A DNA stretch of 64,000 nt from Oscillatoriophycideae cyanobacterium NC_groundwater_1537_Pr4_S-0.65um_50_18. Lineage in GTDB: Bacteria > Cyanobacteriota > Cyanobacteriia > Elainellales > Elainellaceae. How positions within the stretch are numbered: position 1 is the first letter of the stretch; the number at the start of each line of letters is the position of its first letter. The notes under the pieces were generated by a model that was given only the letters and a program-made list of their open reading frames with translations, was not told where the DNA came from and ran no database searches. The stretch covers positions 744,001 through 808,000 of the forward strand of contig JACQYI010000006.1 in the NCBI GenBank assembly GCA_016208305.1, in the 5' to 3' direction. Position numbers and translations under genes: made by a program. This document shows positions 1 to 64,000 of the stretch, in pieces.

Positions 1-133
1 CTAACCCTTTATGGCTCCCCGTAATTACGGCAACTCTCTGCGTCATGGTGGCTCAACCTAATAGTTCGCTACACCGTCACCGTAGCAACCCTTAAACTAT
101 GAAGCAAGACAATATTTCAGATGAATAGTATCA

Positions 134-1051
134 ATGAAATCGATAAGCTTAGCCGCGATTGATCTCAACTTGCTGGTTGCCTTTGAAGCCCTCCTAGAGC
201 AGAGCAGCGTCACAAAGGCTGCCGAACAGCTACAAATTGGTCAGCCTGCCATGAGTGCCGCCCTTAGCCGCTTGCGGCTGTTGTTTGAAGATGAATTGTT
301 TGTGCGCTTGGGACGGCAAATGCAGCCCACGCGCAAAGCCCAGGCGATCGCTCCCAGCATCTTTGCAGCACTGCAACAGATTCGCCAAACCCTGACCTCT
401 AGCCAAGCCTTTGAGCCAGCCTCTAGCGATCGCACCTTTGCTATTGGCAGCTCAGATTATACGAGCTTTGTTTTGGTGCCGCCCTTGCTAGCGTTGAGTC
501 AACAAACAGCCCCATCTATTAACTTCCGTATGATTGGCTTCGAGAAGGACAGCCTTGAAGATTTGCTGGCTCAAGGCGCGATCGATGTAGCGTTGGGGGT
601 TTTTCCTCATCCGCCTCGGCAAACGCAAGGGCAGCCTATTTTTGAAGAGCGGTTTGTAGGAATTGCCCGCCAAGGACACCCGGCTCTTGAGCAAGGCACC
701 ATGAGCCTCGCAGCATTTACCCAACATGCGCATGCCCTCACCACTTTGCGGCGAGATACCACCGGGGAGATTGACAGGATTTTGCGTGAGCAAGATTTGG
801 AGCGCCGCCTTCTCCTCACCACGCCCCATATGCTGGTTTTGCCCTTTGCGATCGCCTCCAGCAATCTGGTTGCAGCAATTCCCAGCCGCATTGCGCTTCG
901 CCTAGCGTCAGCCTGTGATTTAGCCATTTTTGAGTTGCCCATCCCAACAAAACCCTGGGTGGTTTCTATGCTGTGGGGCACCTTGAGCGATCGCGATGCA
1001 GCAAACTGCTGGCTGCGGGAAGCGATCACCACCATTTCTGGTATGGCCTGA
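134..1051 (+). CDS. LysR-family transcriptional regulator
   Basis: A 305-aa protein of typical LysR length. Residues about 10-67 form the winged helix-turn-helix (DLNLLVAFEALL, then SVTKAAEQLQIGQPAMSAAL), and residues about 95-300 look like the periplasmic-binding-type effector domain. The family binds DNA as tetramers and responds to a small coinducer. The target is not evident: the gene converges on menB with an 8-bp gap, so it has no divergent partner here, and the bases before it hold no other gene I recognise. The ATG at 134 is chosen because the HTH begins about 10 residues later, as usual in the family. Family assignment is secure; ligand and regulon are unknown. Confidence 0.93.
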   Translation: MKSISLAAIDLNLLVAFEALLEQSSVTKAAEQLQIGQPAMSAALSRLRLLFEDELFVRLGRQMQPTRKAQAIAPSIFAALQQIRQTLTSSQAFEPASSDRTFAIGSSDYTSFVLVPPLLALSQQTAPSINFRMIGFEKDSLEDLLAQGAIDVALGVFPHPPRQTQGQPIFEERFVGIARQGHPALEQGTMSLAAFTQHAHALTTLRRDTTGEIDRILREQDLERRLLLTTPHMLVLPFAIASSNLVAAIPSRIALRLASACDLAIFELPIPTKPWVVSMLWGTLSDRDAANCWLREAITTISGMA

Positions 1052-1059
1052 GGAAAGCT

Positions 1060-1890
1060 CTAGGGCAACCAGGGATATTGGCGAAAATCGGGCGATCGCT
1101 TTTCTAGAAACGCCTGTTTGCCTTCGGCTCCTTCTTCGGTCATGTAGTAGAGCAGCGTGGCGTTTCCGGCGAGTTCCTGGAGTCCAGACTGCCCATCACA
1201 GTCGGCATTAAAGGCGGCCTTGAGGCAGCGAATGGCGATCGGGCTTTTCTCTAAGATTTCCTGCGCCCACTGAATGCCCTCGGCTTCGAGTTGAGCAATG
1301 GGTACCACGCAATTTACTAGCCCCATTTCTAGCGCCTGCTCTGCATTGTATTGACGGCAGAGATACCAAATTTCTCTGGCTTTTTTTTGCCCGACAATTC
1401 GTGCCATATAGCTAGCGCCAAAGCCACCGTCAAAGCTGCCGACTTTAGGCCCTGTTTGACCAAAAATGGCGTTATCGGCAGCGATCGTCAAATCGCACAG
1501 CAGATGCAGCACATGCCCGCCACCAATGGCATAGCCCGCCACTAGCGCAATAATCACCTTGGGCATAGAGCGAATCAGCTTTTGCAAATCCAGCACGTTT
1601 AGCCTGGGCACGCCTTCCTCATCGACGTAGCCGCCATGCCCCCGAACGCTTTGATCGCCGCCAGAGCAAAACGCATGGGTTCCATCAGGGTGAACGGCTC
1701 CTGTCAACAGCACCACACCAATGCGGGGATCTTCGCGGGCGTTGATGAAGGCATCGTACAGCTCAACGACCGTCTTGGGGCGAAAGGCGTTGCGCTTGAG
1801 GGGACGGTTGATCGTGATTTTGGCGATGCCGTCGGCTTTGTGGTAGAGAATGTCTTCGTAGGTTTTGGCTTCGTTCCAGTCGAGGAGCAT
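1060..1890 (-). CDS. menB: 1,4-dihydroxy-2-naphthoyl-CoA synthase (MenB)
   Basis: MenB closes the naphthoquinone ring of o-succinylbenzoyl-CoA in phylloquinone (vitamin K1) biosynthesis; in cyanobacteria the product is the photosystem I quinone. The 276-aa length is normal. The crotonase-fold oxyanion-hole segments are present: FCSGGDQ at 74-80 and [11 protein letters not shown] at 118-128. The MenB signature [13 protein letters not shown] lies at about 144-156, followed by [18 protein letters not shown]. The tail ends FRQYPWLP, as expected for the family. The gene stands alone, convergent with the LysR gene; no other men gene is in the window. Confidence 0.97.
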
Positions 1891-1963
1891 GGATTAGAGG
1901 AGGAAGGACGAAGCTCATTATCCTCAGCAATGGGTTCCCGTTACAACCTGCTGATGCGCGCAC

Positions 1964-2182
1964 TTATCGATCGCGGCTAGTCGTCAGGGCCGTAATCACC
2001 ATGTAGGCGACACCTGCCGCCAGCCCAATTTGCCAAGCGTGAGGCACCAACACATATCTCACCCAAGAGCCAAAACTGTTGGCGATCGCAGCAACAGACG
2101 TTAGCCCCCAACCCAATGCCTGAAGAAGAAAGTAGCAAATCGCAAAGATTCCAGCCGCGCGAACGAAGGGGTTGTTGAACAT
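1964..2182 (-). CDS. small two-helix membrane protein, unknown function
   Basis: A 72-aa protein with two hydrophobic stretches, about residues 9-33 and 51-67, joined by a short polar loop, and a charged C-terminus (TTSRDR). No catalytic motif is visible. It begins 73 bp before the menB start and on the same strand, so the two could share a transcript. I do not recognise the family. Codon use and HIP1 content resemble the flanking genes, which supports it being real. Confidence 0.55.
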   Translation of the reverse strand: MFNNPFVRAAGIFAICYFLLQALGWGLTSVAAIANSFGSWVRYVLVPHAWQIGLAAGVAYMVITALTTSRDR

Positions 2183-2344
2183 GATGACTCTGACAGCGAA
2201 AACAACAGTGAATGAATTGATCTGTCTCAGGTAAGTCGCCCGCCATTTCAGGGGCGATCGGCACCCAAAGCGCGACTAGGCTTCTGCTGAAACGACCCTA
2301 ATCTAACTCCAAGGTTCCCCAAAAACTAAGATGTGGCGCTAGCT

Positions 2345-2596
2345 TCACGAATCCGACACTTTATCTCGCTGCACAAACCGTCCTAAATACAGCACCAAAA
2401 ATTCCTGAACCGCCTCAGGGTGCAGTTGATCGAGGGCAGTCAAAATCTCTGGAATAGATTCAGCCAAAGGATCTCTGACTTCGTTCACCCAATGATTCAC
2501 GGTAGAGCGTCCTATCTTCATGGTGACGGCTAGCTGATTTTGACTGATGCCATAGGTGTGAAGAACTTGTTTTAAGGCTTTTCCGGCTTTTCCCAT
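2345..2596 (-). CDS. XRE-family helix-turn-helix regulator
   Basis: An 83-aa single-domain DNA-binding protein. Residues about 5-45 match an XRE/HTH_3 domain: ALKQVLHTYGISQNQLAVTMKIGRSTVNHW, with helix 2 at SQNQLAVTM and recognition helix at RSTVNHWVN. The remainder is helical and may dimerise. It is divergent from a 60-aa gene, and the shared upstream region contains palindromic TGTAGACA-type sites, which I infer to be its operators. This is the usual arrangement for a small repressor acting on itself and its neighbour. No toxin is recognisable next to it. Confidence 0.85.
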   Translation of the reverse strand: MGKAGKALKQVLHTYGISQNQLAVTMKIGRSTVNHWVNEVRDPLAESIPEILTALDQLHPEAVQEFLVLYLGRFVQRDKVSDS

Positions 2597-2634
2597 GTCC
2601 CCAGTCTTGTCAAAGGGTCGTCACTCCGTAGATG

Positions 2635-2688
2635 TTTACAGATGTAGACACTCCTATTAGAATTAGGGATGTCTACACTTGTAGACAT
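2635..2688 (+). promoter_or_regulatory. promoter with palindromic operator, XRE/60-aa gene divergent region
   Basis: A sigma70-type promoter reads rightward: -35 TTTACA (2635-2640), 17-bp spacer, -10 TAGAAT (2658-2663). TGTAGACA lies inside the spacer (2643-2650). A perfect 9-bp inverted repeat, ATGTCTACA-CT-TGTAGACAT, spans 2669-2688, about where transcription would start. Three related half-sites around one promoter suggest a repressor operator, most likely for the adjacent XRE protein. The repressor link is inference. Confidence 0.6.
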
Positions 2689-2764
2689 GCTCAGAAGCCA
2701 GCCCGGAACCGTGGAAAGTCGTGGGCTGGCTCTGGTTCTGTTCCTAGTTGGAGACATTCATATT

Positions 2765-2947
2765 ATGCCGTATCGGGAGCGCCTGAATTATTGGGCGATC
2801 GCTCGTCTATTGCCGACCCAAAATTGGCGCATTGTGGCTCGATTTCACCGCCGATCGGATGCTGAAGGGCATTGCGAATTTCTGAAGCGATCGCATCCTG
2901 ATGTTCAGTTCAAAGTCGTGTTTGAAATCTCGGAGGAGACTATGTAG
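2765..2947 (+). CDS. conserved small cyanobacterial protein, unknown function
   Basis: A 60-aa protein beginning MPYRERLNYWAIARLLP. I recall similar small basic proteins (RLNYWAI-RLLP followed by VARFHRRSDAEGH and a C-terminal VVFE-like strand) as widespread hypothetical proteins in cyanobacteria; their function is not known to me. The open frame extends upstream to 2669, but that ATG lies inside the operator palindrome, so I prefer the ATG at 2765, preceded by GGAGA. The 3' end overlaps the convergent gene by 8 bp. It is probably repressed by the neighbouring XRE protein. Confidence 0.6.
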   Translation: MPYRERLNYWAIARLLPTQNWRIVARFHRRSDAEGHCEFLKRSHPDVQFKVVFEISEETM

Positions 2948-3665
2948 TTATATCCAGAGCAACAGCTAAACTTACGTCTGAAAACGATACATAGGTAGTA
3001 GTTGAGCCATTAACAGGCTTAATCTCCAGCATATGTTTATGCCACTTCGTATGCCAAAATTCACTCACTACAAAGCCTATTAAATTTGTAGGGTTAACCT
3101 TAATTTTCAGTCCTACATTGGGCATGTGGAGAGTAAAGAGAGATTTAGAGCCAAGCTCAACTAACGATCGACTACCTTCTCTTTTAGCTCCCCTATTTTG
3201 CTGACATCCAATCCCCATTTCTTTTTTCATGAGATAAACCTCATGCTCAGCTTCTAGCATCCGAAATTGGTGTTCTTGCTGAGCTAAGGTCACAGGTACA
3301 CCTTTTGCTCGAAGCTGATGATCAGAATCTACTTTGATTTCTTTCTTCAGCTCTTCCAGTTCGCACTGAGCTTCATATCGCCTCCAAGACTCTTCATACC
3401 AATCAATCAAAGGTGAACCATAATCACGACCACTAATTCCATCCAGAATGAGCAACACCCCAATTACGGGAAATGCCCCCATCATAAACATTCCAACTTT
3501 CATGCTACCCAGTCCAACCCAAGCAGCTGTAGCGCTAGTATGAGCTGCTCCAGTTAAAGTGCCAATTGCTGTTCCAGTCTTGGCAACTCCGACAGCATTA
3601 GCGGCTGTGTTGAGAATTGGACTACTCAACGCGAGAGCAGTACCAACGGCAATATTTCCGTTCAT
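2940..3665 (-). CDS. glycine-zipper-like membrane protein with coiled coil, unknown
   Basis: A 241-aa protein. Residues about 1-80 are rich in Gly, Ala, Ser and Thr and hydrophobic, including GTAIGTLTGAAHTSATAAW and a membrane helix (GMFMMGAFPVIGVLLIL). About 85-150 is a charged helix (EELKKEIKVD, EAEHEVYLMKKE), and the C-terminal third is mixed beta-like. The small-residue block resembles glycine-zipper segments that pack membrane helices or oligomerise. The gene is more AT-rich and has fewer HIP1 octamers than its neighbours, which suggests acquisition. It converges on the 60-aa gene. No function can be assigned. Confidence 0.6.
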   Translation of the reverse strand: MNGNIAVGTALALSSPILNTAANAVGVAKTGTAIGTLTGAAHTSATAAWVGLGSMKVGMFMMGAFPVIGVLLILDGISGRDYGSPLIDWYEESWRRYEAQCELEELKKEIKVDSDHQLRAKGVPVTLAQQEHQFRMLEAEHEVYLMKKEMGIGCQQNRGAKREGSRSLVELGSKSLFTLHMPNVGLKIKVNPTNLIGFVVSEFWHTKWHKHMLEIKPVNGSTTTYVSFSDVSLAVALDITT

Positions 3666-3774
3666 TTTCGTACTAGATGGCTTTTCCAGTACGATTATCC
3701 TCAGCTAAAGAACGTGTTGCCCCAGAGGCGGCATCCTCTTCACTGAATCTTGGTAGATTAAATTTCGGCAAGTT

Positions 3775-5382
3775 TTACTGCACCACTTGAAATCCAAACT
3801 TTGCGCCTTGAGGAGCAGCGCTGCCAGAAGCCGCTTCGACAAGGATGGGTTTCTCGGTGCGATCGCCCGTAGCAGTAAACTGCAACGGCTCTCCGGCAGT
3901 TTGGTCGGCGGGTAAGTTGATCGATCGCAATGCCTGTAAGACCCCTGGGCGATCGGTCGCGCTTGCCAGTGCAGCGGTTAAGGCTTTAGCGGCATCAAAG
4001 CTGCTGGCCGTCCGCCAACTCACCTGACCCAGCCAGCGCTGAGCGGCTGTTTGGGCATAGGCATTTTGAGGATACCAGGGCACCGCAAGCACCAGCCCTT
4101 TCACCGCTTCGCCACCATCCGTCAGAGTGGCAGGATTATAAAGCGCATCGCCGCCCACAAGCCGCATCTGCTGAGCAGCCGGAAGTTGGGCATTTTCGCG
4201 AGCAACGGCGATCGCCACAGAGGTTGTTTTCGTGCTGGGGAACAGCAAAACGGCTCGCGCAGCGCCAGCGGCTTCTGCAACAGCCGTTTTGATATCCAGC
4301 GAGGGGCTAGACAGATCGACGGGTGGCTGAGGCACCTGACCGCCTTGCTGGGTAAATTTTCCGGTAAAGGCTTGCTGAATGCTGTTGCTGTAGTTGCTAG
4401 CAGAATCGTAGAACACCGCAACCTGCTTGACATTTAGCCTATTCGCTACATAGTCTGCCAGCGTTTCACCCGCTAGCTGATCGGAGGGCACAGTGCGAAA
4501 GAAAGTTTTGCCTGAGAGGACTGTGCTGGTGCTGGTGGGCGAAATCATGGCGAGTCCAGCGCCCTCATAAATGGGCAGCGCTTTGGCCGTCGTGTCGCTG
4601 GAGTTATGCCCAATCACGCCCAAAACATTGGGATCACCCGCCAACTGTTGCGCCACGGCGGCAGCCTGCGTCGGATCATTGCTGTCATTGACCAAAATCA
4701 GCTCAAGTAGCCGCTGGCTGGCTCCCCCAGCATCATTAAACTGGGTTTGGGCATCCGCAGCGCCGCGCAAAATTTCTTCGGCTGAGGTGGCTTGGTTGTC
4801 GATCGGCACTACCACAGCCACCGTCAATGGCGTTCCGGCTTGGCGGGCGCGGGCATTGTTGTAGTAAATTTGCGACTCAGGATCATTGGGAGAGCTTCTG
4901 GTGGCTCTCTCAAACGCCAGAGCGGCCTGGGCATAGTCTCCTTTGGCAAAAGCCTCGATCCCCCGATCGCGATCGAAATTTCCTCGGTAGGTAAACAGCG
5001 TGCGATCGCCGCTGCTGAAGCGATCGGAAGGGGCAGGGGCGATCGAGGCATTGGGAGAACTGGACGACGTGGGGCTAGTCGCAATAGGCGCAGGGGATTT
5101 ACCCGACAGCGACTTCCACAAGAACCAAGCTCCAGCGCCAAACAATGCCAAGAGTAAAGCGGTAATCAGCGCTGCCGCCACCCCCACCCCCGATCGATTG
5201 CCTGCCTGGCCTGAGGCGGCAGCAGCAGGGCGTTTGCCTTTGGTTTCGATCGCTTCTCGAGGCAATCCGCAAATGGCACAATCAGGGCCAAAGTTTTCGT
5301 AGGGCTGATGGGCGAAGGCGTTGGGGTAGTCTTTACCGTCTTTGGGTTTGCCTTCGCATGTCCAGCTTTTTGAGGTTGTCAC
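3775..5382 (-). CDS. membrane-anchored ABC-type receptor/substrate-binding protein
   Basis: A 535-aa protein in three parts. Residues 1-60 carry a small Cys-rich segment (WTCEGKPKDG and CAICGLP) that may bind zinc. A membrane helix follows at about 68-92. The rest is a periplasmic type-1 binding fold of the Leu/Ile/Val or receptor-ligand class: VAVVVPIDN, GVIGHNSSDTT, AMISPTSTST, FFRTVPSDQL. A short TPR-like segment (GDYAQAALAFERATRSSPND) precedes the fold. In cyanobacteria this ligand-binding region is often fused to Ser/Thr kinases; here there is none. No permease or ATPase is adjacent, so a sensory or scavenging role is as likely as transport. The ligand is unknown. Confidence 0.85.
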   Translation of the reverse strand: MTTSKSWTCEGKPKDGKDYPNAFAHQPYENFGPDCAICGLPREAIETKGKRPAAAASGQAGNRSGVGVAAALITALLLALFGAGAWFLWKSLSGKSPAPIATSPTSSSSPNASIAPAPSDRFSSGDRTLFTYRGNFDRDRGIEAFAKGDYAQAALAFERATRSSPNDPESQIYYNNARARQAGTPLTVAVVVPIDNQATSAEEILRGAADAQTQFNDAGGASQRLLELILVNDSNDPTQAAAVAQQLAGDPNVLGVIGHNSSDTTAKALPIYEGAGLAMISPTSTSTVLSGKTFFRTVPSDQLAGETLADYVANRLNVKQVAVFYDSASNYSNSIQQAFTGKFTQQGGQVPQPPVDLSSPSLDIKTAVAEAAGAARAVLLFPSTKTTSVAIAVARENAQLPAAQQMRLVGGDALYNPATLTDGGEAVKGLVLAVPWYPQNAYAQTAAQRWLGQVSWRTASSFDAAKALTAALASATDRPGVLQALRSINLPADQTAGEPLQFTATGDRTEKPILVEAASGSAAPQGAKFGFQVVQ

Positions 5383-5541
5383 GATCGTTTACCCTGATGG
5401 ATTGGATGGGAGGTCTTGGCTTTGAAGAGGCAAGTTTTACTGTATTCCAATTATCGCAGGACTGTTGACATCCCAGGTCGTTATCCCAGCGGGTTGCAGT
5501 CCGGGTTAAAACTTGAGGGCGATCGTCAGGGATAGCTACTT

Positions 5542-7149
5542 TTATACCGTTACCCAATCAAAGTCTACTGGAACAGCCAGACTCACATCATACATTCGCT
5601 TCTCAAAATCCCCCATGCTGGAGGTTTCACTGCCATCGTACTTCCCGTAAATTTTGGGGAGTCTACCCGTCTCCACCAGAATATTGTGGACTTCCTCATT
5701 GGTGATATCAGAGAGCTTACGGTTATTGAGAAGGGCGATCGCAGCTGCAATACCTACCCCTTGCCCAACGGCCACATTGAATTCCACAATTCGCCCGACA
5801 GCGCTAGCGCTGCCCGTAAAGCCAGAGGCAGGGCTAATCACCGCCAGGTTAGAAATGTCTTTGAGGAAGGTATGGCGCATGCCTATGTTGAGCAGCGGCG
5901 CTTTAAAGGCAAACTTTTTCACGCCCACATCCGTTGCCCGTTCCCACAGACCCAGAATTCCGCCCCGCGTATCAAAGTGGTAGCCAAAGGTGCCTAACGC
6001 CTGCGAACTAGATACGCCACCTGCCACCATTTGGGCACCGCTCAGCGGCTGCACAGCCCCTACAATATTTCCTGCATGGCGAATGTAGAGTTCTGGCGCT
6101 GCCTTAACCGAGGTTGCCCCATGACCCTTGAGCCAGCGCTCCACATAGGTCATTTCCTTGAGCATTTCGGCTGTGGGCTTCGCTCCGTTTCGGGCTAATA
6201 TCTCAGCTTGAGCCGCATCGACAAAAAACAGTAGCCCATTCCAAAACATCCGGTTGCCCGGAAGAACCGCAATGTTGGGATTATCAAAAACGACTTTGCT
6301 CTCAGGCAGGTAGTGCTTGAGTCCCCGAAAAGCGTGATAGGCGATCGGAAAAGCTCGGCTATACACATCAATATAGTCAGTGCCCACATCCATCGTATTG
6401 AGCTGCCCATAGGCGCGCGTCAGCGTGTTACGCAGATACTGCGCCAGAGACGCATCGCCGCCCGAAGCCACATTCATCCATTGCTGGGCTTCTGTATCGG
6501 CCAGATTGGTAAAGCGCCTCAGGTAAGCCAGCTCCAGGTTTTTCAGCGTTTGCGGGCTAAGTCCCTCAATTTCAAACACCAGCGTCACCGACAGCTCAGA
6601 TCGCGGCAAACCCAGCGACGCATAGCCTGGCAGCTTTTTAATGCCTGCCATCTGCGCCAGTTCGCCATTTACCGTTGAGTCAATGAACTGCTTGCCTAAA
6701 AAAGTTTCGCCCCTGGCAAGCTGTAAGCCTGTGATTTTGTCTCCTTGCTTGACCACAGAAGCAACCTTGGCATGGCTGAGAATATCTATGCCCGCCTCGC
6801 CCATCATCTCCCGTAGCGTCATGTTGGCATTACCGGGATCGAGCGCCACTTTACCCACACCCGCCCGCTGCAAAAACTCTCGATAGATGGCAGGCGGATC
6901 GCCAAAATCTTCTAGGTAGTAGCTACGACGGGTGGCGATCGGCACACTGCTGCGATCGAGGTAGGCCAATCTGCCGCGCACCAAATGCCCCCCTACGCCA
7001 TCTTGGGCATTGCCCCGCAGCATCACGACACTTTTGGGATAAGTGCCAATGCGACGACGATATTCTCTAGCAGCAGAAATGATGGCTAGAATACCGGGCA
7101 CTTCATCACCAAACCCAATAAAGTCGTAGGAGCGAGTGGCTGCGGTCAT
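5542..7149 (-). CDS. FAD-dependent oxidoreductase
   Basis: A 535-aa flavoprotein of the FAD-dependent oxidoreductase class. The N-terminal dinucleotide-binding strand-turn-helix is YDFIGFGDEVPGILAIISAA, a slightly unusual GxG motif. Other family-like features are GGHLVRGRLAYLDRS, FIDSTVNGELAQMAG and the C-terminal flavin-binding GVGIAAAIALL (PVGQGVGIAAA-like). Its substrate cannot be read from the sequence. The C-terminal region could be taken for one that acts on secreted substrates, but I see no signal peptide. It lies 159 bp from the receptor gene's start and on the same strand. Confidence 0.8.
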   Translation of the reverse strand: MTAATRSYDFIGFGDEVPGILAIISAAREYRRRIGTYPKSVVMLRGNAQDGVGGHLVRGRLAYLDRSSVPIATRRSYYLEDFGDPPAIYREFLQRAGVGKVALDPGNANMTLREMMGEAGIDILSHAKVASVVKQGDKITGLQLARGETFLGKQFIDSTVNGELAQMAGIKKLPGYASLGLPRSELSVTLVFEIEGLSPQTLKNLELAYLRRFTNLADTEAQQWMNVASGGDASLAQYLRNTLTRAYGQLNTMDVGTDYIDVYSRAFPIAYHAFRGLKHYLPESKVVFDNPNIAVLPGNRMFWNGLLFFVDAAQAEILARNGAKPTAEMLKEMTYVERWLKGHGATSVKAAPELYIRHAGNIVGAVQPLSGAQMVAGGVSSSQALGTFGYHFDTRGGILGLWERATDVGVKKFAFKAPLLNIGMRHTFLKDISNLAVISPASGFTGSASAVGRIVEFNVAVGQGVGIAAAIALLNNRKLSDITNEEVHNILVETGRLPKIYGKYDGSETSSMGDFEKRMYDVSLAVPVDFDWVTV

Positions 7150-7241
7150 AATCGTACCGTTGTGAATTTTAGATTTTGGATAGCATAACCCTGAAAACCC
7201 GGAGACGCACCATTGGCATCTCCTTTATATTTCACAAGCCC

Positions 7242-10175
7242 CTAGCGCCCATCCGTGATTTCCTGAAACCAATCATCGCGGCTCAGTTCACTAAAATTAC
7301 TGTCCGTCTGGGCTTCCTTGCGGTACTTAGGATTAAGGTCGATCGCCTTTTGCAAACTTTCTAACGCCATGTCAGTTTCACCCCGCAGGGCATAGCAGGC
7401 CGCCTTGTTATAGTGGGCGCTGGCGTAGTCGGGCTTAATTTTTAGGGCACGATTGAAGCTCGCGATCGCCTCTTTGTCTCGTCCCAGTTGCAGCAGGGCA
7501 TAGCCACGGCTGTCCCAGGCTTTGGGCGAATCAGACTTGAGCTGCGTCACTTTGTCAAAGGAGGCGATCGCGTCTTCGTAGCGCTCTAGCTCCACCAAAG
7601 ACAGCCCACGATTTAGCCAAGCGGTTGAGTTGTCTGGATCGGTTTCAGTCGCTTTGTCAAAGGCAGCAAATGCCTCTTCGGGGCGCTGCATCGTGCCTAA
7701 GATCACGCCCCGATTCACCCAGGCTTCGTGATAGTCGGGCTTGATTTCTAGGGCTTTGTCAAAGGCAGCGATCGCCTCATCGGGCTGCTTCAGTCGTCCC
7801 AGCGTTACGCCGCGATTGAGCAGCGCCTTGTAGTCGGTGGGCTGGAATTTCAGGGCGCTATCGAAAGCCGCCAAGGCCGCATCATACTGCTTCATTTCCT
7901 TGAGCAGCAGCCCCTGGTGATACCAGGCCACAGCATGATCAGGCTGGAGCTTCAGCAAAGTATCGAAGGCCGTCAGAGCCTCATCGTTGCGCTTCAGCTC
8001 AGCCAAGGCCATCGCGTGCGTCAGCCATAGGGCAGGATTCTCAGGCTGAGTAGCGATCGCCTTTTCCGAGAAGGCAACGGCTGCTTCATGCTGCCCAGAG
8101 GCCAACAGGGTTTCGGCTTGCTCAACGTAGTCAGCAGGGGTATAGAACAGTTCAGGCTGAGTGGTTTTTAGCCCCTCAAACTGGCTGTAGAGTTCATCCA
8201 ATCGCTGCTGGGTCGCAACGATGAAAGAGTCGGCAACGAATTGAGGAGTCACTTCTGACAGCCGCTGCATGATCTGGTCTTTCTCAGCCTGAGCAGCCGC
8301 TTGCAGAGCGTTAAGCTGAGCGGCAACCTCTGTTTCTAGCGTCTGCAAATTCTGAATCGTGACTTCGCGTTGGGTGGTGGCTCCGGCTTGCAGGTCGGCA
8401 AGCTGGTCGGCAAAGCGTCCCTCTAGCCTGTCCAGGTTTTGCCGCATTTTCTCGCGCTGAGTCTGCACATCGGCCTTTAGGGTCATCAGCTGCGCCACCA
8501 GATCGGCTTCAGTTTTTTCTAGGCTCTTGAGGATGGCATCTCGCCGCTCTTTACCGCTGAGCTGAAGCTCGGTCAGCTGGGCTGTAAAGGCTTCCTGAAG
8601 CTGGTTAATTACCTGTTGCAGCTCTTCTTGGCGCACTTGGGCAATGCCCTCTAGCCCCGATCGCTGACTGGCAAAGTCAGACTCTAGGCGATCGAGGGCT
8701 TGCTGAAGTTCGGCTTGTTTGGCCTGCGCCTCGGCCTGCAATCGCGATCGCTCTGCCGCCATTTCGGTTTCGAGCTGGGTCAACAGGCGATCGAGGTCGG
8801 CTCTTTTGGCCTGGGCAACCTGCTGGAGATCGGCCTGCTGCTGGGCAAAAGCAGCATCCAACTGCACCATATTTTGCCGAATCGCCTCTTTCTGGTTTTG
8901 AATATCGGCTTGCAGCTCGGCCAACCGCGCCTTAAATTCGACGCTCATCTGCTGGATATTTTGGCGAATGTCGGCTTTTTGGCGTTCTGTATCAGCCGTC
9001 AGTTCCGATCGCTGAGCCGCGAACTCATCGCCCAAACGCTTGACGCCCTGACGCATTTCGTCGCGCTGGGTCTGGGCTTCGCGCTGAAGTTGCGATCGCT
9101 GATCCGCCAATTCTGCCTGGAGCTGCTCCAGGGTTTGGCGCAGCGCCGTCTGCTGGTTTTGGGTATCGGTCTGAAGCTGGGCGAGGCGCGCCATCAGATC
9201 GCCTCTGAGGCTGTCTAGATTGGCAAAAACCTGCTCTCGTCGCTGGGCGGCATCTGTTTGAATGGCAACCAACTGTCCCGCAAATTCCGCTTCGATCTGG
9301 CGAAGCTGCGTCAGGGTCGATTCCTTGTGCTGCTGGGTTTCAGCTTGAGCCGACTGCCGCAGATCGCTCAGGTAAGGCGATAGCTCTGCTTCTAGCTGTT
9401 CTAAGTGTTGGCGGGTGGCCTCTTGCTGCTGATGGGCAACCAAGCGGAGCGCCTCTAGCTGTCCGGCAAAGTCTGCCCCCGATTGGGCAAGAGTCTGCAA
9501 CACCGCATCTTTTTCAGCTTGCGCCACGCCCTGCAAGTTAGACAGATCGGTTGCAAATCCTGCTTGCACATCACCCAAATGCTGTTTGGCCAAGTCGAGC
9601 TGCTGGGCGATCGCTCCAGCCGTTTCCTGCTGACGTTGCCCTACTTCGGCCATTAGCCGCGCCAGAGTCTCCCGCTTTTCTTCAATATCCTGCTGAAGCG
9701 ATTCGGCATCTTTGCCCAAGTCGTCGGCGTAATTCTCATAATCCCGCAGCAGTTTTTTCACCTCTTGTTTGGCCACGCCAATCTGCCCCTCCAGATCGCC
9801 TAGCTCTTTCAGGTGCGCCTGCACAATGGCCGTGACTTCTCGAATCACCGATCGCCGCAGCAAATACAGTCCGGCGATCGCTGTCGTCAGCAAGACCGCC
9901 AAGACCCCCAGCATAATGTTGAACAGCGTGGTCGTGCGGCTCAGGCTTCTCAGTCGCTCTAGCTCTTGCTGCTCAGGAGAGGAAAGGGCTTGAGCCAACA
10001 GCGGCGAGTTTGCCGATTGCAGCGACATTTTGGCTGTCGGTTGCGCCGTTGCTGCCCCTGCTGTTGCTGTGCCTACGGTCAGCAAAAGAACCGAGAGAAC
10101 CGCGCTACTCCGCGACACCCCTTTGAAGATCTGGTTAAAGTGTCGAGTGAAGATCTGTCGATCCTGGCGCTTCAT
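7242..10175 (-). CDS. membrane-anchored long coiled-coil protein with eight TPRs
   Basis: A 977-aa protein from the ATG at 10175, preceded by GGGGGA; a TTG 21 bp upstream is less likely. Order: signal-like hydrophobic segment (about 24-45), a low-complexity stretch, a membrane helix (about 84-107, LFNIMLGVLAVLLTTAIAGL), charged helix, then residues 191-629 made of fifteen units of exactly 29 residues, and finally eight 34-residue TPRs (about 680-955) and a short tail. Predicted topology places the rod and TPRs in the cytoplasm if the first segment is cleaved. TPRs usually bind protein partners, so this looks like a long tether or scaffold. I do not recognise an ortholog with a known role. Confidence 0.85.
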   Translation of the reverse strand: MKRQDRQIFTRHFNQIFKGVSRSSAVLSVLLLTVGTATAGAATAQPTAKMSLQSANSPLLAQALSSPEQQELERLRSLSRTTTLFNIMLGVLAVLLTTAIAGLYLLRRSVIREVTAIVQAHLKELGDLEGQIGVAKQEVKKLLRDYENYADDLGKDAESLQQDIEEKRETLARLMAEVGQRQQETAGAIAQQLDLAKQHLGDVQAGFATDLSNLQGVAQAEKDAVLQTLAQSGADFAGQLEALRLVAHQQQEATRQHLEQLEAELSPYLSDLRQSAQAETQQHKESTLTQLRQIEAEFAGQLVAIQTDAAQRREQVFANLDSLRGDLMARLAQLQTDTQNQQTALRQTLEQLQAELADQRSQLQREAQTQRDEMRQGVKRLGDEFAAQRSELTADTERQKADIRQNIQQMSVEFKARLAELQADIQNQKEAIRQNMVQLDAAFAQQQADLQQVAQAKRADLDRLLTQLETEMAAERSRLQAEAQAKQAELQQALDRLESDFASQRSGLEGIAQVRQEELQQVINQLQEAFTAQLTELQLSGKERRDAILKSLEKTEADLVAQLMTLKADVQTQREKMRQNLDRLEGRFADQLADLQAGATTQREVTIQNLQTLETEVAAQLNALQAAAQAEKDQIMQRLSEVTPQFVADSFIVATQQRLDELYSQFEGLKTTQPELFYTPADYVEQAETLLASGQHEAAVAFSEKAIATQPENPALWLTHAMALAELKRNDEALTAFDTLLKLQPDHAVAWYHQGLLLKEMKQYDAALAAFDSALKFQPTDYKALLNRGVTLGRLKQPDEAIAAFDKALEIKPDYHEAWVNRGVILGTMQRPEEAFAAFDKATETDPDNSTAWLNRGLSLVELERYEDAIASFDKVTQLKSDSPKAWDSRGYALLQLGRDKEAIASFNRALKIKPDYASAHYNKAACYALRGETDMALESLQKAIDLNPKYRKEAQTDSNFSELSRDDWFQEITDGR
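8289..9605 (-). repeat. fifteen 87-bp (29-residue) in-frame repeat units
   Basis: Aligning the coiled-coil region gives 15 units of 29 residues with one 4-residue insertion (AETQ) before unit 4. Shared positions include a start such as TQR/NQK/AKR, a hydrophobic residue at 6 and 10, QLxxEFAxQ in the middle, and LxxLQxxAQ at the end; TQRDEMRQGV, NQKEAIRQNM and TQREKMRQNL are three unit starts. The 29-residue period is 7+11+11, or 3.625 residues per turn, which predicts a nearly untwisted coiled coil. Units have diverged in DNA sequence, so the array is old. Confidence 0.9.
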
Positions 10176-10568
10176 CTCATTCCCCCTGTCGGTCAAGCTG
10201 AGCTTGGTGATTCATCTTGTCAGTTATTATCTCAGACGGTCAGGGTCTCTTGCCAAAAGAGCTTTTGCCAAAAGACCTGTTGCACCCAGATCGCACCTCT
10301 GCTCAAGGCATGACTCTAGGCAGCAGCCTGCAAAAAATCATGGCCTGAAATACCACTCCCTCAAGGTTAGTCAAAAAACGGGGAGATGGATGACTTCGGC
10401 TCGTTATGGCTCGTTATAGCTACAGCATTCACCAATGGCTTGTGAAGGAGGCGCAGGAATTTTAGCCCTCGTTGGCTAGACTGCGTGCAAGAGGCAACCG
10501 ACCTCGTAAACTGGTAGGTAGCGATAGATTTCTCGATCTGTCTTCAAACTATTACCCACCTGCAAAGC
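10176..10568. other. divergent intergenic region between the coiled-coil gene and pheS
   Basis: No gene is seen in these 393 bp. They must contain promoters for both divergent genes, though no clear -35/-10 pair stands out. Two short direct repeats are present: TGCCAAAAGA at 10251-10260 and 10266-10275, and GGCTCGTTAT in perfect tandem at 10398-10407 and 10408-10417. The second pair lies about 150 bp before pheS. No T-box or obvious attenuator hairpin was recognised. Confidence 0.5.
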
Positions 10569-11570
10569 ATGACCGTACAGATGAGCGATCTGGAAGCCCA
10601 ACTCACCGCCCTGCGCGACGAAGCCCAACAGGCGATCGCCGCTATTACTACCCTAGAGCAGCTCGAACAGTTGCGGATTAAATATCTGGGCAAGAAAGGC
10701 AGTTTGCCCCAGGTGTTGGGCGGCATGGGCAAACTCGATGCGACCGAGCGTCCTCGCATTGGGGCGATCGCCAACGAAGTCAAAGAAGCCCTGCAAACAG
10801 GCTTAGATCAGAAAAAAGCTGCCTTGCAATCGGCTCAAATTGAGGCACAGCTTGAAGCTGAGGCGATCGATGTCACCATGCCAGGGGTGTTTCGGCCACA
10901 GGGTCATGCTCATCCGTTGACCAGCACCATTGAGAAAGCGATCGATATTTTTGTCGGCTTGGGCTACACGGTGGCGCAAGGCCCTGAGATGGAAACAGAC
11001 TATTACAACTTCGAGGCGCTGAATACACCTCCCGACCACCCAGCCCGCGACATGCAGGATACCTTTTACCTACCGGATGGCAACCTGCTGCGTACCCACA
11101 CCTCCTCCGTCCAAATCCGTTACATGGAAAACAACGATCCGCCCATTCGGATTGCCGCTCCCGGACGCTGCTACCGCCGCGACACCGTGGATGCCACCCA
11201 TGCTGCCGTCTTCCACCAGATCGAAATTTTGGCGATCGACGAAGGGCTGACCTTTAATGATTTGCGCGGCACCATCAAAGTCTTCTTGGAAGCAATGTTT
11301 GGCGAGATCGAGATTCGCTTTCGCCCTAGCTTCTTCCCCTTTACTGAACCCTCCGCCGAAGTGGATGTGATGTGGCGCGGACGCTGGTTAGAGGTGCTGG
11401 GTTGCGGCATGGTTGATCCCAATGTGCTTAAAGCCGTTGGCTATGACCCCGAAATCTACACCGGATTTGCTGCCGGGTTTGGCGTGGAAAGATTTGCTAT
11501 GGTGCTGCATCAAATCGACGATATTCGGAGGCTCTACGCCAGCGATTTGCGATTCTTGCGGCAGTTCTAA
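10569..11570 (+). CDS. pheS: phenylalanyl-tRNA synthetase alpha subunit
   Basis: PheS is the catalytic subunit of the alpha2-beta2 enzyme that charges tRNA-Phe. The 333-aa length is normal. An N-terminal coiled coil (about 1-90) would contact tRNA. The class II catalytic core begins at [19 protein letters not shown]. Recognisable elements include [25 protein letters not shown], the motif-2 region [29 protein letters not shown] and motif 3 [22 protein letters not shown]. The beta subunit gene is not next to it, which is common in cyanobacteria. A second in-frame ATG four codons later is possible. Confidence 0.98.
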
Positions 11571-11598
11571 AGAACTTCTTGCAGATTAGAGTTTTAGA

Positions 11599-11635
11599 TT
11601 AGGGTTGATGGGGGCGCAGCCTCCATCAACCCTAA
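11599..11635 (+). terminator. palindromic terminator after pheS
   Basis: Arms TTAGGGTTGATGG (11599-11611) and CCATCAACCCTAA (11623-11635) are perfectly complementary, and GGGC/GCCT pairing extends the stem inward. There is no long T-run, so it may act as a bidirectional hairpin or belong to the dispersed palindrome family. The 3' flank AATTTGCAA recurs after other palindromes here. Confidence 0.55.
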
Positions 11636-11881
11636 TTTGCAAGCGGTTTAATTGATCTATGAAATTTATTGAGAGGCGTTCGGAGCGTACCTTTCAATAA
11701 ATTTGATAACCGGATTAAGCACTGCTGCCAAAATTTTGTGGAACCAAATGGGTTCTCTCCAGTCACTAGCTTTAACTGGCACATAGGTACGGCAAATGAC
11801 ACAACGAGCGATCGGCAAGATAACCGATCGGCTTCAGTTTGCTGCGCCTACTTCCCACTGCTTAGGCGATCAGGAGAATTT

Positions 11882-14170
11882 ATGTCTTATCCCTCTTCCA
11901 ACCCAGGTTTTACCTCCAATCCGTTAGATACAAAAGCCAAATTACAAACTCAAGGCGATCGCAAAAATTCCTTAAGTGCGAATTCTGTTAAATCCTTGCG
12001 GCCTCAATCCAATCGGGCTAATCGGGCAAGCTCCTCTAAGAAGAGCGGTTTTCAGTTTGTAAAAACACCCTATCTGCAAATTCAGGCTTCTGGATCAACG
12101 CTGGGCGGCAACACCATCGGCAATGCTCAAAATTTGGGGAACCTCAGTGGGCAGTCCTCTTACGGTCGCAGTGACTCAGTGGGCAGCAGTAACGCCAGCG
12201 ATTTCTTTAAGTTCACCTTAACCAAAGCTTCCAAGGTAAAGCTGGGTCTTAGCAATCTCTCAGACAATGCCAACTTGTGGCTGCTGAAAGCAAATGGCAA
12301 TGCCATGACCAAATCGACCCGCAGCGGCACCAAAACCGAGTCGATTCAAGGCAACTTGAAGGCAGGAACTTACTATGTTCAGGTTGCGACCAATGCCAAC
12401 AATGCCAACTACAGCCTGAATCTTAAGGGTTCCGGAGGATCGAGCGATGCAGGCAACACCCAAACTAAGGCGCTTGATGCAGGCAACCTCAGCCGTACCC
12501 AACGTCGCTATCGGGGACAGGTAGGCAGCAGCGATCCGGCTGATTATTACCGGGTAGATCTGTCAGAAGGGGGCAGCATCAAGCTGGCGGCCAGCGGCAT
12601 CAGTGGCGACATTGATTTGCAGCTACTCAACAGCAGCGGTGTGGCGATCGCCAGGTCTACTAACGATGGCAAAGCAAACGAGTCTATTAACCAGACTGTT
12701 GCACCGGGCACCTATTTCGTGCAGGTTTCGCCTTTTAGTAACGGCAAGTCTAACTACACGCTAGATATGTCCTCTAACTACACAGGGCAGTCTAACAGTC
12801 CAGTGCCCTCACCTTCCTCTAGCCCCTCAAACAGTCCTTCATCCAGCCCTTCTCCCAGCCCCTCGCCAGGTTCTCCTTCCAGTAATCCAACAGGTGATCC
12901 AGGCAATACGCTAGGCAGCGCCGAAGCGAAGTCATCTGCCGCCTTCTCTCGCACCCAGCAAGTCAACAAAGACGACAAAGATTATTATCGGTTTAACGTC
13001 AGTCAGTCGGGCGTATTTACCGCCAGCCTCACTGGACTCTCAGGCGATGCCGACGTGAAGCTGATTCAAGACAAAAATAATAACGGGTCGATCGATCAAG
13101 GTGAAGTGCTGGGCTGGCAGTGGGAATGGGGTACGGGCAGCGAGAACATTCGCCGTTTCCTCTCAGCCGGAAATTACTTCGTTGAGGTCATGGGCTACGG
13201 CAGCGAGATGAAGAACTACACGCTGAATACCACCTTTAACGCCCAAGGCAGCGACGATCGCAAGTTCTCGATCAACCTAAATTACAAAGATGGGTTGGAC
13301 GGCGTTAGCTCTACCGTGCGCAATGCGCTGGTGGACGCGACCAAAATTTGGGAAAACGTCATTCCCTCTAGCAGCTTTAACGGCGCACATACCCTCAACA
13401 TTGATGTCGTGGGCATCAACAGCTCGCAAGATTGGCTGGCAGCAGCAACCAATACAGGCGGACAAACTGCCGCCAATGGCAAATGGCTGCCAACCACTGG
13501 AACAGTGAGGATTAACACCAGCTACGCCAACACCTTCAACAACAACCCTGACTATCTCAAAGGCATTGTCGCCCATGAGTTAGCCCATGTGCTGGGGATT
13601 GGCACCATCTGGGAGAAAAATGGCAACAGCTTGGTTAGCCGCTCGACCAACAGCTACAAAGCCGACAGCTATGCAGGTCGCGCCTATGGTGAATTGACCG
13701 GATCGCTGCAACCGACCGCCGTTCCAGTTGAGGCAGGCTCTTACGGACACTGGGACGAAAGCACCTTACAAGAGGAACTGCTCACCCCCTATGCCGAGAG
13801 CATTGGCACCAAAATGCCCCTCAGTTCGGTCACGATCGCCTCTCTGCGAGATTTAGGCTGGAACGTCAACTATGGCGCAGCAGAAAACTTCTCTTTGAGT
13901 CAGTCGATCAGGCCCGAAGGGTTAACGTCTGATGCAGTGGGCAGCACTAATCCTGCTGTAGCGATCGCGATCGACAGCTACTCCCCCAGTTTCCAGTCCA
14001 TTCAAGGAGCAGGAGCCGATATAGAAGCTACCCGCTGCCAATGTGGAAGCTGTGCAACGACAAGAGCCTCTCTAGGACTAAATACCATCGGCTCGACGAG
14101 CTTCTCGGATGCGATCGCGTCCAGTGGTTCAGGCAACGATGTAACCGCTTCTAAGTGGTCAGTGATTTAG
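11882..14170 (+). CDS. PPC-domain protein with leishmanolysin-like zinc metallopeptidase domain
   Basis: A 762-aa protein from the ATG at 11882, which has CAGGAG just upstream; the frame extends to 11669 but that part looks non-coding. Three bacterial pre-peptidase (PPC) beta-sandwich domains lie at about 74-181, 189-297 and 339-457, with a Ser/Pro-rich linker at 300-340. The peptidase domain follows: HELAHVLGIG at 565-574 gives the HExxH zinc site, and GHWDE (H623) is a plausible third ligand, as in family M8. A Met in the region after it could supply the Met-turn. PPC domains are typical of secreted proteins, but no classical signal peptide is visible. Substrate unknown. Confidence 0.85.
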   Translation: MSYPSSNPGFTSNPLDTKAKLQTQGDRKNSLSANSVKSLRPQSNRANRASSSKKSGFQFVKTPYLQIQASGSTLGGNTIGNAQNLGNLSGQSSYGRSDSVGSSNASDFFKFTLTKASKVKLGLSNLSDNANLWLLKANGNAMTKSTRSGTKTESIQGNLKAGTYYVQVATNANNANYSLNLKGSGGSSDAGNTQTKALDAGNLSRTQRRYRGQVGSSDPADYYRVDLSEGGSIKLAASGISGDIDLQLLNSSGVAIARSTNDGKANESINQTVAPGTYFVQVSPFSNGKSNYTLDMSSNYTGQSNSPVPSPSSSPSNSPSSSPSPSPSPGSPSSNPTGDPGNTLGSAEAKSSAAFSRTQQVNKDDKDYYRFNVSQSGVFTASLTGLSGDADVKLIQDKNNNGSIDQGEVLGWQWEWGTGSENIRRFLSAGNYFVEVMGYGSEMKNYTLNTTFNAQGSDDRKFSINLNYKDGLDGVSSTVRNALVDATKIWENVIPSSSFNGAHTLNIDVVGINSSQDWLAAATNTGGQTAANGKWLPTTGTVRINTSYANTFNNNPDYLKGIVAHELAHVLGIGTIWEKNGNSLVSRSTNSYKADSYAGRAYGELTGSLQPTAVPVEAGSYGHWDESTLQEELLTPYAESIGTKMPLSSVTIASLRDLGWNVNYGAAENFSLSQSIRPEGLTSDAVGSTNPAVAIAIDSYSPSFQSIQGAGADIEATRCQCGSCATTRASLGLNTIGSTSFSDAIASSGSGNDVTASKWSVI

Positions 14171-14203
14171 TCCAGCAGTCTGCAAGCGTGACTCTATTTT
14201 CTA

Positions 14204-14249
14204 AGAAGCTGGTTTTCTAAGGCGCACTCCGCTTAAGAAAGCCAGCTTT
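14204..14249. repeat. imperfect inverted repeat downstream of metallopeptidase
   Basis: AAGCTGGTTTTCTAAGGCG and CGCTTAAGAAAGCCAGCTT pair with a few mismatches around a short loop. The 3' arm runs into a T-stretch, so it probably ends metallopeptidase transcription. Confidence 0.5.
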
Positions 14250-14291
14250 TTAGGATCATGGGTTCCATATAGCTTTGGCCATTCCTTGTAA

Positions 14292-14332
14292 GAGATTTTT
14301 GTGGGCGCGCGGAGCGCGCCCACAAAAATCTC
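14292..14332. repeat. perfect 19-bp inverted repeat with GGA loop
   Basis: Arms at 14292-14310 and 14314-14332 are perfectly complementary with a three-base GGA loop; the apex reads GCGCGC-GGA-GCGCGC. The same apex occurs in the palindrome at 63848-63900. The 14171-14480 gap holds this, the neighbouring imperfect palindrome, and at about 14373 a lone half-site TTTTTTGGAAGTGC like that at 47864. No gene is seen in the gap. Confidence 0.8.
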
Positions 14333-14480
14333 CCCAGCCTAACCATTGTGACTCTAGCCATAAAATCCAATCGTTTTTTGGAAGTGCTGCACAACGATTC
14401 TCGGCTACAAAAAAGCCTGCATGCAAGAAGTCTAATGAGATAGGGTAAAGGCAGAGCAAGATTTGCAGGAACTCTAATCT

Positions 14481-15176
14481 ATGGCGCGAGGCGATCAAAT
14501 CTATGTGATGCGCCCCCTAGCGGGCATGGACAGCTTTTACCAACATCACGGCATTGACTGTGGAGATGGAACTGTCATTCACTACTACAAAGGCACTGGC
14601 GAACCTGTGATTAGCCGTACCACGATGGAGACTTTTGCCCTTGGCAACCCGGTCTATCCTTACAAAACAGCGGTTTCTTTTATTCCCGACCTCGTGATTG
14701 AACGAGCCGAAAGTCGTCTTGGCGAGCGACAGTACAATCTGCTGGCTAATAATTGTGAGCATTTTGCCACCTGGAGCAAAACGGGTCGCAACGTTAGCCA
14801 GCAGCTTCTAGACTATGGGCTAGATGCCAGCCATTTGAGTAGCAATACCGGGTTGATTGATACCGCAGCTCAAGGAAGCGATCCGATGCAGGCCGTGGCG
14901 CTTATGCAGCAGGCTTTGGGAAACGTGGCGATCGCCCAAACCCGCCTTCAGAAAGAGTATAGCCAAGCCCAAGATGACATGCTGACCTGGGATCGGGTGG
15001 CACGATTGGCTCTGCAAAAAAACCGGGAAGACCTGGCGCGGGCGGCATTAGCACGCAAAGTTGAATTTAAGCGCAAGGCCGAAAAGCTGCAAAAACAGCT
15101 AATTGAGGTCGCCGAAACTGAGATCAGCCTGCAGCGAAACAATGCCTTGATTAATCAGCGGCTCACCTACTCTTAG
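14481..15176 (+). CDS. LRAT-domain (NlpC/P60-superfamily) protein
   Basis: A 231-aa protein. Residues about 5-110 match the LRAT fold: H23 in QHHGID, H34 in TVIHYY and C92 in NNCEHFATW supply a His-His-Cys set like that of lecithin:retinol acyltransferase and its relatives, which act as thiol acyltransferases or phospholipases. Residues about 115-225 form a charged coiled coil (QTRLQKEYSQAQ, KRKAEKLQKQLIEVAE). No signal peptide is seen, so it is probably cytoplasmic or membrane-peripheral. The substrate is unknown; acyl lipids are likely from the family. AGGA sits about 10 bp before the ATG. It is flanked by palindromes and stands alone. Confidence 0.85.
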   Translation: MARGDQIYVMRPLAGMDSFYQHHGIDCGDGTVIHYYKGTGEPVISRTTMETFALGNPVYPYKTAVSFIPDLVIERAESRLGERQYNLLANNCEHFATWSKTGRNVSQQLLDYGLDASHLSSNTGLIDTAAQGSDPMQAVALMQQALGNVAIAQTRLQKEYSQAQDDMLTWDRVARLALQKNREDLARAALARKVEFKRKAEKLQKQLIEVAETEISLQRNNALINQRLTYS

Positions 15177-15373
15177 AGATGGTCTAGTCTTAGAGATGGC
15201 TTATGTCGCGATCGCCTGCATCATGGGTCATTCAGCCCTGTAATTTGAGGCTGAGCAGTACGCTTTGCGGTGCCCTCAATAATAAAACTCATCGCTAAAT
15301 ATGACAGCGCCAATCGTTCTATTTCTATACTGAATGAGAAGACAGGAGAAGCCAAAATCAGGAGAACAAACAT

Positions 15374-15802
15374 ATGAAAATGCTGCACACCATGCTGCGC
15401 GTGGGCAATTTAGAGGAATCGATCCAGTTCTACTGTGACCTGTTGGGAATGAAGCTGCTGCGTCGAAAAGACTATCCAGGAGGTGAATTCACACTGGCTT
15501 TTGTGGGCTATGGCGATGAGTCAGACCATACGGTCTTAGAGCTTACCCACAATTGGGGCACAGACTCTTACGAGTTGGGCAATGCTTACGGGCATATTGC
15601 TCTAGGGGTAGACGATATCTATGGCACTTGCGAAATGATCAAGAGCCGAGGGGGCAAAGTCAGTCGTGAACCTGGGCCAATGAAACACGGCTCAACGGTG
15701 ATCGCATTTGTCGAAGATCCAGATGGCTATAAGGTAGAACTCATTCAGCTCACTTCCCATAGCTCGACCTCAGAGCAGAAAGAGCCAGCTCAGGCCGTTT
15801 AG
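15374..15802 (+). CDS. gloA: lactoylglutathione lyase (glyoxalase I)
   Basis: Glyoxalase I converts the methylglyoxal-glutathione hemithioacetal to S-lactoylglutathione in the cytoplasm. The 142 aa contain the four expected metal ligands at exactly the E. coli positions: H5, E56, H74 and E122. [23 protein letters not shown] is the family N-terminus. A short Ser/Thr/Glu tail follows the core. The gene is monocistronic, with a hairpin downstream. No glyoxalase II gene is nearby. Confidence 0.96.
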
Positions 15803-15855
15803 GCGATCGCATCTTGGCCCCAGGGAATGGGTTGATGTAGCAATCTCCTATGAAT

Positions 15856-15890
15856 CTGTGAGATGGGATTGAGTACAGCTCATCTCACAG
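15856..15890 (+). terminator. hairpin after gloA
   Basis: CTGTGAGATG (15856-15865) pairs with CATCTCACAG (15881-15890). The flanks ATGAA and TTCAT extend the symmetry with one mismatch. No strong T-run follows, so it may stabilise the mRNA end rather than act as a classical terminator. Confidence 0.5.
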
Positions 15891-16070
15891 GTTCATGCAA
15901 ATCTTGTGTGACTGCTTGTTTGAGCCTGTGAATTGTTGCGTAATAGAACAACTCAAGAGTTCACATCAAAGATTGCTTTTTCAGCTCATTTAAAAATAAC
16001 TGAGTGCGGCAAAGCTACCGATCGAGAGTACGAAACGCATCCTGACTGAGCAGCGTTAAAGAGGTCTTTT

Positions 16071-16481
16071 ATGCAATCCAACATGCCTCAAGCAAGCCCT
16101 AGAACACTTCAAGTTGCAGCATATGCTTTTCAAGCTTTTTCGCATGGATTAGCCAGTGGAGATTGGTCTTCATTTTTAGATCAATTAAGCGATGACTTTA
16201 CCTTTTGGTTCCCGGCAGGGCCATTTAAAGGGTTGAATCACGGACGGGAGCGAGCAAAAGAATTCTTTAAATTAGTATCTGCTTTATTTCCCGAAGGACT
16301 GACGCTAACGGTACAGCAGACCACATCCAATCTCAACACAGTTGTTTTTGAAGTTCGCTCTCAGGGTGGCATGTTAGGGCATACTTACGAAAACCAAGCA
16401 GCGATCGCCTTTGAAGTTAGGGATGACAAAATTTGCGCCTATCGAGAATATTTAGGAGTCGTTTTCCAATTGGGTCAGTAG
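16071..16481 (+). CDS. SnoaL/NTF2-like protein
   Basis: A 136-aa single-domain protein of the NTF2-like (SnoaL, ketosteroid isomerase) superfamily: ALASGDWSSFLDQLSDDFTFWFPAGPFKG, FKLVSALFPEGL, then strands ending KICAYREYLGVVFQLG. The fold forms a hydrophobic pocket used for isomerases, hydratases or ligand binding. Nothing specific identifies the substrate. The ATG at 16071 follows a weak GAGGT. The region is slightly AT-richer than average. Confidence 0.75.
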   Translation: MQSNMPQASPRTLQVAAYAFQAFSHGLASGDWSSFLDQLSDDFTFWFPAGPFKGLNHGRERAKEFFKLVSALFPEGLTLTVQQTTSNLNTVVFEVRSQGGMLGHTYENQAAIAFEVRDDKICAYREYLGVVFQLGQ

Positions 16482-16589
16482 GTCAGGCATAGGCATATTA
16501 AGGCAGCGTTCAGTCTATCCACATGCGTGCAGATGTTATGCAGATGTCATACAGTAAGAATCAACGGTTTCACTTCATTCGTTAGATCC

Positions 16590-16967
16590 ATGAGCCAGCC
16601 CGATCAATCTGCGTTGAAAGCGCGAAATATATTAATCGCGATGTTTTCACTGCTCTGCATTTTGGATGTTGCTTTAGTCAGCATTGCGCAGGATCGATGG
16701 GCGATCGGTCGAATTTTACTAACTGCTGTCGTGATGTACTTTGTGATTCAGGGGCAAAAATGGGCAAAATGGCTTCTAGTAGGTATCTGTAGTTTATTAG
16801 TGCCCCTACTCATAGCACTGGTTTTTGCCCTGAGTTCCAAGCTCTCTACTCTTCTGATGGTTGGAAGCTTAATTATGGCTGTTCTCAGCACTTTGATCGT
16901 CATCTATATGGTCACCAGCAAAGATCTAAATCGTTATTTTTCGCATAAAAGAAGAGCTCACTCTTGA
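16590..16967 (+). CDS. small four-helix membrane protein, unknown
   Basis: A 125-aa protein from ATG 16590; an upstream in-frame ATG at 16527 lacks a good ribosome site and adds a non-hydrophobic Cys-rich segment. Four membrane helices are evident: ILIAMFSLLCILDVALVS, ILLTAVVMYFVIQG, WLLVGICSLLVPLLIALVFAL and LMVGSLIMAVLSTLIVIYMV. The C-terminus is basic (KDLNRYFSHKRRAHS), which suggests it faces the cytoplasm. I do not recognise the family. Confidence 0.6.
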   Translation: MSQPDQSALKARNILIAMFSLLCILDVALVSIAQDRWAIGRILLTAVVMYFVIQGQKWAKWLLVGICSLLVPLLIALVFALSSKLSTLLMVGSLIMAVLSTLIVIYMVTSKDLNRYFSHKRRAHS

Positions 16968-17420
16968 CGACCTGAGTAAAAATCAAGATACTCTTTATTT
17001 CGCTGAGTGCGATCGGCAAAGTAGTCAAAATCGAAAACGGATTAGAGTACGATTTAGAGATTGAAAGTGTGAAGCTTTTCAATCTCATTTTGGCAGCCCA
17101 AGTACCACATTGCACTACTACCAAGTGAATTTATGCGTTCTCGCTAAACTGAATCTTTATTTAAGCCTTTATTTAAGCCAGAGTGCTGCAAAGTATGGGT
17201 CTTACAAAAGTTTTTATTAAAGCAGACTTCTTTCAGCATTTTCACGTAGATCGCTTGTGAACATTAGTGAGTAGATTAAGAATTAAGCCTATAGACTTAG
17301 TTAAACTCATCCAAGAGACATATTCCAAAGTGTCAATGGCTAAACTATCCTAGTACTAGGGTGTGAATTGCGAGATAACTGGTCAAGATATACTTAAAAA
17401 TACGCATTATTTTTATACCT
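16968..17420. other. gene-free AT-rich intergenic region
   Basis: No gene can be supported in these 453 bp. TTTATTTAAGCC occurs twice near 17157-17175. Almost no HIP1 octamer is present. The last 60 bp must hold the promoter of the 130-aa gene; TATACT at about 17390 is a possible -10. Confidence 0.4.
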
Positions 17421-17813
17421 TTGGACACTTCAAATCCCTTAAACACCTCCACCTCAAACGCTTCTGAGAGAACCATCGAAATCACAGCAGATGTTTCTGA
17501 AGAACTGCTGTTCGCTATTTGCGAATCGGTGGATGTGATTGCTTGTGAATGTCCTGGTTACTTGGCTCGGCTTTTGCGACAGGTGCAGGCGTTCCGGTCG
17601 TATACCAATAGCTGCATTGATCAGTTTCCTGAGGATGCTGAAACCCATCATTGGCTGAGCGATCGTGCCGAACAGGTTGAGAAAATTTTGTTTCAAACCG
17701 TGGTGGAGTTGATGCATAAAGAAAATCTCATCACTGACGACAACCAACTTTCGCTCGATCGCTTGTCCGATCGTGCTCGAACGATCGCCATTAAGCAAAT
17801 TGGTTGGTCTTAA
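17421..17813 (+). CDS. conserved hypothetical protein
   Basis: A 130-aa, all-helical, acidic protein with no signal peptide, membrane helix or catalytic motif. The only available early start is TTG at 17421. The core ADVSEELLFAICESVDVIACECPGYLARLLRQVQAFRSYT, with WLSDRAEQVEKIL and a C-terminal LSDRARTIAIKQIGW, gives the impression of a small helical-bundle adaptor. Its stop codon directly abuts the stop of the convergent gene, so the two transcripts must overlap at their 3' ends. Confidence 0.6.
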   Translation: MDTSNPLNTSTSNASERTIEITADVSEELLFAICESVDVIACECPGYLARLLRQVQAFRSYTNSCIDQFPEDAETHHWLSDRAEQVEKILFQTVVELMHKENLITDDNQLSLDRLSDRARTIAIKQIGWS

Positions 17814-18401
17814 CTAATGTCGTTGCGCAGCAGGGTATAGCCAAGATCTCAAAATCTTCGTTAGCCACGGCATCACCGGATAGGTCAACAACGCAGACAC
17901 AAACGTTACTGAAATCAGAAGTCCCAGCAATGAGGGAAGACCGCTGAGGATTGGATTCAGCAGAACGTTGGCTAGCAAAATTAGCGGATATACCGCCAGC
18001 ACACCTAAAATCACCTTTTTGTAATAGGCAGGCTGAGATGAGGTTGGGGAGGAATCAGTGGGCAAGGTAAACCACAGCTCAATACCGTTGGGTAACTGCT
18101 GGTGCGATCGCTTAGAGATAAGGTAACGCGACTTGGCCATCCACTGTCTATACAAAGATGAGGTTAGCCAGATTCTCAAATGAACGTAATTGTCGAATTT
18201 TACAATTACCACATACTCAGGATAAATGTGATCTCGCGGGCGAATCACCTCAACGCCTAAAAAGCCTTCAAATTGCTGAGCTGCATGATTAATTCCCCTC
18301 GTCCAATCTTCGTACTCTTGAATGCGATCGGGTTGTACGACTTCAGAAATGACTAACGTAATCGGTTCAGAGGATGGGGAGTTTTGCATCAGGGTTGGCA
18401 T
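17814..18401 (-). CDS. ABM-domain membrane protein
   Basis: A 195-aa protein. Residues about 12-105 match an antibiotic-biosynthesis-monooxygenase-like ferredoxin fold (ITLVISEVVQPDRIQEYEDW, GFLGVEVIRPRDHIYPEYVVIVKFDN). Two membrane helices follow, about 128-148 and 155-180. I recall this combination as a conserved hypothetical in cyanobacteria and proteobacteria, with an unknown substrate. An in-frame Met at residue 5 is an alternative start. The gene is convergent with its right neighbour, with no bases between the stop codons. Confidence 0.7.
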   Translation of the reverse strand: MPTLMQNSPSSEPITLVISEVVQPDRIQEYEDWTRGINHAAQQFEGFLGVEVIRPRDHIYPEYVVIVKFDNYVHLRIWLTSSLYRQWMAKSRYLISKRSHQQLPNGIELWFTLPTDSSPTSSQPAYYKKVILGVLAVYPLILLANVLLNPILSGLPSLLGLLISVTFVSALLTYPVMPWLTKILRSWLYPAAQRH

Positions 18402-18502
18402 CAGGGTTTGCGTAAGAATTTGTGCGTTTGGCGTTCATTATTGGCAAATCACTTGCGACCCATAAACCTCTTGCATAAGTCACGTAGCTTGCTTCCCGCA
18501 GG

Positions 18503-18527
18503 GTAACCCAACGCCCGCATGGGTTAC
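18503..18527. repeat. interspersed palindrome GTAACCCA/TGGGTTAC
   Basis: GTAACCCA (18503-18510) and TGGGTTAC (18520-18527) flank a 9-base loop in the sequence context GCTTGCTTCCCGCAGG, which resembles known interspersed repeats of cyanobacterial genomes. A partial relative (GCGTAACCCG, GTGTAACCCG) appears at 63909-63932. Confidence 0.5.
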
Positions 18528-18684
18528 GCGATCAAACTCATCCTACAATTCATTTCACCCACCTACCTATCACGGGCTTGGTGAAATATTAAATTGTCGT
18601 AAGAATATAATATTTGACTCCGCTGGGGCGGTATGGTTGCATACAGCTTAAATTTAGTTCAATCTAAATCAGAACTTTAAACTA

Positions 18685-20253
18685 ATGCTCAAGCCCAATA
18701 GCTTGCCCCTATTTTTGGGACTGTTAGTCAGTTCTACCCTGGTCGTTTCGCGGGTTGTTGCACAAGAATCTCCCATTGCCCGCACCGCTCAACAGCCTGA
18801 AGCTCTGGTTGCAGAATGGTTTGAGAAATATCGCGATCGCCCTCCCATGCTGCGGGCATTTGTGCAGCGCATGCCCAAAGGCGGCGACATTCACAGCCAC
18901 CTGAGCGGAGCGGTCTATGCCGAGCATTATTTAGAATGGGCCGCCGCCGATGGCTATTGTGTCGATCCTCAAGCTGAGACATTGATCGAACCGAGTGCCT
19001 GCGGTCAAGACAGTAATTACTTTCCAGCCTCGCAGCTCTTTAGCAATACAGTCACCTACGATGCTTTGGTGAACAACTGGTCTACCCGCAACCTGCCCTT
19101 TGCAGGGCAATCTGGACATGATCAGTTTTTTCAAGCCTTTGGCAATTTCTCCCCCATCTCTGATTCGGCCACCCGCCAAGATGACATGGTGGCAGAAGTC
19201 GCGAACCGGGCAGCTTCTCAACACATTTCCTACCTAGAGCTGATGTTAACGACTGAGGGCAGCGCCGTTCGTCAATTGGGGCGAGAGGTCAGTTGGAATC
19301 GAGACTTTGCCCAGTTTCGTCAGCAACTACTCGATCGCGGCCTCCTGGATCGGGTGGCTAAAGGCAGCCAACAGATTGCTGATCTAGAGCGTCAAGTTGC
19401 AGCAACGTTAGGGTGTAGAACGGCATCGGCACAGCCTGGATGTGACGTGACGGTGCGGTATTTGCAGCAAACAACCAGGACGCGATCGCCCCAAGAGGTT
19501 TTTGCTCAACTTATCTATGCTTTTGAGCTAGCCAAAGCGGATGCGCGAGTCGTGGGCATTAATTTAGTGGCTCCAGAAGATCACCCGGTTGCCCTGCGAG
19601 ACTACACCCTGCAAATGGAGATGCTGAAATTTCTCCATGACCAATTTCCGCAAGTGAAAGTTGCCCTGCATGCGGGGGAATTGACTCTAGGACTTGTGCC
19701 ACCTGATGACCTGCGTTTTCATATTCGTCAGGCTGTAGAAGTAGCTCAGGCTCAGCGAATCGGACATGGGGTAGACATTTTCTACGAAGACGATCCCTTT
19801 GAGCTAATGGCAGAGATGCGACGGCGCGGCGTACTGGTAGAAATTTGCCTCACCAGCAACGAGGTAATTTTGAATGTGCAGGGTCAAGAGCATCCTTTTC
19901 AGCAATATTGGGCGGCTGGTGTGCCGATCGCCCTGGCTTCAGATGATGAAGGGATTTCTCGAATTGATCTGAGCAACGAATTTCTAGTCGCAGCACTGAG
20001 ATACAACTTGGGCTATCGAGATCTGAAGCGGCTGGCGCGTAATAGCCTAGAGTACAGCTTTTCGCCCGGACAAAGCCTCTGGCAAGCTCCTGATTTTGGC
20101 GCGATCGCGTCTGTGTGTGCCGAAGATATACCGGGTTCGACTAATCTCTCTCAAGGCTGCACTACATTTCTGCAAGAAAGCGATCGGGCAAGGAGCCAAT
20201 GGCAGCTAGAGTCCCAATTTGCCGAATTTGAATCTCTTAATTGGTGGCGTTGA
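18685..20253 (+). CDS. exported adenosine-deaminase-like protein
   Basis: A 522-aa amidohydrolase of the adenosine/AMP deaminase superfamily, most like the secreted ADGF/CECR1 type. A signal peptide covers about residues 1-26 (LFLGLLVSSTLVVSRVVAQ). Metal and catalytic motifs are present: H70 and H72 in GGDIHSHLSGA, HAGE at 329-332, RIGHGVD with H361, and ASDDEG with D420 and D421. These match the zinc-dependent deamination site. Probable role: periplasmic or extracellular purine nucleoside deamination for nitrogen or purine scavenging; substrate unproven. Four Cys in the mature part could form disulphides. Confidence 0.88.
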   Translation: MLKPNSLPLFLGLLVSSTLVVSRVVAQESPIARTAQQPEALVAEWFEKYRDRPPMLRAFVQRMPKGGDIHSHLSGAVYAEHYLEWAAADGYCVDPQAETLIEPSACGQDSNYFPASQLFSNTVTYDALVNNWSTRNLPFAGQSGHDQFFQAFGNFSPISDSATRQDDMVAEVANRAASQHISYLELMLTTEGSAVRQLGREVSWNRDFAQFRQQLLDRGLLDRVAKGSQQIADLERQVAATLGCRTASAQPGCDVTVRYLQQTTRTRSPQEVFAQLIYAFELAKADARVVGINLVAPEDHPVALRDYTLQMEMLKFLHDQFPQVKVALHAGELTLGLVPPDDLRFHIRQAVEVAQAQRIGHGVDIFYEDDPFELMAEMRRRGVLVEICLTSNEVILNVQGQEHPFQQYWAAGVPIALASDDEGISRIDLSNEFLVAALRYNLGYRDLKRLARNSLEYSFSPGQSLWQAPDFGAIASVCAEDIPGSTNLSQGCTTFLQESDRARSQWQLESQFAEFESLNWWR

Positions 20254-20588
20254 AGCAGCGTTGAGACAGCCATTCATTTCCCTAAACATCACTCCCGCAA
20301 AGCTCCCAGAAAGCTCCCAGAAAAACAAACTAGACATGTAAGTCAACTCACTACCCTCCCCCACCCTCCCAAAGTCTGAATTAGATAACAGCCAGCACCC
20401 TAACCATTACAACGACCTTAAGAAATTCGATCGCAAATTTGGGAAATGTTAGGTTAAATCCACTACGCTACAGGCAAAGCGAGTTTGAATCCGGCGAGTG
20501 CCCATGCCCCTACATCAGCAAACTCACCGTTGAACTCAAGCCGCCACGTACCAGCGTCAGGATTAACGTACCAATTCTGGCGAAACCC
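20254..20588. other. intergenic region before the SPFH gene
   Basis: No gene is supported in these 335 bp. AGCTCCCAGAA is directly repeated near 20296-20320. The frame of the next gene stays open back to a TTG at 20439, but that extension lacks ribosome-site and composition support. Confidence 0.4.
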
Positions 20589-22727
20589 ATGAAATTGCTT
20601 CAATTGACCGCTAGCGATCGCGTTACTTTCTCTCGCATTCCTGATCGATTTGTCCGATCTGCCTTATCCCTAGCGACCTCATTGGCTGCCGTAGCCGCGA
20701 TCGGCTCCGCAACCAGTCCTACCTTGGCTCAAGGCATAGCGCCCGGTGCATCTAGCCTGATTCCTCAAGCTGCCTCTGTTGAATCTCAATCTCCCATCGC
20801 TCAATCTCCCATTTCTCAAGATCCGATCATTCAAGCTCCGATTGCCCAAGCACCGACTCAGAGTGGGTTAGGGCTTTCCTGGCTGTTGATTCCGGTTGGG
20901 GTACTGGGGGGTATGGCGATCGCCGCTTCCTGTGCTGGGTTAGTCGTGATTAGCGAGCGCGAAGTTGGGATTATTGTCAAAAAAGTTTCGTTTGCCGGAA
21001 AGCAATTGCCCCCAGGAAGGCTGGTCGCGCTTAACGGTGAGGCGGGCTACCAGGCAGATACCTTGGCTCCTGGCTGGCACTGGGGCTACTGGCCCTGGCA
21101 GTATAGCGTCCGCAAAGAATCTGTAGTGGTCGTGCCCCAAGGCGAAATTGCCCTGATTGTCGCCAATGACGGCGACTCTATCCCCCTAGAGCGCATTTTG
21201 GGCAAAGTTGTCGAATGCGATAACTTTCAAAATGCCCGCGAGTTCTTGACAAACAACGGTGAAAAAGGGCGGCAAGTCGGATTTTTGACGGCAGGCAGCT
21301 ACCGGATTAATACGGCTCTGTTTAAGGTGATTACGGCTGCGAATGCCAGCAGCCATGATATGCAGCCCGAAGATCTCGCCGTTTATTCGCTCCAGTCCGA
21401 CAAGGTAGGCGTGGTTACAACCCTTGCGGGTGCGCCGATCGACCCAGGTGAAATTGCTGGACATCTGATTGACAATCACGACAACTTCCAAAGCGGGCAA
21501 AAATTTATTGAGCAAGGGGGGCAACGCGGATTACAGCAGCAGATCTTGCTGTCTGGCTCCTGGAATCTTAACCCCTGGTTTGTCCGGGTAGAGCAGGTGC
21601 CCATGACCGAAATTCCCATTGGCTATGTAGGAGTCGTCGTTTCCTTTGTGGGCGATTCGGAAGATGATGTCAGCGGTGCCGCTTTTACCCACGGCAATCT
21701 GGTGAAAGCAGGTAACAAAGGGGTGTGGGTAGAGCCACTCTATCCCGGTAAACACCCGATCAACACGCGAGTGATGAAAGTGGAATTGGTGCCAACCATC
21801 AATATTGTGCTCAACTGGTCAAGCCGCACCGAGCGCCACAAGTATGATGCCAACCTAGAAGCCTTGCGGGTGCGATCGAATGATGGCTTTGCCTTTGACC
21901 TCGAAGTTTCGCAAATTATCCATGTTGGCGCACTAGATGCCCCCAAGGTGATTTCGCGCGTCGGCTCTATGCAAAACCTAGTGGATAACGTCCTAGAACC
22001 CAGCGTCGGCAACTATTTCCGCAACTCAGCCCAAGACTATACCGTCCTAGATTTTCTCAACGCCCGTAGCGAACGCCAAACCGAAGCCGCAGACTACATC
22101 AAAACCGCCCTTCGCAGCTATGACGTACAGGCGATCGACACCTTGATTGGCGACATTCAGCCCCCGGCAGAACTAATGCAAACCCAGATCGATCGCAAGA
22201 TGGCCGAGGAGCAGCGCAAAACGTTTGAAGTGCAGCAGATGGCGCAAGCCCAACGGCAGATGCTCGTGCGCGAAACCTCTCTAGCCGACATTCAGCAAGA
22301 GCTAGTCAAGTCGGAACAGAGCGTCACCATTGCCGAACTAAAATCCAACGCCCAAATCAAACATGCGACAGGCGAAGCCGAATCCATCCGCCTTAAAGCC
22401 TTGGGTGAAGCCTCAGCCATTCGCGAAACCGGCAACGCCAAAGCCGAAACCTATCGCGCCGGAGTCGAAGCCCTCGGCGAACACAACTACACCGCCATGC
22501 AGGTCATGCAAATTATTGGCGATCGCCAGGTACGCCTAATCCCCGATGTCATGGTCGGCGGCAGCAACGGCAGCGGCGGCAGCGGACTCGTAGACGGCTT
22601 ACTCTCCCTCATCCTCTGGAACCAGACCGGACACCCACCCTTCGACCCCAAACAGCCTATGGTGCCTCTCACAGAAGCTGAGAGCAAACCCACCCGCAAC
22701 GGCATAGCCAATAGCGATCACCAGTAG
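20589..22727 (+). CDS. SPFH/flotillin-like membrane protein
   Basis: A 712-aa protein from ATG 20589. Residues about 22-48 look like a signal segment; 67-90 is a short repeat (SPIAQ, SPISQ, APIAQ); 97-122 is a membrane helix. The SPFH/band-7 region runs from ISEREVGIIVKK through RVMKVELVPTINIVLNW and LEVSQIIHVGALDAPKVISRVGSMQNLVDNV. A C-terminal coiled coil (EEQRKTFEVQQMAQAQRQ) ends in the flotillin-type ATGEAESIRLKALGEASAIRETG. Flotillins scaffold membrane microdomains as oligomers. It is longer than standard flotillins (about 400-500 aa) because of the N-terminal part and an extra band-7-like region. Client proteins unknown. Confidence 0.88.
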   Translation: MKLLQLTASDRVTFSRIPDRFVRSALSLATSLAAVAAIGSATSPTLAQGIAPGASSLIPQAASVESQSPIAQSPISQDPIIQAPIAQAPTQSGLGLSWLLIPVGVLGGMAIAASCAGLVVISEREVGIIVKKVSFAGKQLPPGRLVALNGEAGYQADTLAPGWHWGYWPWQYSVRKESVVVVPQGEIALIVANDGDSIPLERILGKVVECDNFQNAREFLTNNGEKGRQVGFLTAGSYRINTALFKVITAANASSHDMQPEDLAVYSLQSDKVGVVTTLAGAPIDPGEIAGHLIDNHDNFQSGQKFIEQGGQRGLQQQILLSGSWNLNPWFVRVEQVPMTEIPIGYVGVVVSFVGDSEDDVSGAAFTHGNLVKAGNKGVWVEPLYPGKHPINTRVMKVELVPTINIVLNWSSRTERHKYDANLEALRVRSNDGFAFDLEVSQIIHVGALDAPKVISRVGSMQNLVDNVLEPSVGNYFRNSAQDYTVLDFLNARSERQTEAADYIKTALRSYDVQAIDTLIGDIQPPAELMQTQIDRKMAEEQRKTFEVQQMAQAQRQMLVRETSLADIQQELVKSEQSVTIAELKSNAQIKHATGEAESIRLKALGEASAIRETGNAKAETYRAGVEALGEHNYTAMQVMQIIGDRQVRLIPDVMVGGSNGSGGSGLVDGLLSLILWNQTGHPPFDPKQPMVPLTEAESKPTRNGIANSDHQ

Positions 22728-22812
22728 GGACTTTAAAAGTAACCCCCCTGACTCCTATCCAATGCGAAGCGCCCTCTCCAGCTCATCCACCATCCCTTGT
22801 GGAGGGGGTGTG

Positions 22813-22857
22813 GGGGACGCACCCGTCCCCTGCCGGGGGTTTGGGGGAGACCCCCAA
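22813..22857. repeat. two GC-rich hairpins in the leader of the kinase gene
   Basis: GGGGAC (22813-22818) pairs with GTCCCC (22825-22830), and TTGGGGG (22841-22847) pairs with CCCCCAA (22851-22857) around AGA. They end 20 bp before the kinase ATG and could terminate upstream transcription or mask the ribosome site. G-runs on the plus strand are long. Confidence 0.55.
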
Positions 22858-22876
22858 GGCTGTTTAGCTTTTCTCT

Positions 22877-24700
22877 ATGACCTACTGCACAAACCCCAAC
22901 TGCCCAGAACCGCAAAACTCCGACACCCCTCCCACCTGCCACACCTGCGGCTCCTCCCTCCAGCTCAACGATCGCTACTTCGCCCTGCAACTTCTAGGCC
23001 AAGGAGCCTGCGAACGAACCTTCTTAGCGATCGATACACAGAACAACTCTATAAACTACAACTCTACAAACTGCGTTATTAAACAAATTTTCTGCTCAGC
23101 CACCTCTGCACCCGGAGCCGCGATCGCTCTGCCGCCAGAGATACAGCATCTACAGGCATTGAGCAACCATCCACAAATTCCCAGCCTCATCGATGCCTTC
23201 GAGCAAGCAGGTCAACTTTATCTCGTTCAAGACTGGATCGATGGGCAAAACTTAGCAATCGTCCTTCAGCAACAAGGAAGCTTCAGCGAACCGCAAATCT
23301 GGCGGCTGTTGACCGAGCTACTGCCCCTGCTACATCTGACCCATCAACATCAGCTGATTCACCAAGACATCAAGCCAGAAAACATCATTCAGACGCCAAA
23401 ACACTTTTTCCTCGTAGACTTTAGCGCAGCAATCGGCGTTGTCTCAGCCGCACCCCCCAGAGGCAGTCCCGAATATGCAGCTCCTGAGCAGACGCAAGGC
23501 AAAGCCACCTACGCCAGCGATTTGTACAGCCTAGGCGTAACCTGCATCCACCTGCTGACCGAAGTTTCGCCATTTGATTTGTATGACACCCTCAACGATT
23601 GCTGGATTTGGCGTTCCTGCCTACCTCAGCCCGTTAGCGATCGCCTAGCGCAGATCTTAGATCATCTGATCCAGCATCAGGTTAGTTCCAGGTTTCAGAC
23701 AGCCGCTCAGGTCATGGCAGCAATGGGTCTTAGAAGCCCGATTGCCCGTACCCGCGAAACGCCCGCTTACACTCCCCGCCATTCCAGACAAGCGCAGGGT
23801 GCCGTGAACACGATCGCACTCTGCCCTATCGCCCCTACCCTCGCCAGCGCAGGAGACAATAAGGCCATCTATCTCTGGGATTTAACCACCCAACAGCGTC
23901 CGGTCAAGTTGCCCGCACAGGGCGTGCGATCGCTGCTTTTTGCCCCCGATGGCAAGACCTTAATCAGCGCAGGAGATGATAAAACCATCCGCCTATGGGA
24001 TTGGCAATCAGGTAAGCCGCTGACTGCCTTCGTTGGGCACACCGCTTCTATACGATCGCTTGCCCTCAGCCCAGACGGCAAAACGCTCGCCAGCGCTGGC
24101 TGGGATAAAACCGTCCGCCTGTGGGATTGGCAATCAGGTGAGCTAATCCAGGTTTGGCGACATGGGCTTCAGGTAACGGCAGTGGCCTTTAGCCCAAATG
24201 GTGAATGGATAGCTAGCGCCAGCTGCGATCGCACCGTGCGGCTCTGGCAATTGCCTCAGCCAGATCAGCAGCTAGACCAACCTATCGTTCTCTCAGGCCA
24301 TACTTGGGCAGTGCTGACCGTCGCCTTTAGCCCAGACAGCCAAATCTTGGCAACAGGCAGTGAAGACAACAGCATCAAACTGTGGGAAGTGCAAACCGGA
24401 CGCTTGCTCCAGACCTTGACCGAACACTCTTGGGCAATTGCCGCACTTGCCTTTAGCCCCGACGGCAAAACCCTGATCAGCGCTAGCTGGGACAAAACCA
24501 TCAAACTGTGGGAAATCGCCAGCGGCAGACTGCAAGCTTCGCTGCTGGGTCACACAGATTCGGTCAATGCGATCGCAGTGCGCCCAGCAGCAGCGGGCTT
24601 CCCAGCAGGCTATGAGATTTTTAGCGGCAGCCGAGATCAATCGATTCACCAATGGCTGATTGAGCATCCTTCCAGATTCAAGCCTAAAACCTCACCTTAG
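22877..24700 (+). CDS. Ser/Thr protein kinase with WD40 propeller
   Basis: A 607-aa cytoplasmic kinase. Residues 4-24 hold a four-Cys zinc element (C4, C9, C21, C24), common in cyanobacterial kinases. The kinase domain covers about 33-285: Gly loop LLGQGACERTF, Lys in VIKQ (K69), catalytic HQDIKPENII (D164, N169) and DFS at 181-183 in place of DFG. Seven WD40 repeats (about 310-600; LSPDGKTLASAG, DKTVRLWDW) form one beta-propeller, presumably for substrate or partner binding. The HRD-to-HQD and DFG-to-DFS changes are mild and activity seems plausible. Target unknown. Confidence 0.93.
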   Translation: MTYCTNPNCPEPQNSDTPPTCHTCGSSLQLNDRYFALQLLGQGACERTFLAIDTQNNSINYNSTNCVIKQIFCSATSAPGAAIALPPEIQHLQALSNHPQIPSLIDAFEQAGQLYLVQDWIDGQNLAIVLQQQGSFSEPQIWRLLTELLPLLHLTHQHQLIHQDIKPENIIQTPKHFFLVDFSAAIGVVSAAPPRGSPEYAAPEQTQGKATYASDLYSLGVTCIHLLTEVSPFDLYDTLNDCWIWRSCLPQPVSDRLAQILDHLIQHQVSSRFQTAAQVMAAMGLRSPIARTRETPAYTPRHSRQAQGAVNTIALCPIAPTLASAGDNKAIYLWDLTTQQRPVKLPAQGVRSLLFAPDGKTLISAGDDKTIRLWDWQSGKPLTAFVGHTASIRSLALSPDGKTLASAGWDKTVRLWDWQSGELIQVWRHGLQVTAVAFSPNGEWIASASCDRTVRLWQLPQPDQQLDQPIVLSGHTWAVLTVAFSPDSQILATGSEDNSIKLWEVQTGRLLQTLTEHSWAIAALAFSPDGKTLISASWDKTIKLWEIASGRLQASLLGHTDSVNAIAVRPAAAGFPAGYEIFSGSRDQSIHQWLIEHPSRFKPKTSP

Positions 24701-24746
24701 AATGGCAAGATGGAAAGGTTAGTGCGCCAACCATCACAACTCGACT

Positions 24747-25610
24747 ATGACAACGATTTGGGAGTTAGATTTTTACTCACGCCCCGTCCTGGACGACAAC
24801 CAGAAAAAGCTGTGGGAAGTGCTGATCTGCGAGAGTCCGGCAGATGTAAAAACGCAATCGGCCGATCTGTTCCGCTACTCCCAATTTTTCCGCAACACAG
24901 AAGTCAACTCAGTTTCACTGCGATCGGCACTCAAAGCGGCTCTCGATCAAGCTCCTAAACCGCCCGATAAAGTGCGATTCTTTCGTCGTCAGATGAACAA
25001 TATGATCACTAAAGCCTGCGAAGATGCGGGCATTCCAGCCACTTCTAGTCGGCGGACGCTAGCGCTAAACCAGTGGATTGAAGAGCGATCGCAGACCTAT
25101 TACCCAACCTTGCCTAATTATCAGGCCAGCAGCAATGCCTCAGTCGCCATGCCCGACATGCCTGCTCAGACATTGCCAGATGCTCTGATTGGCGAAAAGT
25201 GGGCTTTTGTCACCCTCGAAGCCAGCGCCTTTGACGAAATGACAGAATGGGAGATTGGCTTTAGCGAATCCTTCCCCCCTGCCATGTTTGGCGTTAGCCC
25301 AGAGACGCCCATCCCCGGCTTAATTATTTACTCTTCTCGGGCATTGCCCTTGGCCGCCTGGATGTCAGGTCTGGAGCTTGCCTGTGTCCGATACAGCAAA
25401 GAATCTCCGACTCAGCTCGTGCTCGAAACAGGCGCAAACGAGGCTTGGATTTTGGCAAATCTGCCCACGCCACCCCTGCAAGCAGAAGCTCAAAGCTTTG
25501 AAACCACTAAGCAAAAAGCCAATCGGATTCACTTTGTAGCAGTGCAGGCTGATCCCAGCTCAGAGGCTTTTGCTGGGTTTTGGATGATGCAAGAATTGAA
25601 TCTAGCCTAA
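24747..25610 (+). CDS. Tab2/Atab2-family RNA-binding protein
   Basis: A 287-aa protein of the DUF1092/Tab2 family. The N-terminus TTIWELDFYSRPVLDDNQKKLWEVLICES is the family hallmark, as are RFFRRQMNNMITKACEDAGI and the C-terminal FAGFWMMQELNLA. In Chlamydomonas and Arabidopsis, Tab2/Atab2 binds psaB mRNA and is needed for its translation and photosystem I assembly; the cyanobacterial role is inferred to be similar. It starts 46 bp after the kinase gene, so cotranscription is possible. Confidence 0.92.
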   Translation: MTTIWELDFYSRPVLDDNQKKLWEVLICESPADVKTQSADLFRYSQFFRNTEVNSVSLRSALKAALDQAPKPPDKVRFFRRQMNNMITKACEDAGIPATSSRRTLALNQWIEERSQTYYPTLPNYQASSNASVAMPDMPAQTLPDALIGEKWAFVTLEASAFDEMTEWEIGFSESFPPAMFGVSPETPIPGLIIYSSRALPLAAWMSGLELACVRYSKESPTQLVLETGANEAWILANLPTPPLQAEAQSFETTKQKANRIHFVAVQADPSSEAFAGFWMMQELNLA

Positions 25611-25773
25611 TGTACCGTGATCCCGGAAGATAGTTAGAGAACCTGACCACAATTTAGCGCTGCGACTTTGAGCGCTCCCATACCTAGCGCTGTCCAGTTG
25701 CGTCACCCTTGCAGTTGCGTAACGGGTTTTCTAGTGCCTATGACCTTTGCCCAGTCCTATCGACAGATTCCGT

Positions 25774-27099
25774 ATGAGTTTTGATAACTCGATCGAGACG
25801 ATGCTGGAAAACCAGGACTCAGCAGAACAACTGTTGGAGCTGGCGCTGCGATCGGGCGCAGAAGCCGCCGAAGTGTTTCAGTCCAGTTCGCTGTCTCGCC
25901 CTGTCTTTTTTGAAACCAATCGGCTGAAGCAGCTAGAAAGTTCTCAGGCCGAAGGCATGGCGCTGCGGCTGTGGCGCGACGGACGGCCTGGGCTGGCAGT
26001 CGCCTATGGCACCGTAGATCCGCAAACCTTGGTCGATCGGGCGATCGCCATTAGCCAGCTCAACGAACCCGAAGCGCTAGAACTCACCCCCGCCGCCAGA
26101 GTGCATTATCCCGATTTAGGGACGGCTGTAGGCGTGGATCAGCTAGTGGCCTGGGGGCGAGAAGCGATCGCCTTAGTTCGCCAAGCCTATCCTGAGGTGC
26201 TGTGCAGTGCCGAATGGGAGTGCGACGCTGAAGCCACGCGCCTAATTAACTCCCTGGGGTTAGACTGTGGCTACACCGACACAACCCTAAGCTGCTACCT
26301 GTCAGCCGAGTGGATACGCGGCGATGATTTTCTCTGCATTTCCGATGGGCAAACGCGACGAACGCAGCTTGACCCCGTGGCACTAGCCGAAGAAATTATC
26401 CGACATCTCAACTGGGCACGCACCAACGTTGCCCCGCCCAAAGGGCGCATACCCATTTTGTTTACCTCTAAGGCGGCTGACATGCTGTGGAGCACCGTCC
26501 AAGCGGCACTTAACGGCAAGCAGGTCATTGAACGCGCTTCGCCCTGGAGCGATCGCCTAGGAGAACCCGTTACCTCACCCATTCTGACCCTATCTCAGCA
26601 GCCCGATGCAGGGCCATTTAGCTGTCCCTTTGACGATGAAGGCACACCCACACAGCCCATCACCTTCATCAAAGATGGCGTCCTGCAATTGTTTTACACC
26701 GATCGCACGATCGGGCGGGCGTTGGGCAGCGGCACCACGGGTAACGGCTTTCGCCCTAGCTTAGGCAGCTATCCCATGCCAGGGTTGTTCAATCTCCTGA
26801 TTCAGCCCGGATTCAAGCCCCTCTCAGACCTGATCGCCACGTTGGGGCGCGGCATCATTATTGACCAAATGCTAGGCGGCGGAGCCGGAATCTCAGGCGA
26901 TTTTTCGGTGAACGTAGAGCTAGGCTACCGAGTAGAGGGCGGCGAAATTGTCGGGCGCGTCAAGGACACGATGGTATCTGGCAATGTCTACCATGCCTTG
27001 AATCACCTAGCAGAGCTGGGGGATGATGCCGATTGGAATGGCTCCTGCTACACCCCTTCAGCCATTGTCGAAGGGCTATCTACCACAGGACGCAGCTAG
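25774..27099 (+). CDS. TldD/PmbA family protein (TldE-like)
   Basis: A 441-aa protein of the TldD/PmbA family, which in E. coli forms a TldD-TldE heterodimeric metalloprotease that matures microcins and degrades CcdA. Typical parts are LLELALRSGAEAAEVFQSSS, a central strand region, and the C-terminal GGGAGISGDFSVNVELGYRVEGGEIVGRVKDTMVSGN. I see no HExxxH zinc motif, which points to the non-catalytic TldE/PmbA type. I prefer ATG 25774; an ATG at 25740 is out of frame and a TTG at 25747 is in frame. No tldD lies next to it. Confidence 0.88.
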   Translation: MSFDNSIETMLENQDSAEQLLELALRSGAEAAEVFQSSSLSRPVFFETNRLKQLESSQAEGMALRLWRDGRPGLAVAYGTVDPQTLVDRAIAISQLNEPEALELTPAARVHYPDLGTAVGVDQLVAWGREAIALVRQAYPEVLCSAEWECDAEATRLINSLGLDCGYTDTTLSCYLSAEWIRGDDFLCISDGQTRRTQLDPVALAEEIIRHLNWARTNVAPPKGRIPILFTSKAADMLWSTVQAALNGKQVIERASPWSDRLGEPVTSPILTLSQQPDAGPFSCPFDDEGTPTQPITFIKDGVLQLFYTDRTIGRALGSGTTGNGFRPSLGSYPMPGLFNLLIQPGFKPLSDLIATLGRGIIIDQMLGGGAGISGDFSVNVELGYRVEGGEIVGRVKDTMVSGNVYHALNHLAELGDDADWNGSCYTPSAIVEGLSTTGRS

Positions 27100-27112
27100 T
27101 CGAGGCTTGCGG

Positions 27113-27577
27113 CTACTTGGCCAATTCATCCATTTTTTTGGCCAAAGTCACATCCAGCGCAGAGATACCGCCCGCATCGTGGGTGGTGAGATCAACGGTG
27201 ACGCGGTTGTAAACATTAAACCATTCTGGGTGGTGGTTCATAGACTCAGCAACCAAGGCAGCGCTAGACATAAAGCCAAACGCTTCGACAAAGGATTTGA
27301 ACTGAAACTGACGGTGCAGCTTGTCGTTTTGCACCGTCCAGTCGGGGAGCTGGTCAAGGGCAGCGGTGAGTCCAGTTGTAGATAACTTGGTAGGGGCAGA
27401 CATAGGAGGTTCTTGGGATAGGAGGACAGGCGGCGGAGTGGGAGCGCTAAAGCTGGGTTGGCTGAGGGTAAGTCCCCAAATAACCAGACCGAATGCGAGG
27501 AGAGCCGCGATCGTCCTAGCGGAGCTTTGTCGGAATTGAAGCCAAGATTTTCTCAATGACAATTTTTTCAATGACAT
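27113..27577 (-). CDS. pterin-4a-carbinolamine dehydratase with membrane anchor or signal
   Basis: A 154-aa protein from ATG 27577 (GTG 27589 is an alternative). Residues about 15-40 are hydrophobic ([28 protein letters not shown]) and look like a signal peptide or anchor. The C-terminal 95 residues are a full PCD/DCoH domain: [20 protein letters not shown] and the active-site signature [24 protein letters not shown]. The enzyme dehydrates 4a-hydroxytetrahydropterin; bacterial versions also occur in pterin or moco contexts. The export-like N-terminus is unusual for this cytoplasmic family. It is last in a minus-strand group with GH3. Confidence 0.88.
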
Positions 27578-27633
27578 ATGTTTAATCACCTTAAGTAGTT
27601 ACCTCAAGAGATCACCCTTTGAGTAAAGAGGCG

Positions 27634-27825
27634 CTATTCAGAGGGTAGACAATCCTCTTCAGTCACCCAAGTTCGCGTTTGCCAATCCAGAACATGGCAC
27701 CCTGGTTCAGAAGGCAGCCACCGGAAAAGCGCAACACATCCGCCGATAGACCCTAACACAATCAGTAGCATAACTACGGAATAAGGTTTTGGAGATAAAG
27801 GGGGTGAAGATCGAAGGTTTTCCAT
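27634..27825 (-). CDS. small single-helix protein, unknown
   Basis: A 63-aa protein starting at ATG 27825, with a TTG five codons upstream. One membrane helix (YSVVMLLIVLGSIGGCVALF) is followed by a short tail with two Cys (GCHVLDWQTRTWVTEEDCLPSE). It sits 21 bp after the GH3 stop codon and before the pterin dehydratase, so probably belongs to the same transcript. The family is not recognised. Confidence 0.55.
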   Translation of the reverse strand: MENLRSSPPLSPKPYSVVMLLIVLGSIGGCVALFRWLPSEPGCHVLDWQTRTWVTEEDCLPSE

Positions 27826-27846
27826 GTTTCTAGCTTTCAACCTCTC

Positions 27847-29568
27847 TCAATCCGTGAAAGTTTGATCGGTGAAAGTTTGATCGAGAAGGGTTCGATCGCC
27901 CTTAAGTTCTGGCTCCCCTCCCGTTACGGTTGCGGCAGGCGCTTCTCCAATTGAGCGACCCCACAGCGCCTCAAGGGCGATCGCCTGTGCTGCTGGCATT
28001 TGGCCGTAGGTAAACACATAGGGAACTTCGGATGGCAGCTGCAACTTGAGATCTTCTAGCACATAGGGGCTGCCATACAGAACCAACGCCTGAAGCTGCT
28101 CAGTTTCGATGAGGAAATAGAGCCAGCTTTGGGCGATCGGGGTGAGTCCGGCTGTGCCTCGAAAGGGAGTGCTGCGCACAAAAAGCTGGAGCAACGTCGG
28201 CTGAAAATCATCCACCTCAGCCGAGAGCAGCATCGTTGGCGTATGGCGATCGACCATTTTTAGCCTATAACCCCGCGCTGTGGGGAGAGCAATGGCAGGC
28301 GACTGGCGCGGCAAAAAAGGGCTGTTCAGCCCATCATCCAGCAGGATCAGGTTGTGGGGTGGCTTTGTCGCCGGGGCATCTAGCCGCGATCGCTCCGGGT
28401 GGTAAACCTGCATCGAGTCTTTAAGGATATGGCTGACTAACGCACTAGACTGCCCCACCTGTTCCAGATGAAGTTTCAGATGGAGAGGCGCAGCGGCCTC
28501 TGGAGAAACACCCAATCCCGCCTTTTGTTTGGCTTGCCAGATGCGCTCTAGCGAGGCGTGAATCCGCTCTAGCGCAATTCGCCCCGTTTCTACAGCAGCA
28601 CAGATAGCCTGAATTGCCCCTGTCAGATCGACAGGCATCATCAGCACATCGGCACCTGCCTCGATCGCCAAAACTGGGGCTTCATTGGCACCATATTTTT
28701 GGGTGATTGCGCCCATGATCAGGGCATCGGTGACAATTAAACCCTCAAAACCCATCTGCTGCCGCAACACTTGGGTAGCCGCTGCCGAAAAGGTGGCAGG
28801 ATACCGAGCATCGAGGCTGGGCACTTGCAGATGAGCCGTCATCACGGCATCAACCCCTTGGGCGATCGCCGCCTCAAACGGTGGAAACTCAACCTGTGCC
28901 AAGCGCGATCGGTCGTGGGTCAAGAGCGGCAGTTCTAGATGAGAATCGATCGCCGTATCGCCATGTCCCGGAAAATGCTTGGCAGCAGTCAACACCGGGT
29001 AGCCCTGTGCCCCCCGAATGAAGGCTTGAGCCATCTGGCTGACCATCTCAGGTGTTTCGCCCCAGGCGCGCAAATTGATCACCGGATTGGCTGAATTGTT
29101 GTTGACATCCACCACCGGAGCCAGCAGCCAGTTAATGCCGATCGCCTGCGCCTCTTGAGCAGTCGTCTTGCCCATTTGCTCAGCATAGAGTATCGCCTGG
29201 GGCAGGCTAGAGCGAGCGATCGCGCCTAGCGCCAAAGGCGGCGGAAACCAGGTCGCTCCAGCAAAGCGCTGCCCGACTCCTTCTTCAATATCTGCCGCAA
29301 TCAGCAGAGGCACCTGCGCCCAGCCTTGAAGCTGCTGCGATCGTAGCCCCACCTCAGCAGCGCTGCCCCCCAGCAAAATCACGCCGCCGACGCCCAAATC
29401 CTGCACCCAATGTTGCAGCACTGCGGCGGTTGGCTCCCAGGCGGGATACTGAATTTGCTGATCAAATAAGTGACCAGAGGCACGAACCATAATCATTTGA
29501 GCGACTTGCTCTGCCAGCGAGAGCGCTTTCCAGTCGCTTAGGGACGAACTCAATGGAGCGGAGGTCAT
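27847..29568 (-). CDS. glycoside hydrolase family 3, NagZ-like
   Basis: A 573-aa protein. The N-terminal 350 residues are a GH3 TIM barrel: LIAADIEEG, AAKHFPGHGDTAIDSHLELPLL (the KHFPGHG signature of beta-N-acetylhexosaminidases, with the His/Asp loop), and GLIVTDALIMGAI carrying the Asp nucleophile. A C-terminal alpha/beta region follows, as in two-domain NagZ forms. Probable role: cleaving GlcNAc from peptidoglycan fragments during cell-wall recycling. No signal peptide is seen. The extreme C-terminus has a 15-bp in-frame duplication (DQTFTDQTFTD). The start lies 3 bp after the rbfA stop, so translational coupling is likely. Confidence 0.9.
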   Translation of the reverse strand: MTSAPLSSSLSDWKALSLAEQVAQMIMVRASGHLFDQQIQYPAWEPTAAVLQHWVQDLGVGGVILLGGSAAEVGLRSQQLQGWAQVPLLIAADIEEGVGQRFAGATWFPPPLALGAIARSSLPQAILYAEQMGKTTAQEAQAIGINWLLAPVVDVNNNSANPVINLRAWGETPEMVSQMAQAFIRGAQGYPVLTAAKHFPGHGDTAIDSHLELPLLTHDRSRLAQVEFPPFEAAIAQGVDAVMTAHLQVPSLDARYPATFSAAATQVLRQQMGFEGLIVTDALIMGAITQKYGANEAPVLAIEAGADVLMMPVDLTGAIQAICAAVETGRIALERIHASLERIWQAKQKAGLGVSPEAAAPLHLKLHLEQVGQSSALVSHILKDSMQVYHPERSRLDAPATKPPHNLILLDDGLNSPFLPRQSPAIALPTARGYRLKMVDRHTPTMLLSAEVDDFQPTLLQLFVRSTPFRGTAGLTPIAQSWLYFLIETEQLQALVLYGSPYVLEDLKLQLPSEVPYVFTYGQMPAAQAIALEALWGRSIGEAPAATVTGGEPELKGDRTLLDQTFTDQTFTD

Positions 29569-29571
29569 AGA

Positions 29572-30087
29572 CTACTTTGTAAGCTCTTCGTCATCGAGAT
29601 CGGCATCCCCGAAATTATCGTCTTCCAGATCTTCGTCTTCTAAATCGGCCTCTTCAAAATCATCGCTTTTAGAGTCGATCGCCCGATCGCTCGCCACCTC
29701 CCAGCGATCGCCACTCGACTCCGGAATGTCTTTGCGCTCTCGGCTCAGTTGGTTGATCAGCGATAGCACTTTGGTACCGCGATCAAAAGAGAGGTCTTCA
29801 ATAAAGACAACTTCGGGGGTGCGGCGTAAGCGAATCCGCTGCCCTAGCTCACTGCGCACATAGCCTGTTGCCGATTTTAGCCCCGCCATAGCTGCGGCTT
29901 TGGCTTCGGGCGTGCCATAAATGCTGACAAAAATCTTGGCATGTTGCAGATCGCCTGCGACCTGCACATCTGTAACGCTGACAATACCCATGCCCACGCG
30001 ATCGTCTTTGATGCCAGAAAACAGCAGTTGCCCGACTTCCCGCTTAATAGACTCCGCCACCCGTGCCACCCGACGATCTGTAGCCAT
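29572..30087 (-). CDS. rbfA: ribosome-binding factor A
   Basis: RbfA binds the 30S subunit and aids maturation of the 16S rRNA 5' end, and is needed for cold adaptation. The ATG at 30087 gives [22 protein letters not shown], the normal family start; an upstream in-frame Met adds 13 unlikely residues. The KH-like fold includes [25 protein letters not shown] and [22 protein letters not shown] highly acidic C-terminal tail of about 40 residues ([13 protein letters not shown]) extends beyond the fold. rbfA next to ycf33 is a familiar cyanobacterial pairing. Confidence 0.95.
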
Positions 30088-30174
30088 AATTTCTCTCCCC
30101 AATCTCTCTAGCCGCCAACTGGCCACTCTTGCAATCTAACAGGTTAATCCAGCCGCTTGCAAAATCACGACTCG

Positions 30175-30378
30175 TCAAACAGCGCTCAATCCCAGCATAG
30201 CGCGGAGCGTGAAGCTCAGCAGCACTATCGCCGCCACCAGAAATGACACGGCAGCGATCGCAGTTGAAGGGCGTTTGAACATGGGCAAGAGAGGACTTAG
30301 CGCCGTCAACAATATCCCTAGTGTGAAACTAATGAAATATCGTGGATAGCGAGAGATATTTGCAAAAAACTCTTCCAT
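30175..30378 (-). CDS. ycf33: Ycf33/DUF751 membrane protein
   Basis: A 67-aa protein with two membrane helices and the conserved pattern ISRYPRYFISFTLGIL and ending FTLRAMLGLSAV. It matches the Ycf33 (DUF751) family encoded in red-lineage plastids and cyanobacteria; its function is not established. It lies 87 bp upstream of rbfA on the same strand and probably leads the operon. Confidence 0.88.
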   Translation of the reverse strand: MEEFFANISRYPRYFISFTLGILLTALSPLLPMFKRPSTAIAAVSFLVAAIVLLSFTLRAMLGLSAV

Positions 30379-30543
30379 TGTTTCTAACCTCTATTGCAAT
30401 TTTTCAAATAATTCACAGATTCAGTTAAAGAATTTTCTTCACTGAGTCATTAAAACCAGTACATTAATATTAGAAGCTGCAAATTCTGCTGTTTCTCCTA
30501 ACTGTTTCTATTGTACGGGTTAGCCTTCCGCAATTCGCCGCCT

Positions 30544-31371
30544 ATGTTTGCTCTGGTTAGTCAACATATTCCGCCACGTCCGTTTCTCAAGTGGGCAGGG
30601 GGCAAAGCGCAGCTAATTCAACAATATCAATCTCATTTTCCTCAGAGGTATAAAACTTACTACGAGCCTTTTTTGGGTGGGGGAGCCATCTTTTTCCATT
30701 TGAGTCCGACTCAGGCAATGCTGACAGATATTAACCCAGAACTGGTCAATGTCTATCGCTGTGTCAAAGAGTCTGTTGAGGCGGTGATTGCCAGACTAGA
30801 AGTGCATCATCGATCGCACAATCCAGACTACTACTATGAAATGCGATCGACTCCCGGCAAAACGCAAGTCGAAAAAGCAGCTCGATTCATTTACCTCAAC
30901 AAAACCTGTTTCAACGGCCTATATCGGGAAAACTCGAAAGGCGAATTTAATGTGCCGATCGGTCGATATAAGTCGCCTAGAATCTGCAATCCTGACTTGC
31001 TCTACGCCGTTTCGCAAACGCTGAAGCACACAGAAATTCAGGTGGCTTCGTTTGATGCCGTCTTAAACTACGCAACAGATCCTCAAGATTTTGTCTACTT
31101 CGATCCGCCCTACCATCCCATTAGCCTCACCAGCAGCTTTACAGGCTATAGTCGTTACTCCTTTCATGCTCAAGATCAGATTCGCCTGAGAGACACTTTC
31201 GCCGAGCTAGCACAGCGAGGAGTGCAGGTGATGCTGTCTAATTCCGACTGTGAGTTTGTTCGCGATCTCTATCAAGATTTCAATATCTATACTATTTCTG
31301 CCTCTAGAGCCATTAACTCTAACGCTCAGAAACGAGGCAAAATCAGTGAGGTCTTGGTGACTTCCTATTAG
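30544..31371 (+). CDS. Dam-like DNA adenine methyltransferase
   Basis: A 275-aa N6-adenine methylase of the D12/Dam class from ATG 30544. Motifs: FLKWAGGKAQLI (AdoMet-binding motif X/I), YYEPFLGGGAIFF, DINPELVNVY, and the catalytic FDPPYHPIS (DPPY). The closest classes are the GATC-specific Dam, DpnM and cyanobacterial M.Ssp6803III types; GATC lies in the HIP1 octamer common throughout this window. No restriction endonuclease gene is adjacent, so it is probably an orphan methylase. Site specificity is an inference. Confidence 0.9.
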   Translation: MFALVSQHIPPRPFLKWAGGKAQLIQQYQSHFPQRYKTYYEPFLGGGAIFFHLSPTQAMLTDINPELVNVYRCVKESVEAVIARLEVHHRSHNPDYYYEMRSTPGKTQVEKAARFIYLNKTCFNGLYRENSKGEFNVPIGRYKSPRICNPDLLYAVSQTLKHTEIQVASFDAVLNYATDPQDFVYFDPPYHPISLTSSFTGYSRYSFHAQDQIRLRDTFAELAQRGVQVMLSNSDCEFVRDLYQDFNIYTISASRAINSNAQKRGKISEVLVTSY

Positions 31372-31419
31372 AGATCAAAGATTCAAGCAATGGAATATTA
31401 TGGCTAGAGATGCGGGCAT

Positions 31420-32205
31420 TTGTCGCCTTGCACACAAAATTTACCTGAGCTGAGGGCAGAAATTTTGGGAATTGATTTACATCAAGAGCAGATCAACAAA
31501 AACCATGAGTATTGGAACCGTAAGCCTTTACTCAAAGCTGTTTATGGAGATTTTTATCGCCTCATTGCTACACAATTGAGCAACCTGCCAGACAGCAAAA
31601 TCGTTGAACTCGGCTCAGGCTTGGGCAATATTCACGAAGTCATCCCCAACTGCATCCGCACAGATCTGTTTCCCCACCCCTGGATTGATCAGGTCGAAAA
31701 CGCCTACCATCTCTCATTTGAAAATGAGTCAGTCTCAGATCTCATCTTGACGGATGTCTTCCATCACCTTCAATACCCCGGCACAGCGCTGTATGAACTC
31801 TATCGGGTGCTTCGCCCAGGCGGACGGGTGATCATGCTGGAACCCTGCATGAGTGCGATCGGGCTTGTGGTATACGGATTGCTGCATGAGGAACCCATAG
31901 CCATTACCCAGGCGATCGAATGGTTTGCGCCAGAAGGGTGGACACCTGACAAAACAGACTATTACGCGGCTCAGGGAAATGCAACCCGCATTTTTGTGAA
32001 GAAGGCTTACCTTCCAAAACTCACCGCATGGCGAAAAGTGAAAACCATTCGTCTGTCTGCGATCGCCTATGTTGCTTCAGGGGGATATTCCAGCCCACAG
32101 CTTTATCCCACCTCAATGTATCCAGTTCTCAAAAAGCTAGAAATGCTGCTTGACCGATTTCCTGACGTGTTCGCCACAAGGCTTTTGGTAATTTTGGAAA
32201 AATAG
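31420..32205 (+). CDS. SAM-dependent methyltransferase (class I)
   Basis: A 261-aa protein with a class I methyltransferase core: motif I KIVELGSGLGNIHEV (about 60-75), a strand with RTDLFPHPW, SVSDLILTDVFHHLQYPGTALYELYRVLRPGGRVIMLEP, typical of the Methyltransf_11 group. The only in-frame early start is TTG 31420, and the nearby ATGs are out of frame or run into stops, so the start is uncertain. It lies 48 bp after the Dam-like gene. The substrate is unknown; small molecules, lipids or glycans are typical. Confidence 0.8.
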   Translation: MSPCTQNLPELRAEILGIDLHQEQINKNHEYWNRKPLLKAVYGDFYRLIATQLSNLPDSKIVELGSGLGNIHEVIPNCIRTDLFPHPWIDQVENAYHLSFENESVSDLILTDVFHHLQYPGTALYELYRVLRPGGRVIMLEPCMSAIGLVVYGLLHEEPIAITQAIEWFAPEGWTPDKTDYYAAQGNATRIFVKKAYLPKLTAWRKVKTIRLSAIAYVASGGYSSPQLYPTSMYPVLKKLEMLLDRFPDVFATRLLVILEK

Positions 32206-32219
32206 ACTTCTGGTGTGAC

Positions 32220-32259
32220 TTGTGGCGCGGCAGAGTGGCGCGGCAGAGCTGCGCCACAA
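32220..32259. repeat. hairpin with internal 13-bp tandem duplication
   Basis: TTGTGGCGC (32220-32228) pairs with GCGCCACAA (32251-32259). Inside, GTGGCGCGGCAGA occurs twice in tandem (32222-32234 and 32235-32247), so the left stem has been duplicated. The 3' flank ACCCTAATTTGCAA matches that after the pheS palindrome. Confidence 0.7.
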
Positions 32260-32294
32260 AACCCTAATTTGCAATCTCCTGAGAAGGGGGCTTG

Positions 32295-32336
32295 GGTCTA
32301 TAAAACTAGGTCTATAAAACTAGGTCTATAAAATTG
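32295..32336. repeat. three 14-bp tandem repeats at the end of the SGNH gene
   Basis: The unit GGTCTATAAAACTA occurs at 32295-32308 and 32309-32322, and as GGTCTATAAAATTG at 32323-32336. The third copy supplies the stop codon of the minus-strand SGNH hydrolase gene. Confidence 0.85.
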
Positions 32337-33279
32337 GATTTAGGGCAGTCTGCCAAACCTCATAGCCTGTATTGCTCAGGTGCAGACCATCCGTGGTTAG
32401 CTCACGGCGCAAGCTGCCATCATCATCCGCAAACATCGATTGCAGATTCACAAAAGTGACTTTTTCCTGGCGGGCAACATCAGCGATATCGACATTCAGC
32501 CCACGCAGGCGATCGTTCGGGAGCGTCGGCAGACGAGTCGGCAAAATTGAATAAATATAGACTGCCGCATCGGGATGAGTCTGCTTAATCTGGCGCATGA
32601 TTTTCGTCAGGTTGCTCACCACCTCTGCATCGGTTGCACCGCGCCGCAAATCGTTGATGCCAGCCATGACATGCACTGCATCGGGGCGGGTGCTGTCAAA
32701 TAACGAGAGCCGATCCAAAATTCCGGTTGTGGTGTCTCCTGAAATGCCTTGATTGAGCCAGTAGCGATCGCTTGACAGCCGCTCGACCGGAAACCACATC
32801 GCCAAAGAATCTCCCACCAAAACCGAGAGACGGTTAGTGCCTTGACCCGTCGCCACAACCTTTGCCTCTTGCCTCAATAAACTGATCCATTGCTCATAGG
32901 TGGGCTGCTCAGTCGCATTGAGCCAAGCGTCCCGGAAGCTATCGGTTGCTAAACGGGTGTAAATGGTACCTGCTCGCAGGGCTGCCCAACGCTGCTGCAA
33001 AAGCTGGCTGCCCGATCCGGGGCGGTTGCGTCTGGGCGGCGCAAAATCTGCGATCGGCACCGCCTTCCAGCGGCGGCTGGGTTCAGGAGCGTGAACCTCA
33101 ACCCCAGGAGAAGTCGGACGGGCGCGACCTTTAGAGGAAAGAGCAGAAGCATCACAGAGGTGAGAAATGGCTGCACTGCTTGTAGATCTTTGGACGGGCG
33201 ATTCGGGGGCAGCGAGTTGCCAACCTGGAATTTGTCCCTGAGACATGAGACTGGCCGCAATCAAACAAAAATTGCTCAT
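32326..33279 (-). CDS. SGNH/GDSL-family hydrolase
   Basis: A 317-aa protein. Residues about 1-120 are low-complexity and Pro/Arg/Ser-rich with a weak hydrophobic start, possibly a signal. The C-terminal 190 residues are an SGNH hydrolase: block I VLVGDSLAMWF (nucleophile Ser), block II GISGDTTTGIL, block III GINDLRRG (Asn) and block V DGLHLSNTGY (Asp and His). These esterases act on acetylated sugars or lipids. The substrate is unknown. The 3' end runs into the 14-bp tandem repeat. Confidence 0.85.
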   Translation of the reverse strand: MSNFCLIAASLMSQGQIPGWQLAAPESPVQRSTSSAAISHLCDASALSSKGRARPTSPGVEVHAPEPSRRWKAVPIADFAPPRRNRPGSGSQLLQQRWAALRAGTIYTRLATDSFRDAWLNATEQPTYEQWISLLRQEAKVVATGQGTNRLSVLVGDSLAMWFPVERLSSDRYWLNQGISGDTTTGILDRLSLFDSTRPDAVHVMAGINDLRRGATDAEVVSNLTKIMRQIKQTHPDAAVYIYSILPTRLPTLPNDRLRGLNVDIADVARQEKVTFVNLQSMFADDDGSLRRELTTDGLHLSNTGYEVWQTALNPIL

Positions 33280-33673
33280 GGGCTGTAAATCACGTTTGAT
33301 CTGTTATTGAGGAGGCATATTTCTTTTTGCGAGGAAACAATCGCTCTTCAGGACGGTTACTCGAAACTTATAGAACTATTTACGTGAAATCTCGGTTTAA
33401 AAAATTGAATGCAGCGGCACTTTTTGAACGGTACTTTTTAAACAGTTCCACTCCGCGAGGCTGTCCTAAGGGATCTGATGCCCCAATGGAGCTGAAGCCA
33501 AACCCTTTGCAGCAGAGGCAAAGCACTCGTGACGAGACAAAGCCAGCCTCAGAATATACAGACTCAGGTACCCAGACAGCAAGGAAATTGACTTAGAATA
33601 GTTAGCCCATCCCTACCCTGATCAATGCCATGATGTCGGTGGCATGAAGCCCAGGTTGCTGAGGATATTGCGT
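33280..33673. other. intergenic region before the FAD dehydrogenase gene
   Basis: No gene is supported here. An open frame of 89 codons (33327-33596) has unbalanced composition and no recognisable family, so I reject it. The last 20 bp include GAGGA, the ribosome site for the ATG at 33674. Confidence 0.4.
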
Positions 33674-35281
33674 ATGTTAAGACTGACAGAAGTAAAGCTC
33701 CCGCTTGATCACCCTGAAGATGAGATCAAAGCCGCTATCCTCAAGAAGCTGCAAATTTCGCCTGAGGCGCTGCTCCACTACACCATATTTAAGCGCAGCT
33801 ATGATGCTCGCAAACAAGGAGATATTACCCTTGTTTACATTCTGGATGTAGAAACAACCCAAGACAAACAGCTCCTCCAGCGGCTGAAGAAAGACCCGCA
33901 TGTGATGCCTACGCCAGATACCCGCTATCGCTTCGTGGCACATGCGCCTAGCGACTTAGCAATCCGGCCGATCGTCATTGGCACAGGCCCTTGCGGTATG
34001 TTTGCAGGTCTGACCTTAGCGCAGATGGGCTTTCGCCCCATCATCCTAGAACGGGGCAAGTCCGTTAAAGCACGCACGGCAGATACCTTTGGCTTTTGGC
34101 GAAAAAAAGGGCTTAACCCAGAATCCAACGTTCAGTTTGGCGAAGGAGGGGCAGGCACCTTTTCTGATGGCAAGCTCTACAGCCAGGTGCGAGATCCGCA
34201 GCATTACGGACGCAAAGTGTTAACCGAGCTGGTCAATGCTGGCGCTTCTCCCGAAATTCTCTACATCAACAAGCCCCACATCGGTACCTTTAAGCTGGTC
34301 AAAATTGTTGAAAATATCCGCACGGCGATCGCATCTTTGGGGGGTGAAATTCGTTTTGAGAGCCGGGTAGATGACATCCACATCGAAAATGGGCAGGTAC
34401 AGGGCGTGACGCTGGCCAGTGGAGAGCAGATCCGCAGCAATTATGTGGTGCTTGCGGTGGGTCATAGCGCCAGAGACACCTTCCAAATGCTGTTCGATCG
34501 CGGAGTTCATATCGAAGCAAAGCCCTTCTCTATTGGCTTTCGAGTCGAGCATCCCCAGTCGCTGATCGATCGCTGTCGGTTTGGCGATCAGGCAGGTCAT
34601 CCGCTCTTGGGCGCTGCCGATTATAAGCTTGTGCATCACTGCTCCAACGGGCGATCGGTCTATAGCTTTTGCATGTGCCCTGGCGGTTTGGTCGTGGCTG
34701 CCGCCTCAGAGCCAGGTCGGGTTGTCACCAATGGCATGAGCCAGTACACCCGCGATGAACCCAACGCTAATAGTGCCATTGTCGTCGGCATTACCCCCGA
34801 AGACTATCCAGGGCATCCCTTGGCAGGTATAGCCTTTCAACGCCGCCTCGAAGAACGCGCCTTTGAGTTGGGGGGCGGCACTTACGAAGCGCCAGGTCAA
34901 CTCGTTGGAGACTTCATTGCCGATCGCCCCTCTCAAGCCTTGGGCACCGTCAAGCCGTCCTATACGCCAGGAGTGCATTTAGGAGATCTGAGTTCGAGTT
35001 TGCCCGATTATGCGATCGCGGCCATTCGGGAAGCGCTTCCTGCCTTTGAGAAGCAAATCAAAGGATTTGCCATGCATGACGCGATCTTGACGGGGGTCGA
35101 GACGCGCACTTCCTCTCCGATTCGGATTAAGCGCCAAGACGATTACCAGAGTGTCAACACCCAAGGACTCTATCCGGCAGGAGAAGGGGCTGGGTATGCA
35201 GGCGGCATTCTCTCGGCAGGTATTGACGGCATTAAAGTCGCAGAGGCGATCGCGCTCCGTATCCTCGCTGAAACACATTGA
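33674..35281 (+). CDS. FAD-dependent dehydrogenase (COG2509-type)
   Basis: A 535-aa flavoprotein starting MLRLTEVKLPLDHPEDEIK, the usual family start, with GAGGA at 33659; a Met ten codons upstream is in frame. The N-terminal 80 residues form a small lead domain. IVIGTGPCGMFAGLTLAQMGF is the FAD-binding GxGxxG motif (about 105-125), followed by LERGKSVKART, GEGGAGTFSDGKLYSQVRD, and a C-terminal flavin motif LYPAGEGAGYAGGILSAGIDGIKVAEAIA. The family is widespread in bacteria and plastids but its reaction is undefined. Confidence 0.92.
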   Translation: MLRLTEVKLPLDHPEDEIKAAILKKLQISPEALLHYTIFKRSYDARKQGDITLVYILDVETTQDKQLLQRLKKDPHVMPTPDTRYRFVAHAPSDLAIRPIVIGTGPCGMFAGLTLAQMGFRPIILERGKSVKARTADTFGFWRKKGLNPESNVQFGEGGAGTFSDGKLYSQVRDPQHYGRKVLTELVNAGASPEILYINKPHIGTFKLVKIVENIRTAIASLGGEIRFESRVDDIHIENGQVQGVTLASGEQIRSNYVVLAVGHSARDTFQMLFDRGVHIEAKPFSIGFRVEHPQSLIDRCRFGDQAGHPLLGAADYKLVHHCSNGRSVYSFCMCPGGLVVAAASEPGRVVTNGMSQYTRDEPNANSAIVVGITPEDYPGHPLAGIAFQRRLEERAFELGGGTYEAPGQLVGDFIADRPSQALGTVKPSYTPGVHLGDLSSSLPDYAIAAIREALPAFEKQIKGFAMHDAILTGVETRTSSPIRIKRQDDYQSVNTQGLYPAGEGAGYAGGILSAGIDGIKVAEAIALRILAETH

Positions 35282-35283
35282 CC

Positions 35284-35333
35284 CTGGGGGAGAGTGGGAG
35301 TGGGGGGGAGTGGGGGAGAGTGGAGGAGAGTGG
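35284..35333 (+). repeat. G-rich purine tract
   Basis: Fifty bases of almost pure purine on the plus strand, with GGGGG, GGGAG, GGGGGGG and GGGGG runs broken by AGAGT. Four or more runs of three or more Gs could form a G-quadruplex or triplex. It lies just after the stop of the FAD dehydrogenase gene. Confidence 0.7.
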
Positions 35334-35429
35334 CTATAGATCTGTGCGCTGATGATGTTAGGAAGGGGCCCTAAATGACCCTCTCTGACAAGGATGTTCC
35401 TAGAGTGATGGCTATGGCTATGGCTCAGA

Positions 35430-36932
35430 TCAAAGTTCTGTATCTTCTGCCGACTTTGCCCGACTGCGCTTGCGTAACGTATGCGCTTTAGAAACTAAAT
35501 CCTGAAAGAAATCTGTTTCAACAATTTCTTGCACTTGCTTCTGACGCTTTACATCATCAATCTCAATGCGTAAGTCTTGCACTTGCTGTTTCAAGCGCTG
35601 CTCTCGCATGTAGACCTGCTGCGCCATATGTTGAAAAACGCGAGCCAGTTGACCCAGTTCGTCGGTGCGTAGCGCCACAGGAGAGAGGCTCTCAGACTGA
35701 AACTTCTGAGCCTCGATCGCAGCCGCAGCATTGGTGACCCGGAGAATCGGACGGGCAATAATGCGATCGACCAGCAAAACCGCCAGCCCTGAAGTGGTGA
35801 TGACAAAGGCCGCAATCACAATCAGCAGCGTTTTTTTATTATGGTTAATTTCAGTCAGGTAGCTGCTTTCAGGAATCACCGTTCCCATTTGCCAGTCCAA
35901 ATGACCCAAAGGCGCAAAGGAAATGAAATAGCGATCGCCTGTTTCGGGCTGCACATAGGTGAATTTCTCTAAAGACTGAAGGTTAGCGATCGCCGTCTTT
36001 TGCGCTTGAAAAATAGTGCTGGCATATTGCAGCAAAGGATTTTGCGTCTGGCTAAATTGTTGAAGCTGAGGCTGATCTTGATTCGTAGCAGGCAGAGATA
36101 TGACATCCTGTGGCTCTGTTGAGGCAATTAATTCCCCTTTGGTATTGATGATAAAGGCCGCTCCCGCCCGCTGTCCGCGCAGCCGTTTGAGGTATTCCGA
36201 AAGCTGTTTCAGCTCAATGCCCACGCCCACTACGCCCACCGTTTTGCCCTGCTGCTCAATGCTAATGGCGGCATCCATACCGGGCGCATGGGTCGATCGA
36301 TAGACATAAATTGTCCAGGCAGGCTGCCCAGGTGTTTTCAATGCCGACTGATACCAGGGGCGACGCGGGGCATAGAAGGCAGGATTCATCGGCATGGATT
36401 GGCTATTCAATTGCTTGAGCTGCCGATCCACCAGACGGTAAGAACGAATTGTGGCAGTAGTAGTTTGATTTTTCTCATTCCAGTCGCGACTGTGGAAGTT
36501 CAGCAGCCCTTCTGAGGTGCGCTGTGCGCCCAAAAAATCGCCGTTGGCATAGCCAAATTGCACCCAGGTAAAGTCAGGGTTTGCTTTGAGCGCACTTAAG
36601 AGAAAAGCTTCCTGCGCTTTTTGATCCGAAAGATTAACAAAGTTGTTGATGTAGCTGCTCTGAAGCAGTTCCTGTGCCGACTGAGCGCTGCTAAACAACC
36701 GCTCTACTTCTTGAGAGGTGGCAAGGGCAATTTCTTTGTTGGTTTGGGCGATGAGCATATCTACATTGCGCTCAGAAACCAACTGCCAGGGAAAGTAGAC
36801 GATCGCTGCCGTTGTGCTAATCGTGATCAAAACGGCACCTGCCAGCGTAATTTTTAAGCTGGGAGTTTTTTTCAGACTCAACGTTTTTTTGAGATGGGGC
36901 AATAAATTGCGTCGGGGGCGAATGGGTTTCAT
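35430..36932 (-). CDS. dCache-HAMP membrane sensor without an output domain
   Basis: A 500-aa protein. An N-terminal membrane helix (about 28-48) is followed by a periplasmic dCache ligand-sensing domain (about 50-365; RRPWYQSALKTPGQPAWTIYV, TVGVVGVGIELKQLSEYLKRL, and DRYFISFAPLG), a second helix (368-390) and a HAMP linker (389-442). It then ends in a coiled coil (RLKQQVQDLRIEIDDVKRQKQ) and a basic tail. The family normally has a kinase, cyclase or methyl-accepting domain here; none is present. dCache domains often bind amino acids. It is the last gene of a run with a racemase-type protein, binding protein and symporter, and probably signals through a partner. Confidence 0.88.
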   Translation of the reverse strand: MKPIRPRRNLLPHLKKTLSLKKTPSLKITLAGAVLITISTTAAIVYFPWQLVSERNVDMLIAQTNKEIALATSQEVERLFSSAQSAQELLQSSYINNFVNLSDQKAQEAFLLSALKANPDFTWVQFGYANGDFLGAQRTSEGLLNFHSRDWNEKNQTTTATIRSYRLVDRQLKQLNSQSMPMNPAFYAPRRPWYQSALKTPGQPAWTIYVYRSTHAPGMDAAISIEQQGKTVGVVGVGIELKQLSEYLKRLRGQRAGAAFIINTKGELIASTEPQDVISLPATNQDQPQLQQFSQTQNPLLQYASTIFQAQKTAIANLQSLEKFTYVQPETGDRYFISFAPLGHLDWQMGTVIPESSYLTEINHNKKTLLIVIAAFVITTSGLAVLLVDRIIARPILRVTNAAAAIEAQKFQSESLSPVALRTDELGQLARVFQHMAQQVYMREQRLKQQVQDLRIEIDDVKRQKQVQEIVETDFFQDLVSKAHTLRKRSRAKSAEDTEL

Positions 36933-36976
36933 AGTTTCAGTTTGACGGTTTACGCTCAGGTGGAGTGATCAGACAG

Positions 36977-38308
36977 CTAATAGTTTTCCAGAAGGTTGGA
37001 ATCTCCCATTTCTCGGCCTTCCTGAAAATTAGAGGAATAATGTCGAGGCTCTAGATCGGTCACGACAGCAGTGGCGGCCATGCCCGTATGGACGATGCAA
37101 AGCGTCCGAAAGGGATCCATGATCGGATCAATAGCGATGAACAGCACCAGAACCGCTTCTAGCGGCAGTTTTAACGGGTGCAAAACTAGATCGAGCATGG
37201 TCAGCGTCAGAATTCCAGTCACCCCTGAGGTAGCCATACCTGCCAAAATTGAGCCAGCCACTACGATCGCCAGATCCATCAAACTCAGCGATCGCTGATA
37301 GAGCTGAGCCACAAATAGCGTAGCAAGGGCAAAGTAGACCACCGAGCCAAAGCGGCAGAGGGTGGTGGACAAGGGCGCAACCAAATTCACCGTTTGACGA
37401 TTAAACTGTAGCCCTTCACTCAGAGAAGAGATAGAGGAAGGTAGGCAGGCGAGACTGCTTGAGGTGGCGATCGCAAGAATAGTAGACTCTCTCAAAGCGG
37501 ACAGAACAGTGCCCAGAGAAGTCCGCGCCTGTCGCCAAATAATCAGCGTACTGATGATATAGATGCTAATAAATGTGGCGATCGAAATTACCACAAAATT
37601 AATCATCGAGAATAAAACATCTAACCCCAGCTTGGAAATTTGTGTAGCCAATAAACTGCACAGCCCAAAGGGCAGCAAGAGCGTCAGCCACTGAATCAGT
37701 TTATTAAACGTTTTGTAGATACTGTCAAAAATATCAAAACAGGTTCGGGTACTGACATCCTTGACCAGACCCAGCGCCACCCCAAAAATAATTGAAAACA
37801 CCAAGACCTTTAAAGTCTGTCCCTCACTTAAAGCATTGAAAATATTGTCTGGAATCAGGCTGAGCAGAAGACTATCCAAATCGAGGTCAGATTCTACAGG
37901 AATCGCTCCGGTGAGAGAAATTTCTAGATCAATTCCGGATTGGTTGACGATCACCCCCAGCATTTCTAGCGTTGAGGCCGATAGATTGCGTCCGGGTTCT
38001 GCGATCGCCGCTACACCCACCGCAAAGCCACTCACCAGCAGCAATCCAATCGGAAAAACGATGAGAATCCGGCGGATCGATTGTCCGGCATCTTGGGTGG
38101 TCATAAGTCGTCCAATACTGGTCGTAATGGCAGAAAGCAAGATAGGCAAAACGCACATCTTGAGCAGCCCCAGATAAAGCTCGCCAATGGGTTCAATCCA
38201 TTGCGCTTGATGGCTTGTGCCAAGGCCAATTCCCAGGACAATGCTGATGCCGATCGCCCAAGGGCTGCGTAGCCACGAACGCGATCGAGATAGGGTAAAA
38301 GTTGCCAT
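36977..38308 (-). CDS. dicarboxylate/amino-acid:cation symporter (DAACS family)
   Basis: A 443-aa polytopic membrane protein with eight or more helices. It starts IGISIVLGIGLGTSHQAQWIEPIGELYLGLLKMCVLPILLSAITTSIGRL, the family N-terminus. The re-entrant hairpin Ser-rich stretch is at LAIATSSSLACLPSSISSL, and IMDPFRTLCIVHTGMAATAVV near the end corresponds to the conserved substrate and cation site (NMDxxxTxxNV in glutamate transporters). DAACS proteins carry glutamate, aspartate or C4-dicarboxylates with Na+ or H+. Context with a racemase family protein favours an acidic amino acid. It lies 76 bp after the binding-protein gene. Confidence 0.9.
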   Translation of the reverse strand: MATFTLSRSRSWLRSPWAIGISIVLGIGLGTSHQAQWIEPIGELYLGLLKMCVLPILLSAITTSIGRLMTTQDAGQSIRRILIVFPIGLLLVSGFAVGVAAIAEPGRNLSASTLEMLGVIVNQSGIDLEISLTGAIPVESDLDLDSLLLSLIPDNIFNALSEGQTLKVLVFSIIFGVALGLVKDVSTRTCFDIFDSIYKTFNKLIQWLTLLLPFGLCSLLATQISKLGLDVLFSMINFVVISIATFISIYIISTLIIWRQARTSLGTVLSALRESTILAIATSSSLACLPSSISSLSEGLQFNRQTVNLVAPLSTTLCRFGSVVYFALATLFVAQLYQRSLSLMDLAIVVAGSILAGMATSGVTGILTLTMLDLVLHPLKLPLEAVLVLFIAIDPIMDPFRTLCIVHTGMAATAVVTDLEPRHYSSNFQEGREMGDSNLLENY

Positions 38309-38384
38309 AGCGTTGAGCCTGTGTTGAATTGCCTGGACTAGATTGAAGCCTGGACTAGATTAAAGCTGGAAGTTTGAAGCAGCC

Positions 38385-39314
38385 CTATGGCCGAGCGGCT
38401 CGGAAATAGTCAGAATATTCCTCTAACAATTTGTCTGCCGTGTAGTTAATTTGCATCATCTCAAGGTACTGATCGACGAAAGCTAAAAGCTGTCCGCTGT
38501 CCCAGGGCAAAACAATGGCGATCGCATCTTCGGTATCGGTCAGCGCGATCGTTTGAAACTTTAGAGCAGCATCCGGCTTGCTCAAGACAACTTTCTTCAC
38601 CTCTAGTTCGTCCCGGTAGGCCACCAAAATATCGCCTTGGGTGACGGCATCAATCACATCTGACCAAGTAGCATATTCGACGATCGTGGCTTTGGGAAAC
38701 TTTTGCTGGGTGAACCCAACATAAGATGAACCTTTAATCACGCCCACTTTGCCTTGCAGATCTCGAATCATTTGCGTCATTGTCCGACCGTTAGCCTGTT
38801 GTGCCATTTGCAGACGATTGACCAAAAGCCCTTGTCGCATAGTCAGATAGGGACGAGAGAATCGAACTCTTTGGGCGCGCTTCAAGGTGCGGCTGATTTT
38901 GGAAAAAGCTAGGTCTGCATCTAGGCGATACACCGTATCCACCACCTGATCAAAGGTGTTAGCCGATCGATTAACCTCCAGCGTTACACCAAGCTGATCG
39001 GCGATCGCCTGTGCCAATTTCATATCCAATCCCACCGAGTCGCTTTCGCCATCACCCATAAAGAAAGGGGGATTGTCGAGCTTCAAGACAGAAACCACCA
39101 GCTTGCCGCGCTCCAAAATTCTTTGTATGTCAGGCGGTGCAGCAGTGCGGCGAGTCAGGGCGATCGGCTGCACCGCCATTGCAGAAGCTGGCATAATCGA
39201 AAACGGTAGGCCAACCAGCAGCATCCCTACAATGCAGCCGCCTAAGGCTTTGATGACCCATTCTGAGGCCAGTCTTGAGGCAAACGCTGTGACAAATTGA
39301 TAGACCTTGTGCAT
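38385..39314 (-). CDS. family-3 extracellular solute-binding protein
   Basis: A 309-aa binding protein. A hydrophobic N-terminal segment (about 22-46, GGCIVGMLLVGLPFSIMPASA) acts as signal or anchor. The SBP_bac_3 fold begins ILERGKLVVSVLKLDNPPFFMGDGE and continues SVGLDMKLAQAIADQLGV, LQGKVGVIKGSSYVGF and ALTDTEDAIAIVLPWDSGQLLAFVDQYL. Polar amino-acid ligands are typical. No ABC permease or ATPase is nearby; instead a DAACS symporter follows, so it may feed that transporter or the dCache sensor. Confidence 0.9.
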   Translation of the reverse strand: MHKVYQFVTAFASRLASEWVIKALGGCIVGMLLVGLPFSIMPASAMAVQPIALTRRTAAPPDIQRILERGKLVVSVLKLDNPPFFMGDGESDSVGLDMKLAQAIADQLGVTLEVNRSANTFDQVVDTVYRLDADLAFSKISRTLKRAQRVRFSRPYLTMRQGLLVNRLQMAQQANGRTMTQMIRDLQGKVGVIKGSSYVGFTQQKFPKATIVEYATWSDVIDAVTQGDILVAYRDELEVKKVVLSKPDAALKFQTIALTDTEDAIAIVLPWDSGQLLAFVDQYLEMMQINYTADKLLEEYSDYFRAARP

Positions 39315-39368
39315 TGTTTTGGGCGTGTTTTGGACGGCTATGGCGGCTAAGTTTTAAGGGGCTAAGTT

Positions 39369-40142
39369 TTAGGCAGCTAAAAGCGAGGGTAAGGCGCGAT
39401 CGCCCAAGGACAAATCCAGAGTTAAATCAGCCGCTACATCCAGGGGATCAATCCAAGGCAGTGCCAGATCGGCAATTTTGGGTAAGGCAACCGAGAGTTC
39501 TGTACATCCCGCAATCACCAGTTCCGCCCCCTCCCGTTGCAGCCAGTCAACCGCCTGCTTCAGGTTATCTAGCGCCAGACTAGACACCCGAACGCCAGAA
39601 GCTTTGATGCCCCATTCGGTGTGGTAAATGCTTTGCATGACCTGCTTTTGAGTAGAAGAAGCTAGCGCCGGAGCGATCGGCACTAGCCCGACCTCTTGCA
39701 AACTGCGGCTATACAAACCGCTTTGCAATGTGCCATCCGTTGCCAAAATGCCAACTCGATCAACGTTGTATCGTTCGGCAATCACTTGCGAGGTGCAGTG
39801 CATCAAATGCAGCCAGGGAATTTGCAAATGAGGCTGAACCTGATGATAGAAGGCATGCGTGGTGTTGCAGGTGACGATCAAAAAATCTGCCCCTGCCCGT
39901 TCTAGCAACTGCCCATATCGCACCAGCCAAGGGGTGCAGTCGGGAACTTGCCCTGCTAGGCTTTGGGTACGGTTGGGGATATCGCTGGCTCCCACTAAAA
40001 TCCAGACGGGATGATCTTGATCGGTACTGGCTCCCCGTTCCACGTTTTTAGTAATCAGCCGTCGCTCAAACTCAATATGCGCCAGTGGGCCTAGCCCACC
40101 TAAAATGCCTGGAATCAACTGCTTTTGTCCTGCAATCGCCAT
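39369..40142 (-). CDS. aspartate/glutamate racemase family protein
   Basis: A 257-aa protein of the Asp/Glu racemase superfamily (cofactor-independent, two-Cys type). GILGGLGPLAHIEFERRLI is the N-terminal signature, DFLIVTCNTTHAFYHQVQ carries the first catalytic Cys, and ELVIAGCTELSVAL carries the second. The two Cys are spaced as in aspartate racemases. It probably interconverts L- and D-aspartate or glutamate, or a related amino acid, in the cytoplasm. It lies between a tail-anchored cyclic-nucleotide-binding protein and the binding-protein gene. Confidence 0.9.
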   Translation of the reverse strand: MAIAGQKQLIPGILGGLGPLAHIEFERRLITKNVERGASTDQDHPVWILVGASDIPNRTQSLAGQVPDCTPWLVRYGQLLERAGADFLIVTCNTTHAFYHQVQPHLQIPWLHLMHCTSQVIAERYNVDRVGILATDGTLQSGLYSRSLQEVGLVPIAPALASSTQKQVMQSIYHTEWGIKASGVRVSSLALDNLKQAVDWLQREGAELVIAGCTELSVALPKIADLALPWIDPLDVAADLTLDLSLGDRALPSLLAA

Positions 40143-40177
40143 CTTGTTTTGCCTGCTTATTTCACTTGTTAATTCAC

Positions 40178-40690
40178 TTAGTGCAGGTAAAAGCGAATGC
40201 CAATGACGATCGCCACCAGCAGGACAACCGGGATAGCGATCGCAGCCATGCCGTTATGGCTCTTGACGACTCTGGATTCATGGCTGACGACTGCTTTTTT
40301 GATCGTTTCATGCATCTCCTCCCGCAGCTTGGTCAGCTCTGCATCCAAACTGTCCGTACTGTAAAGCTGACGCAGGCGATCGAACACATCACGCGCCATC
40401 ACCAGACTATTCTCAGGGTGGTTGAACAAGGTATCTAAAATTTCTTCATGGCTAAAGATAATGACTTTAGTCGCTTCTGCGGCTTTTGCCGTAGAAGAGC
40501 GAACCTTGCGATCGATCAGTTCAACTTCACCAAACACTTTGCCCGCACCCATCGCTTTGGCCACCACTTGACCTGTTTCAGGATAGGTATCAATCAGCTC
40601 GATTTTGCCGCTCTTAATCAGGTAAATGGCCTGACTCGCTTCGCCTTCAGCATAGATCACTTCGCCCGCAGCATAGGTACGCTTTTCCAT
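40178..40690 (-). CDS. tail-anchored cyclic-nucleotide-binding protein
   Basis: A 170-aa protein. Residues 1-115 are a cyclic-nucleotide-binding beta-roll: YAAGEVIYAEGEASQAIYLIKSGKIELI, GKVFGEVELIDRKVRSSTAKA. The FGExxL...RxxTA pattern (FGEVELIDRKVRSSTAKA) is compatible with cAMP or cGMP binding. A coiled linker follows, then a C-terminal membrane helix (about 148-167, MAAIAIPVVLLVAIVIGIRF) with almost no residues after it. This makes it a membrane-anchored regulator with no effector domain of its own. It heads the minus-strand run and is divergent from the MinD-like gene. Confidence 0.88.
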   Translation of the reverse strand: MEKRTYAAGEVIYAEGEASQAIYLIKSGKIELIDTYPETGQVVAKAMGAGKVFGEVELIDRKVRSSTAKAAEATKVIIFSHEEILDTLFNHPENSLVMARDVFDRLRQLYSTDSLDAELTKLREEMHETIKKAVVSHESRVVKSHNGMAAIAIPVVLLVAIVIGIRFYLH

Positions 40691-40911
40691 GAGTCGTAAT
40701 ATTTTTTTGGATTTGCGATAGTTTTGCGGCTATTGTTCCCATACTGTATCCAAGTCTATCGGGCATCCCAGTCTGGCGTTGCTGATTGCTGAGATGGTTT
40801 TTGTTGAAGAGGGGCGCTCTGCACTCCGAAAAAATCATCCCCTTATGAAGCAAGACAGGGCAGAAGCTGTCCGGAGGCAGCCCTCACGCTTCAGCTACAT
40901 AGGAGTTATTT

Positions 40912-41685
40912 ATGTCTCAAATTATCTCAGTCCATTCCTTTCGGGGCGGCACTGGCAAATCTAATCTAACTGCAAACATTGCCGTGGCCGTGGCTAGCCA
41001 GGGCAAACGCGTGGCGATCGTCGATACTGACATTCAGTCACCTGGAATTCACATCATTTTTGGGCTAGATGAAGAAACTTTTAGCCATTCGCTCAATGAT
41101 TATCTTTGGGACAAGTGCAGCATTGAGAAAGCAGCCTACGATGTCACCTCAGAGTTAAAGACGGGTGATGGTTCAGCAGCCAATTTAGCGGGCACCGTCT
41201 ACTTAGTTCCTTCTAGTTTAAAAGCAGGTGAAATCGCCAAGATTCTGCGCGAAGGATTTGATGTGGGTCTATTAAATGATGGATTTCAGGAACTCACAGA
41301 AAAGCTAGATCTAGACTACTTGTTTATTGATACTCATCCTGGATTGAACGAAGAAACGCTGCTGTCGATCGCCATTTCAGATGCAATGGTGATTATTCTG
41401 CGTCCCGATCGCCAAGACTTTTTAGGAACGGCTGTAACGCTAGAAGTCGCACAGAAACTTGATGTGCCGGAGATTTTACTGCTCGTCAACAAAACGCCTC
41501 CCGTGTTCGATCGCGCTACCGTCATGAGTCAAGTTTCTCATCGGTATGGTGTACCCGTAGGCGGATTGTTTTACGAAAACGAGGCCATGCTAGAACTGGC
41601 CAGCAGCGGCGTATTTTGGCTACATCATCCCGATCATCCCTTTAGCCAAGAGGTTCATGCCGTCGCCAAGCAAATTATCGGGTAA
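40912..41685 (+). CDS. MinD/ParA-like ATPase
   Basis: A 257-aa P-loop ATPase of the MinD/ParA (SIMIBI) class. The deviant Walker A is HSFRGGTGKSNLTANIAVAVA (RGGTGKSN at 11-18), then RVAIVDTDIQSPGIHIIFGL, DYLFIDTHPGLNEETLLSIAISDAMVIILRPDRQDF and EILLLVNKTP. AGGAG lies 7 bp before the ATG. It lacks MinD's usual C-terminal amphipathic helix. No minC, minE or parB is adjacent; a winged-helix gene follows 9 bp downstream. Relatives position cargo or regulate membrane-bound signalling. Confidence 0.9.
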   Translation: MSQIISVHSFRGGTGKSNLTANIAVAVASQGKRVAIVDTDIQSPGIHIIFGLDEETFSHSLNDYLWDKCSIEKAAYDVTSELKTGDGSAANLAGTVYLVPSSLKAGEIAKILREGFDVGLLNDGFQELTEKLDLDYLFIDTHPGLNEETLLSIAISDAMVIILRPDRQDFLGTAVTLEVAQKLDVPEILLLVNKTPPVFDRATVMSQVSHRYGVPVGGLFYENEAMLELASSGVFWLHHPDHPFSQEVHAVAKQIIG

Positions 41686-41694
41686 AGCTGCGAT

Positions 41695-41994
41695 ATGACC
41701 TCTGATTCACCGCAATCGCCACCTACCCGATCGATTTCAGATCTTTTGTTTCTACCCGAAACTGAGCGATCGCTGATTAACTGGCTGCTGCGCCAGCATA
41801 GCGCTACGTTTCTGGAAATAGTCGCCCATTTATCCCAGACACCTGAGGCCACTCAACGTCTGGTAGATGATTTAATCGCTGACGGTTTCGTCCGAGCGAT
41901 CGAAAAGAAGGGTGAGTTGTGCTATCAGCCTCGATTAATTACCCGTGTCGGACGGCAGGTTCCTAGCAAAATTTGGGATGCGCTTGAAGACTAG
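41695..41994 (+). CDS. winged-helix DNA-binding-like protein
   Basis: A 99-aa protein. Residues about 20-85 fit a winged helix: ERSLINWLLRQHSATFLEIVAHL, TPEATQRLVDDLIADGFVRAI, then a wing EKKGELCYQPRL. It follows the MinD-like gene by 9 bp and so is almost certainly cotranslated. It may link the ATPase to DNA or act as a protein adaptor; ParA partners are often DNA-binding. Function not known. Confidence 0.75.
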   Translation: MTSDSPQSPPTRSISDLLFLPETERSLINWLLRQHSATFLEIVAHLSQTPEATQRLVDDLIADGFVRAIEKKGELCYQPRLITRVGRQVPSKIWDALED

Positions 41995-42036
41995 TTTCAT
42001 AGGTTAAAAAAACACTTTATTATTGCCACAGAGAAC

Positions 42037-42945
42037 ATGCTCACCAACGATACTGCGATCGCTTCTGTTCCGTCTCATCCTCACTTTTGGCAGTGGCGCG
42101 GGTTTTCTATTGGCTATCAAACGGCAGGCACAGCCGGAGATGCGGTCTTGCTGATTCATGGGCTAGGGGCATCCAGCGATCACTGGCGTAAAAATATGGC
42201 CGCATTAGCCGAACATCACCGGGTCTACGCTATTGATCTGATTGGCTTTGGGCAGTCTGCCAAACCTAAGCCGGGAGAGCCAATCGACTATCGGTTTGAG
42301 ACTTGGGGAGAACAGATTAATGATTTCTGTCGAGAAGTCATTGGTGAATCTGTCTTTTTAGTGGGCAACTCGATCGGCTGTTTGGTGGCGCTTCAGGCAG
42401 CCGTATTTCAACCTCAACAGGTAAAGGCGGTCGCCCTATTAGACTGTGCTTTGCGGCTTCAGCATCAGCGCAAGCTGTCCTGGTATCGCAAGCTAACTTT
42501 TCCCTGGATACAGAAGATTTTGGCCTATCCCCCAATTGGACGGTTCTTTTTCTCCAAACTGGCGCAGCCCAAGGTGATTCGGCAAGCGCTGCTCAAAGCC
42601 TACGGACGCAAAGAAGCGGTCACCGATGAGTTAGTCGAGATTCTGCTAAAGCCCGCTCGCGATCCGGGAGCAGCCGATGTTTTTTTATCTTTCATCACCT
42701 ACTCTCAAGGGCCATTACCCGAAGATTTGCTGCCCCAGATTCAATGCCCTGTCCTGCTGATTTGGGGCAAGGTTGATCCTTGGGAACCGTTTGCTCAAGG
42801 TAAAAAGTTAGCAGAATTTGCCGCGATCGATCGCTTCATTCCTCTAGAAGGCGTAGGTCATTGTCCGCAAGATGAAGCTCCAGAAGTGGTAAATCCTCTG
42901 CTCTTGGAATGGTTTGAGCAGCGATCGACTCCTTCTCCAGCTTGA
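42037..42945 (+). CDS. alpha/beta-fold hydrolase
   Basis: A 302-aa alpha/beta hydrolase. The oxyanion segment is LLIHGLGASSDHW (about 38-50), the nucleophile elbow LVGNSIGCLVALQAA (S112), the acid is likely in LLIWGKVDPWEPF and the His in GVGHCPQDEAPEVV. The family N-terminus WQWRGFSIGYQTAG is typical of plant and cyanobacterial pheophytinase-like or haloalkane-dehalogenase-like hydrolases. The substrate is not identifiable. The MFS gene starts 10 bp after its stop. Confidence 0.88.
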   Translation: MLTNDTAIASVPSHPHFWQWRGFSIGYQTAGTAGDAVLLIHGLGASSDHWRKNMAALAEHHRVYAIDLIGFGQSAKPKPGEPIDYRFETWGEQINDFCREVIGESVFLVGNSIGCLVALQAAVFQPQQVKAVALLDCALRLQHQRKLSWYRKLTFPWIQKILAYPPIGRFFFSKLAQPKVIRQALLKAYGRKEAVTDELVEILLKPARDPGAADVFLSFITYSQGPLPEDLLPQIQCPVLLIWGKVDPWEPFAQGKKLAEFAAIDRFIPLEGVGHCPQDEAPEVVNPLLLEWFEQRSTPSPA

Positions 42946-42955
42946 GAATAATACT

Positions 42956-44179
42956 ATGCACCCTTCAGAACCTCAAAAATCCAGAAAAGTATCGCCTCTT
43001 GTCTTTATTTTTCTCACGATTCTGATCAATCGAATTGGCATCAGCATTCTTTTTCCCATTCTGCCTTTCTTAATCGCAGAGTTCCGATCGGATGCCTTGA
43101 CCTTGGGATGGCTCACCTCTTCTTTTGCGATCGCTCAGTTCCTCACCACTCCTGCAATTGGGGCTATCTCCGATCGCTATGGCCGTCGTCCGGTGATGCT
43201 GATTTGTGTTCTCGGTAGCGCCATCTCCTACTTCATGTTTGGTTGGGCGGGTGCGCTATGGGTGATGTTTTTGTCTCGCATTATTGACGGCATGACGGGG
43301 GGTGTAGCAGCAACCGCTCAGGCTTATATTGCCGACACTTCTGCACCCGGAGAGCGATCGAAAAACTTTGGCTTGACGGGTGTGGCGTTTGGTTTGGGGT
43401 TCGTTCTAGGCCCTGCTTTAGGAGGCGCACTGGCAGGAATCGATATCCGACTGCCCGTGTTTTTTGCCGGAACGCTGGCGCTGGTGGATGTGGTATTGGG
43501 CTACTTTACGCTACCCGAATCCCTCAGTCCAGAAAAGCGTCGCAAATGTCGCCTCCAGGATTTAAACCCGTTTAACCAAATCACTGATCTGCTGCAAAAC
43601 GAAAAAATTCGCGGCTTACTCTGGGCTACCTTCCTCTTCAATTTTGCCTTCTCTGGATTTACCAGCATCTTTGTGCTGTTCTTGAGCGATCGCTTCGGCT
43701 TTCAAACCTCTTCTGCGGCGCTGGTATTTGTATTCATTGGCGTTGTTTCTACCCTTGTGCAGGGCGGCTTAATCCGCAAGCTCATCCCTCGCTATGGCGA
43801 AGCCAAACTAACGATCGCCGGGTTTATCACTCTGGCCATCGGCTTTGGTTTGATTGTGCTCATTCCAGCAAACTCCGTTTTGTTTTACCCCGTTCTATAC
43901 ACCAGTCAGGGCTTGTTGTCTTTGGGAGTCGGCCTGCTGCTGCCCTGCCTGCGAGGGTTGATCTCTAACCGCGTATCCGATCGCGAACAGGGCAAAACCA
44001 TTGGCAGCGCTCAAGGCATTCAAAGCATTGCCACGATCCTCGGCCCCCTCTGGGCGGGCTGGAGCTTCGATCACTTCGGCGCACCTTCTCCCTTCTGGTC
44101 TGGAACCCTATTGATTGTCTTGGCTCTCCTCTGCACTTTACTCAACCTGCGTCATGATCACTCAGAAGCTACAATTTAA
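42956..44179 (+). CDS. MFS transporter
   Basis: A 407-aa major-facilitator protein with twelve predicted helices. The signature DRYGRRPVMLICVLGSAISYFMFG follows helix 2, with RIIDGMTGGVAATAQAYIAD and VLGPALGGAL after it, as in TetA/drug-efflux types. I start it at ATG 42956, since the upstream TTG overlaps the hydrolase. Substrate unknown. The next gene overlaps its 3' end by 26 bp, indicating translational coupling. Confidence 0.88.
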   Translation: MHPSEPQKSRKVSPLVFIFLTILINRIGISILFPILPFLIAEFRSDALTLGWLTSSFAIAQFLTTPAIGAISDRYGRRPVMLICVLGSAISYFMFGWAGALWVMFLSRIIDGMTGGVAATAQAYIADTSAPGERSKNFGLTGVAFGLGFVLGPALGGALAGIDIRLPVFFAGTLALVDVVLGYFTLPESLSPEKRRKCRLQDLNPFNQITDLLQNEKIRGLLWATFLFNFAFSGFTSIFVLFLSDRFGFQTSSAALVFVFIGVVSTLVQGGLIRKLIPRYGEAKLTIAGFITLAIGFGLIVLIPANSVLFYPVLYTSQGLLSLGVGLLLPCLRGLISNRVSDREQGKTIGSAQGIQSIATILGPLWAGWSFDHFGAPSPFWSGTLLIVLALLCTLLNLRHDHSEATI

Positions 44180-44840
44180 CTCGCTCTCGATCGGCAAGCT
44201 GATTTATTTAGGCTATACGCTGGCTCATCTGGCAGTTCTAGCGGGGGGAATGCTGTATTTTAGCCACTCTCCCAGCCTGAGTTTGGCAGTTCTCCTGCTG
44301 GTTTTGACAGGCTTAGTCTACGATAACGGGGTCATTTTCATAGGTGACTGGATTGGACTCAGCGATCGCCTTCTTGTTCTCAACAAAATTCGCTATTGGC
44401 TGCATGGCTTATGCTCCCCGCTGCTCCTCCTGTTTGCAGTACAGGTTCTCCATCGGTCTAACGTAAGCTGGGATATTGTTCCCTGGAGCGATCGCTTAGC
44501 CTGGGGATTAACGTTCACCTTAATTGCAATTGAAATATTCGATCGCATGATCCGACTTCATCTCAAACCTATCACCTTTGCGGGTACCTTACGCTACAAA
44601 GAAGTGATTCCTAGCAAAGAAATTCCGGTGATCTTAGTCATTCTCTGCGTTGGGGCGATCGGGGCAGTGGCTTGGCAGCATCTGGGCTGGTCATGGATGT
44701 TTCTGGGCGCATTGGTCATGCTGCTGGGAAGTGCAGTTCCAACCACCACAAAAGCTGGCCCCAGTATCGGCTCAGGTGTAGAAGTCTTGCTAGGAGTTAG
44801 CCTGCTCTCAACGCAGATTTTCCTACTCGGATCAGCCTGA
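44154..44840 (+). CDS. polytopic membrane protein, unknown
   Basis: A 228-aa protein from ATG 44154, with about seven hydrophobic helices (LIYLGYTLAHLAVLAGGMLYF, LAVLLLVLTGLVYDNGVIFIG, and LGVSLLSTQIFLLGSA at the end). No known transporter motif is seen. It overlaps the end of the MFS gene by 26 bp, so the hydrolase, transporter and this gene form one translation unit. Confidence 0.75.
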   Translation: MITQKLQFNSLSIGKLIYLGYTLAHLAVLAGGMLYFSHSPSLSLAVLLLVLTGLVYDNGVIFIGDWIGLSDRLLVLNKIRYWLHGLCSPLLLLFAVQVLHRSNVSWDIVPWSDRLAWGLTFTLIAIEIFDRMIRLHLKPITFAGTLRYKEVIPSKEIPVILVILCVGAIGAVAWQHLGWSWMFLGALVMLLGSAVPTTTKAGPSIGSGVEVLLGVSLLSTQIFLLGSA

Positions 44841-44843
44841 AAC

Positions 44844-45893
44844 TTAAATTTGCACCAATCCCTGATACTCCGTCAGCAGTTCATCATAGGTGAGGCTATC
44901 AGCACTCTCTTGCGGACTCCAAAGCAGCTCAAACACCATGAGGTATTCGGGTGGAATGCTGCCAATCCGCTTCAGCGCATCCTGCAAATCTTGAGCCGAG
45001 AGAATCTTGTCGCTAAACAGCGGGCGATCGTCTGCTGTGCCCACAATCAACGTCACCACAATATAGGAAGCAGGCGCATCGTCATCATTTTTAGGCATGG
45101 CCTGTCGCTGCACCCGACCCCCCACATTGGCCAGAGTCTCGGCGCTAAACTTGCTGCGCTCCTCAATAGAAATCTCTTGAAAGATTTGTCCAGCCTGTTC
45201 GCGACTCTTGACGGTTTGAGAATTGACGCGGACATGGGTCCAGTTCTCAGGCGATCGTAAGAGCGCTAGCACAGTTTCCTGCAAAAGCTGAGAAAGACCC
45301 ACTTGTGAGGAGGTATCAGCTTGTTCTGTTAGCTCTGTGAGACTCTCTTGAATAGAGCGAGCCTGCGCCAGCAAAGCCACCTGAAGCCGAGTGACGGTAA
45401 CAACGTCGTTGTCCAGTTCGCTAGCCGCCGCATAGCCGCCATAGCCGCCGCCAGAACGACTGCCGCCAGCCGATCGCATGAAGTAACTCCACATGATAGG
45501 CAGAATAAATCCACCCCCTACGATGAGCAGGAGCAAAACAGTGCCGAAGCCTCCAAACCCGTAGCCATAGCCCCCATAGCCTCCCGGAATAGGAATAGGA
45601 ACAGGCTGAGAGCGTGGATAGTAGGGATCTTGGTAAGGACGATTGTAGGGAGCCGGATTGCTGTAGGAGGGCGCAGACCGCGAAGGCGCACTGCTGCCTC
45701 CACCTGAAGGTCTACTAAAAGAACCTCCCCCAGCCCGCCCGCCAGAACTGCGTGCCTCTGCTCGATCGCCCCCTAATGTAACAAGCCCGAGAGATCGATC
45801 GGTCAGGTGGCGCTGCAAGTCAACGCCCAAATTGACCCATACGAATGCCAGGGTAGCGGTTCCCAGAAGTTTTAGTCTTGCGCGGGTGCCCAT
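44844..45893 (-). CDS. DUF1517 membrane protein
   Basis: A 349-aa protein. A hydrophobic N-terminal segment is followed by a Gly/Ser/Pro/Tyr-rich region (about 45-115), a membrane helix (about 118-140, TVLLLLIVGGGFILPIMWSYF) and a C-terminal conserved domain (VTVTRLQVALLAQARSIQESL through EYLMVFELLWSPQESADSLTYDELL). This layout matches DUF1517, conserved from cyanobacteria to plants, where members lie in the chloroplast envelope; function is not defined. Confidence 0.85.
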   Translation of the reverse strand: MGTRARLKLLGTATLAFVWVNLGVDLQRHLTDRSLGLVTLGGDRAEARSSGGRAGGGSFSRPSGGGSSAPSRSAPSYSNPAPYNRPYQDPYYPRSQPVPIPIPGGYGGYGYGFGGFGTVLLLLIVGGGFILPIMWSYFMRSAGGSRSGGGYGGYAAASELDNDVVTVTRLQVALLAQARSIQESLTELTEQADTSSQVGLSQLLQETVLALLRSPENWTHVRVNSQTVKSREQAGQIFQEISIEERSKFSAETLANVGGRVQRQAMPKNDDDAPASYIVVTLIVGTADDRPLFSDKILSAQDLQDALKRIGSIPPEYLMVFELLWSPQESADSLTYDELLTEYQGLVQI

Positions 45894-46154
45894 AATCAGC
45901 CTATTGCTTATACCTGTTGACGGTTTCTCTAATGCCTAGAAGAGCCAATGCCCAGAAGAGCTAAGGCAATCGCCAGAGTCGCGATCGCAATATCCATCAA
46001 AATTGTGCTATGGGTTGAATATATCGCACTTAACGATCGGGTGGTTTGATCTAGCGTCATCCTTGCGACAGTGATTCAGCCAGATTCCTCAGCAATTTTT
46101 AGGTAGGACTCTCTAGCACGTAAGTTTAAACATCATCCAGGTTTAGCTGTAAGG

Positions 46155-46892
46155 TCATTTATGGTTAAAAACAGCCTCTCCATCAAAGGTGGCAGCAGCA
46201 AGCCATGCAGATGCAGAGATCCACTTAAACAAGTCCGCTGTTTCCTGGGGAACCTGAGTTTTCATGAACAAGATAATGATAAACAGATCGCCCGTGGGTA
46301 GCAGACCGCCAAATCCTAGAACAGACCTGACCCCATAAGGAACAACAAACTCCTTCTGCGCAGGAATATGTTGGCTTCCCAAAGCATCAGGCACATGGAA
46401 TATAAAAGTATTATGGATTTTTCGCTCTGCTTCAATCAGCAAGTTGGGTATAGGCTCAATTACAGCACTAACTTCTAATCCAAACTGTTGGATTAACTGT
46501 GAAATCATAGGTGCCCGTTTTACAAAGCCTTCATCGACTAGGGGAATGGCCTTATGTCCAGTTGATCCATTTCTGGAGTTCCAGTGGGCTTCTTCACCTG
46601 CGGTGGCCAGTAAGGTCAGGCATTTAGTGTTGTAAGTAATGGGCATATTGCTCACGACCGTGCGAGCCGCTTGCTGCAATTCTTCCGTTAATCTGCCGTA
46701 GGGGTGGGTTTTGAAAAATCGAACGAGCGCACCAGCCGATTGACCTGTTTGTTGATCAATACAGTGCTTATAGAGATAGTCAACGATACGACTTGCCACC
46801 TCCTCCATGCTTTTCGCACCTGAACCCGCATTGCGGAGGGCGATCGCACAGTCATACATATCAGTTTTAGAAAAATTTGCGAGGTCGTACAT
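46155..46892 (-). CDS. sensor-like domain protein, stand-alone
   Basis: A 245-aa cytoplasmic protein starting MYDLANFSKTDMYDCAIALR. It contains the conserved stretch EEVASRIVDYLYKHC, ALVRFFKTHPYGRLTEELQQAAR, CLTLLATAGEEAHWNSRNGSTGHKAIPL and GVRSVLGFGGLLPTGDLFIIILF. I recall this GAF-like module as the N-terminal sensory part of bacterial histidine kinases and related proteins. Here it stops after the domain with no output part. It may be a ligand-binding subunit or a remnant. A 10-bp inverted repeat lies upstream at 46941-46979. Confidence 0.6.
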   Translation of the reverse strand: MYDLANFSKTDMYDCAIALRNAGSGAKSMEEVASRIVDYLYKHCIDQQTGQSAGALVRFFKTHPYGRLTEELQQAARTVVSNMPITYNTKCLTLLATAGEEAHWNSRNGSTGHKAIPLVDEGFVKRAPMISQLIQQFGLEVSAVIEPIPNLLIEAERKIHNTFIFHVPDALGSQHIPAQKEFVVPYGVRSVLGFGGLLPTGDLFIIILFMKTQVPQETADLFKWISASAWLAAATFDGEAVFNHK

Positions 46893-47587
46893 TATGCGAA
46901 TCGCTGCCTGAAGTTTATGGAGTGAACGCCAAGTTTGAGCCTTTCATGCTGCATCCCCGAAGACCTAAAAGCATGAAAGAGTTGCCTTGCAAATTGCGTT
47001 TAAACCCTTGTAGATGTTCCAAGAGCAAACGACGCAAAAGGGTCTAAGGCTAAAGGTCTTGTACCAGTTCAATATAAAGCTGTGCAAAACCAACCCTCTG
47101 CCTTATAGCAAATTCCTTAGCAAGGAGTTTGAGAGAGATTAATGACTATGCAAGCTTAAAAAATTTGGGATCAACTCTGAAGACTTCAGCCCTGAACATA
47201 TCCTGTTTCAGAACTTAAGGTCAGTAGGTAGATGCGCGAGAGTTAGCAACTTTTTCTATCGCTGCACTATTGAGCAACTCCGAACTTTTGATGTAAATGA
47301 CCGCGATACATCAAATGTTTGCATCTTTCAAGAGGATCAGAAATGGCTGGTTGACTGACAAAACTAGGCAGTATTGCTGAATATCTACAATCGCAATGTT
47401 TTCGGCTCATCAGCTTAGCATCAGCGATCTCAGCCAAATGGCTGACCCGTAGCAGCAAGAAGACGTAGATATAGCCTCACAATCCGGATATTCAGCCTGC
47501 TAGCTTGGAAACCTGAGGGGCTAAGCATAGATGCTCAGTTAGCCCCATGCATAAGGTTAAACTATACTCCGCAAAAGGTCTGTCTCC
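46893..47587. other. gene-free region between sensor-like and 82-aa genes
   Basis: No gene is supported in these 695 bp. CTTTCATGCT (46941-46950) and AGCATGAAAG (46970-46979) form a 19-base-loop inverted repeat about 50 bp upstream of the sensor-like gene. A probable -10 TATACT (47563-47568) lies 20 bp before the next ATG. HIP1 octamers are scarce, so part of this may be foreign or degraded. Confidence 0.4.
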
Positions 47588-47836
47588 ATGAGCAAAAGCG
47601 TAGATTTGTACAAAGTTGCCTATAGGATCAAGGCGAATGGTGAAATTCGCAGAATTGACGAGATACTTAACCTCAAGCAAGCACAGAAAATAGTTGACAA
47701 TTGCAACGCTCGACATAGCGGTGAGTGTGAATATTTTGCGGAGCAAGTTCATTACAACAGTTTGTCAGAAGAGATGATTCAGAGTCTGATTGCTCAAGGG
47801 AAGTTGATTCTTGAACCAGCATCGCTAAGTCGTTAG
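47588..47836 (+). CDS. small hypothetical protein
   Basis: An 82-aa protein with ordinary composition: VDLYKVAYRIKANGEIRRIDEIL, LKQAQKIVDNCNARHSGECEYFAEQV, IQSLIAQGKLIL. It may be a compact alpha/beta domain. TATACT lies 20 bp upstream. A minus-strand frame covers the same DNA but looks like a shadow. The family is not recognised. Confidence 0.5.
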   Translation: MSKSVDLYKVAYRIKANGEIRRIDEILNLKQAQKIVDNCNARHSGECEYFAEQVHYNSLSEEMIQSLIAQGKLILEPASLSR

Positions 47837-47863
47837 GATTACAAATTAATTAACCTGTAATAC

Positions 47864-47904
47864 TTTTTTGGAAGTGCAGCACTCCACGCAGCACTTCCAA
47901 AAAA
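47864..47904. repeat. palindromic repeat of the TTTTTTGGAAGTGC type
   Basis: TTTTTTGGAAGTGC (47864-47877) and GCACTTCCAAAAAA (47891-47904) are perfect 14-bp arms around a 13-base loop. It lies between the 82-aa gene and the 3' end of the NACHT gene and could terminate transcription from both sides. Related arms occur near 14373, at 57845-57871 and at 63848-63900. Confidence 0.8.
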
Positions 47905-48021
47905 CTTTTGGGTTTTACCTAATCCATGATCCTTAGGATCGCGCATGAATTATTCTGAGCTTTATTACATTTGTAACCCTTAAAGCTACTTTCTGAAGCA
48001 GTTCCCTCTAAACATTGCCCT

Positions 48022-50427
48022 CTAAGCATTGCTCTTAATTCGAGCGATCGGCATGAGCAATCCTGCCTCAATTTCTTGGCGCACAGCACGGCTGATATAG
48101 CATTCATTATTTAAGCAATCTACCAACAGCTTGTTAGCATCATAATATTGCTGCAAAAGCTGTTTTTGCTCAACGCAAAATTGCCAGTCATGCCCAATAT
48201 TGCGATACCAAATCATGGTAGTCCGCAGTTGCTCTGTCCAAATCTGTCCATTTTCTTGCCACCAGTCTCGAAAGACCTCCGGATTATCCCAAGATGGCTC
48301 AGGCAACTGCTCTCTAAGAACTTGTAACTGATGGTGCAGCTCAGAATTACGGGCTAAGTCGCGCGCCCGCGAAAGATCGCGAGCAAGGGCACGACCCAAA
48401 TCGAGGATGCGGGTACGGGCCAGATCGCGGGAGCAGGCGCGGGCGATATCGAGCGCCCGCGCTAGATCGAGCGCCAGATCCAGATCGAGATCAAGCGCTA
48501 GATCGATCGCCAGATCCAGATCGAGATCAAACGCACGGTCTATGTCCAAGGCGCGTGCCAAGTCAAGGTCAAGGGCGCGCGCCAGATCCAGATCGAGATC
48601 AAGATCCAGGGCACGCGCTAGATCTAGAGCAAGCGTCAGGTAAAATGCCCGCACTGCAGTAGCTTTGTAGGGCACATTCACAGAAGCAGATTTTTCACTC
48701 ACCCAAAAAAGAAAGTCCTGTAACTCTTGATTTTTCATCAGTAAGGCATCGATTTGCGCCTTGACCAAACGCAATAATGTCCCTGCATCTTCCATCATGC
48801 CTACCGTCAGCAAAATCACCTCTCGCCAACGCCGCTCCGTCAGATGGCTTGACAGAGCCTGTAGTGCCGAGTCTGTCTGCTCATAAGGGTTACAGCTCAC
48901 AGCTATTTTTCGTGCCGTGAAATATTCGTGAAAGGTCAGGTGCGAGAAAGAGTAGATGCCGCGTGCCCGTTCAACAAATAGTCCATGCTGGGTTTCGATC
49001 GATCGCAATACGGCAGCACTATCTAGCTCCAGCGCTTCTAGATCGGTGCTGGCATCTGGCAAGTTTTGAATGTAATGCGTAATGTGACGCTCTACCTGTT
49101 TGCGCTTGAAAAAGTAATTGCCCACTTGAAACGTGGCATGAGCAACATGGCTGAGCAAGTCTTCCTTACGCTTCAGCGACAGCTTTTTATAGATTTGATC
49201 GCGTTCAATATTGCGCTTGACATCCCATTTCTTGAGCAGCACATCCACGCCATTTTCATATAGCTCTGATCGGTTGCTAGGAAAACTGCCTGAGTCTTCA
49301 AATACCAAGCAGAGTAGCGTTAGCAGCAGCGGACTGGTTGCCAACTCGCGAATCGGCGCATCATGCTTGAGCTTTTCGATGAATTGAGTTGCCTTTACCG
49401 GGTCATGATGAAACCACTTGCTAGAAACATCAGAAATTTGACTGTCATCAAAGTCAGCAATTTCTACCTCGGTAAACTGCTCGAATGTATATTCACGAGC
49501 GGCAATGCGACAGGTGATGACGAACTGATTGCGAGGAAACTGCTGGGCAAAATCGCGAATTTGGCGCAGGATACGGCTGCTGTCGGCTTCGCGAACTTCG
49601 TCTAACCCGTCTAACAAAACCAGCGCTTTACCCTTGTTAAAGATCAGGGGATAGGGAGAGCTTTTGGCGGCAAAGGTGAACCGATCGCAGTAGGTAAGTA
49701 AATCTGGCTTTCCAGGAGCTTCAGCAAAATCCTTAAGGGTGACGAACAGCGGTAGGCGATCACCCGACACAATGCCGCCCATACACTGAATTGCCAGATG
49801 CTTGAGAAATGTCGTTTTTCCGGCTCCTGGCTTACCCAAAATCATCAGTTTCGAGAACTTTTGCACAGCCTCTAGACCCGGCACCCGCTCTTCGCGCACA
49901 TCGCCCAGGGTAAAGCGATCGACCTGTTCGGGAGAAATATTGCCTATGAGATCGGTCAGCTCAAGACCTCTGCGTCCAGTGATCCGCTCCAAGATATTGA
50001 CGCTAGTATAGACGCTGCTGATGGCGATCGGCTGAGTCATGTCTAGCACCCGCATGGTGCCACACTGCTGCTGAATCGACGGCCCAATCTGTTGCCGAAG
50101 CTGTTGCACGATCTCGTTTACATCTGATCGATCGTCTGATCGCCCCTCAAAACTAGGAGATTCTGATCCCCGCCAATGGGCGTAGCGTTGTGTCAAATAA
50201 TCGCGAAGATGGTTCTCTTTTCCCCGGCCCAAATCGCTAGCAATACTAAATTTTCTGTAAATGCCACTCAAGCAAGTGTTGATATTACTTTCACTAATAG
50301 CAAGAGCCAGGGCAATCTGCGATCGGCTCGTACTCCTGGCAAACAGCCTAATGAAAATATCTCGTTCTCGCTCTGAAAGCATTTGATACTGTTCCAGTTG
50401 AGTCAAAAAATCTTCCGGCAGAGCCAT
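48022..50427 (-). CDS. HTH-NACHT STAND NTPase with Leu/Asp repeat domain
   Basis: An 801-aa protein. Residues 17-62 form a LuxR-like helix-turn-helix (MLSERERDIFIRLFARSTSRSQIALALAISESNINTCL). A NACHT NTPase follows: Walker A GKPGAGKT at 198-205, Walker B VLLDGLDE at 270-277, TCRIA sensor region, and FSHLTFHEYFTAR at 494-506. Residues 600-693 are a 12-residue-period repeat of Leu, Asp, Ala and Arg. The last 95 residues (W-rich, then CLNNECYISRAVRQEIEAGLL) resemble a NACHT-associated C-terminal helical region. Bacterial NACHT proteins include anti-phage effectors that oligomerise on sensing infection. An N-terminal DNA-binding domain suggests transcriptional output instead. Divergent from a small membrane protein. 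Confidence 0.93.
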   Translation of the reverse strand: MALPEDFLTQLEQYQMLSERERDIFIRLFARSTSRSQIALALAISESNINTCLSGIYRKFSIASDLGRGKENHLRDYLTQRYAHWRGSESPSFEGRSDDRSDVNEIVQQLRQQIGPSIQQQCGTMRVLDMTQPIAISSVYTSVNILERITGRRGLELTDLIGNISPEQVDRFTLGDVREERVPGLEAVQKFSKLMILGKPGAGKTTFLKHLAIQCMGGIVSGDRLPLFVTLKDFAEAPGKPDLLTYCDRFTFAAKSSPYPLIFNKGKALVLLDGLDEVREADSSRILRQIRDFAQQFPRNQFVITCRIAAREYTFEQFTEVEIADFDDSQISDVSSKWFHHDPVKATQFIEKLKHDAPIRELATSPLLLTLLCLVFEDSGSFPSNRSELYENGVDVLLKKWDVKRNIERDQIYKKLSLKRKEDLLSHVAHATFQVGNYFFKRKQVERHITHYIQNLPDASTDLEALELDSAAVLRSIETQHGLFVERARGIYSFSHLTFHEYFTARKIAVSCNPYEQTDSALQALSSHLTERRWREVILLTVGMMEDAGTLLRLVKAQIDALLMKNQELQDFLFWVSEKSASVNVPYKATAVRAFYLTLALDLARALDLDLDLDLARALDLDLARALDIDRAFDLDLDLAIDLALDLDLDLALDLARALDIARACSRDLARTRILDLGRALARDLSRARDLARNSELHHQLQVLREQLPEPSWDNPEVFRDWWQENGQIWTEQLRTTMIWYRNIGHDWQFCVEQKQLLQQYYDANKLLVDCLNNECYISRAVRQEIEAGLLMPIARIKSNA
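48349..48630 (-). repeat. 12-residue (36-bp) period repeat inside the NACHT gene
   Basis: Residues 600-693 alternate hydrophobic and charged residues (LDLDLDLARAL, FDLDLDLAI, LDLDLDLALDL). The plus-strand DNA has three identical 22-bp copies at 48473-48494, 48509-48530 and 48581-48602, spaced 36 and 72 bp apart, which is one and two 12-codon units. Outer units are diverged (ARDLSRARDLAR). The high identity of the central copies points to recent slippage or duplication. Confidence 0.88.
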
Positions 50428-50467
50428 GATTTATTCTCAGAAACGGTTCTATCAAAACTACATCCAG

Positions 50468-50527
50468 AGCAAGTTTAGCGAAGGTCTGCTCAAGTCAGCT
50501 CAAGTCCAGACAAGTCAGGCCAACTTA
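50468..50527. promoter_or_regulatory. six 10-bp direct repeats upstream of NACHT gene
   Basis: Starting at 50468, 50478, 50488, 50498, 50508 and 50518, units approximate GCNCAAGTCA: GCTCAAGTCA and GCTCAAGTCC are the best copies, AGACAAGTCA next, with the outer ones weaker. One helical turn per unit places every copy on the same DNA face. They lie 41-100 bp upstream of the NACHT start and 61 bp upstream of the divergent gene, so are candidate regulator sites. Confidence 0.55.
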
Positions 50528-50587
50528 AATAAATAGCTACAGAAAGAAATTGCAATATTGATCTCAGTAATCCATTGAGGTCAACCC

Positions 50588-50890
50588 ATGAAAAGTAACT
50601 TTCAGCATGTTTTATTCACTGCTATCTGTTTTACCTTTTTGGCGGGTGGTGCGTCTCTTTGGCTCTCTAGCAAAGAAGATCTCTCTCCAGAAAGGACTCG
50701 CGTATTTGAAACCTGCGATACAACTTGGAAAATGGGCATTGGCGCAATCTTTGGCTTGCTAGGCAGTCAAACCGCAGCGCTTTTGGAGTCTGATCGAGAA
50801 GATGATGACGATGATCAGAAAGATGATGACGATCGCAAAGACAACAGGAACACAGGCCGACGCAAGCGAGTGAGTAGTGCCCATCGCTAG
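50588..50890 (+). CDS. small membrane protein with acidic tail
   Basis: A 100-aa protein. Two hydrophobic helices (about 8-27 and 49-66) flank a periplasmic or luminal loop with a single Cys (RVFETCDTTWKMGIGAIFGLLG). The tail is strongly charged: DREDDDDDQKDDDDRKDNRN, then RRKR. I recall similar small proteins with TCxTTWKMGxGAIFGLLG in other cyanobacteria, with no known role. It is divergent from the NACHT gene across a 160-bp spacer with the 10-bp repeats, so co-regulation is possible. Confidence 0.65.
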   Translation: MKSNFQHVLFTAICFTFLAGGASLWLSSKEDLSPERTRVFETCDTTWKMGIGAIFGLLGSQTAALLESDREDDDDDQKDDDDRKDNRNTGRRKRVSSAHR

Positions 50891-50971
50891 AACTAGATAC
50901 AACGACGATGTTCCAGTTTCCAGAAATGAATCCCTGTTGTTAAATATTCTGGCTTGGGGTCAGCAGTTCGA

Positions 50972-51916
50972 TCAAACTCGCCGTACCCAGCCATTGATCG
51001 TAAATCGACTGGCAGCGAACTTGCCTGATGGACACCGAATCGGCAACACCTCATGCATGTAGCGGCTCAAGAAAAATACAATGCTGTTGTTGCGCGGTTC
51101 GATCGTCTTGTAGCTCTCTGCCCTAACAAAAAAGTTATTTTCAATGCGGCTGTCGTAAATTCGCAGCTCGCCACCCGAAAACCGCTTGGGTTCTCTGTTG
51201 AAGTAGTACACATAGGTTAGCTCCCGTGAGGCTGTGTCTGGGCTGCCGTTATCGTTATGAACTCGGTAGTAATGCCCATCGTTGTGAGCCGTCAACTGGG
51301 ATTCAATGTGACTGATCGGTAAATCAGCAAGCCCAAACTTAGCCAACACCTCGGCTAGCAGCGACTGAATACGTGTGTGAATCAGCGTTGAAAATTCGGG
51401 AAATTCATATAGCACTAGCGATCGACGATGGGACAAGTCACCTGTTGACGTGCTGGTGTTCACAAAAGCTGCCTCCTGTTTCTGCACATAGCTCAGTAAC
51501 TGTCGATGCTCGGCTAGCGACAGAAAATCATCAAACTGAAGCACTTGGGAGGCAAGAATATTTGACCTTGCTCCGTCTAAGGGAGAGGGTATTTGGTAAG
51601 ACTGGATTGGCTGCTGTGTCTGAGTCGGCTGCATAGGAATGGGCTGCTGGACAATCAGCGGCGGATTGGTGATGAGTCCTACCAGTCGATCGCAAGGAAA
51701 CACCAGCATGGCGCGTCCTTGATGAATCGGAATTTGAAACAGCCGCTTTACCCGTTTTCCCTCCCAATCCATCACAACCTCAAACAGCTGCCGCAGCAAT
51801 AGATCTTGCGTGGGCACAGACAGCGTATATTCTTGCCCGCCCGAAAGCAGCAAGGTGACTTCGACTTGATCTGGAACCTGTTGCGGGGGTTGGGGCGATC
51901 GGGAGAGAGATTGCAT
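50972..51916 (-). CDS. 2OG-Fe(II) oxygenase, prolyl-hydroxylase-like
   Basis: A 314-aa protein from ATG 51916; a GTG at 51973 would add 19 residues and neither has a good ribosome site. The N-terminal part (about 15-100) is a separate beta-rich region (VTLLLSGGQEYTLSV). The C-terminal 190 residues are a P4H-type 2-oxoglutarate, Fe(II) dioxygenase: YYRVHNDNGSPDTASRELTYVYYF (HxD iron ligands), FSGGELRIYD, SIVFFLSRYMHEVLPI (distal His) and ASRFTINGWVRR (Arg for 2OG). It probably hydroxylates a peptide or small molecule. Substrate unknown. Confidence 0.85.
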   Translation of the reverse strand: MQSLSRSPQPPQQVPDQVEVTLLLSGGQEYTLSVPTQDLLLRQLFEVVMDWEGKRVKRLFQIPIHQGRAMLVFPCDRLVGLITNPPLIVQQPIPMQPTQTQQPIQSYQIPSPLDGARSNILASQVLQFDDFLSLAEHRQLLSYVQKQEAAFVNTSTSTGDLSHRRSLVLYEFPEFSTLIHTRIQSLLAEVLAKFGLADLPISHIESQLTAHNDGHYYRVHNDNGSPDTASRELTYVYYFNREPKRFSGGELRIYDSRIENNFFVRAESYKTIEPRNNSIVFFLSRYMHEVLPIRCPSGKFAASRFTINGWVRRV

Positions 51917-52183
51917 GGGTTTAGGGAGGGTAGTGTGAGATTTCAGGAAAGAGGATCTAGGGTTCACAGACACTATTTATTTTTTGCAAGAAGTACGCTT
52001 TCTCAAGGAGAAATACTTCTTCAAAAAACCAATAGCCCGTCTAGAACGTCACCCTAGAGAACGATATCGAAGAGGATTTCAGAAAACGATATCAAAAATT
52101 TACTGAAAAACTCTACCAGTTGCCAAAAACGCTGAAAACCGGCAATTTTTCCCTAGAGATCGTGAATTAATCAAATAAAAGCC

Positions 52184-52216
52184 TTCTTTGAAGTAGGCTG
52201 TGCCTACTTCAAAGAA
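52184..52216. repeat. perfect 15-bp palindrome after purH
   Basis: TTCTTTGAAGTAGGC (52184-52198) and GCCTACTTCAAAGAA (52202-52216) flank a TGT loop. The 3' flank GTTCATTAATCTACGATTCT resembles that after the 57845 palindrome. It lies in the 390-bp gap between the oxygenase and purH genes; two GAACGATATC/AAACGATATC copies (near 52060 and 52085) are the only other feature seen. Confidence 0.8.
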
Positions 52217-52306
52217 ACTTCAGGTTCATTAATCTACGATTCTTGCTATCCCGACCGATGCGAGCAGCGCAACCTTATGACCTAACCTCATGGCCTGACC
52301 TCATGA

Positions 52307-53899
52307 CTAGTGCAGAAAGTGTCTAACTCCTGTAAACACCATGACCAAGCCCAATTCATCTGCCGCCTGAATAGAGTCTTGATCGCGCAAGCTGCCACCC
52401 GGCTGAACGATCGCCTCAATGCCCGCAGCAGCGGCTGTTCGTACTGAGTCATCAAATGGGAAAAACCCATCGCTGGCAAGAGTTGCGCCTTTTGCCCGAT
52501 CGCCCGCCTGTTCTAAAGCAATCTTCGCTGAACCGACTCGATTCATCTGCCCAGCCCCTACTCCCAGAGTGGCGCGATCGCGTGTGACGACGATCGCGTT
52601 CGATTTCACATGTCTACAGACTTTCCAAGCAAACAAAAGTTCCGCAAGTTGCGCCTCTGTCGGCTGTTTTGCCGTCACAACCCGCCATGCAGAGCCATCG
52701 ACAATCTGGTCATCTGCCGTTTGTGCCAAGAACCCTCCAGCGATCGGCTTAATCTCTAGCTGATTAACGCTTGGCTGATTAGCCCTAGACGGAAGACTGA
52801 GCAAATCAGGTAACACGAGCAGCCGCACTTTTGACTTGGCGCTGAGAATTTTTTGGGCTTCTGGATCACAGCCCGGAGCCACCACACATTCTAAAAAGGT
52901 CTGGGTTAGCGCTGTTGCAGTCGGGGGATCGATCGCCTGATTAAGCGCCACAATGCCGCCAAAGGCCGAGACTGAATCGGCATTCAGCGCTTTTTCGTAG
53001 GCTTGCAGCAGAGTGTCTCCCACCGCCGTACCACAAGGGTTATTGTGCTTAATGATTGTGGCAGCCGCTTCGGTGCCGGGAAACTCAGCAATAATCCGCC
53101 TTGCCGCTTCCAAGTCCACTAAGTTGTTATAGCTGAGTTCTTTGCCTTGCAGTTTCTCAGCCGCCGCCCACCCTGAGGGAGTGCTTCCTGTCTGGTACCA
53201 AGCCGCTAACTGATGCGGGTTTTCGCCATAGCGTAAAGTCTGAATCTGAGTACCCGATAGGGTTAGAGTCTTCTCCAAGGCAGCCTCTGCGCCAGAATCC
53301 GCCTTGCCCTGCGACGCTAAATAGGTGGCGATCGCCTGATCATACGCCCCTGTATGCTGAAATGCTTGCAGCGCACAGGACTGCCGAAATGCCAAGGAAG
53401 GTTCTAGGGCAGCCCCGCCCTGCCGTAGCTCCTGCAAATAGCCATCATATTGAGTAGGGCTGCACAGCACCGTCAGGTGAGCAAAATTTTTGGCAGCGGC
53501 TCGCAGCATTGCTGGGCCACCAATATCAATCTGTTCGATCGCTTCTGCCAAAGTCACGTTGGGCTGAGCGATCGTTTGCTCAAACGGATATAAGTTGACC
53601 ACCACTAGCGCGATCGGGCGAATCTGGTTAGCCGCCAAGTCTGCCATATCTTCGGGCAAATCTTGCCGCGCCAAAATGCCGCCATGAATGCGTGGATGCA
53701 GCGTTTTTACCCGCCCGCCCAAAATTTCAGGTGAGCCTGTATAGTCTGAGACTTTAACAACAGGGATACCAGCAGCTTGCAGCGTCTTGGCAGTGCCGCC
53801 ACTGCTAATCAGCTCAAACCCAAATTCCTCTACCAAGCTGCGAGCCAGCTCGACAATGCCCGCTTTGTTCGATGCACTTAATAAGGCTAACCGTGTCAT
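52307..53899 (-). CDS. purH: bifunctional AICAR transformylase/IMP cyclohydrolase
   Basis: PurH performs the last two steps of IMP synthesis: formylation of AICAR by 10-formyl-THF, then ring closure. The ATG at 53899 gives 530 aa starting MTRLALLSASNKAGIVELARSL, the usual start. The N-terminal MGS-like cyclohydrolase domain has FELISSGGTAKTLQAAGIPV and SDYTGSPEILGGRVKTLHPRIHGGIL. The transformylase domain carries LRYGENPHQ, AATIIKHNNPCGTAV, SDGFFPFDDSVRTAAAAGI and the C-terminal GVRHFLH. It is monocistronic. Confidence 0.97.
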   Translation of the reverse strand: MTRLALLSASNKAGIVELARSLVEEFGFELISSGGTAKTLQAAGIPVVKVSDYTGSPEILGGRVKTLHPRIHGGILARQDLPEDMADLAANQIRPIALVVVNLYPFEQTIAQPNVTLAEAIEQIDIGGPAMLRAAAKNFAHLTVLCSPTQYDGYLQELRQGGAALEPSLAFRQSCALQAFQHTGAYDQAIATYLASQGKADSGAEAALEKTLTLSGTQIQTLRYGENPHQLAAWYQTGSTPSGWAAAEKLQGKELSYNNLVDLEAARRIIAEFPGTEAAATIIKHNNPCGTAVGDTLLQAYEKALNADSVSAFGGIVALNQAIDPPTATALTQTFLECVVAPGCDPEAQKILSAKSKVRLLVLPDLLSLPSRANQPSVNQLEIKPIAGGFLAQTADDQIVDGSAWRVVTAKQPTEAQLAELLFAWKVCRHVKSNAIVVTRDRATLGVGAGQMNRVGSAKIALEQAGDRAKGATLASDGFFPFDDSVRTAAAAGIEAIVQPGGSLRDQDSIQAADELGLVMVFTGVRHFLH

Positions 53900-54461
53900 G
53901 ACTGTGCGACCTTGTATAAATATTTGACCTGTTGCCAGAATCGATTTTTTCGGTACAAAAATCAACTCTTTGCAATGGCTGCGCTATGGCGCTGCTCCAA
54001 TCATGCGCCAGAAATAGCGGCGCTTACACCCATCCTGCCTCATTGCAGAAAAGGCTACGGGTCTGGAGTGCGTCTGTTAAAAAAGCAGATGTCTAGCGCT
54101 ATTGCCTACAAATAACGGCAGGAATCACCAGGGTGCGATCGCTTGGCCTCAAAAAATTCTGCCTTTAGCAGTACAGATGGCTCTAATCCTTGACCCACAG
54201 CCACATTGCAGGGCTAGTTTGTCCGGATGGCATGGGTCATACCCCAAAAAAGCCTCAAGTATAAGCAATTCAGGTTTAATTGCGCGATTCTCATTACTAA
54301 TCCCATTCAACCTAGGTCTAGATCTAGGGTCAAAGGACTATACTTTTCCCGTAGTATCAGAGAAGAGTTAGCCTAGTCTGCAAAATTTCTCGATTTGGGA
54401 ATTGCCGAGGGTGCTATGGGCCAACTCGTACTGCCGTATCTAACATCGAGAGGATTATTAA
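53900..54461. other. intergenic region between purH and petF
   Basis: No gene is supported in these 562 bp, which hold divergent promoters. TATACT at 54339-54344 is a plausible -10 for petF, about 120 bp before its ATG; the -35 is weak. This would give a leader of about 110 bases. Short open frames here have no recognisable product. Confidence 0.4.
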
Positions 54462-54761
<300 letters not shown>

Positions 54762-54833
54762 GTCACTCTCAATCTTGAGTTGCTGTTTTAGCGAAACGAT
54801 CCGTTAGAGAATCAACCAGACTCTAATTTTTCT

Positions 54834-54886
54834 GGGGAGGTGAAGCGTGAAAGACGAAAAGTCGCATGCTTCACCTCCCCTTTTTT
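54834..54886 (+). terminator. rho-independent terminator of petF
   Basis: GGGGAGGTGAAGC (54834-54846) pairs perfectly with GCTTCACCTCCCC (54868-54880), followed by six Ts. The loop has internal GAC/GTC pairing. Confidence 0.92.
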
Positions 54887-55027
54887 ATAGAAGCAGCTAG
54901 GGTGTAGCCATCTATTACAGCAGTTAGGCTTAAGCCTTATATCTCTAAATCTACAAAAGTCCACCTAGCAGCCCATGCCACTTTTATCCGTAGATCAATT
55001 CAGGCGCTGCCAATTTTCAGAATAATG

Positions 55028-55132
55028 CTACTTTTTCCAGGGCGATTTAGTCCCCATTTCGGTTTTGGCAGACCACACCAGATACAGGATTAGCAGACTG
55101 GCTGATACTAAAAATAACGGCAGATCTTCCAT
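55028..55132 (-). CDS. 34-aa single-helix membrane protein, coupled to accB
   Basis: A short gene whose ATG (55130-55132) overlaps the accB stop codon as TAATG, so its translation is coupled to accB. The product is 34 aa: MEDLPLFLVSASLLILYL, a single membrane helix with a negative N-terminus, then a basic tail ending KSPWKK. The size and layout resemble the tiny single-helix subunits of cyanobacterial thylakoid complexes (photosystem, b6f, or NDH-1 types such as NdhP/NdhQ), but I cannot match it to one. It reads through to a TAG at 55028-55030. Confidence 0.6.
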   Translation of the reverse strand: MEDLPLFLVSASLLILYLVWSAKTEMGTKSPWKK

Positions 55133-55617
55133 TAGCCAGGATTCACGCGCATCAACACCTGTCCATATTCCACAGGGTCGCCATTTTTTGCCAAAATTTC
55201 CACAATTTCGCCTGCCACCTCAGACTCTAGCTCGTTCATGAGCTTCATAGCTTCGATGATGCATACCGTTTGCCCAGGACGAATGCGATCGCCCATATCG
55301 ACAAAAGGCGGCTCATCAGGAGCAGGCGATCGATAAAATGTGCCCACCATCGGTGCGGTCACAGTCAATAGCTTTTCATTAGCGCGTGATGAGCTAGGAG
55401 GCGGAGCTGAACTCACCGCAACGCTAGCGAGAGGGGTGGAGACTGGAGGTGAAGCGACTCCGGACGCTGAGCCATTGGTAGGAGGCGTATATTCTCCTAA
55501 TGGCGCGCCTTTGCGTACCATGAGTTCAAATTCACCACTCTTAAGGATGAACTCCGCAATATCTGTCTGATTAATGACGGTTAACAGTTCGCGAAGTTCG
55601 TTGAATTCTAATTCCAC
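55132..55617 (-). CDS. accB: biotin carboxyl carrier protein of acetyl-CoA carboxylase
   Basis: AccB carries CO2 on biotin in the first step of fatty-acid synthesis. The 161 aa start at a GTG (55615-55617) as MELEFNELRELL. A Pro/Ala/Ser-rich linker covers about 45-80, and the C-terminal biotinyl domain has EAMKLMNE with K125 as the biotinylated lysine. The translation start lies in a direct duplication (GTGGAATTAGAA repeated just upstream). It follows efp on the same strand by 124 bp, the common efp-accB order. Confidence 0.96.
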   Translation of the reverse strand: MELEFNELRELLTVINQTDIAEFILKSGEFELMVRKGAPLGEYTPPTNGSASGVASPPVSTPLASVAVSSAPPPSSSRANEKLLTVTAPMVGTFYRSPAPDEPPFVDMGDRIRPGQTVCIIEAMKLMNELESEVAGEIVEILAKNGDPVEYGQVLMRVNPG

Positions 55618-55741
55618 AGTATTCTAGTTCCACCTTCTAATTCCACAGCGCCGACAAGCCATACTTACATGCGAATTCGCGATCGCCAATTCACGATTTT
55701 CCAGAGATGGCAGCCCTGGTTTAACCCCCAACATCTTCAGA

Positions 55742-56302
55742 TCAAGTTTCTCGTCCCAGATAGGTGTCGGTGCGAGTATCAATCTTAATGCGCTCTCCGG
55801 TGGTGATAAAGAGGGGAACCATCACCTGAGCACCCGTTTCGACAATTGCGGGTTTGGTTCCACCCGTTGCAGTATCGCCCTTTAAACCCGGATCAGTTTG
55901 GGTGATTTCTAAAACCACTGAGTTAGGCAGCTCTACATCCATGACCTGTGCGCCCCAGCGCACCACGTTGACTTCCATGCCCTCTTTAAGATATTTGACG
56001 CGATCGCCAATTTGCGCCGCACTCAAACGACCTTCTTCATAAGTCTCCATATCCATAAAGACATAATCTTCGCCTTCTTTGTAGGTATGCTGCATGGTGC
56101 TTTTCTCTAGCACAGCCTGTGGCAAAGATTCTCCCGCACGGAACGTCCGCTCCACGACACTGCCCGTCTGAGCATTTTTTAATTTTGTGCGAACAAAGGC
56201 TGAGCCTTTCCCTGGCTTAACGTGTAGGAATTCCACTACTCGCCAAACAGACCCATCTAACTCAATGGTGACACCGGGGCGAAAGTCGTTACTGGAAATC
56301 AT
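55742..56302 (-). CDS. efp: elongation factor P
   Basis: EF-P relieves ribosome stalling at polyproline motifs. The 186 aa form the three beta-barrel domains: [34 protein letters not shown] with the modifiable K32 at the tip of domain I, then [29 protein letters not shown] and the C-terminal signature [24 protein letters not shown]. No efp-modification gene is adjacent. Likely first gene of an efp-accB transcript. Confidence 0.97.
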
Positions 56303-56601
56303 GAGTCTTGCTGTATTTGGAGAACAATAGAGTTGGAGAGCAATAGATGTTGCCTAACTTGAGGATAATTCTTTTCGCAGCGCGCTCCACACGCCCAGCC
56401 ATAGAATTACCTCTCGGATCATCAACGCTGAACAAATAATGCTGAGAGAACAATCGGCAATTCATTTTACCGCTCAGCGGGATTGATGTCATAGAGGCGC
56501 GATTATTTTTTAGAGCTTAAGGGGGTAAAGCGTGAAGAGCAGATCGAACACCCATCTGTGGGAAAATGCTAGGGGAAGAGCAAAGGACAGGGATCACATC
56601 C

Positions 56602-57747
56602 ATGCAGCGAGTGGGCTTTCTAGAGGTTTGCCAGACCGCTCTTCGGTCTGTAGCAAAGATTATGGCAATGGTGGCTTTGGCGATTGCCCTGGCGGTTGGG
56701 GTTAATTTGGCTGCCGGGTTTGATAGCAGCGACATGAGGGCGGCGATTGCCCTCCCTCCTGGCAACGCCGTCACAGATGGTAAAGCCCTACTTCGCAATG
56801 CCTTACCGATTGATAACAAACCTGTTCGCGAGTTGCAACGCAGCTTTGAGAGCATGTCAGACGCACTCCGAGCCAGACGCATCAGCGCCTTGTCTCGTAA
56901 TCTGTCAACGGCCAATCGAGTGCTGACGGCTAAAAAAGCTGGACTGTTAGCGGGTGTGCCCGCCGACCGTCAGCCCCAAGCGGAAGCGCTGATCGCTGAA
57001 ATGCAAGCTGATGTCGAAAACATGCGTGCCGATGTCGAAGCGCAAGACAAAGCGGCTATTCAGGTGAAGCGATCGCAGTTTTTAGACAAAGTAGGTCAGT
57101 TAGAAGCCCTCATGGTTGATCACTTCCCCTACGAAATTCCTGAAGAGTACAGCAATCTGCCACAGCTTAAAGGACGAGCCACCGTTGAAGTCGAGACTAC
57201 TCAAGGAAACGTAACGTTGGTAGTCGATGGATACAATGCGCCCGTCACGGCTGGCAACTTTGTTGATCTGGTACAGCGCGGCTTCTACGACGGTTTATCC
57301 TTCACCCGAGCTGAGGATTTTTATGTGCTGCAAATTGGCGATCCACCAGGCAAAGAGGATGGGTTCATCGATCCGGCAACGGGCAAATATCGAGCTGTGC
57401 CGCTTGAGGTGATGGTGAAAGGCGATCAGCAGCCCACCTATGGCATCACGCTAGAAGATGCAGGACGCTATCTCGATCAGCCTGTGCTTCCCTTCTCTGC
57501 CTATGGCACCCTCAGCATGGCACGCCCAGAAGCAGAACCAAACGGCGGATCTTCTCAGTTCTTCTTCTTCCTATTTGAGCCAGAGCTGACGCCAGCAGGT
57601 TTAAACTTGCTAGATGGTCGGTATTCTGTGTTTGGTTACGTGACCGAAAATAAAGAAGTGCTGAGAGAAATTAAGCAAGGAGACAAAATTATCTCGGCTA
57701 AAGTAACCCAAGGTCTAGAAAATCTAGTAGAACCTCAGCAGACTTAA
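56602..57747 (+). CDS. TLP40-like cyclophilin (peptidyl-prolyl isomerase)
   Basis: A 381-aa protein from ATG 56602 (an in-frame ATG at 56566 is also possible). A hydrophobic N-terminal segment (about 13-38) looks like a signal or anchor. A helical region (about 55-180, LRARRISALSRNLSTANRVL) precedes a cyclophilin domain (ATVEVETTQGNVTLVVDGYNAPVTAGNFVDLVQRGFYDGL, FFFFLFEPELTPAGLNLLDGRYSVFGYV). This matches TLP40/CYP38, a lumenal chaperone for photosystem II assembly in plants and cyanobacteria; the isomerase residues seem altered as in CYP38. Confidence 0.88.
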   Translation: MQRVGFLEVCQTALRSVAKIMAMVALAIALAVGVNLAAGFDSSDMRAAIALPPGNAVTDGKALLRNALPIDNKPVRELQRSFESMSDALRARRISALSRNLSTANRVLTAKKAGLLAGVPADRQPQAEALIAEMQADVENMRADVEAQDKAAIQVKRSQFLDKVGQLEALMVDHFPYEIPEEYSNLPQLKGRATVEVETTQGNVTLVVDGYNAPVTAGNFVDLVQRGFYDGLSFTRAEDFYVLQIGDPPGKEDGFIDPATGKYRAVPLEVMVKGDQQPTYGITLEDAGRYLDQPVLPFSAYGTLSMARPEAEPNGGSSQFFFFLFEPELTPAGLNLLDGRYSVFGYVTENKEVLREIKQGDKIISAKVTQGLENLVEPQQT

Positions 57748-57844
57748 AGTTCAAACTTGGGATCATGGATTAAATAAAATCCAGTCGTTTGGTATTGCTG
57801 AATCCGGCGATGAAATCAGCCACGCTTATGTTTTTGAGCTTAGC

Positions 57845-57871
57845 TTTTTGGCAGTGCAGCACTGCCAAAAA
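57845..57871. repeat. 13-bp palindrome after TLP40-like gene
   Basis: TTTTTGGCAGTGC (57845-57857) and GCACTGCCAAAAA (57859-57871) flank a single A. It is a likely bidirectional terminator and a member of the TTTTTTGGAAGTGC palindrome family with two stem positions changed in a compensatory way. Confidence 0.82.
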
Positions 57872-57974
57872 ACTATTACAGGTTCATAAATTTGCGATTC
57901 TCAAAGTTCAACTTGGCCTTGCACAGCGCGCTGCTTGCAGTATGGGCTTGCAGCAAGTTTGATGATTAAAATAC

Positions 57975-58015
57975 AGCCCGAAAAAAGCTAGACTATGGCC
58001 AGCTTTTTTCGGGCT
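57975..58015. terminator. 15-bp stem hairpin with A and T runs
   Basis: AGCCCGAAAAAAGCT (57975-57989) and AGCTTTTTTCGGGCT (58001-58015) pair perfectly around an 11-base loop. T-runs lie within the stem, not after it. No gene ends directly before it on either strand, so it may end an unannotated transcript. Confidence 0.7.
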
Positions 58016-58360
58016 ATATGCTTAGAAGAACGCAGTGTCAAGCGCCTATGGTGTCTCAAAGTTGCAACCTCACGGCAATTTTTTTAGAGGCAAGACACAG
58101 GTATAGTAAGAATCACACATAAACTTCAAGATTTAAGCTTGCTGTCTGTCCCTATTGTTGGGCACACTAAGAAATACGCAGCGTCAGATAACATCAGATA
58201 ACAAACGCTTCTCTCCTCATATGAGCCTGTTTGATGCATCCAGCGAATGGGTCAAGATCCCGCTATCGCTAAATTGAGGCTAAGTTGAGGCACCTAATGG
58301 GTAGCTTGGCGTAAATAGGTTAGCAATGTCCGTTGGATTTTAGCAAAGGGATTGGGAAAC

Positions 58361-59116
58361 GTGGCTAGCGATCGGCGCATTTTTATCGGAGATGTTCATG
58401 GTCATTACGATGGCTTGCTGCACTTACTGGAAATGATCGCGCCAAGCCAAGCCGACCAAATTTACTTTGTGGGAGACTTGATCGATCGCGGCCCCAAAAG
58501 CGCCCATGTCATTCAATTTGTTCGAGAGCAGGGCTATTTTTGTGTCATGGGGAACCATGAACAGCTATTGCTAGAAGCGTTTCCGGAGAGCGATCGCGTT
58601 TCTCAATATGCGCTGCAAGCCTGGCTGCAAAGTGGCGGGCAAAGCACGGTCGCCAGCTACACTGATCCGGAACTGCTTTTAGAAAACATCACTTGGCTAC
58701 GAACTCTGCCAACTCACCTCGATTTAGGAGATGTGTGGCTGGTGCATGCAGGACTACACCCCCGTTTACCCCTTCAGGCGCAGACTTCGCAAGAATACTG
58801 CTGGATTCGGGAAGAATTTCACAGCAGCCTCAAGCCCTACTTTGCAGATAAGCTGATCATTACCGGACACACCATTACCTTTACGCTTCCAGGCATCTCT
58901 CCGGGCGAGCTGGCACGCGGACGAGGTTGGCTAGACATCGATACAGGGGCATATCACCCCAAGAGTGGCTGGCTAACGGCATTAGACCATACTAATGATC
59001 AGGTCTATCAGTTCAATGTGTTCAATAAGCGATCGCGAGTCTTACCCTTCGCTGAAGCCGTCGTGAATGTCGAACCCGCACAAATCACACGCCGCAGACA
59101 GTTGCTTCACCTCTAG
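58361..59116 (+). CDS. metallophosphoesterase (PPP-family phosphatase)
   Basis: A 251-aa protein from GTG 58361, with AAAGGG about 10 bp upstream (TTG 58352 is an alternative). PPP-family motifs are complete: GDVHGHYDG, GDLIDRG and GNHEQ, then VHAGL and GHT. These bind two metals. The protein resembles bacterial Ser/Thr phosphatases (PrpA/PphA-like) and ApaH-related symmetrical Ap4A hydrolases, which cannot be separated here. It could counter Ser/Thr kinases such as the one at 22877. It is monocistronic, with bidirectional hairpins after it. Confidence 0.88.
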   Translation: MASDRRIFIGDVHGHYDGLLHLLEMIAPSQADQIYFVGDLIDRGPKSAHVIQFVREQGYFCVMGNHEQLLLEAFPESDRVSQYALQAWLQSGGQSTVASYTDPELLLENITWLRTLPTHLDLGDVWLVHAGLHPRLPLQAQTSQEYCWIREEFHSSLKPYFADKLIITGHTITFTLPGISPGELARGRGWLDIDTGAYHPKSGWLTALDHTNDQVYQFNVFNKRSRVLPFAEAVVNVEPAQITRRRQLLHL

Positions 59117-59205
59117 GCTTTTTATATCAACTCCGTTTGGGAACCTGCACTTTTGGTCAAGCGTTAAGCAGCCCAGTTTCAACAACATATTAGTTTCGAC
59201 AACAT

Positions 59206-59254
59206 AGTAAAGCCCTAAAAAGCTCGTCACTGACGAGCTTTTTAGGGCTTTACT
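59206..59254. terminator. perfect 23-bp palindrome between convergent genes
   Basis: Arms at 59206-59228 and 59232-59254 pair perfectly around ACT, with the core AAAGCTCGTC/GACGAGCTTT. It lies between the convergent phosphatase and M48 genes and should stop transcripts from both sides. Confidence 0.88.
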
Positions 59255-59255
59255 C

Positions 59256-59290
59256 CGGGAAGTTCGTACCTGTGAGGCACGAACTTCCCG
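59256..59290. terminator. second hairpin between convergent genes
   Basis: CGGGAAGTTCGT (59256-59267) pairs with ACGAACTTCCCG (59279-59290). It follows the first hairpin by one base, so both could fold together or act separately. Confidence 0.8.
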
Positions 59291-59312
59291 ACTGGATTCT
59301 CTAGCTCACGCT

Positions 59313-60161
59313 CTATCTAATTGAGCTAATTTTCGAGCGGTAGGCCGCGCCATCCAACCCAGTACCTGTGTTTGCCGTTTCCGGATCGATCGCTTGATTC
59401 AGGGCTTCAACCCGATCGCCTGTTGCGGGGTGAGTGCTGAGAAAAGAGGGCACAGAACGCTGGCTTTGCAGCTTATTCATAAAAGCCACCATCGCGCTGG
59501 GCGCGTAGCCCGCCTTTTGAATATTGGCCAATCCCTTCTGATCTGCTTCAAATTCGGCTTGGCGGCTATTGGGGCGGTTAATTGCCAACTCTACGCCTAT
59601 ACTCACCGCCGTATTGCGATCGAGTCCTGCAGCACTGGCTAAACCCGCCTCTAAGGCTCGCTGCCGCATTTGCTCGACGGCATGACGCGCTGCAATATGC
59701 CCAATTTCATGGCCGATGACGCTGGCAAGCTGGGCTTCATTATCTGCCGTTTTCATTAAACCTTTGGTCACGTAGACATAGCCACCCATTGTGGCAAAGG
59801 CATTGACCGCATCCATGTCTACGACCTGAAACACATAGGGGATATCAGGGCGATCACTTTGCGGCACCAATTTTTGCCCAATCTGATTCACGTAGTCTGT
59901 AATGGTGCGATCGGAGTATATTTTTAACTCTTTGCTGGTGAGCTGCTGATTAATCCGTGATCCCAGAGAGACTTCTTGGGAGTCAGACATGCTGCTGAGC
60001 TGAATGAGCTGAATTCCCCGAAACAGCAGTTCTATCAAGGGCAGCGCAGGAGAAGGGCTAGGCGTACCGACAACTAAGCCCAAAGCGATCGTCAGCGAAA
60101 TTAACCCATAAAACCAGCGTCGGCGCAGTTGGACAGCGAAGTTGACTAAAGAATCTATCAT
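59313..60161 (-). CDS. M48-family metalloprotease
   Basis: A 282-aa protein. A hydrophobic segment at about 20-33 precedes a Pro-rich stretch and looks like a signal or anchor. The zinc site is HEIGH (H151, E152, H155), within ASVIGHEIGHIAARHAVEQM. A later Glu in NSRQAEFEADQKG is the third ligand. Similar BepA/LoiP-type M48 proteases act in the periplasm on outer-membrane proteins. The last codons (ATT-AGC-TCA-ATT-AGA-TAG) coincide with a tRNA D-arm-like sequence, noted separately. Confidence 0.92.
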   Translation of the reverse strand: MIDSLVNFAVQLRRRWFYGLISLTIALGLVVGTPSPSPALPLIELLFRGIQLIQLSSMSDSQEVSLGSRINQQLTSKELKIYSDRTITDYVNQIGQKLVPQSDRPDIPYVFQVVDMDAVNAFATMGGYVYVTKGLMKTADNEAQLASVIGHEIGHIAARHAVEQMRQRALEAGLASAAGLDRNTAVSIGVELAINRPNSRQAEFEADQKGLANIQKAGYAPSAMVAFMNKLQSQRSVPSFLSTHPATGDRVEALNQAIDPETANTGTGLDGAAYRSKISSIR

Positions 60162-60632
60162 AAGTCCAGGATCACAACCAAAACAGGTAAGCAGAAAGAG
60201 AGACTCAGTCGATCTAGACGGCGATCGCAGCTTTTTGTTTCTGAGCTAATTTTCAGGCTGACCTCTCATGCTGCTATTGTGCCCCAAGGATGCTGCTGGC
60301 TGACACCTCACCTTTGACAGATCCCTTGTATAAAACACAGTGTGCCGCTTAATTTGAGAGTCTAGTAAGGTAGGTGACTTATCCCGAATTTGACCGATTT
60401 TCAAGCCATTCGCACGGCAAAAGCGATCGTATCTTTCGTCCAATTTTGTCTTTTTGGACAACTTTGCTGCTAGAGTTCAGGTTAAATTGCATCTTGTCAG
60501 GAGCATTGCTTCATCGGAGAATGATTTTCCGTCAGGGAGACACTCTGCGGTTCTCACAGAAAAGCATCTCCTAGATCAGCAGCTCCTTGTAATCAAAGCT
60601 CTATATCGTTTCGCTAGCGGGAACGTCGCTGC
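60162..60632. other. intergenic region, divergent promoters
   Basis: No gene is supported in these 471 bp. A 71-codon minus-strand frame (60246-60461) has a start and ordinary composition but no recognisable family and no convincing ribosome site. The divergent arrangement implies promoters for the M48 and DUF4330 genes. Confidence 0.4.
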
Positions 60633-61181
60633 ATGGCTATTTTAGATTCTAAAGGTCGTTTGTTTGGCAAAGTCAGCCTCCTAGATGTTGGGGCGGCACT
60701 CGTCATTTTACTGGTCGTAGGCGGACTATTTTTGCTGCCAGGTAGCTCTGGCTCCTCGATCGTGCAAACAGGTTCATCAACCAAACCGATCGAGGTGGAT
60801 GTGATTGTGCGAGGGCTAACCGTTGCTGAACCCCAAGCAATGCTAAAGGCGTTGGCAGAAGAAAAGAAAACCAACATTATTATTCGCAATCAGCCTTACG
60901 GGCAAGTTGACATTCTCAACGTCAAGTCGCTGCCGCGCACGGTGGCTGTACCTCAGCCCGATGGCTCAGTCAAGCCGCTCCCTGATCCCCGTCCAGAGTT
61001 AAATTACACCTTGGATATGGTTGTGACCTTAGGGGGCGATGCTGAAATTGTTGATGATGGCCCTGTCTTAGGCAACAACAAAATCAAGATTGGCACACCG
61101 ATGGAGCTAGAGGGGCAAACCTATCGCTTTAATGCACCTGTGATTGGGGTGCGTATTTTAGATCAGGCTAAGGCGGGCTAA
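60633..61181 (+). CDS. DUF4330 membrane protein
   Basis: A 182-aa protein with an N-terminal DSKGRLFGKVSLLDVGAALVILLVVGGLFLL, one membrane helix at about 17-36, and a beta-rich domain of about 140 residues. This matches DUF4330, a cyanobacterial family of unknown function. A single helix with a large extracytoplasmic domain is predicted. Confidence 0.88.
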   Translation: MAILDSKGRLFGKVSLLDVGAALVILLVVGGLFLLPGSSGSSIVQTGSSTKPIEVDVIVRGLTVAEPQAMLKALAEEKKTNIIIRNQPYGQVDILNVKSLPRTVAVPQPDGSVKPLPDPRPELNYTLDMVVTLGGDAEIVDDGPVLGNNKIKIGTPMELEGQTYRFNAPVIGVRILDQAKAG

Positions 61182-61289
61182 ATCGCTTTCTCACGCACCC
61201 CTGATGCTTTACCAAATTTAATGATGCCTGTGGAGCAGATCAGCATAGCCTGAAGGAACTCAGAAGGTTCTGTTTCAGGAGATAGGCAC

Positions 61290-63839
61290 ATGGAAAAGAG
61301 CGATCGCATCCAGTGGCTGCGGCAGAACACGCCATTTACAGCCCTGTCAGAGCAGGTATTAGAGGCTTTAGCCTCTGCCATCCAAAGCAGAACTCTTGAG
61401 GAAAATCGCCGCTTAATTTTAGAAGATACTCCGCCTACTGCGCTGCATATTCTGAGATCGGGTCGGCTGGAAGCCTATCACACCAGTGCTAACGAGCTGG
61501 CGAATGCCAGCAGCTTGTTGCCTGGATCGGTACTGCACCTCAAAGAGCTATTGCTCGATCAACCGACGCAGCAAACCATCATCACCCTGAGTGATTGCGA
61601 GCTGTGGGAAATTCCACGTCAGGAATTTGTGGCGATCGCTGAGCAATATCCTGAGATTAGCCGCACCTTTTCCCAGCAGCTTGTGGCAGAGCTAGAGCAA
61701 ATGTCTCAACAGCTGGCCTTTGAGCAAGAGCGACAGACAGCCTTGCGCCCTTACCTCATGCCCAAAGTCAGGCAGGGGGTCGTCGGCTCTAGCCGCTATG
61801 CGGTCAGGCTGCGGCAAGATATTCGCAAGGCATCGGGCGATCGTCAGCCTGTGTTGATCTTTGGCGAACCAGGACTAGGTAAAGATAATATTGCAGCCCT
61901 AATTCACTTTGGATCGAATGACCGCAAGCAGCCCTTAATCAAAATCAACTGTGACACCCTACAGGCCAACGGTGCAGAGCTGTTTGGGCGATCGGGCGGC
62001 AAATCAGGGCTGCTGGACTGGTTGGGAACAGGCACGCTCATGCTCAACAACGCTCAAGATTTGCCCAAAGATCTGGAGGGCAAAATGCAGCAGGTGTTAG
62101 CTACTGGCGAGTATTTACCTGTGAGCCGAGAAGGGGCGGCAGAGCCAGAGATGAAGCGATCGCAAGCCCGTATCATCATGACGGCTGAGCGAAATCTGCC
62201 CGAAGCTTTGAACTGCAAAAAGCTGAAGCCTCACGTCATTCGAGTCCCGCCCTTGCGCGTCACCAAAGCCGATATTGCAGCCCAAGTGACCTACTACATT
62301 AGCCTCTTCTGTCGCGGCAAAGGACTGCCTCAGCCTACGGTTTCACCCGAAGCGCTACGCCGCTTGCAGGGCTACGATTTTCCGGGCAATCTGGCAGAAC
62401 TAGAGAGTTTGGTAGAACGTGCCATTATCCAATCCAACGGTACGCCTGTCCTGACTGAAGAGGTGTTTTGGTCTACGAGCAGCAAAGGTAGGCGCTTTCG
62501 GCTGAATTTACTCAACGCCTACCCCCAGCTCCGTCAGTTTTTGCGCGGCCCCTGGTGGACTGACCGGATTAACTACGGCTTTACCTCGTGGTTTTTTGCG
62601 ATCGTCCTAGCCATCCTGTTTTGGGGGCCTCAAAGCCGCGATGCCAACATTGCCCTCAATTTCTTTTGGGCTTGGTGGTGGCTGTTGGTTTTGGTGGCCT
62701 TTCCATTTGTCGGGCGGCTCTGGTGCTCAGTTTGCCCCTTTATGATCTATGGCGAGCTGGCGCAGAAATTCTCGCTCAAACTGTTTCCGCGTCAGTTGTT
62801 GCCTTGGCCGCGACAGCAGGCCGAACGCTGGGGCGGCTGGTTTCTATATGGTTTGTTTGCCCTGATTTTGCTGTGGGAAGAACTCTGGCATCTCGAAAAC
62901 ACCGCCTATCTGTCGGCTTGTTTGCTGTTGCTGATTACGGCAGGAGCCATGATTTTTTCAGTGTTGTTTGAGCGTCGCTTTTGGTGTCGCTATCTCTGCC
63001 CGATTGGCGGCATGAACGGTATGTTTGGCAAGCTGGCCATGATCGAGCTACGCGCTCAGCAGGGCATTTGCGCCGCTTCTTGCACGACCTATCAGTGCTA
63101 CAAGGGTGGGCCGCAAAAAGGCGAAGGCATGGAAACAGGCGGCTGTCCGGTTTATTCCCATCCCGCTCAGCTTCAAGACAACCGCGACTGCGTTTTGTGC
63201 ATGACTTGTCTCAAGGCTTGCCCCCATCGATCGGTCGAGCTAAACCTGCGCCCACCCGGCATTGAACTCTGGACAACCCACACGCCTGCCCTGCCGGAAG
63301 TCGCCTTACTGTTTCTGCTTTTAGGGGCTGTGTTTCTGCATCATCTGCCAGAAATCGCCTCGCAGTGGGGATGGGCGATCGCTTTTGACCACTCAACCTT
63401 GAGTAACTTTGGCCTCCATCTGGGTGCTTCTACTCTGGCGCTTTTGCTGCCAGGGGCAATGGCATTGCTGGTTCATCAGATTCTGCGCGCCTTAAGCCGC
63501 AGCGCTGCTAAGGCGCTAAGCTTCGAGGTCTTGGCCTATGGCTACTTGCCGCTGGTGCTAGGAGCCAATGTCGCCCATTACTTGCATCTGGGCCTAACCG
63601 AAATGGGGCGAGTGGCACCTGTGACTTTGGCAACCCTTGGCATGAGTGGCATGGCGGCTCCAGCGATCGTGGCAGATGCCGCCGTGATTGCTTTCCTCCA
63701 GGGAGTAACTTTGATCGCGACGGCTTTCCTTAGCGTTGTGTTAACCCAAAAGATTGCGCGTCAGCCCTGGCGATCGCTCTTGCCGCAGCATCTTGCCATT
63801 CTGGGATTTACAGTGCTGCTGTGGCGCGTGATTCTCTGA
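61290..63839 (+). CDS. CNB - degenerate AAA+ - NapH-type Fe-S membrane fusion protein
   Basis: An 849-aa protein. Residues about 15-130 are a cyclic-nucleotide-binding beta-roll (NRRLILEDTPPTALHILRSGRLEAYH). Residues about 165-390 align with the sigma54-activator AAA+ domain: Walker A GEPGLGKD at 192-199, but GTLMLNNAQDLP has Asn-Asn where Walker B needs Asp-Glu, and there is no GAFTGA loop. From about 430 the protein is membrane-bound: CSVCP (479, 482), WCRYLCPIGG (566, 570), Cys 594, 598, 603, then CVLCMTCLKACP (634-644), a [4Fe-4S] site, and six more helices. It looks like a NapH/NosR-type electron-transfer membrane protein. AGGAGA precedes the ATG. Confidence 0.9.
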   Translation: MEKSDRIQWLRQNTPFTALSEQVLEALASAIQSRTLEENRRLILEDTPPTALHILRSGRLEAYHTSANELANASSLLPGSVLHLKELLLDQPTQQTIITLSDCELWEIPRQEFVAIAEQYPEISRTFSQQLVAELEQMSQQLAFEQERQTALRPYLMPKVRQGVVGSSRYAVRLRQDIRKASGDRQPVLIFGEPGLGKDNIAALIHFGSNDRKQPLIKINCDTLQANGAELFGRSGGKSGLLDWLGTGTLMLNNAQDLPKDLEGKMQQVLATGEYLPVSREGAAEPEMKRSQARIIMTAERNLPEALNCKKLKPHVIRVPPLRVTKADIAAQVTYYISLFCRGKGLPQPTVSPEALRRLQGYDFPGNLAELESLVERAIIQSNGTPVLTEEVFWSTSSKGRRFRLNLLNAYPQLRQFLRGPWWTDRINYGFTSWFFAIVLAILFWGPQSRDANIALNFFWAWWWLLVLVAFPFVGRLWCSVCPFMIYGELAQKFSLKLFPRQLLPWPRQQAERWGGWFLYGLFALILLWEELWHLENTAYLSACLLLLITAGAMIFSVLFERRFWCRYLCPIGGMNGMFGKLAMIELRAQQGICAASCTTYQCYKGGPQKGEGMETGGCPVYSHPAQLQDNRDCVLCMTCLKACPHRSVELNLRPPGIELWTTHTPALPEVALLFLLLGAVFLHHLPEIASQWGWAIAFDHSTLSNFGLHLGASTLALLLPGAMALLVHQILRALSRSAAKALSFEVLAYGYLPLVLGANVAHYLHLGLTEMGRVAPVTLATLGMSGMAAPAIVADAAVIAFLQGVTLIATAFLSVVLTQKIARQPWRSLLPQHLAILGFTVLLWRVIL

Positions 63840-63847
63840 AGGTCACA

Positions 63848-63900
63848 AAATAGTTTTTTAGAAGTGCCGCGCGGAGCGCGGCACTTCTAAAAAACTATTT
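63848..63900. terminator. perfect 25-bp palindrome with GGA loop
   Basis: Arms at 63848-63872 and 63876-63900 are fully complementary around GGA. The stem contains AGAAGTGC/GCACTTCT and the apex GCGC-GGA-GCGC shared with 14292-14332. It follows the fusion gene's stop by 9 bp and is probably its terminator. Confidence 0.88.
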
Positions 63901-64000
63901 GCCGTTAGCGTAACCCGTCAGTGTAACCCGCTTGAATTGGGCTATCTTTGTACTCGTAGAATATTGATAGATCTGTCCAGCGTTTCTAGCGTTAGGGGCA

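Follow-up and report, generated by a model that had tools for sequence, protein, structure and literature searches.

A protein encoded by an Elainellaceae cyanobacterium features a rod of fifteen consecutive 29-residue units, lodged between a membrane helix and eight TPRs. Its gene resides in the window, the stretch of 64,000 nucleotides analyzed here as a whole. Rods of the same type, found in ~70 orthologs, contain about 7 to 21 in-phase units, and differ in length mostly by whole units or whole helical turns. The protein may be viewed as a cytoplasmic, membrane-tied spacer of adjustable length, bearing its TPR domain ~65–85 nm from the membrane, a reading to which we assign a probability of about 0.6.

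Table 1. Features of the rod gene (window positions)
Feature	Residues	Position	Strand	Remarks
Whole gene	977 aa, from ATG	7242..10175	-	signal-like N-terminus, membrane helix, 29-residue rod, 8 TPRs
N-terminal hydrophobic stretch	~22-45	10041..10112	-	closes in a signal-peptidase-like Ala-x-Ala (heuristic pattern)
Membrane helix	81-106	9858..9935	-	followed by conserved LLRRSVIREV
Juxtamembrane helical region	113-190	9606..9839	-	conserved; family signature, ortholog query
Rod	191-629	8289..9605	-	fifteen 29-residue units + 4 residues
Special 33-residue unit	~249-285	9321..9431	-	E-L-S-P-Y-L, P267, then +4 phase step
Partial 16th unit, junction and linker helix	630-677	8145..8288	-	conserved V-T-P-Q-F-V-A-D-S-F; linker leads to TPRs
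Eight TPRs	680-947	7335..8138	-	16 helices, pLDDT mostly >90; short C-terminal helices follow

Repeat units of the rod

The 439 residues of the rod measure 15 x 29 + 4 and map exactly onto the interval in which an earlier note had read fifteen units. Residues 29 positions apart are identical in 123/410 cases (30%), vs 10.3 +/- 1.5% in shuffles, and hydrophobicity at this lag is autocorrelated with r = 0.53. In 20,000 block-preserving shuffles, neither the identity nor the hydrophobicity correlation was ever equalled. The period thus passes the autocorrelation check on which the earlier note had made it depend. Self-identity at lags 28 and 30 is below background, and spectral peaks are exact harmonics of 29 (13, 8, 7 and 5 of 29). 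Among eleven consecutive units, mean identity is 31% for residues and 48% for bases, so the units are old and do not form a DNA tandem array of recent origin.

All orthologs served to train a circular profile of 29 states, which located 734 complete units in these proteins. In the window protein, the profile finds units in phase from 198 to 639, apart from a single net shift of +4 around residue 277. The decayed sixteenth unit suspected earlier corresponds to a partial unit at 626–639, and ends at the P644 junction. Similarly, the four extra residues previously taken as an insertion do exist, yet are not incidental, being part of a conserved, usually proline-bearing unit of 33 residues. Most rods outside Nostocaceae carry one such unit, marked by a motif like E-L/F-x-P-Y/Q-L ... 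Q-Q-x-K/R-D and followed by a +4 change of phase. Its proline, P267 in the window protein, is the sole proline of the rod. The residue is found in 27 of 35 aligned orthologs, and a subclade devoid of it retains the +4 step. About 2 to 17 units precede the landmark, and about 2 to 13 follow it, in different genomes, denoting that units have been gained and lost on both sides.

Helix geometry and predicted structure

Units of 29 residues making 8 turns correspond to 3.625 residues per turn. When the 734 ortholog units are drawn on a wheel of this pitch, the bulky positions (17, 28, 10, 21, 3, 14, 25) fall in one stripe of 75 degrees. Polar residues are nearly absent from the stripe, except at position 25 (13%), and 72% of the units carry Lys/Arg at position 7, on its border. 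The face opposite the Leu stripe features Ala/Ser/Thr at positions 1, 19, 23 and 26. Core residues are spaced 4-3-4-3-4-4-3-4, a pattern described equally well by 7+11+11 and by four heptads with one skip residue added. An arrangement with two opposed Leu stripes was considered and discarded, the 13/29 harmonic being an alias of the second harmonic of 8/29, and the bulky residues falling in one stripe.

An unchanging hydrophobic stripe entails little supercoiling, according to standard coiled-coil geometry. An AlphaFold2 model built from nine sequences features one uninterrupted helix at 82–639, mostly at low confidence (pLDDT 50–70), and as a single-chain model cannot reveal pairing. At 1.485 Å per residue, the repeats alone would measure ~65 nm, and ~85 nm would separate the membrane helix from the TPRs. 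The earlier note had envisaged a continuous helix of constant period forming a nearly straight rod of ~65 nm: the helix is predicted by the model and the period is present, while straightness, and a nearly unsupercoiled state, are what this geometry would predict. A lone single helix of the E/K type was rejected, since the Leu stripe is continuous and the rod is rich in Q, A and L. Searches for solved structures similar to the rod by sequence found none.

The TPR region was recognized by the Pfam TPR_1 profile (4.7e-55, 6 stretches), and is made by tandem 34-residue repeats as in other TPR proteins. The layout proposed earlier, membrane helix, rod, eight TPRs, is thus confirmed by Pfam for the TPRs and by the helices of the model, in which the region is predicted to fold as a canonical 8-TPR superhelix. 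This resembles consensus TPR and O-GlcNAc transferase (OGT) structures. The window protein has no catalytic domain, and its likeness to OGT is a general TPR resemblance only.

Distribution of the family

Searches with the window protein alone identified 8 close relatives, one in Drouetiella hepatica (locus L121). The N-terminal 180 residues used as query matched in 50 of 98 cyanobacterial relatives, and by a profile of 130 columns of the N-terminal domain, 81 out of 386 genomes in the phylum contain the family, weak and rod-less members included. When 194 genomes were searched with a profile of rod pieces, 30 genomes of Cyanobacteriia matched at E <= 1e-5, and the N-terminal domain profile matches in every one of these. 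Two genomes from a remote family of the phylum match the rod profile weakly (6.6e-6). Nearly all the fetched orthologs, which belong to many cyanobacterial families, show the same order of domains: a hydrophobic start with Ala-x-Ala, a membrane helix ending in an LRRSV-like motif, the rod, the TPRs. In a second group of relatives (e.g. L090, L161-L166), the N-terminal region and its membrane helix are shared and TPRs come after them, but the rod is missing, and no in-phase 29-residue unit was found in these proteins. Among the matches listed, plasmid records gave hits of the TPR type only.

All the rod matches in the genome of the window fall within one gene, whose frame opens at 10196 if initiated at TTG. 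In one genome (G204), matches reside in two short open frames of 488 and 330 aa on contigs C53 and C113, which may reflect a split in the assembly, a gene that has been broken, or a further copy.

No conserved gene neighbourhood suggestive of function was found around the ortholog loci. The genes flanking the window gene, pheS upstream and a PF12831 oxidoreductase downstream, were discarded as clues, since only some of the closest relatives keep them. ORFs resembling FAD-dependent oxidoreductases lie near the rod gene in nine loci (L140, L144, L146, L147, L149-L151, L156, L157); the PF12831 protein adjoins the window rod gene in a different arrangement. Elsewhere in the window, an 833-aa ORF (11669–14170), inspected by eye, combines a linker rich in Ser and Pro with beta-rich segments that recur and a zinc-protease-like motif, HELAHVLGIG, and looks like a secreted metalloprotease with domains of the pre-peptidase C-terminal type. 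A 535-aa protein (3775–5382) matches PF13458, a periplasmic ligand-binding domain (5e-29); it also shows a single hydrophobic segment of membrane type and, weakly, a stretch resembling TPRs.

Length changes

Fourteen orthologs share with the window protein the exact distance between membrane helix and TPRs in full-length alignments, and in the distant same-length orthologs tested, units at the same position are just 44–53% identical. Other orthologs differ by -29, -58 or +29 residues, or by combinations with 4, 7, 11, 18, 25, 33, 43 and 54. Differences in rod length cluster at 29, 58 and 116, or at values that keep the phase (4, 7, 11, 18, 22, 25, 33, 62), and when related rods are compared in pairs, gap sizes peak at 4, 7, 11, 22, 25, 29, 33, 58 and 62. 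As descriptive figures, because related sequences are treated as independent, and with the proviso that gap placement within repeats can favour in-phase solutions, of 260 gaps of at least 3 residues in related pairs, 58 equal 29 or a multiple of it and a further 143 correspond to whole turns (77% together, vs 31% by chance). Net phase steps between long in-phase runs, to be read as descriptive for the same reason, are whole-turn in 81% of 110 cases (28.6% expected), and are chiefly +4 and +22.

The unit-wise indels anticipated in the earlier note were thus found (29, 58), but are accompanied by changes of 4, 7, 11, 18, 22 and 25 residues. Its case for abandoning the repeat, indels unrelated to the 29-residue units, was not borne out, changes being mostly unit-wise or phase-preserving. 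Rods plausibly change by whole units or turns because only such changes hold the hydrophobic stripe in register, as a paired helix needs.

Some rods feature other periods. In L062, a run of 18-residue steps replaces some of the 29-residue units; repeats of 51 residues are found in L148 and L154, and of 55 residues in L136, all near whole turns. These runs suggest duplications of other phase-keeping lengths. Nearly identical 58-residue tandem copies in L083 make a recent duplication of two units visible.

Comparison with known systems

The earlier note knew of no named family with this layout; for the repeat itself, this is wrong. In proteins of the SF-assemblin/beta-giardin family, 29-residue motifs, each of four heptads and a skip residue, follow one another to give a segmented coiled coil, and these proteins assemble into 2-nm protofilaments (PMC8435291, PMC6070942). 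The same four heptads plus one skip residue per 29 residues are found in the rods described here. PF06705, the profile of this family, is the Pfam entry closest to the window rod (41.2 bits, cut-off 30.6), and aligned lengths in rod and profile are equal over about four units. When one residue per unit is removed, setting the period to 28, the match is lost, and taxilin, myosin tail and crescentin profiles match instead, pointing to the period as the shared feature. PF06705 scores exceed the cut-off in just 2 of 146 genomes, and a rod from Nostocaceae scores 16.2 bits. Since most cyanobacterial rods remain below the cut-off, convergence on the same period may be a simpler reading than common descent, judging from these profile scores.

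SF-assemblin and beta-giardin are eukaryotic proteins of ~30 kDa, with a non-helical head, without membrane helix or TPRs, and form 2-nm filaments. In contrast to these naked rods, the rod of the window protein is preceded by a membrane helix and followed by eight TPRs. Rods made by 28-residue heptads, of the crescentin or intermediate filament type, are not matched, in keeping with the low self-identity at lag 28.

A cyanobacterial TPR protein, All4981 of Anabaena, has been linked to cytoskeleton and septum, and coiled-coil-rich and TPR proteins of cyanobacteria can polymerise (PMC7002697). All4981 measures ~650 aa, its predicted coiled coil corresponds to its TPRs, and no 29-residue rod is described; it is set apart on this description. 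That work, a survey of coiled-coil proteins in cyanobacteria, tested nine candidates picked because they resemble intermediate-filament proteins; in the text consulted, the window protein is not among them. Literature searches found no description of the membrane-tethered TPR layout, or of length variation by units.

Topology and putative function

A simple heuristic pattern, used in place of a trained predictor, recognized signal-peptide-like starts in 71 of the 73 orthologs with a rod. K and R residues average 3.5 after the membrane helix, vs 1.9 before it. Taken together, these data indicate that the C-terminal part, rod and TPRs, is most likely cytoplasmic, whether or not the N-terminal start is cleaved. 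The N-terminus would be exported, and the single membrane helix would bring the chain back into the cytoplasm. Pairing of the 29-residue units, in the simplest case as a parallel coiled coil, would then yield a rod with almost no supercoil that holds the 8-TPR superhelix off the membrane, and the distal superhelix is a putative docking site for peptide or protein partners. The rod would evolve in length chiefly as whole units or turns are added or removed. The threefold range in length over the phylum indicates that no one distance is required universally, and the existence of relatives without rod that distance is dispensable in these.

By analogy with the filament-forming members of the SF-assemblin/beta-giardin family, rods could instead join laterally and end to end into a fibre or mesh fixed to the membrane, from which the TPRs would project as side arms. 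The small residues at positions 1, 19, 23 and 26 could provide a second face for lateral packing, and polymerisation has precedents among cyanobacterial proteins rich in coiled coils or TPRs. However, outward small residues may merely favour helix formation, and every chain has its rod joined to a membrane helix and to a large TPR domain, in contrast to SF-assemblin; a filament is rather unlikely. Less probable still is that the chain folds back into a multi-helix bundle, or that chains from two membranes pair in antiparallel fashion, in which case the rod would measure less than 65 nm, or its tip would not be free. The proline of the 33-residue unit, with its +4 step, would be a natural hinge, and model confidence within the rod reaches its minimum there (265–283); as to antiparallel pairing, sequence cannot tell the orientation of chains. 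Against a fold-back, the model shows no hairpin, the rod contains one proline and few Gly, the proline is missing in five of 15 same-length sequences, and the landmark lies anywhere from ~2 to ~17 units along the rod, which is unsuited to a fixed turn.

Membrane-lying 11-residue repeats also feature an unsupercoiled stripe. A long amphipathic helix lying flat on the membrane, as in apolipoproteins or perilipins, would fit the straight stripe at 3.625 residues per turn and the weak match to the Apolipoprotein profile, but is very improbable, as this match (29.2 bits) is far below the cut-off of 90, the rod is strongly acidic (net charge -21; -1.7 per unit over the 734 ortholog units), hence unfavourable on anionic cyanobacterial membranes, and the stripe is narrow, with Leu/Phe/Ile in heptad/hendecad spacing.

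The spacer reading can be extended, speculatively, to a bacterial counterpart, anchored in the membrane, of the striated-rootlet rod of eukaryotes, in which units would act as a countable ruler for the distance of the TPR platform, tuned in each lineage, and rods might bundle into a fibre. Whatever its function, the rod indicates that 29-residue repeats of the SF-assemblin type also occur in bacteria. Its changes in length across the phylum, mostly by whole units or turns, are a clean natural experiment on the evolution of rods, and it provides a scaffold of known unit length. If the protein is indeed a spacer, removal or addition of units would make the importance of distance from the membrane directly testable in a bacterium.

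Follow-up and report, generated by a model that had tools for sequence, protein, structure and literature searches.

A conserved cyanobacterial fusion of CRP-like, degenerate AAA+ and NapH-like membrane domains that is not a sigma54 regulator

The gene examined here, which lies within the window (the whole 64,000-nucleotide stretch of cyanobacterial DNA that was analysed), encodes a CRP-like domain, a degenerate AAA+ domain of the sigma54-activator type and a membrane module bearing ferredoxin-like cysteine groups, fused in an architecture that is conserved across relatives. With moderate confidence, the product is considered to be a membrane redox protein equipped with a non-hydrolysing AAA+ platform, as opposed to a transcription factor. 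The features of the gene are as follows, with positions given in the window.

61290..63839, + strand: 849-residue fusion gene, CRP-like, pseudo-AAA+ and membrane Fe-S (subfamily A); single unbroken ATG frame
61389..61649, + strand: CRP-like (cNMP_binding) domain, residues 34-120; PF00027, 50.3 bits, cut-off 27.5
61782..62228, + strand: bEBP-type AAA+ core, residues 165-313; PF00158 (Sigma54_activat), 61.2 bits, cut-off 20.2
61863..61886, + strand: Walker A GEPGLGKD, residues 192-199, intact
62034..62051, + strand: degenerate Walker B TLMLNN, residues 249-254
62265..62462, + strand: AAA+ lid (AAA_lid_14), residues 326-391; PF25601, 40 bits, cut-off 27
62547..63269, + strand: four-helix membrane core with predicted cytosolic Fe-S loop, residues 420-660; from conservation, a TIGR02163 match and models
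62724..62738, + strand: CX2CP motif, C479/C482; invariant in 110/110 aligned rows
62985..63002, + strand: CX3CP motif, C566/C570; invariant in 110/110 rows
63069..63146, + strand: first ferredoxin-like Cys group, C594, C598, C603 and C619; invariant in 110/110 rows
63189..63224, + strand: second ferredoxin-like Cys group CX2CX2CX3CP, C634-C644; Cys in 109/110 rows, one gapped
63270..63836, + strand: five further predicted membrane helices, residues 661-849; from models, and also aligned in a stand-alone Deinococcus protein

A sequence-only reading of this DNA had proposed a fusion of these three kinds of domain, and the occurrence of the Pfam domains in one uninterrupted frame, with the same architecture across relatives, bears this out. 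The membrane half additionally matched the Pfam domain Fer4_5 (46 bits against a cut-off of 22). In the AlphaFold2 model (mean pLDDT 85.7) the soluble part has a bEBP fold, as judged by Foldseek comparison with the PDB, where the closest structures were those of NtrX, NtrC1, FlrC, DmpR, NifA and PspF (E-values of approximately 1e-12 to 1e-10), while the second half is made up of helices, nine of them long and hydrophobic. Membrane helices occupy the place of the HTH in the model, and searches of the window protein with Pfam at E<=1 revealed no HTH or other DNA-binding domain.

The family was surveyed in 386 genomes sampled from the phylum, 105 of which yielded a match at E<=1e-20. Reading of the individual rows assigned 78 of the sampled genomes to subfamily A, fragments included, and a further 20 to a form found in Cyanobiaceae that has no CRP-like domain, such that one or the other is present in about 98 of the 386, with a sister subfamily, B, in addition. 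An A copy also occurs in Synechococcus PCC 7117, a relative of PCC 7002. Subfamily B was found in 11 genomes, in five of these alongside A (the window's genome included) and in six alone. The B paralogue in the window's own genome (G000:C7:32480-35185) is 902 residues in length and 41% identical to the window protein. A single match among the survey rows, in genome G106, proved to be a true sigma54-type activator. Residue counts refer to an alignment of 110 rows, among them 83 of A and 21 of B, which do not equate to independent genomes, since at least two pairs (L002 with L040, and the overlapping L027 with L122) each seem to come from one genome. Trees built separately from the AAA+ domain and the membrane half (51 rows each) agreed in placing B in one group and the Cyanobiaceae form in another, each with 100/100 support, as would be expected if the two halves had travelled together since one fusion.

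The prediction that automatic tools would mistake the protein for a sigma54 regulator was accurate, as annotations including 'nitrogen assimilation regulatory protein' and 'sigma 54-interacting transcriptional regulator' were found. The GAFTGA loop, already noted as absent from the window copy, is missing from the family at large, with none of the 110 rows matching GAF[TSEP]G. Similarly, the segment that carries the arginine finger in PspF is shortened to 19-23 residues and the R-finger motif is present in 0/110 rows; in the five B rows where FR.DL strings were mapped, these fall at residue 403, beyond the AAA+ core. The genome itself, which is 98.5% complete, yielded no match to rpoN (PF04552, E<=0.001), and a real sigma54 partner is accordingly rejected for this organism. 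Across the phylum, rpoN exceeded the family cut-off in only one of 146 genomes. Published surveys are in keeping with this, since the relevant part of Francke et al. describes sigma54 and its activators as absent from 29 cyanobacteria (PMC3162934), and a passage in a 2025 survey describes rpoN as rare in cyanobacteria, with two exceptions (PMC12316311). Without GAFTGA, R-finger segment or HTH, and with no rpoN match in its genome, the protein is not a sigma54 regulator.

The nucleotide-handling motifs of the front half are similarly eroded. The Asn-Asn replacement in Walker B is not peculiar to the window copy; within subfamily A, N253 is retained in 82/83 rows and N254 in 80/83. The first of these positions is often Asp in subfamily B and in the Cyanobiaceae form, and the B motif is mostly Asp-Asn or Ser-Asn (21 rows), whereas the second position is Asp or Glu in none of the 110 rows. 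An intact Walker B or a GAFTGA motif in relatives had been put forward as the sign that this copy had simply decayed, and neither was found in the alignment. With regard to the P-loop, the third Gly is replaced by Glu, Asp or Asn in 63/83 A rows, with the G, K and D otherwise kept, while all 21 B rows keep both this Gly and the Lys. In the CRP-like domain, G-S and Q stand in place of the Gly-Glu and Arg of the phosphate-binding cassette of CRP. Within subfamily A, G[ED] and R[STACQ] each occur in only 5/75 rows, and the domain is missing altogether from Cyanobiaceae and Pseudanabaena members. Control of the window copy by cAMP is unlikely, given that nearly all A rows lack the Gly-Glu and Arg of the cassette. 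The suggestion of ligand gating or nucleotide sensing consequently fares poorly. The P-loop of the window protein is intact, but the cassette is degenerate and nucleotide sensing is not favoured for subfamily A, because the third P-loop Gly is lost in most relatives. Judged from the alignment, the loss of working parts in the regulator half is ancient.

The membrane core, conversely, is the most conserved part of the protein, far above the soluble half. Within A, conservation of the majority residue reaches 0.87 in the four-helix core and Fe-S loop, compared with 0.70 in the AAA+ core and 0.57 in the CRP-like domain; the core and loop score 0.87 within B also. Comparison of the A and B paralogues of the window's genome gave 61% identity over the membrane core against 21% for the CRP-like domain, 31% for the AAA+ core, 39% for the lid and 34% for the last five helices. 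The count of eleven conserved cysteines given in the sequence-only reading requires correction to 12 invariant residues in this half (479, 482, 566, 570, 594, 598, 603, 619, 634, 637, 640 and 644), all of which are kept in the 110 rows barring one row that is gapped at the last four. The proposed NapH-like multi-helix module holds up on the basis of these residues, the nine modelled helices and a match, albeit below cut-off, to TIGR02163 (56.5 bits). The two ferredoxin-like groups, with eight invariant Cys between them that could hold two [4Fe-4S] clusters, probably share such a pair; the loop that contains them (592-635) was modelled at pLDDT under 50. In the model, every Cys group faces the side that carries the AAA+ domain, a predicted topology based on the number of helices, the charge pattern being weak. 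Conserved His residues in the extra helices, considered as possible heme ligands, are scattered only.

Searches for a solved structure resembling the membrane half returned no match, with best E-values of 0.07 by sequence profile and 0.72 by Foldseek, and the best Z score from VIA-align was 5.7, on helical bundles; these misses are not evidence of a new fold. No match to the protein was found in phages, and IMG/VR yielded four weak matches of 30%, confined to the Fe-S core. A stand-alone homologue is encoded on plasmid pDFI1 of Deinococcus ficus (WP_027463891.1, '4Fe-4S binding protein', 452 residues), which aligns across the whole 450-residue membrane half (31% identity over 448 alignment columns) with the Cys groups present, indicating that the membrane module works without the front half elsewhere. 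Haloarchaeal plasmid '4Fe-4S binding proteins', one of which was examined and is also of 452 residues, show weaker similarity, over the core.

Estimates of dN/dS from five sequence pairs were 0.013-0.048 for the membrane core and 0.016-0.20 for the other measurable domain comparisons, four comparisons being unmeasurable owing to saturation of dS. Values that are low in every domain, together with open frames in many genomes, argue for a conserved architecture, and the family-wide loss of these motifs alongside low dN/dS indicates a stable pseudo-AAA+ protein and not a decaying one.

Gene neighbourhoods differ sharply between the subfamilies. The search around A covered 62 loci (one of which, L104, is B) and seven loci of the Cyanobiaceae form, with flanks of up to ~6 kb, and revealed no neighbour that is general across them. 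Genes for a glycosyltransferase, RNase III and a DUF4330 protein are shared locally, in a pattern that follows close kinship. Fur, Zn ABC and CobW genes, suspected to be metal-uptake neighbours, lie near A in a few loci; these are scattered and were not counted.

Subfamily B, in contrast, is accompanied by cysK on the same strand downstream in 17/26 loci, as against 0/58 for A, counting loci with at least 400 bases downstream (Fisher p=1e-11). The distance between the genes ranges from an overlap of a few bases to 42 bp in most cases, and from 110 to 535 bases in others. The genes around B further include those for ArsR, SQR, a persulfide-dioxygenase-like MBL protein, cydAB and alternative petC and psbA copies. 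Among all 29 B loci, many of them on truncated contigs, the counts were 17 for cysK, seven for ArsR, seven and eight for rhodanese types, six each for SQR, MBL and PetC, five for CydA and four for PsbA. Matches to NCBIfam exceeded their cut-offs for cysteine synthase A (423 bits), ArsR-type regulators, alternative PetC and AcsF, whereas the assignments of SQR, cytochrome bd and the MBL/persulfide-dioxygenase-like protein rest on matches below cut-off. SQR co-occurs with B in 5/11 genomes compared with 35/375 others (p=0.003, uncorrected for kinship). The genome that holds the window carries B without such an SQR. Its B gene also has no cysK nearby, and is found near genes for an ArsP-type permease, a small thioredoxin-like protein and PsbA. 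Copies of B that are 76% and 75% identical to this one are present on plasmids of Aulosira laxa NIES-50 (conjugative by PLSDB typing) and Pseudanabaena galeata, respectively, both followed directly by cysteine synthase and with petC and psbA copies within the same 21-kb stretch.

Sulfide or low oxygen is the likely setting of B, a context that the sequence-only reading did not raise. In Acaryochloris (locus L106), the B-cysK-ArsR group adjoins acsF and heme oxygenase genes, and expression data in part of PMC5295598 record a rise of more than 5 log2 under micro-oxia for the A. marina acsF and heme oxygenase genes AM1_0465 and AM1_0466. These two are neighbours by locus number alone. In Synechococcus PCC 7002, a passage of PMC12466478 reports that polysulfide induces pdo, rhod, tauE and cysK2.

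According to the favoured reading, the C-terminal 450 residues would be the working part. Its NapH/NosR-like four-helix core carries the CX2CP and CX3CP motifs, its cytosolic loop would have room for two [4Fe-4S] clusters, and five helices follow; most likely it would carry electrons between the (plasto)quinone pool and a partner in the cytosol or the membrane. The CRP-like and AAA+ domains would derive from sigma54-activator stock and no longer have what is needed to contact sigma54, to catalyse between subunits or to hydrolyse ATP. Most likely this front half would be a non-hydrolysing platform through which the protein oligomerises or binds partners, and which sets how active the membrane part is or which partner it uses. 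Subfamily B, with its P-loop intact, probably functions in a sulfide/low-oxygen module beside cysteine synthase, with A the stand-alone, widespread version. Several observations count against the favoured reading, namely that for A neither a conserved neighbour nor a partner or substrate emerged, that no solved structure matched the membrane half, that the Fe-S loop is modelled with low confidence, that the first Cys motif departs from the CX3CP of NapH and NosR, that purifying selection on the soluble domains fits a sensor or regulator equally well, and that the ArsR genes in the operon context of B would suit a signalling protein too. A more elaborate proposal, which we regard as tentative and somewhat doubtful, is that cyanobacteria, nearly all of which lack sigma54, retained a sigma54-activator ring and turned it into a membrane-bound, non-hydrolysing redox switch, in which the NapH-like unit would read or tap the plastoquinone pool and the pseudo-AAA+/CRP-like cap would relay its state, with B serving sulfide or low-oxygen conditions (a shift from oxygenic to anoxygenic electron flow) and A a general version found in a quarter of the sampled phylum.

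Of the competing explanations, the one that survives best, though we hold it to be rather unlikely, is a membrane-tethered redox sensor, in which the Fe-S or quinone state would be conveyed through the AAA+ half to a sigma70-type polymerase or to a sequestered transcription factor, after the manner of TyrR, DhaR and HupR, which do without sigma54. The bEBP ancestry of the AAA+ half is consistent with this, as is the location of B beside ArsR genes and inducible stress genes, and GAFTGA-deviant, sigma70-dependent homologues are described in a section of PMC3162934. Such a sensor is difficult to reconcile with the absence of a detectable HTH or other DNA-binding domain, the missing R-finger segment and Walker B Glu, and a membrane core much more conserved than the soluble half. 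The GAFTGA-deviant regulators TyrR, DhaR and HupR keep their DNA-binding domain.

A maturation or assembly factor seems distinctly unlikely. Here the Fe-S unit would supply electrons or sulfur for another enzyme (in B, for sulfur assimilation with CysK) and the pseudo-AAA+ domain would be a chaperone-like client platform, comparable with NosR and NosZ. The close spacing of cysK in most cysK-bearing B loci points in this direction, and there are precedents in that NosR activates NosZ and NapH recruits NapF/NapG, as outlined in part of PMC5928378; against this, no client is known, A is without cysK or any other conserved neighbour, and the B gene of the window's genome lacks cysK also. An active ATP-driven machine, with another residue in place of the Walker B Glu and ATP turnover driving uphill electron transfer, is very improbable; despite the good P-loop of the window protein and the third Gly and Lys of all B rows, that Gly is replaced in most A rows, no row has an acidic residue in the second place of Walker B and the R-finger segment is missing throughout. 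Finally, a decayed or wrongly assembled sigma54 regulator, as the automatic labels might imply, is refuted by the recurrence of this architecture, in open frames, across many genomes, the concordant half-trees and the uniformly low dN/dS.

No published description of the fusion, its spread or the B context was found in the open-access literature, most subscription journals being outside the scope of the search. Each part is of a known kind; their joining in one protein, the breadth of its distribution and the gene setting of B may be new. The analysis corrects a misleading sigma54-regulator label for a family present in about a quarter of the sampled genomes, plus B, and provides a clear case of an AAA+ activator that is without every catalytic feature yet kept by selection inside a redox protein. 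It also opens to experiment the question of how cyanobacteria link the redox state of the membrane to their responses to sulfide and low oxygen, a subject tied to anoxygenic photosynthesis.

With respect to known systems, B lies among genes of the kind that make up the cyanobacterial sqr/arsR and micro-oxic psbA/petC clusters, and A does not; the passages of PMC5061849 and PMC5295598 concerned with these clusters make no mention of the fusion protein. The AAA+ core and lid share their fold with bEBPs (PspF, NtrC1, NifA) and with the GAFTGA-deviant proteins TyrR, DhaR, HupR and VpsR, but the window protein has a membrane Fe-S half instead of GAFTGA, R-finger segment, Walker B Glu and HTH. NosR/NirI and RdhC (PceC, CprC) resemble it in having a membrane module with two Cys-Pro motifs, and a NosR profile weakly matched the paralogue (20.7 bits). 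The FMN-binding domain of NosR and RdhC was not detected in the window protein (Pfam, E<=1), the soluble half of which is, unlike theirs, of cytosolic CRP/AAA+ type. Part of PMC5928378 relates that NosR, NirI and RdhC were initially called regulators and later reassigned towards electron transfer, a precedent for the favoured reading. On sequence grounds, NapH/MauN (TIGR02163) is the nearest curated family to the membrane half, with four membrane helices, Cys-Cys-Pro motifs at helix ends and ferredoxin-like Cys groups thereafter; the match spans residues 74-252 of the C-terminal half and falls short of the cut-off of 213. The window protein differs in its five extra helices, in its position behind CRP-like and AAA+ domains, and in its first motif (479-483), which is CX2CP, only the second (566-571) being the CX3CP of NapH and NosR. 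The Deinococcus ficus protein is alike over the full membrane half and has no CRP-like or AAA+ part, and such stand-alone relatives suggest that the fusion joined a front of sigma54-activator type to an existing membrane redox unit.

The fusion gene of the window (61290-63839, forward strand) has the following immediate neighbours:

60633-61181, forward strand: gene encoding a DUF4330 protein (PF14221, 212 bits), just 5' of the fusion gene and on the same strand.
63848-63900, directly 3' of the fusion gene: perfect inverted repeat with 25-base arms and a 3-base loop.

The DUF4330 and fusion genes were seen side by side in close relatives only. A genome search with the arm of the repeat, allowing up to two mismatches, returned nine matches, two of which are its own arms; the reversed arm sequence, used as a control in the same search, returned none. 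The repeat has the appearance of a small palindromic element of the dispersed kind, and may have a second role as a terminator.

One sigma54-like ORF was observed in another cyanobacterium, with no full rpoN gene in view around it:

L125 (G125:C1) 1459-2067, reverse strand: 202-aa ORF matching the sigma54 DNA-binding domain above cut-off (62 bits).

In two Cyanobiaceae genomes, where the family lacks the CRP-like domain, the AAA+ and membrane Fe-S parts occupy separate, overlapping frames (G257:C1:2174909-2176571 and G342:C8:7224-9154), representing either frameshifts or a natural split. Another Cyanobiaceae copy without the CRP-like domain lies near an ArsR gene and acsF (L120, G264:C1:2320000-2332000), a low-oxygen context that among the examined loci is otherwise associated only with the sister subfamily, B.

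In the window's own genome, the B paralogue is located near psbA and an ArsP permease gene (L165, G000:C7:24001-44000). A second Pseudanabaena galeata plasmid carries a partial B-like AAA+ piece (NZ_CP112876.1, 26970-27368; 69% identity over 133 residues), labelled as a sigma 54-interacting transcriptional regulator. On two cyanobacterial plasmids (L181 and L182; from Aulosira laxa NIES-50 and P. galeata), B and cysK are accompanied by alternative petC and psbA copies, an association that suggests a mobile module for photosynthesis under sulfide or low oxygen.
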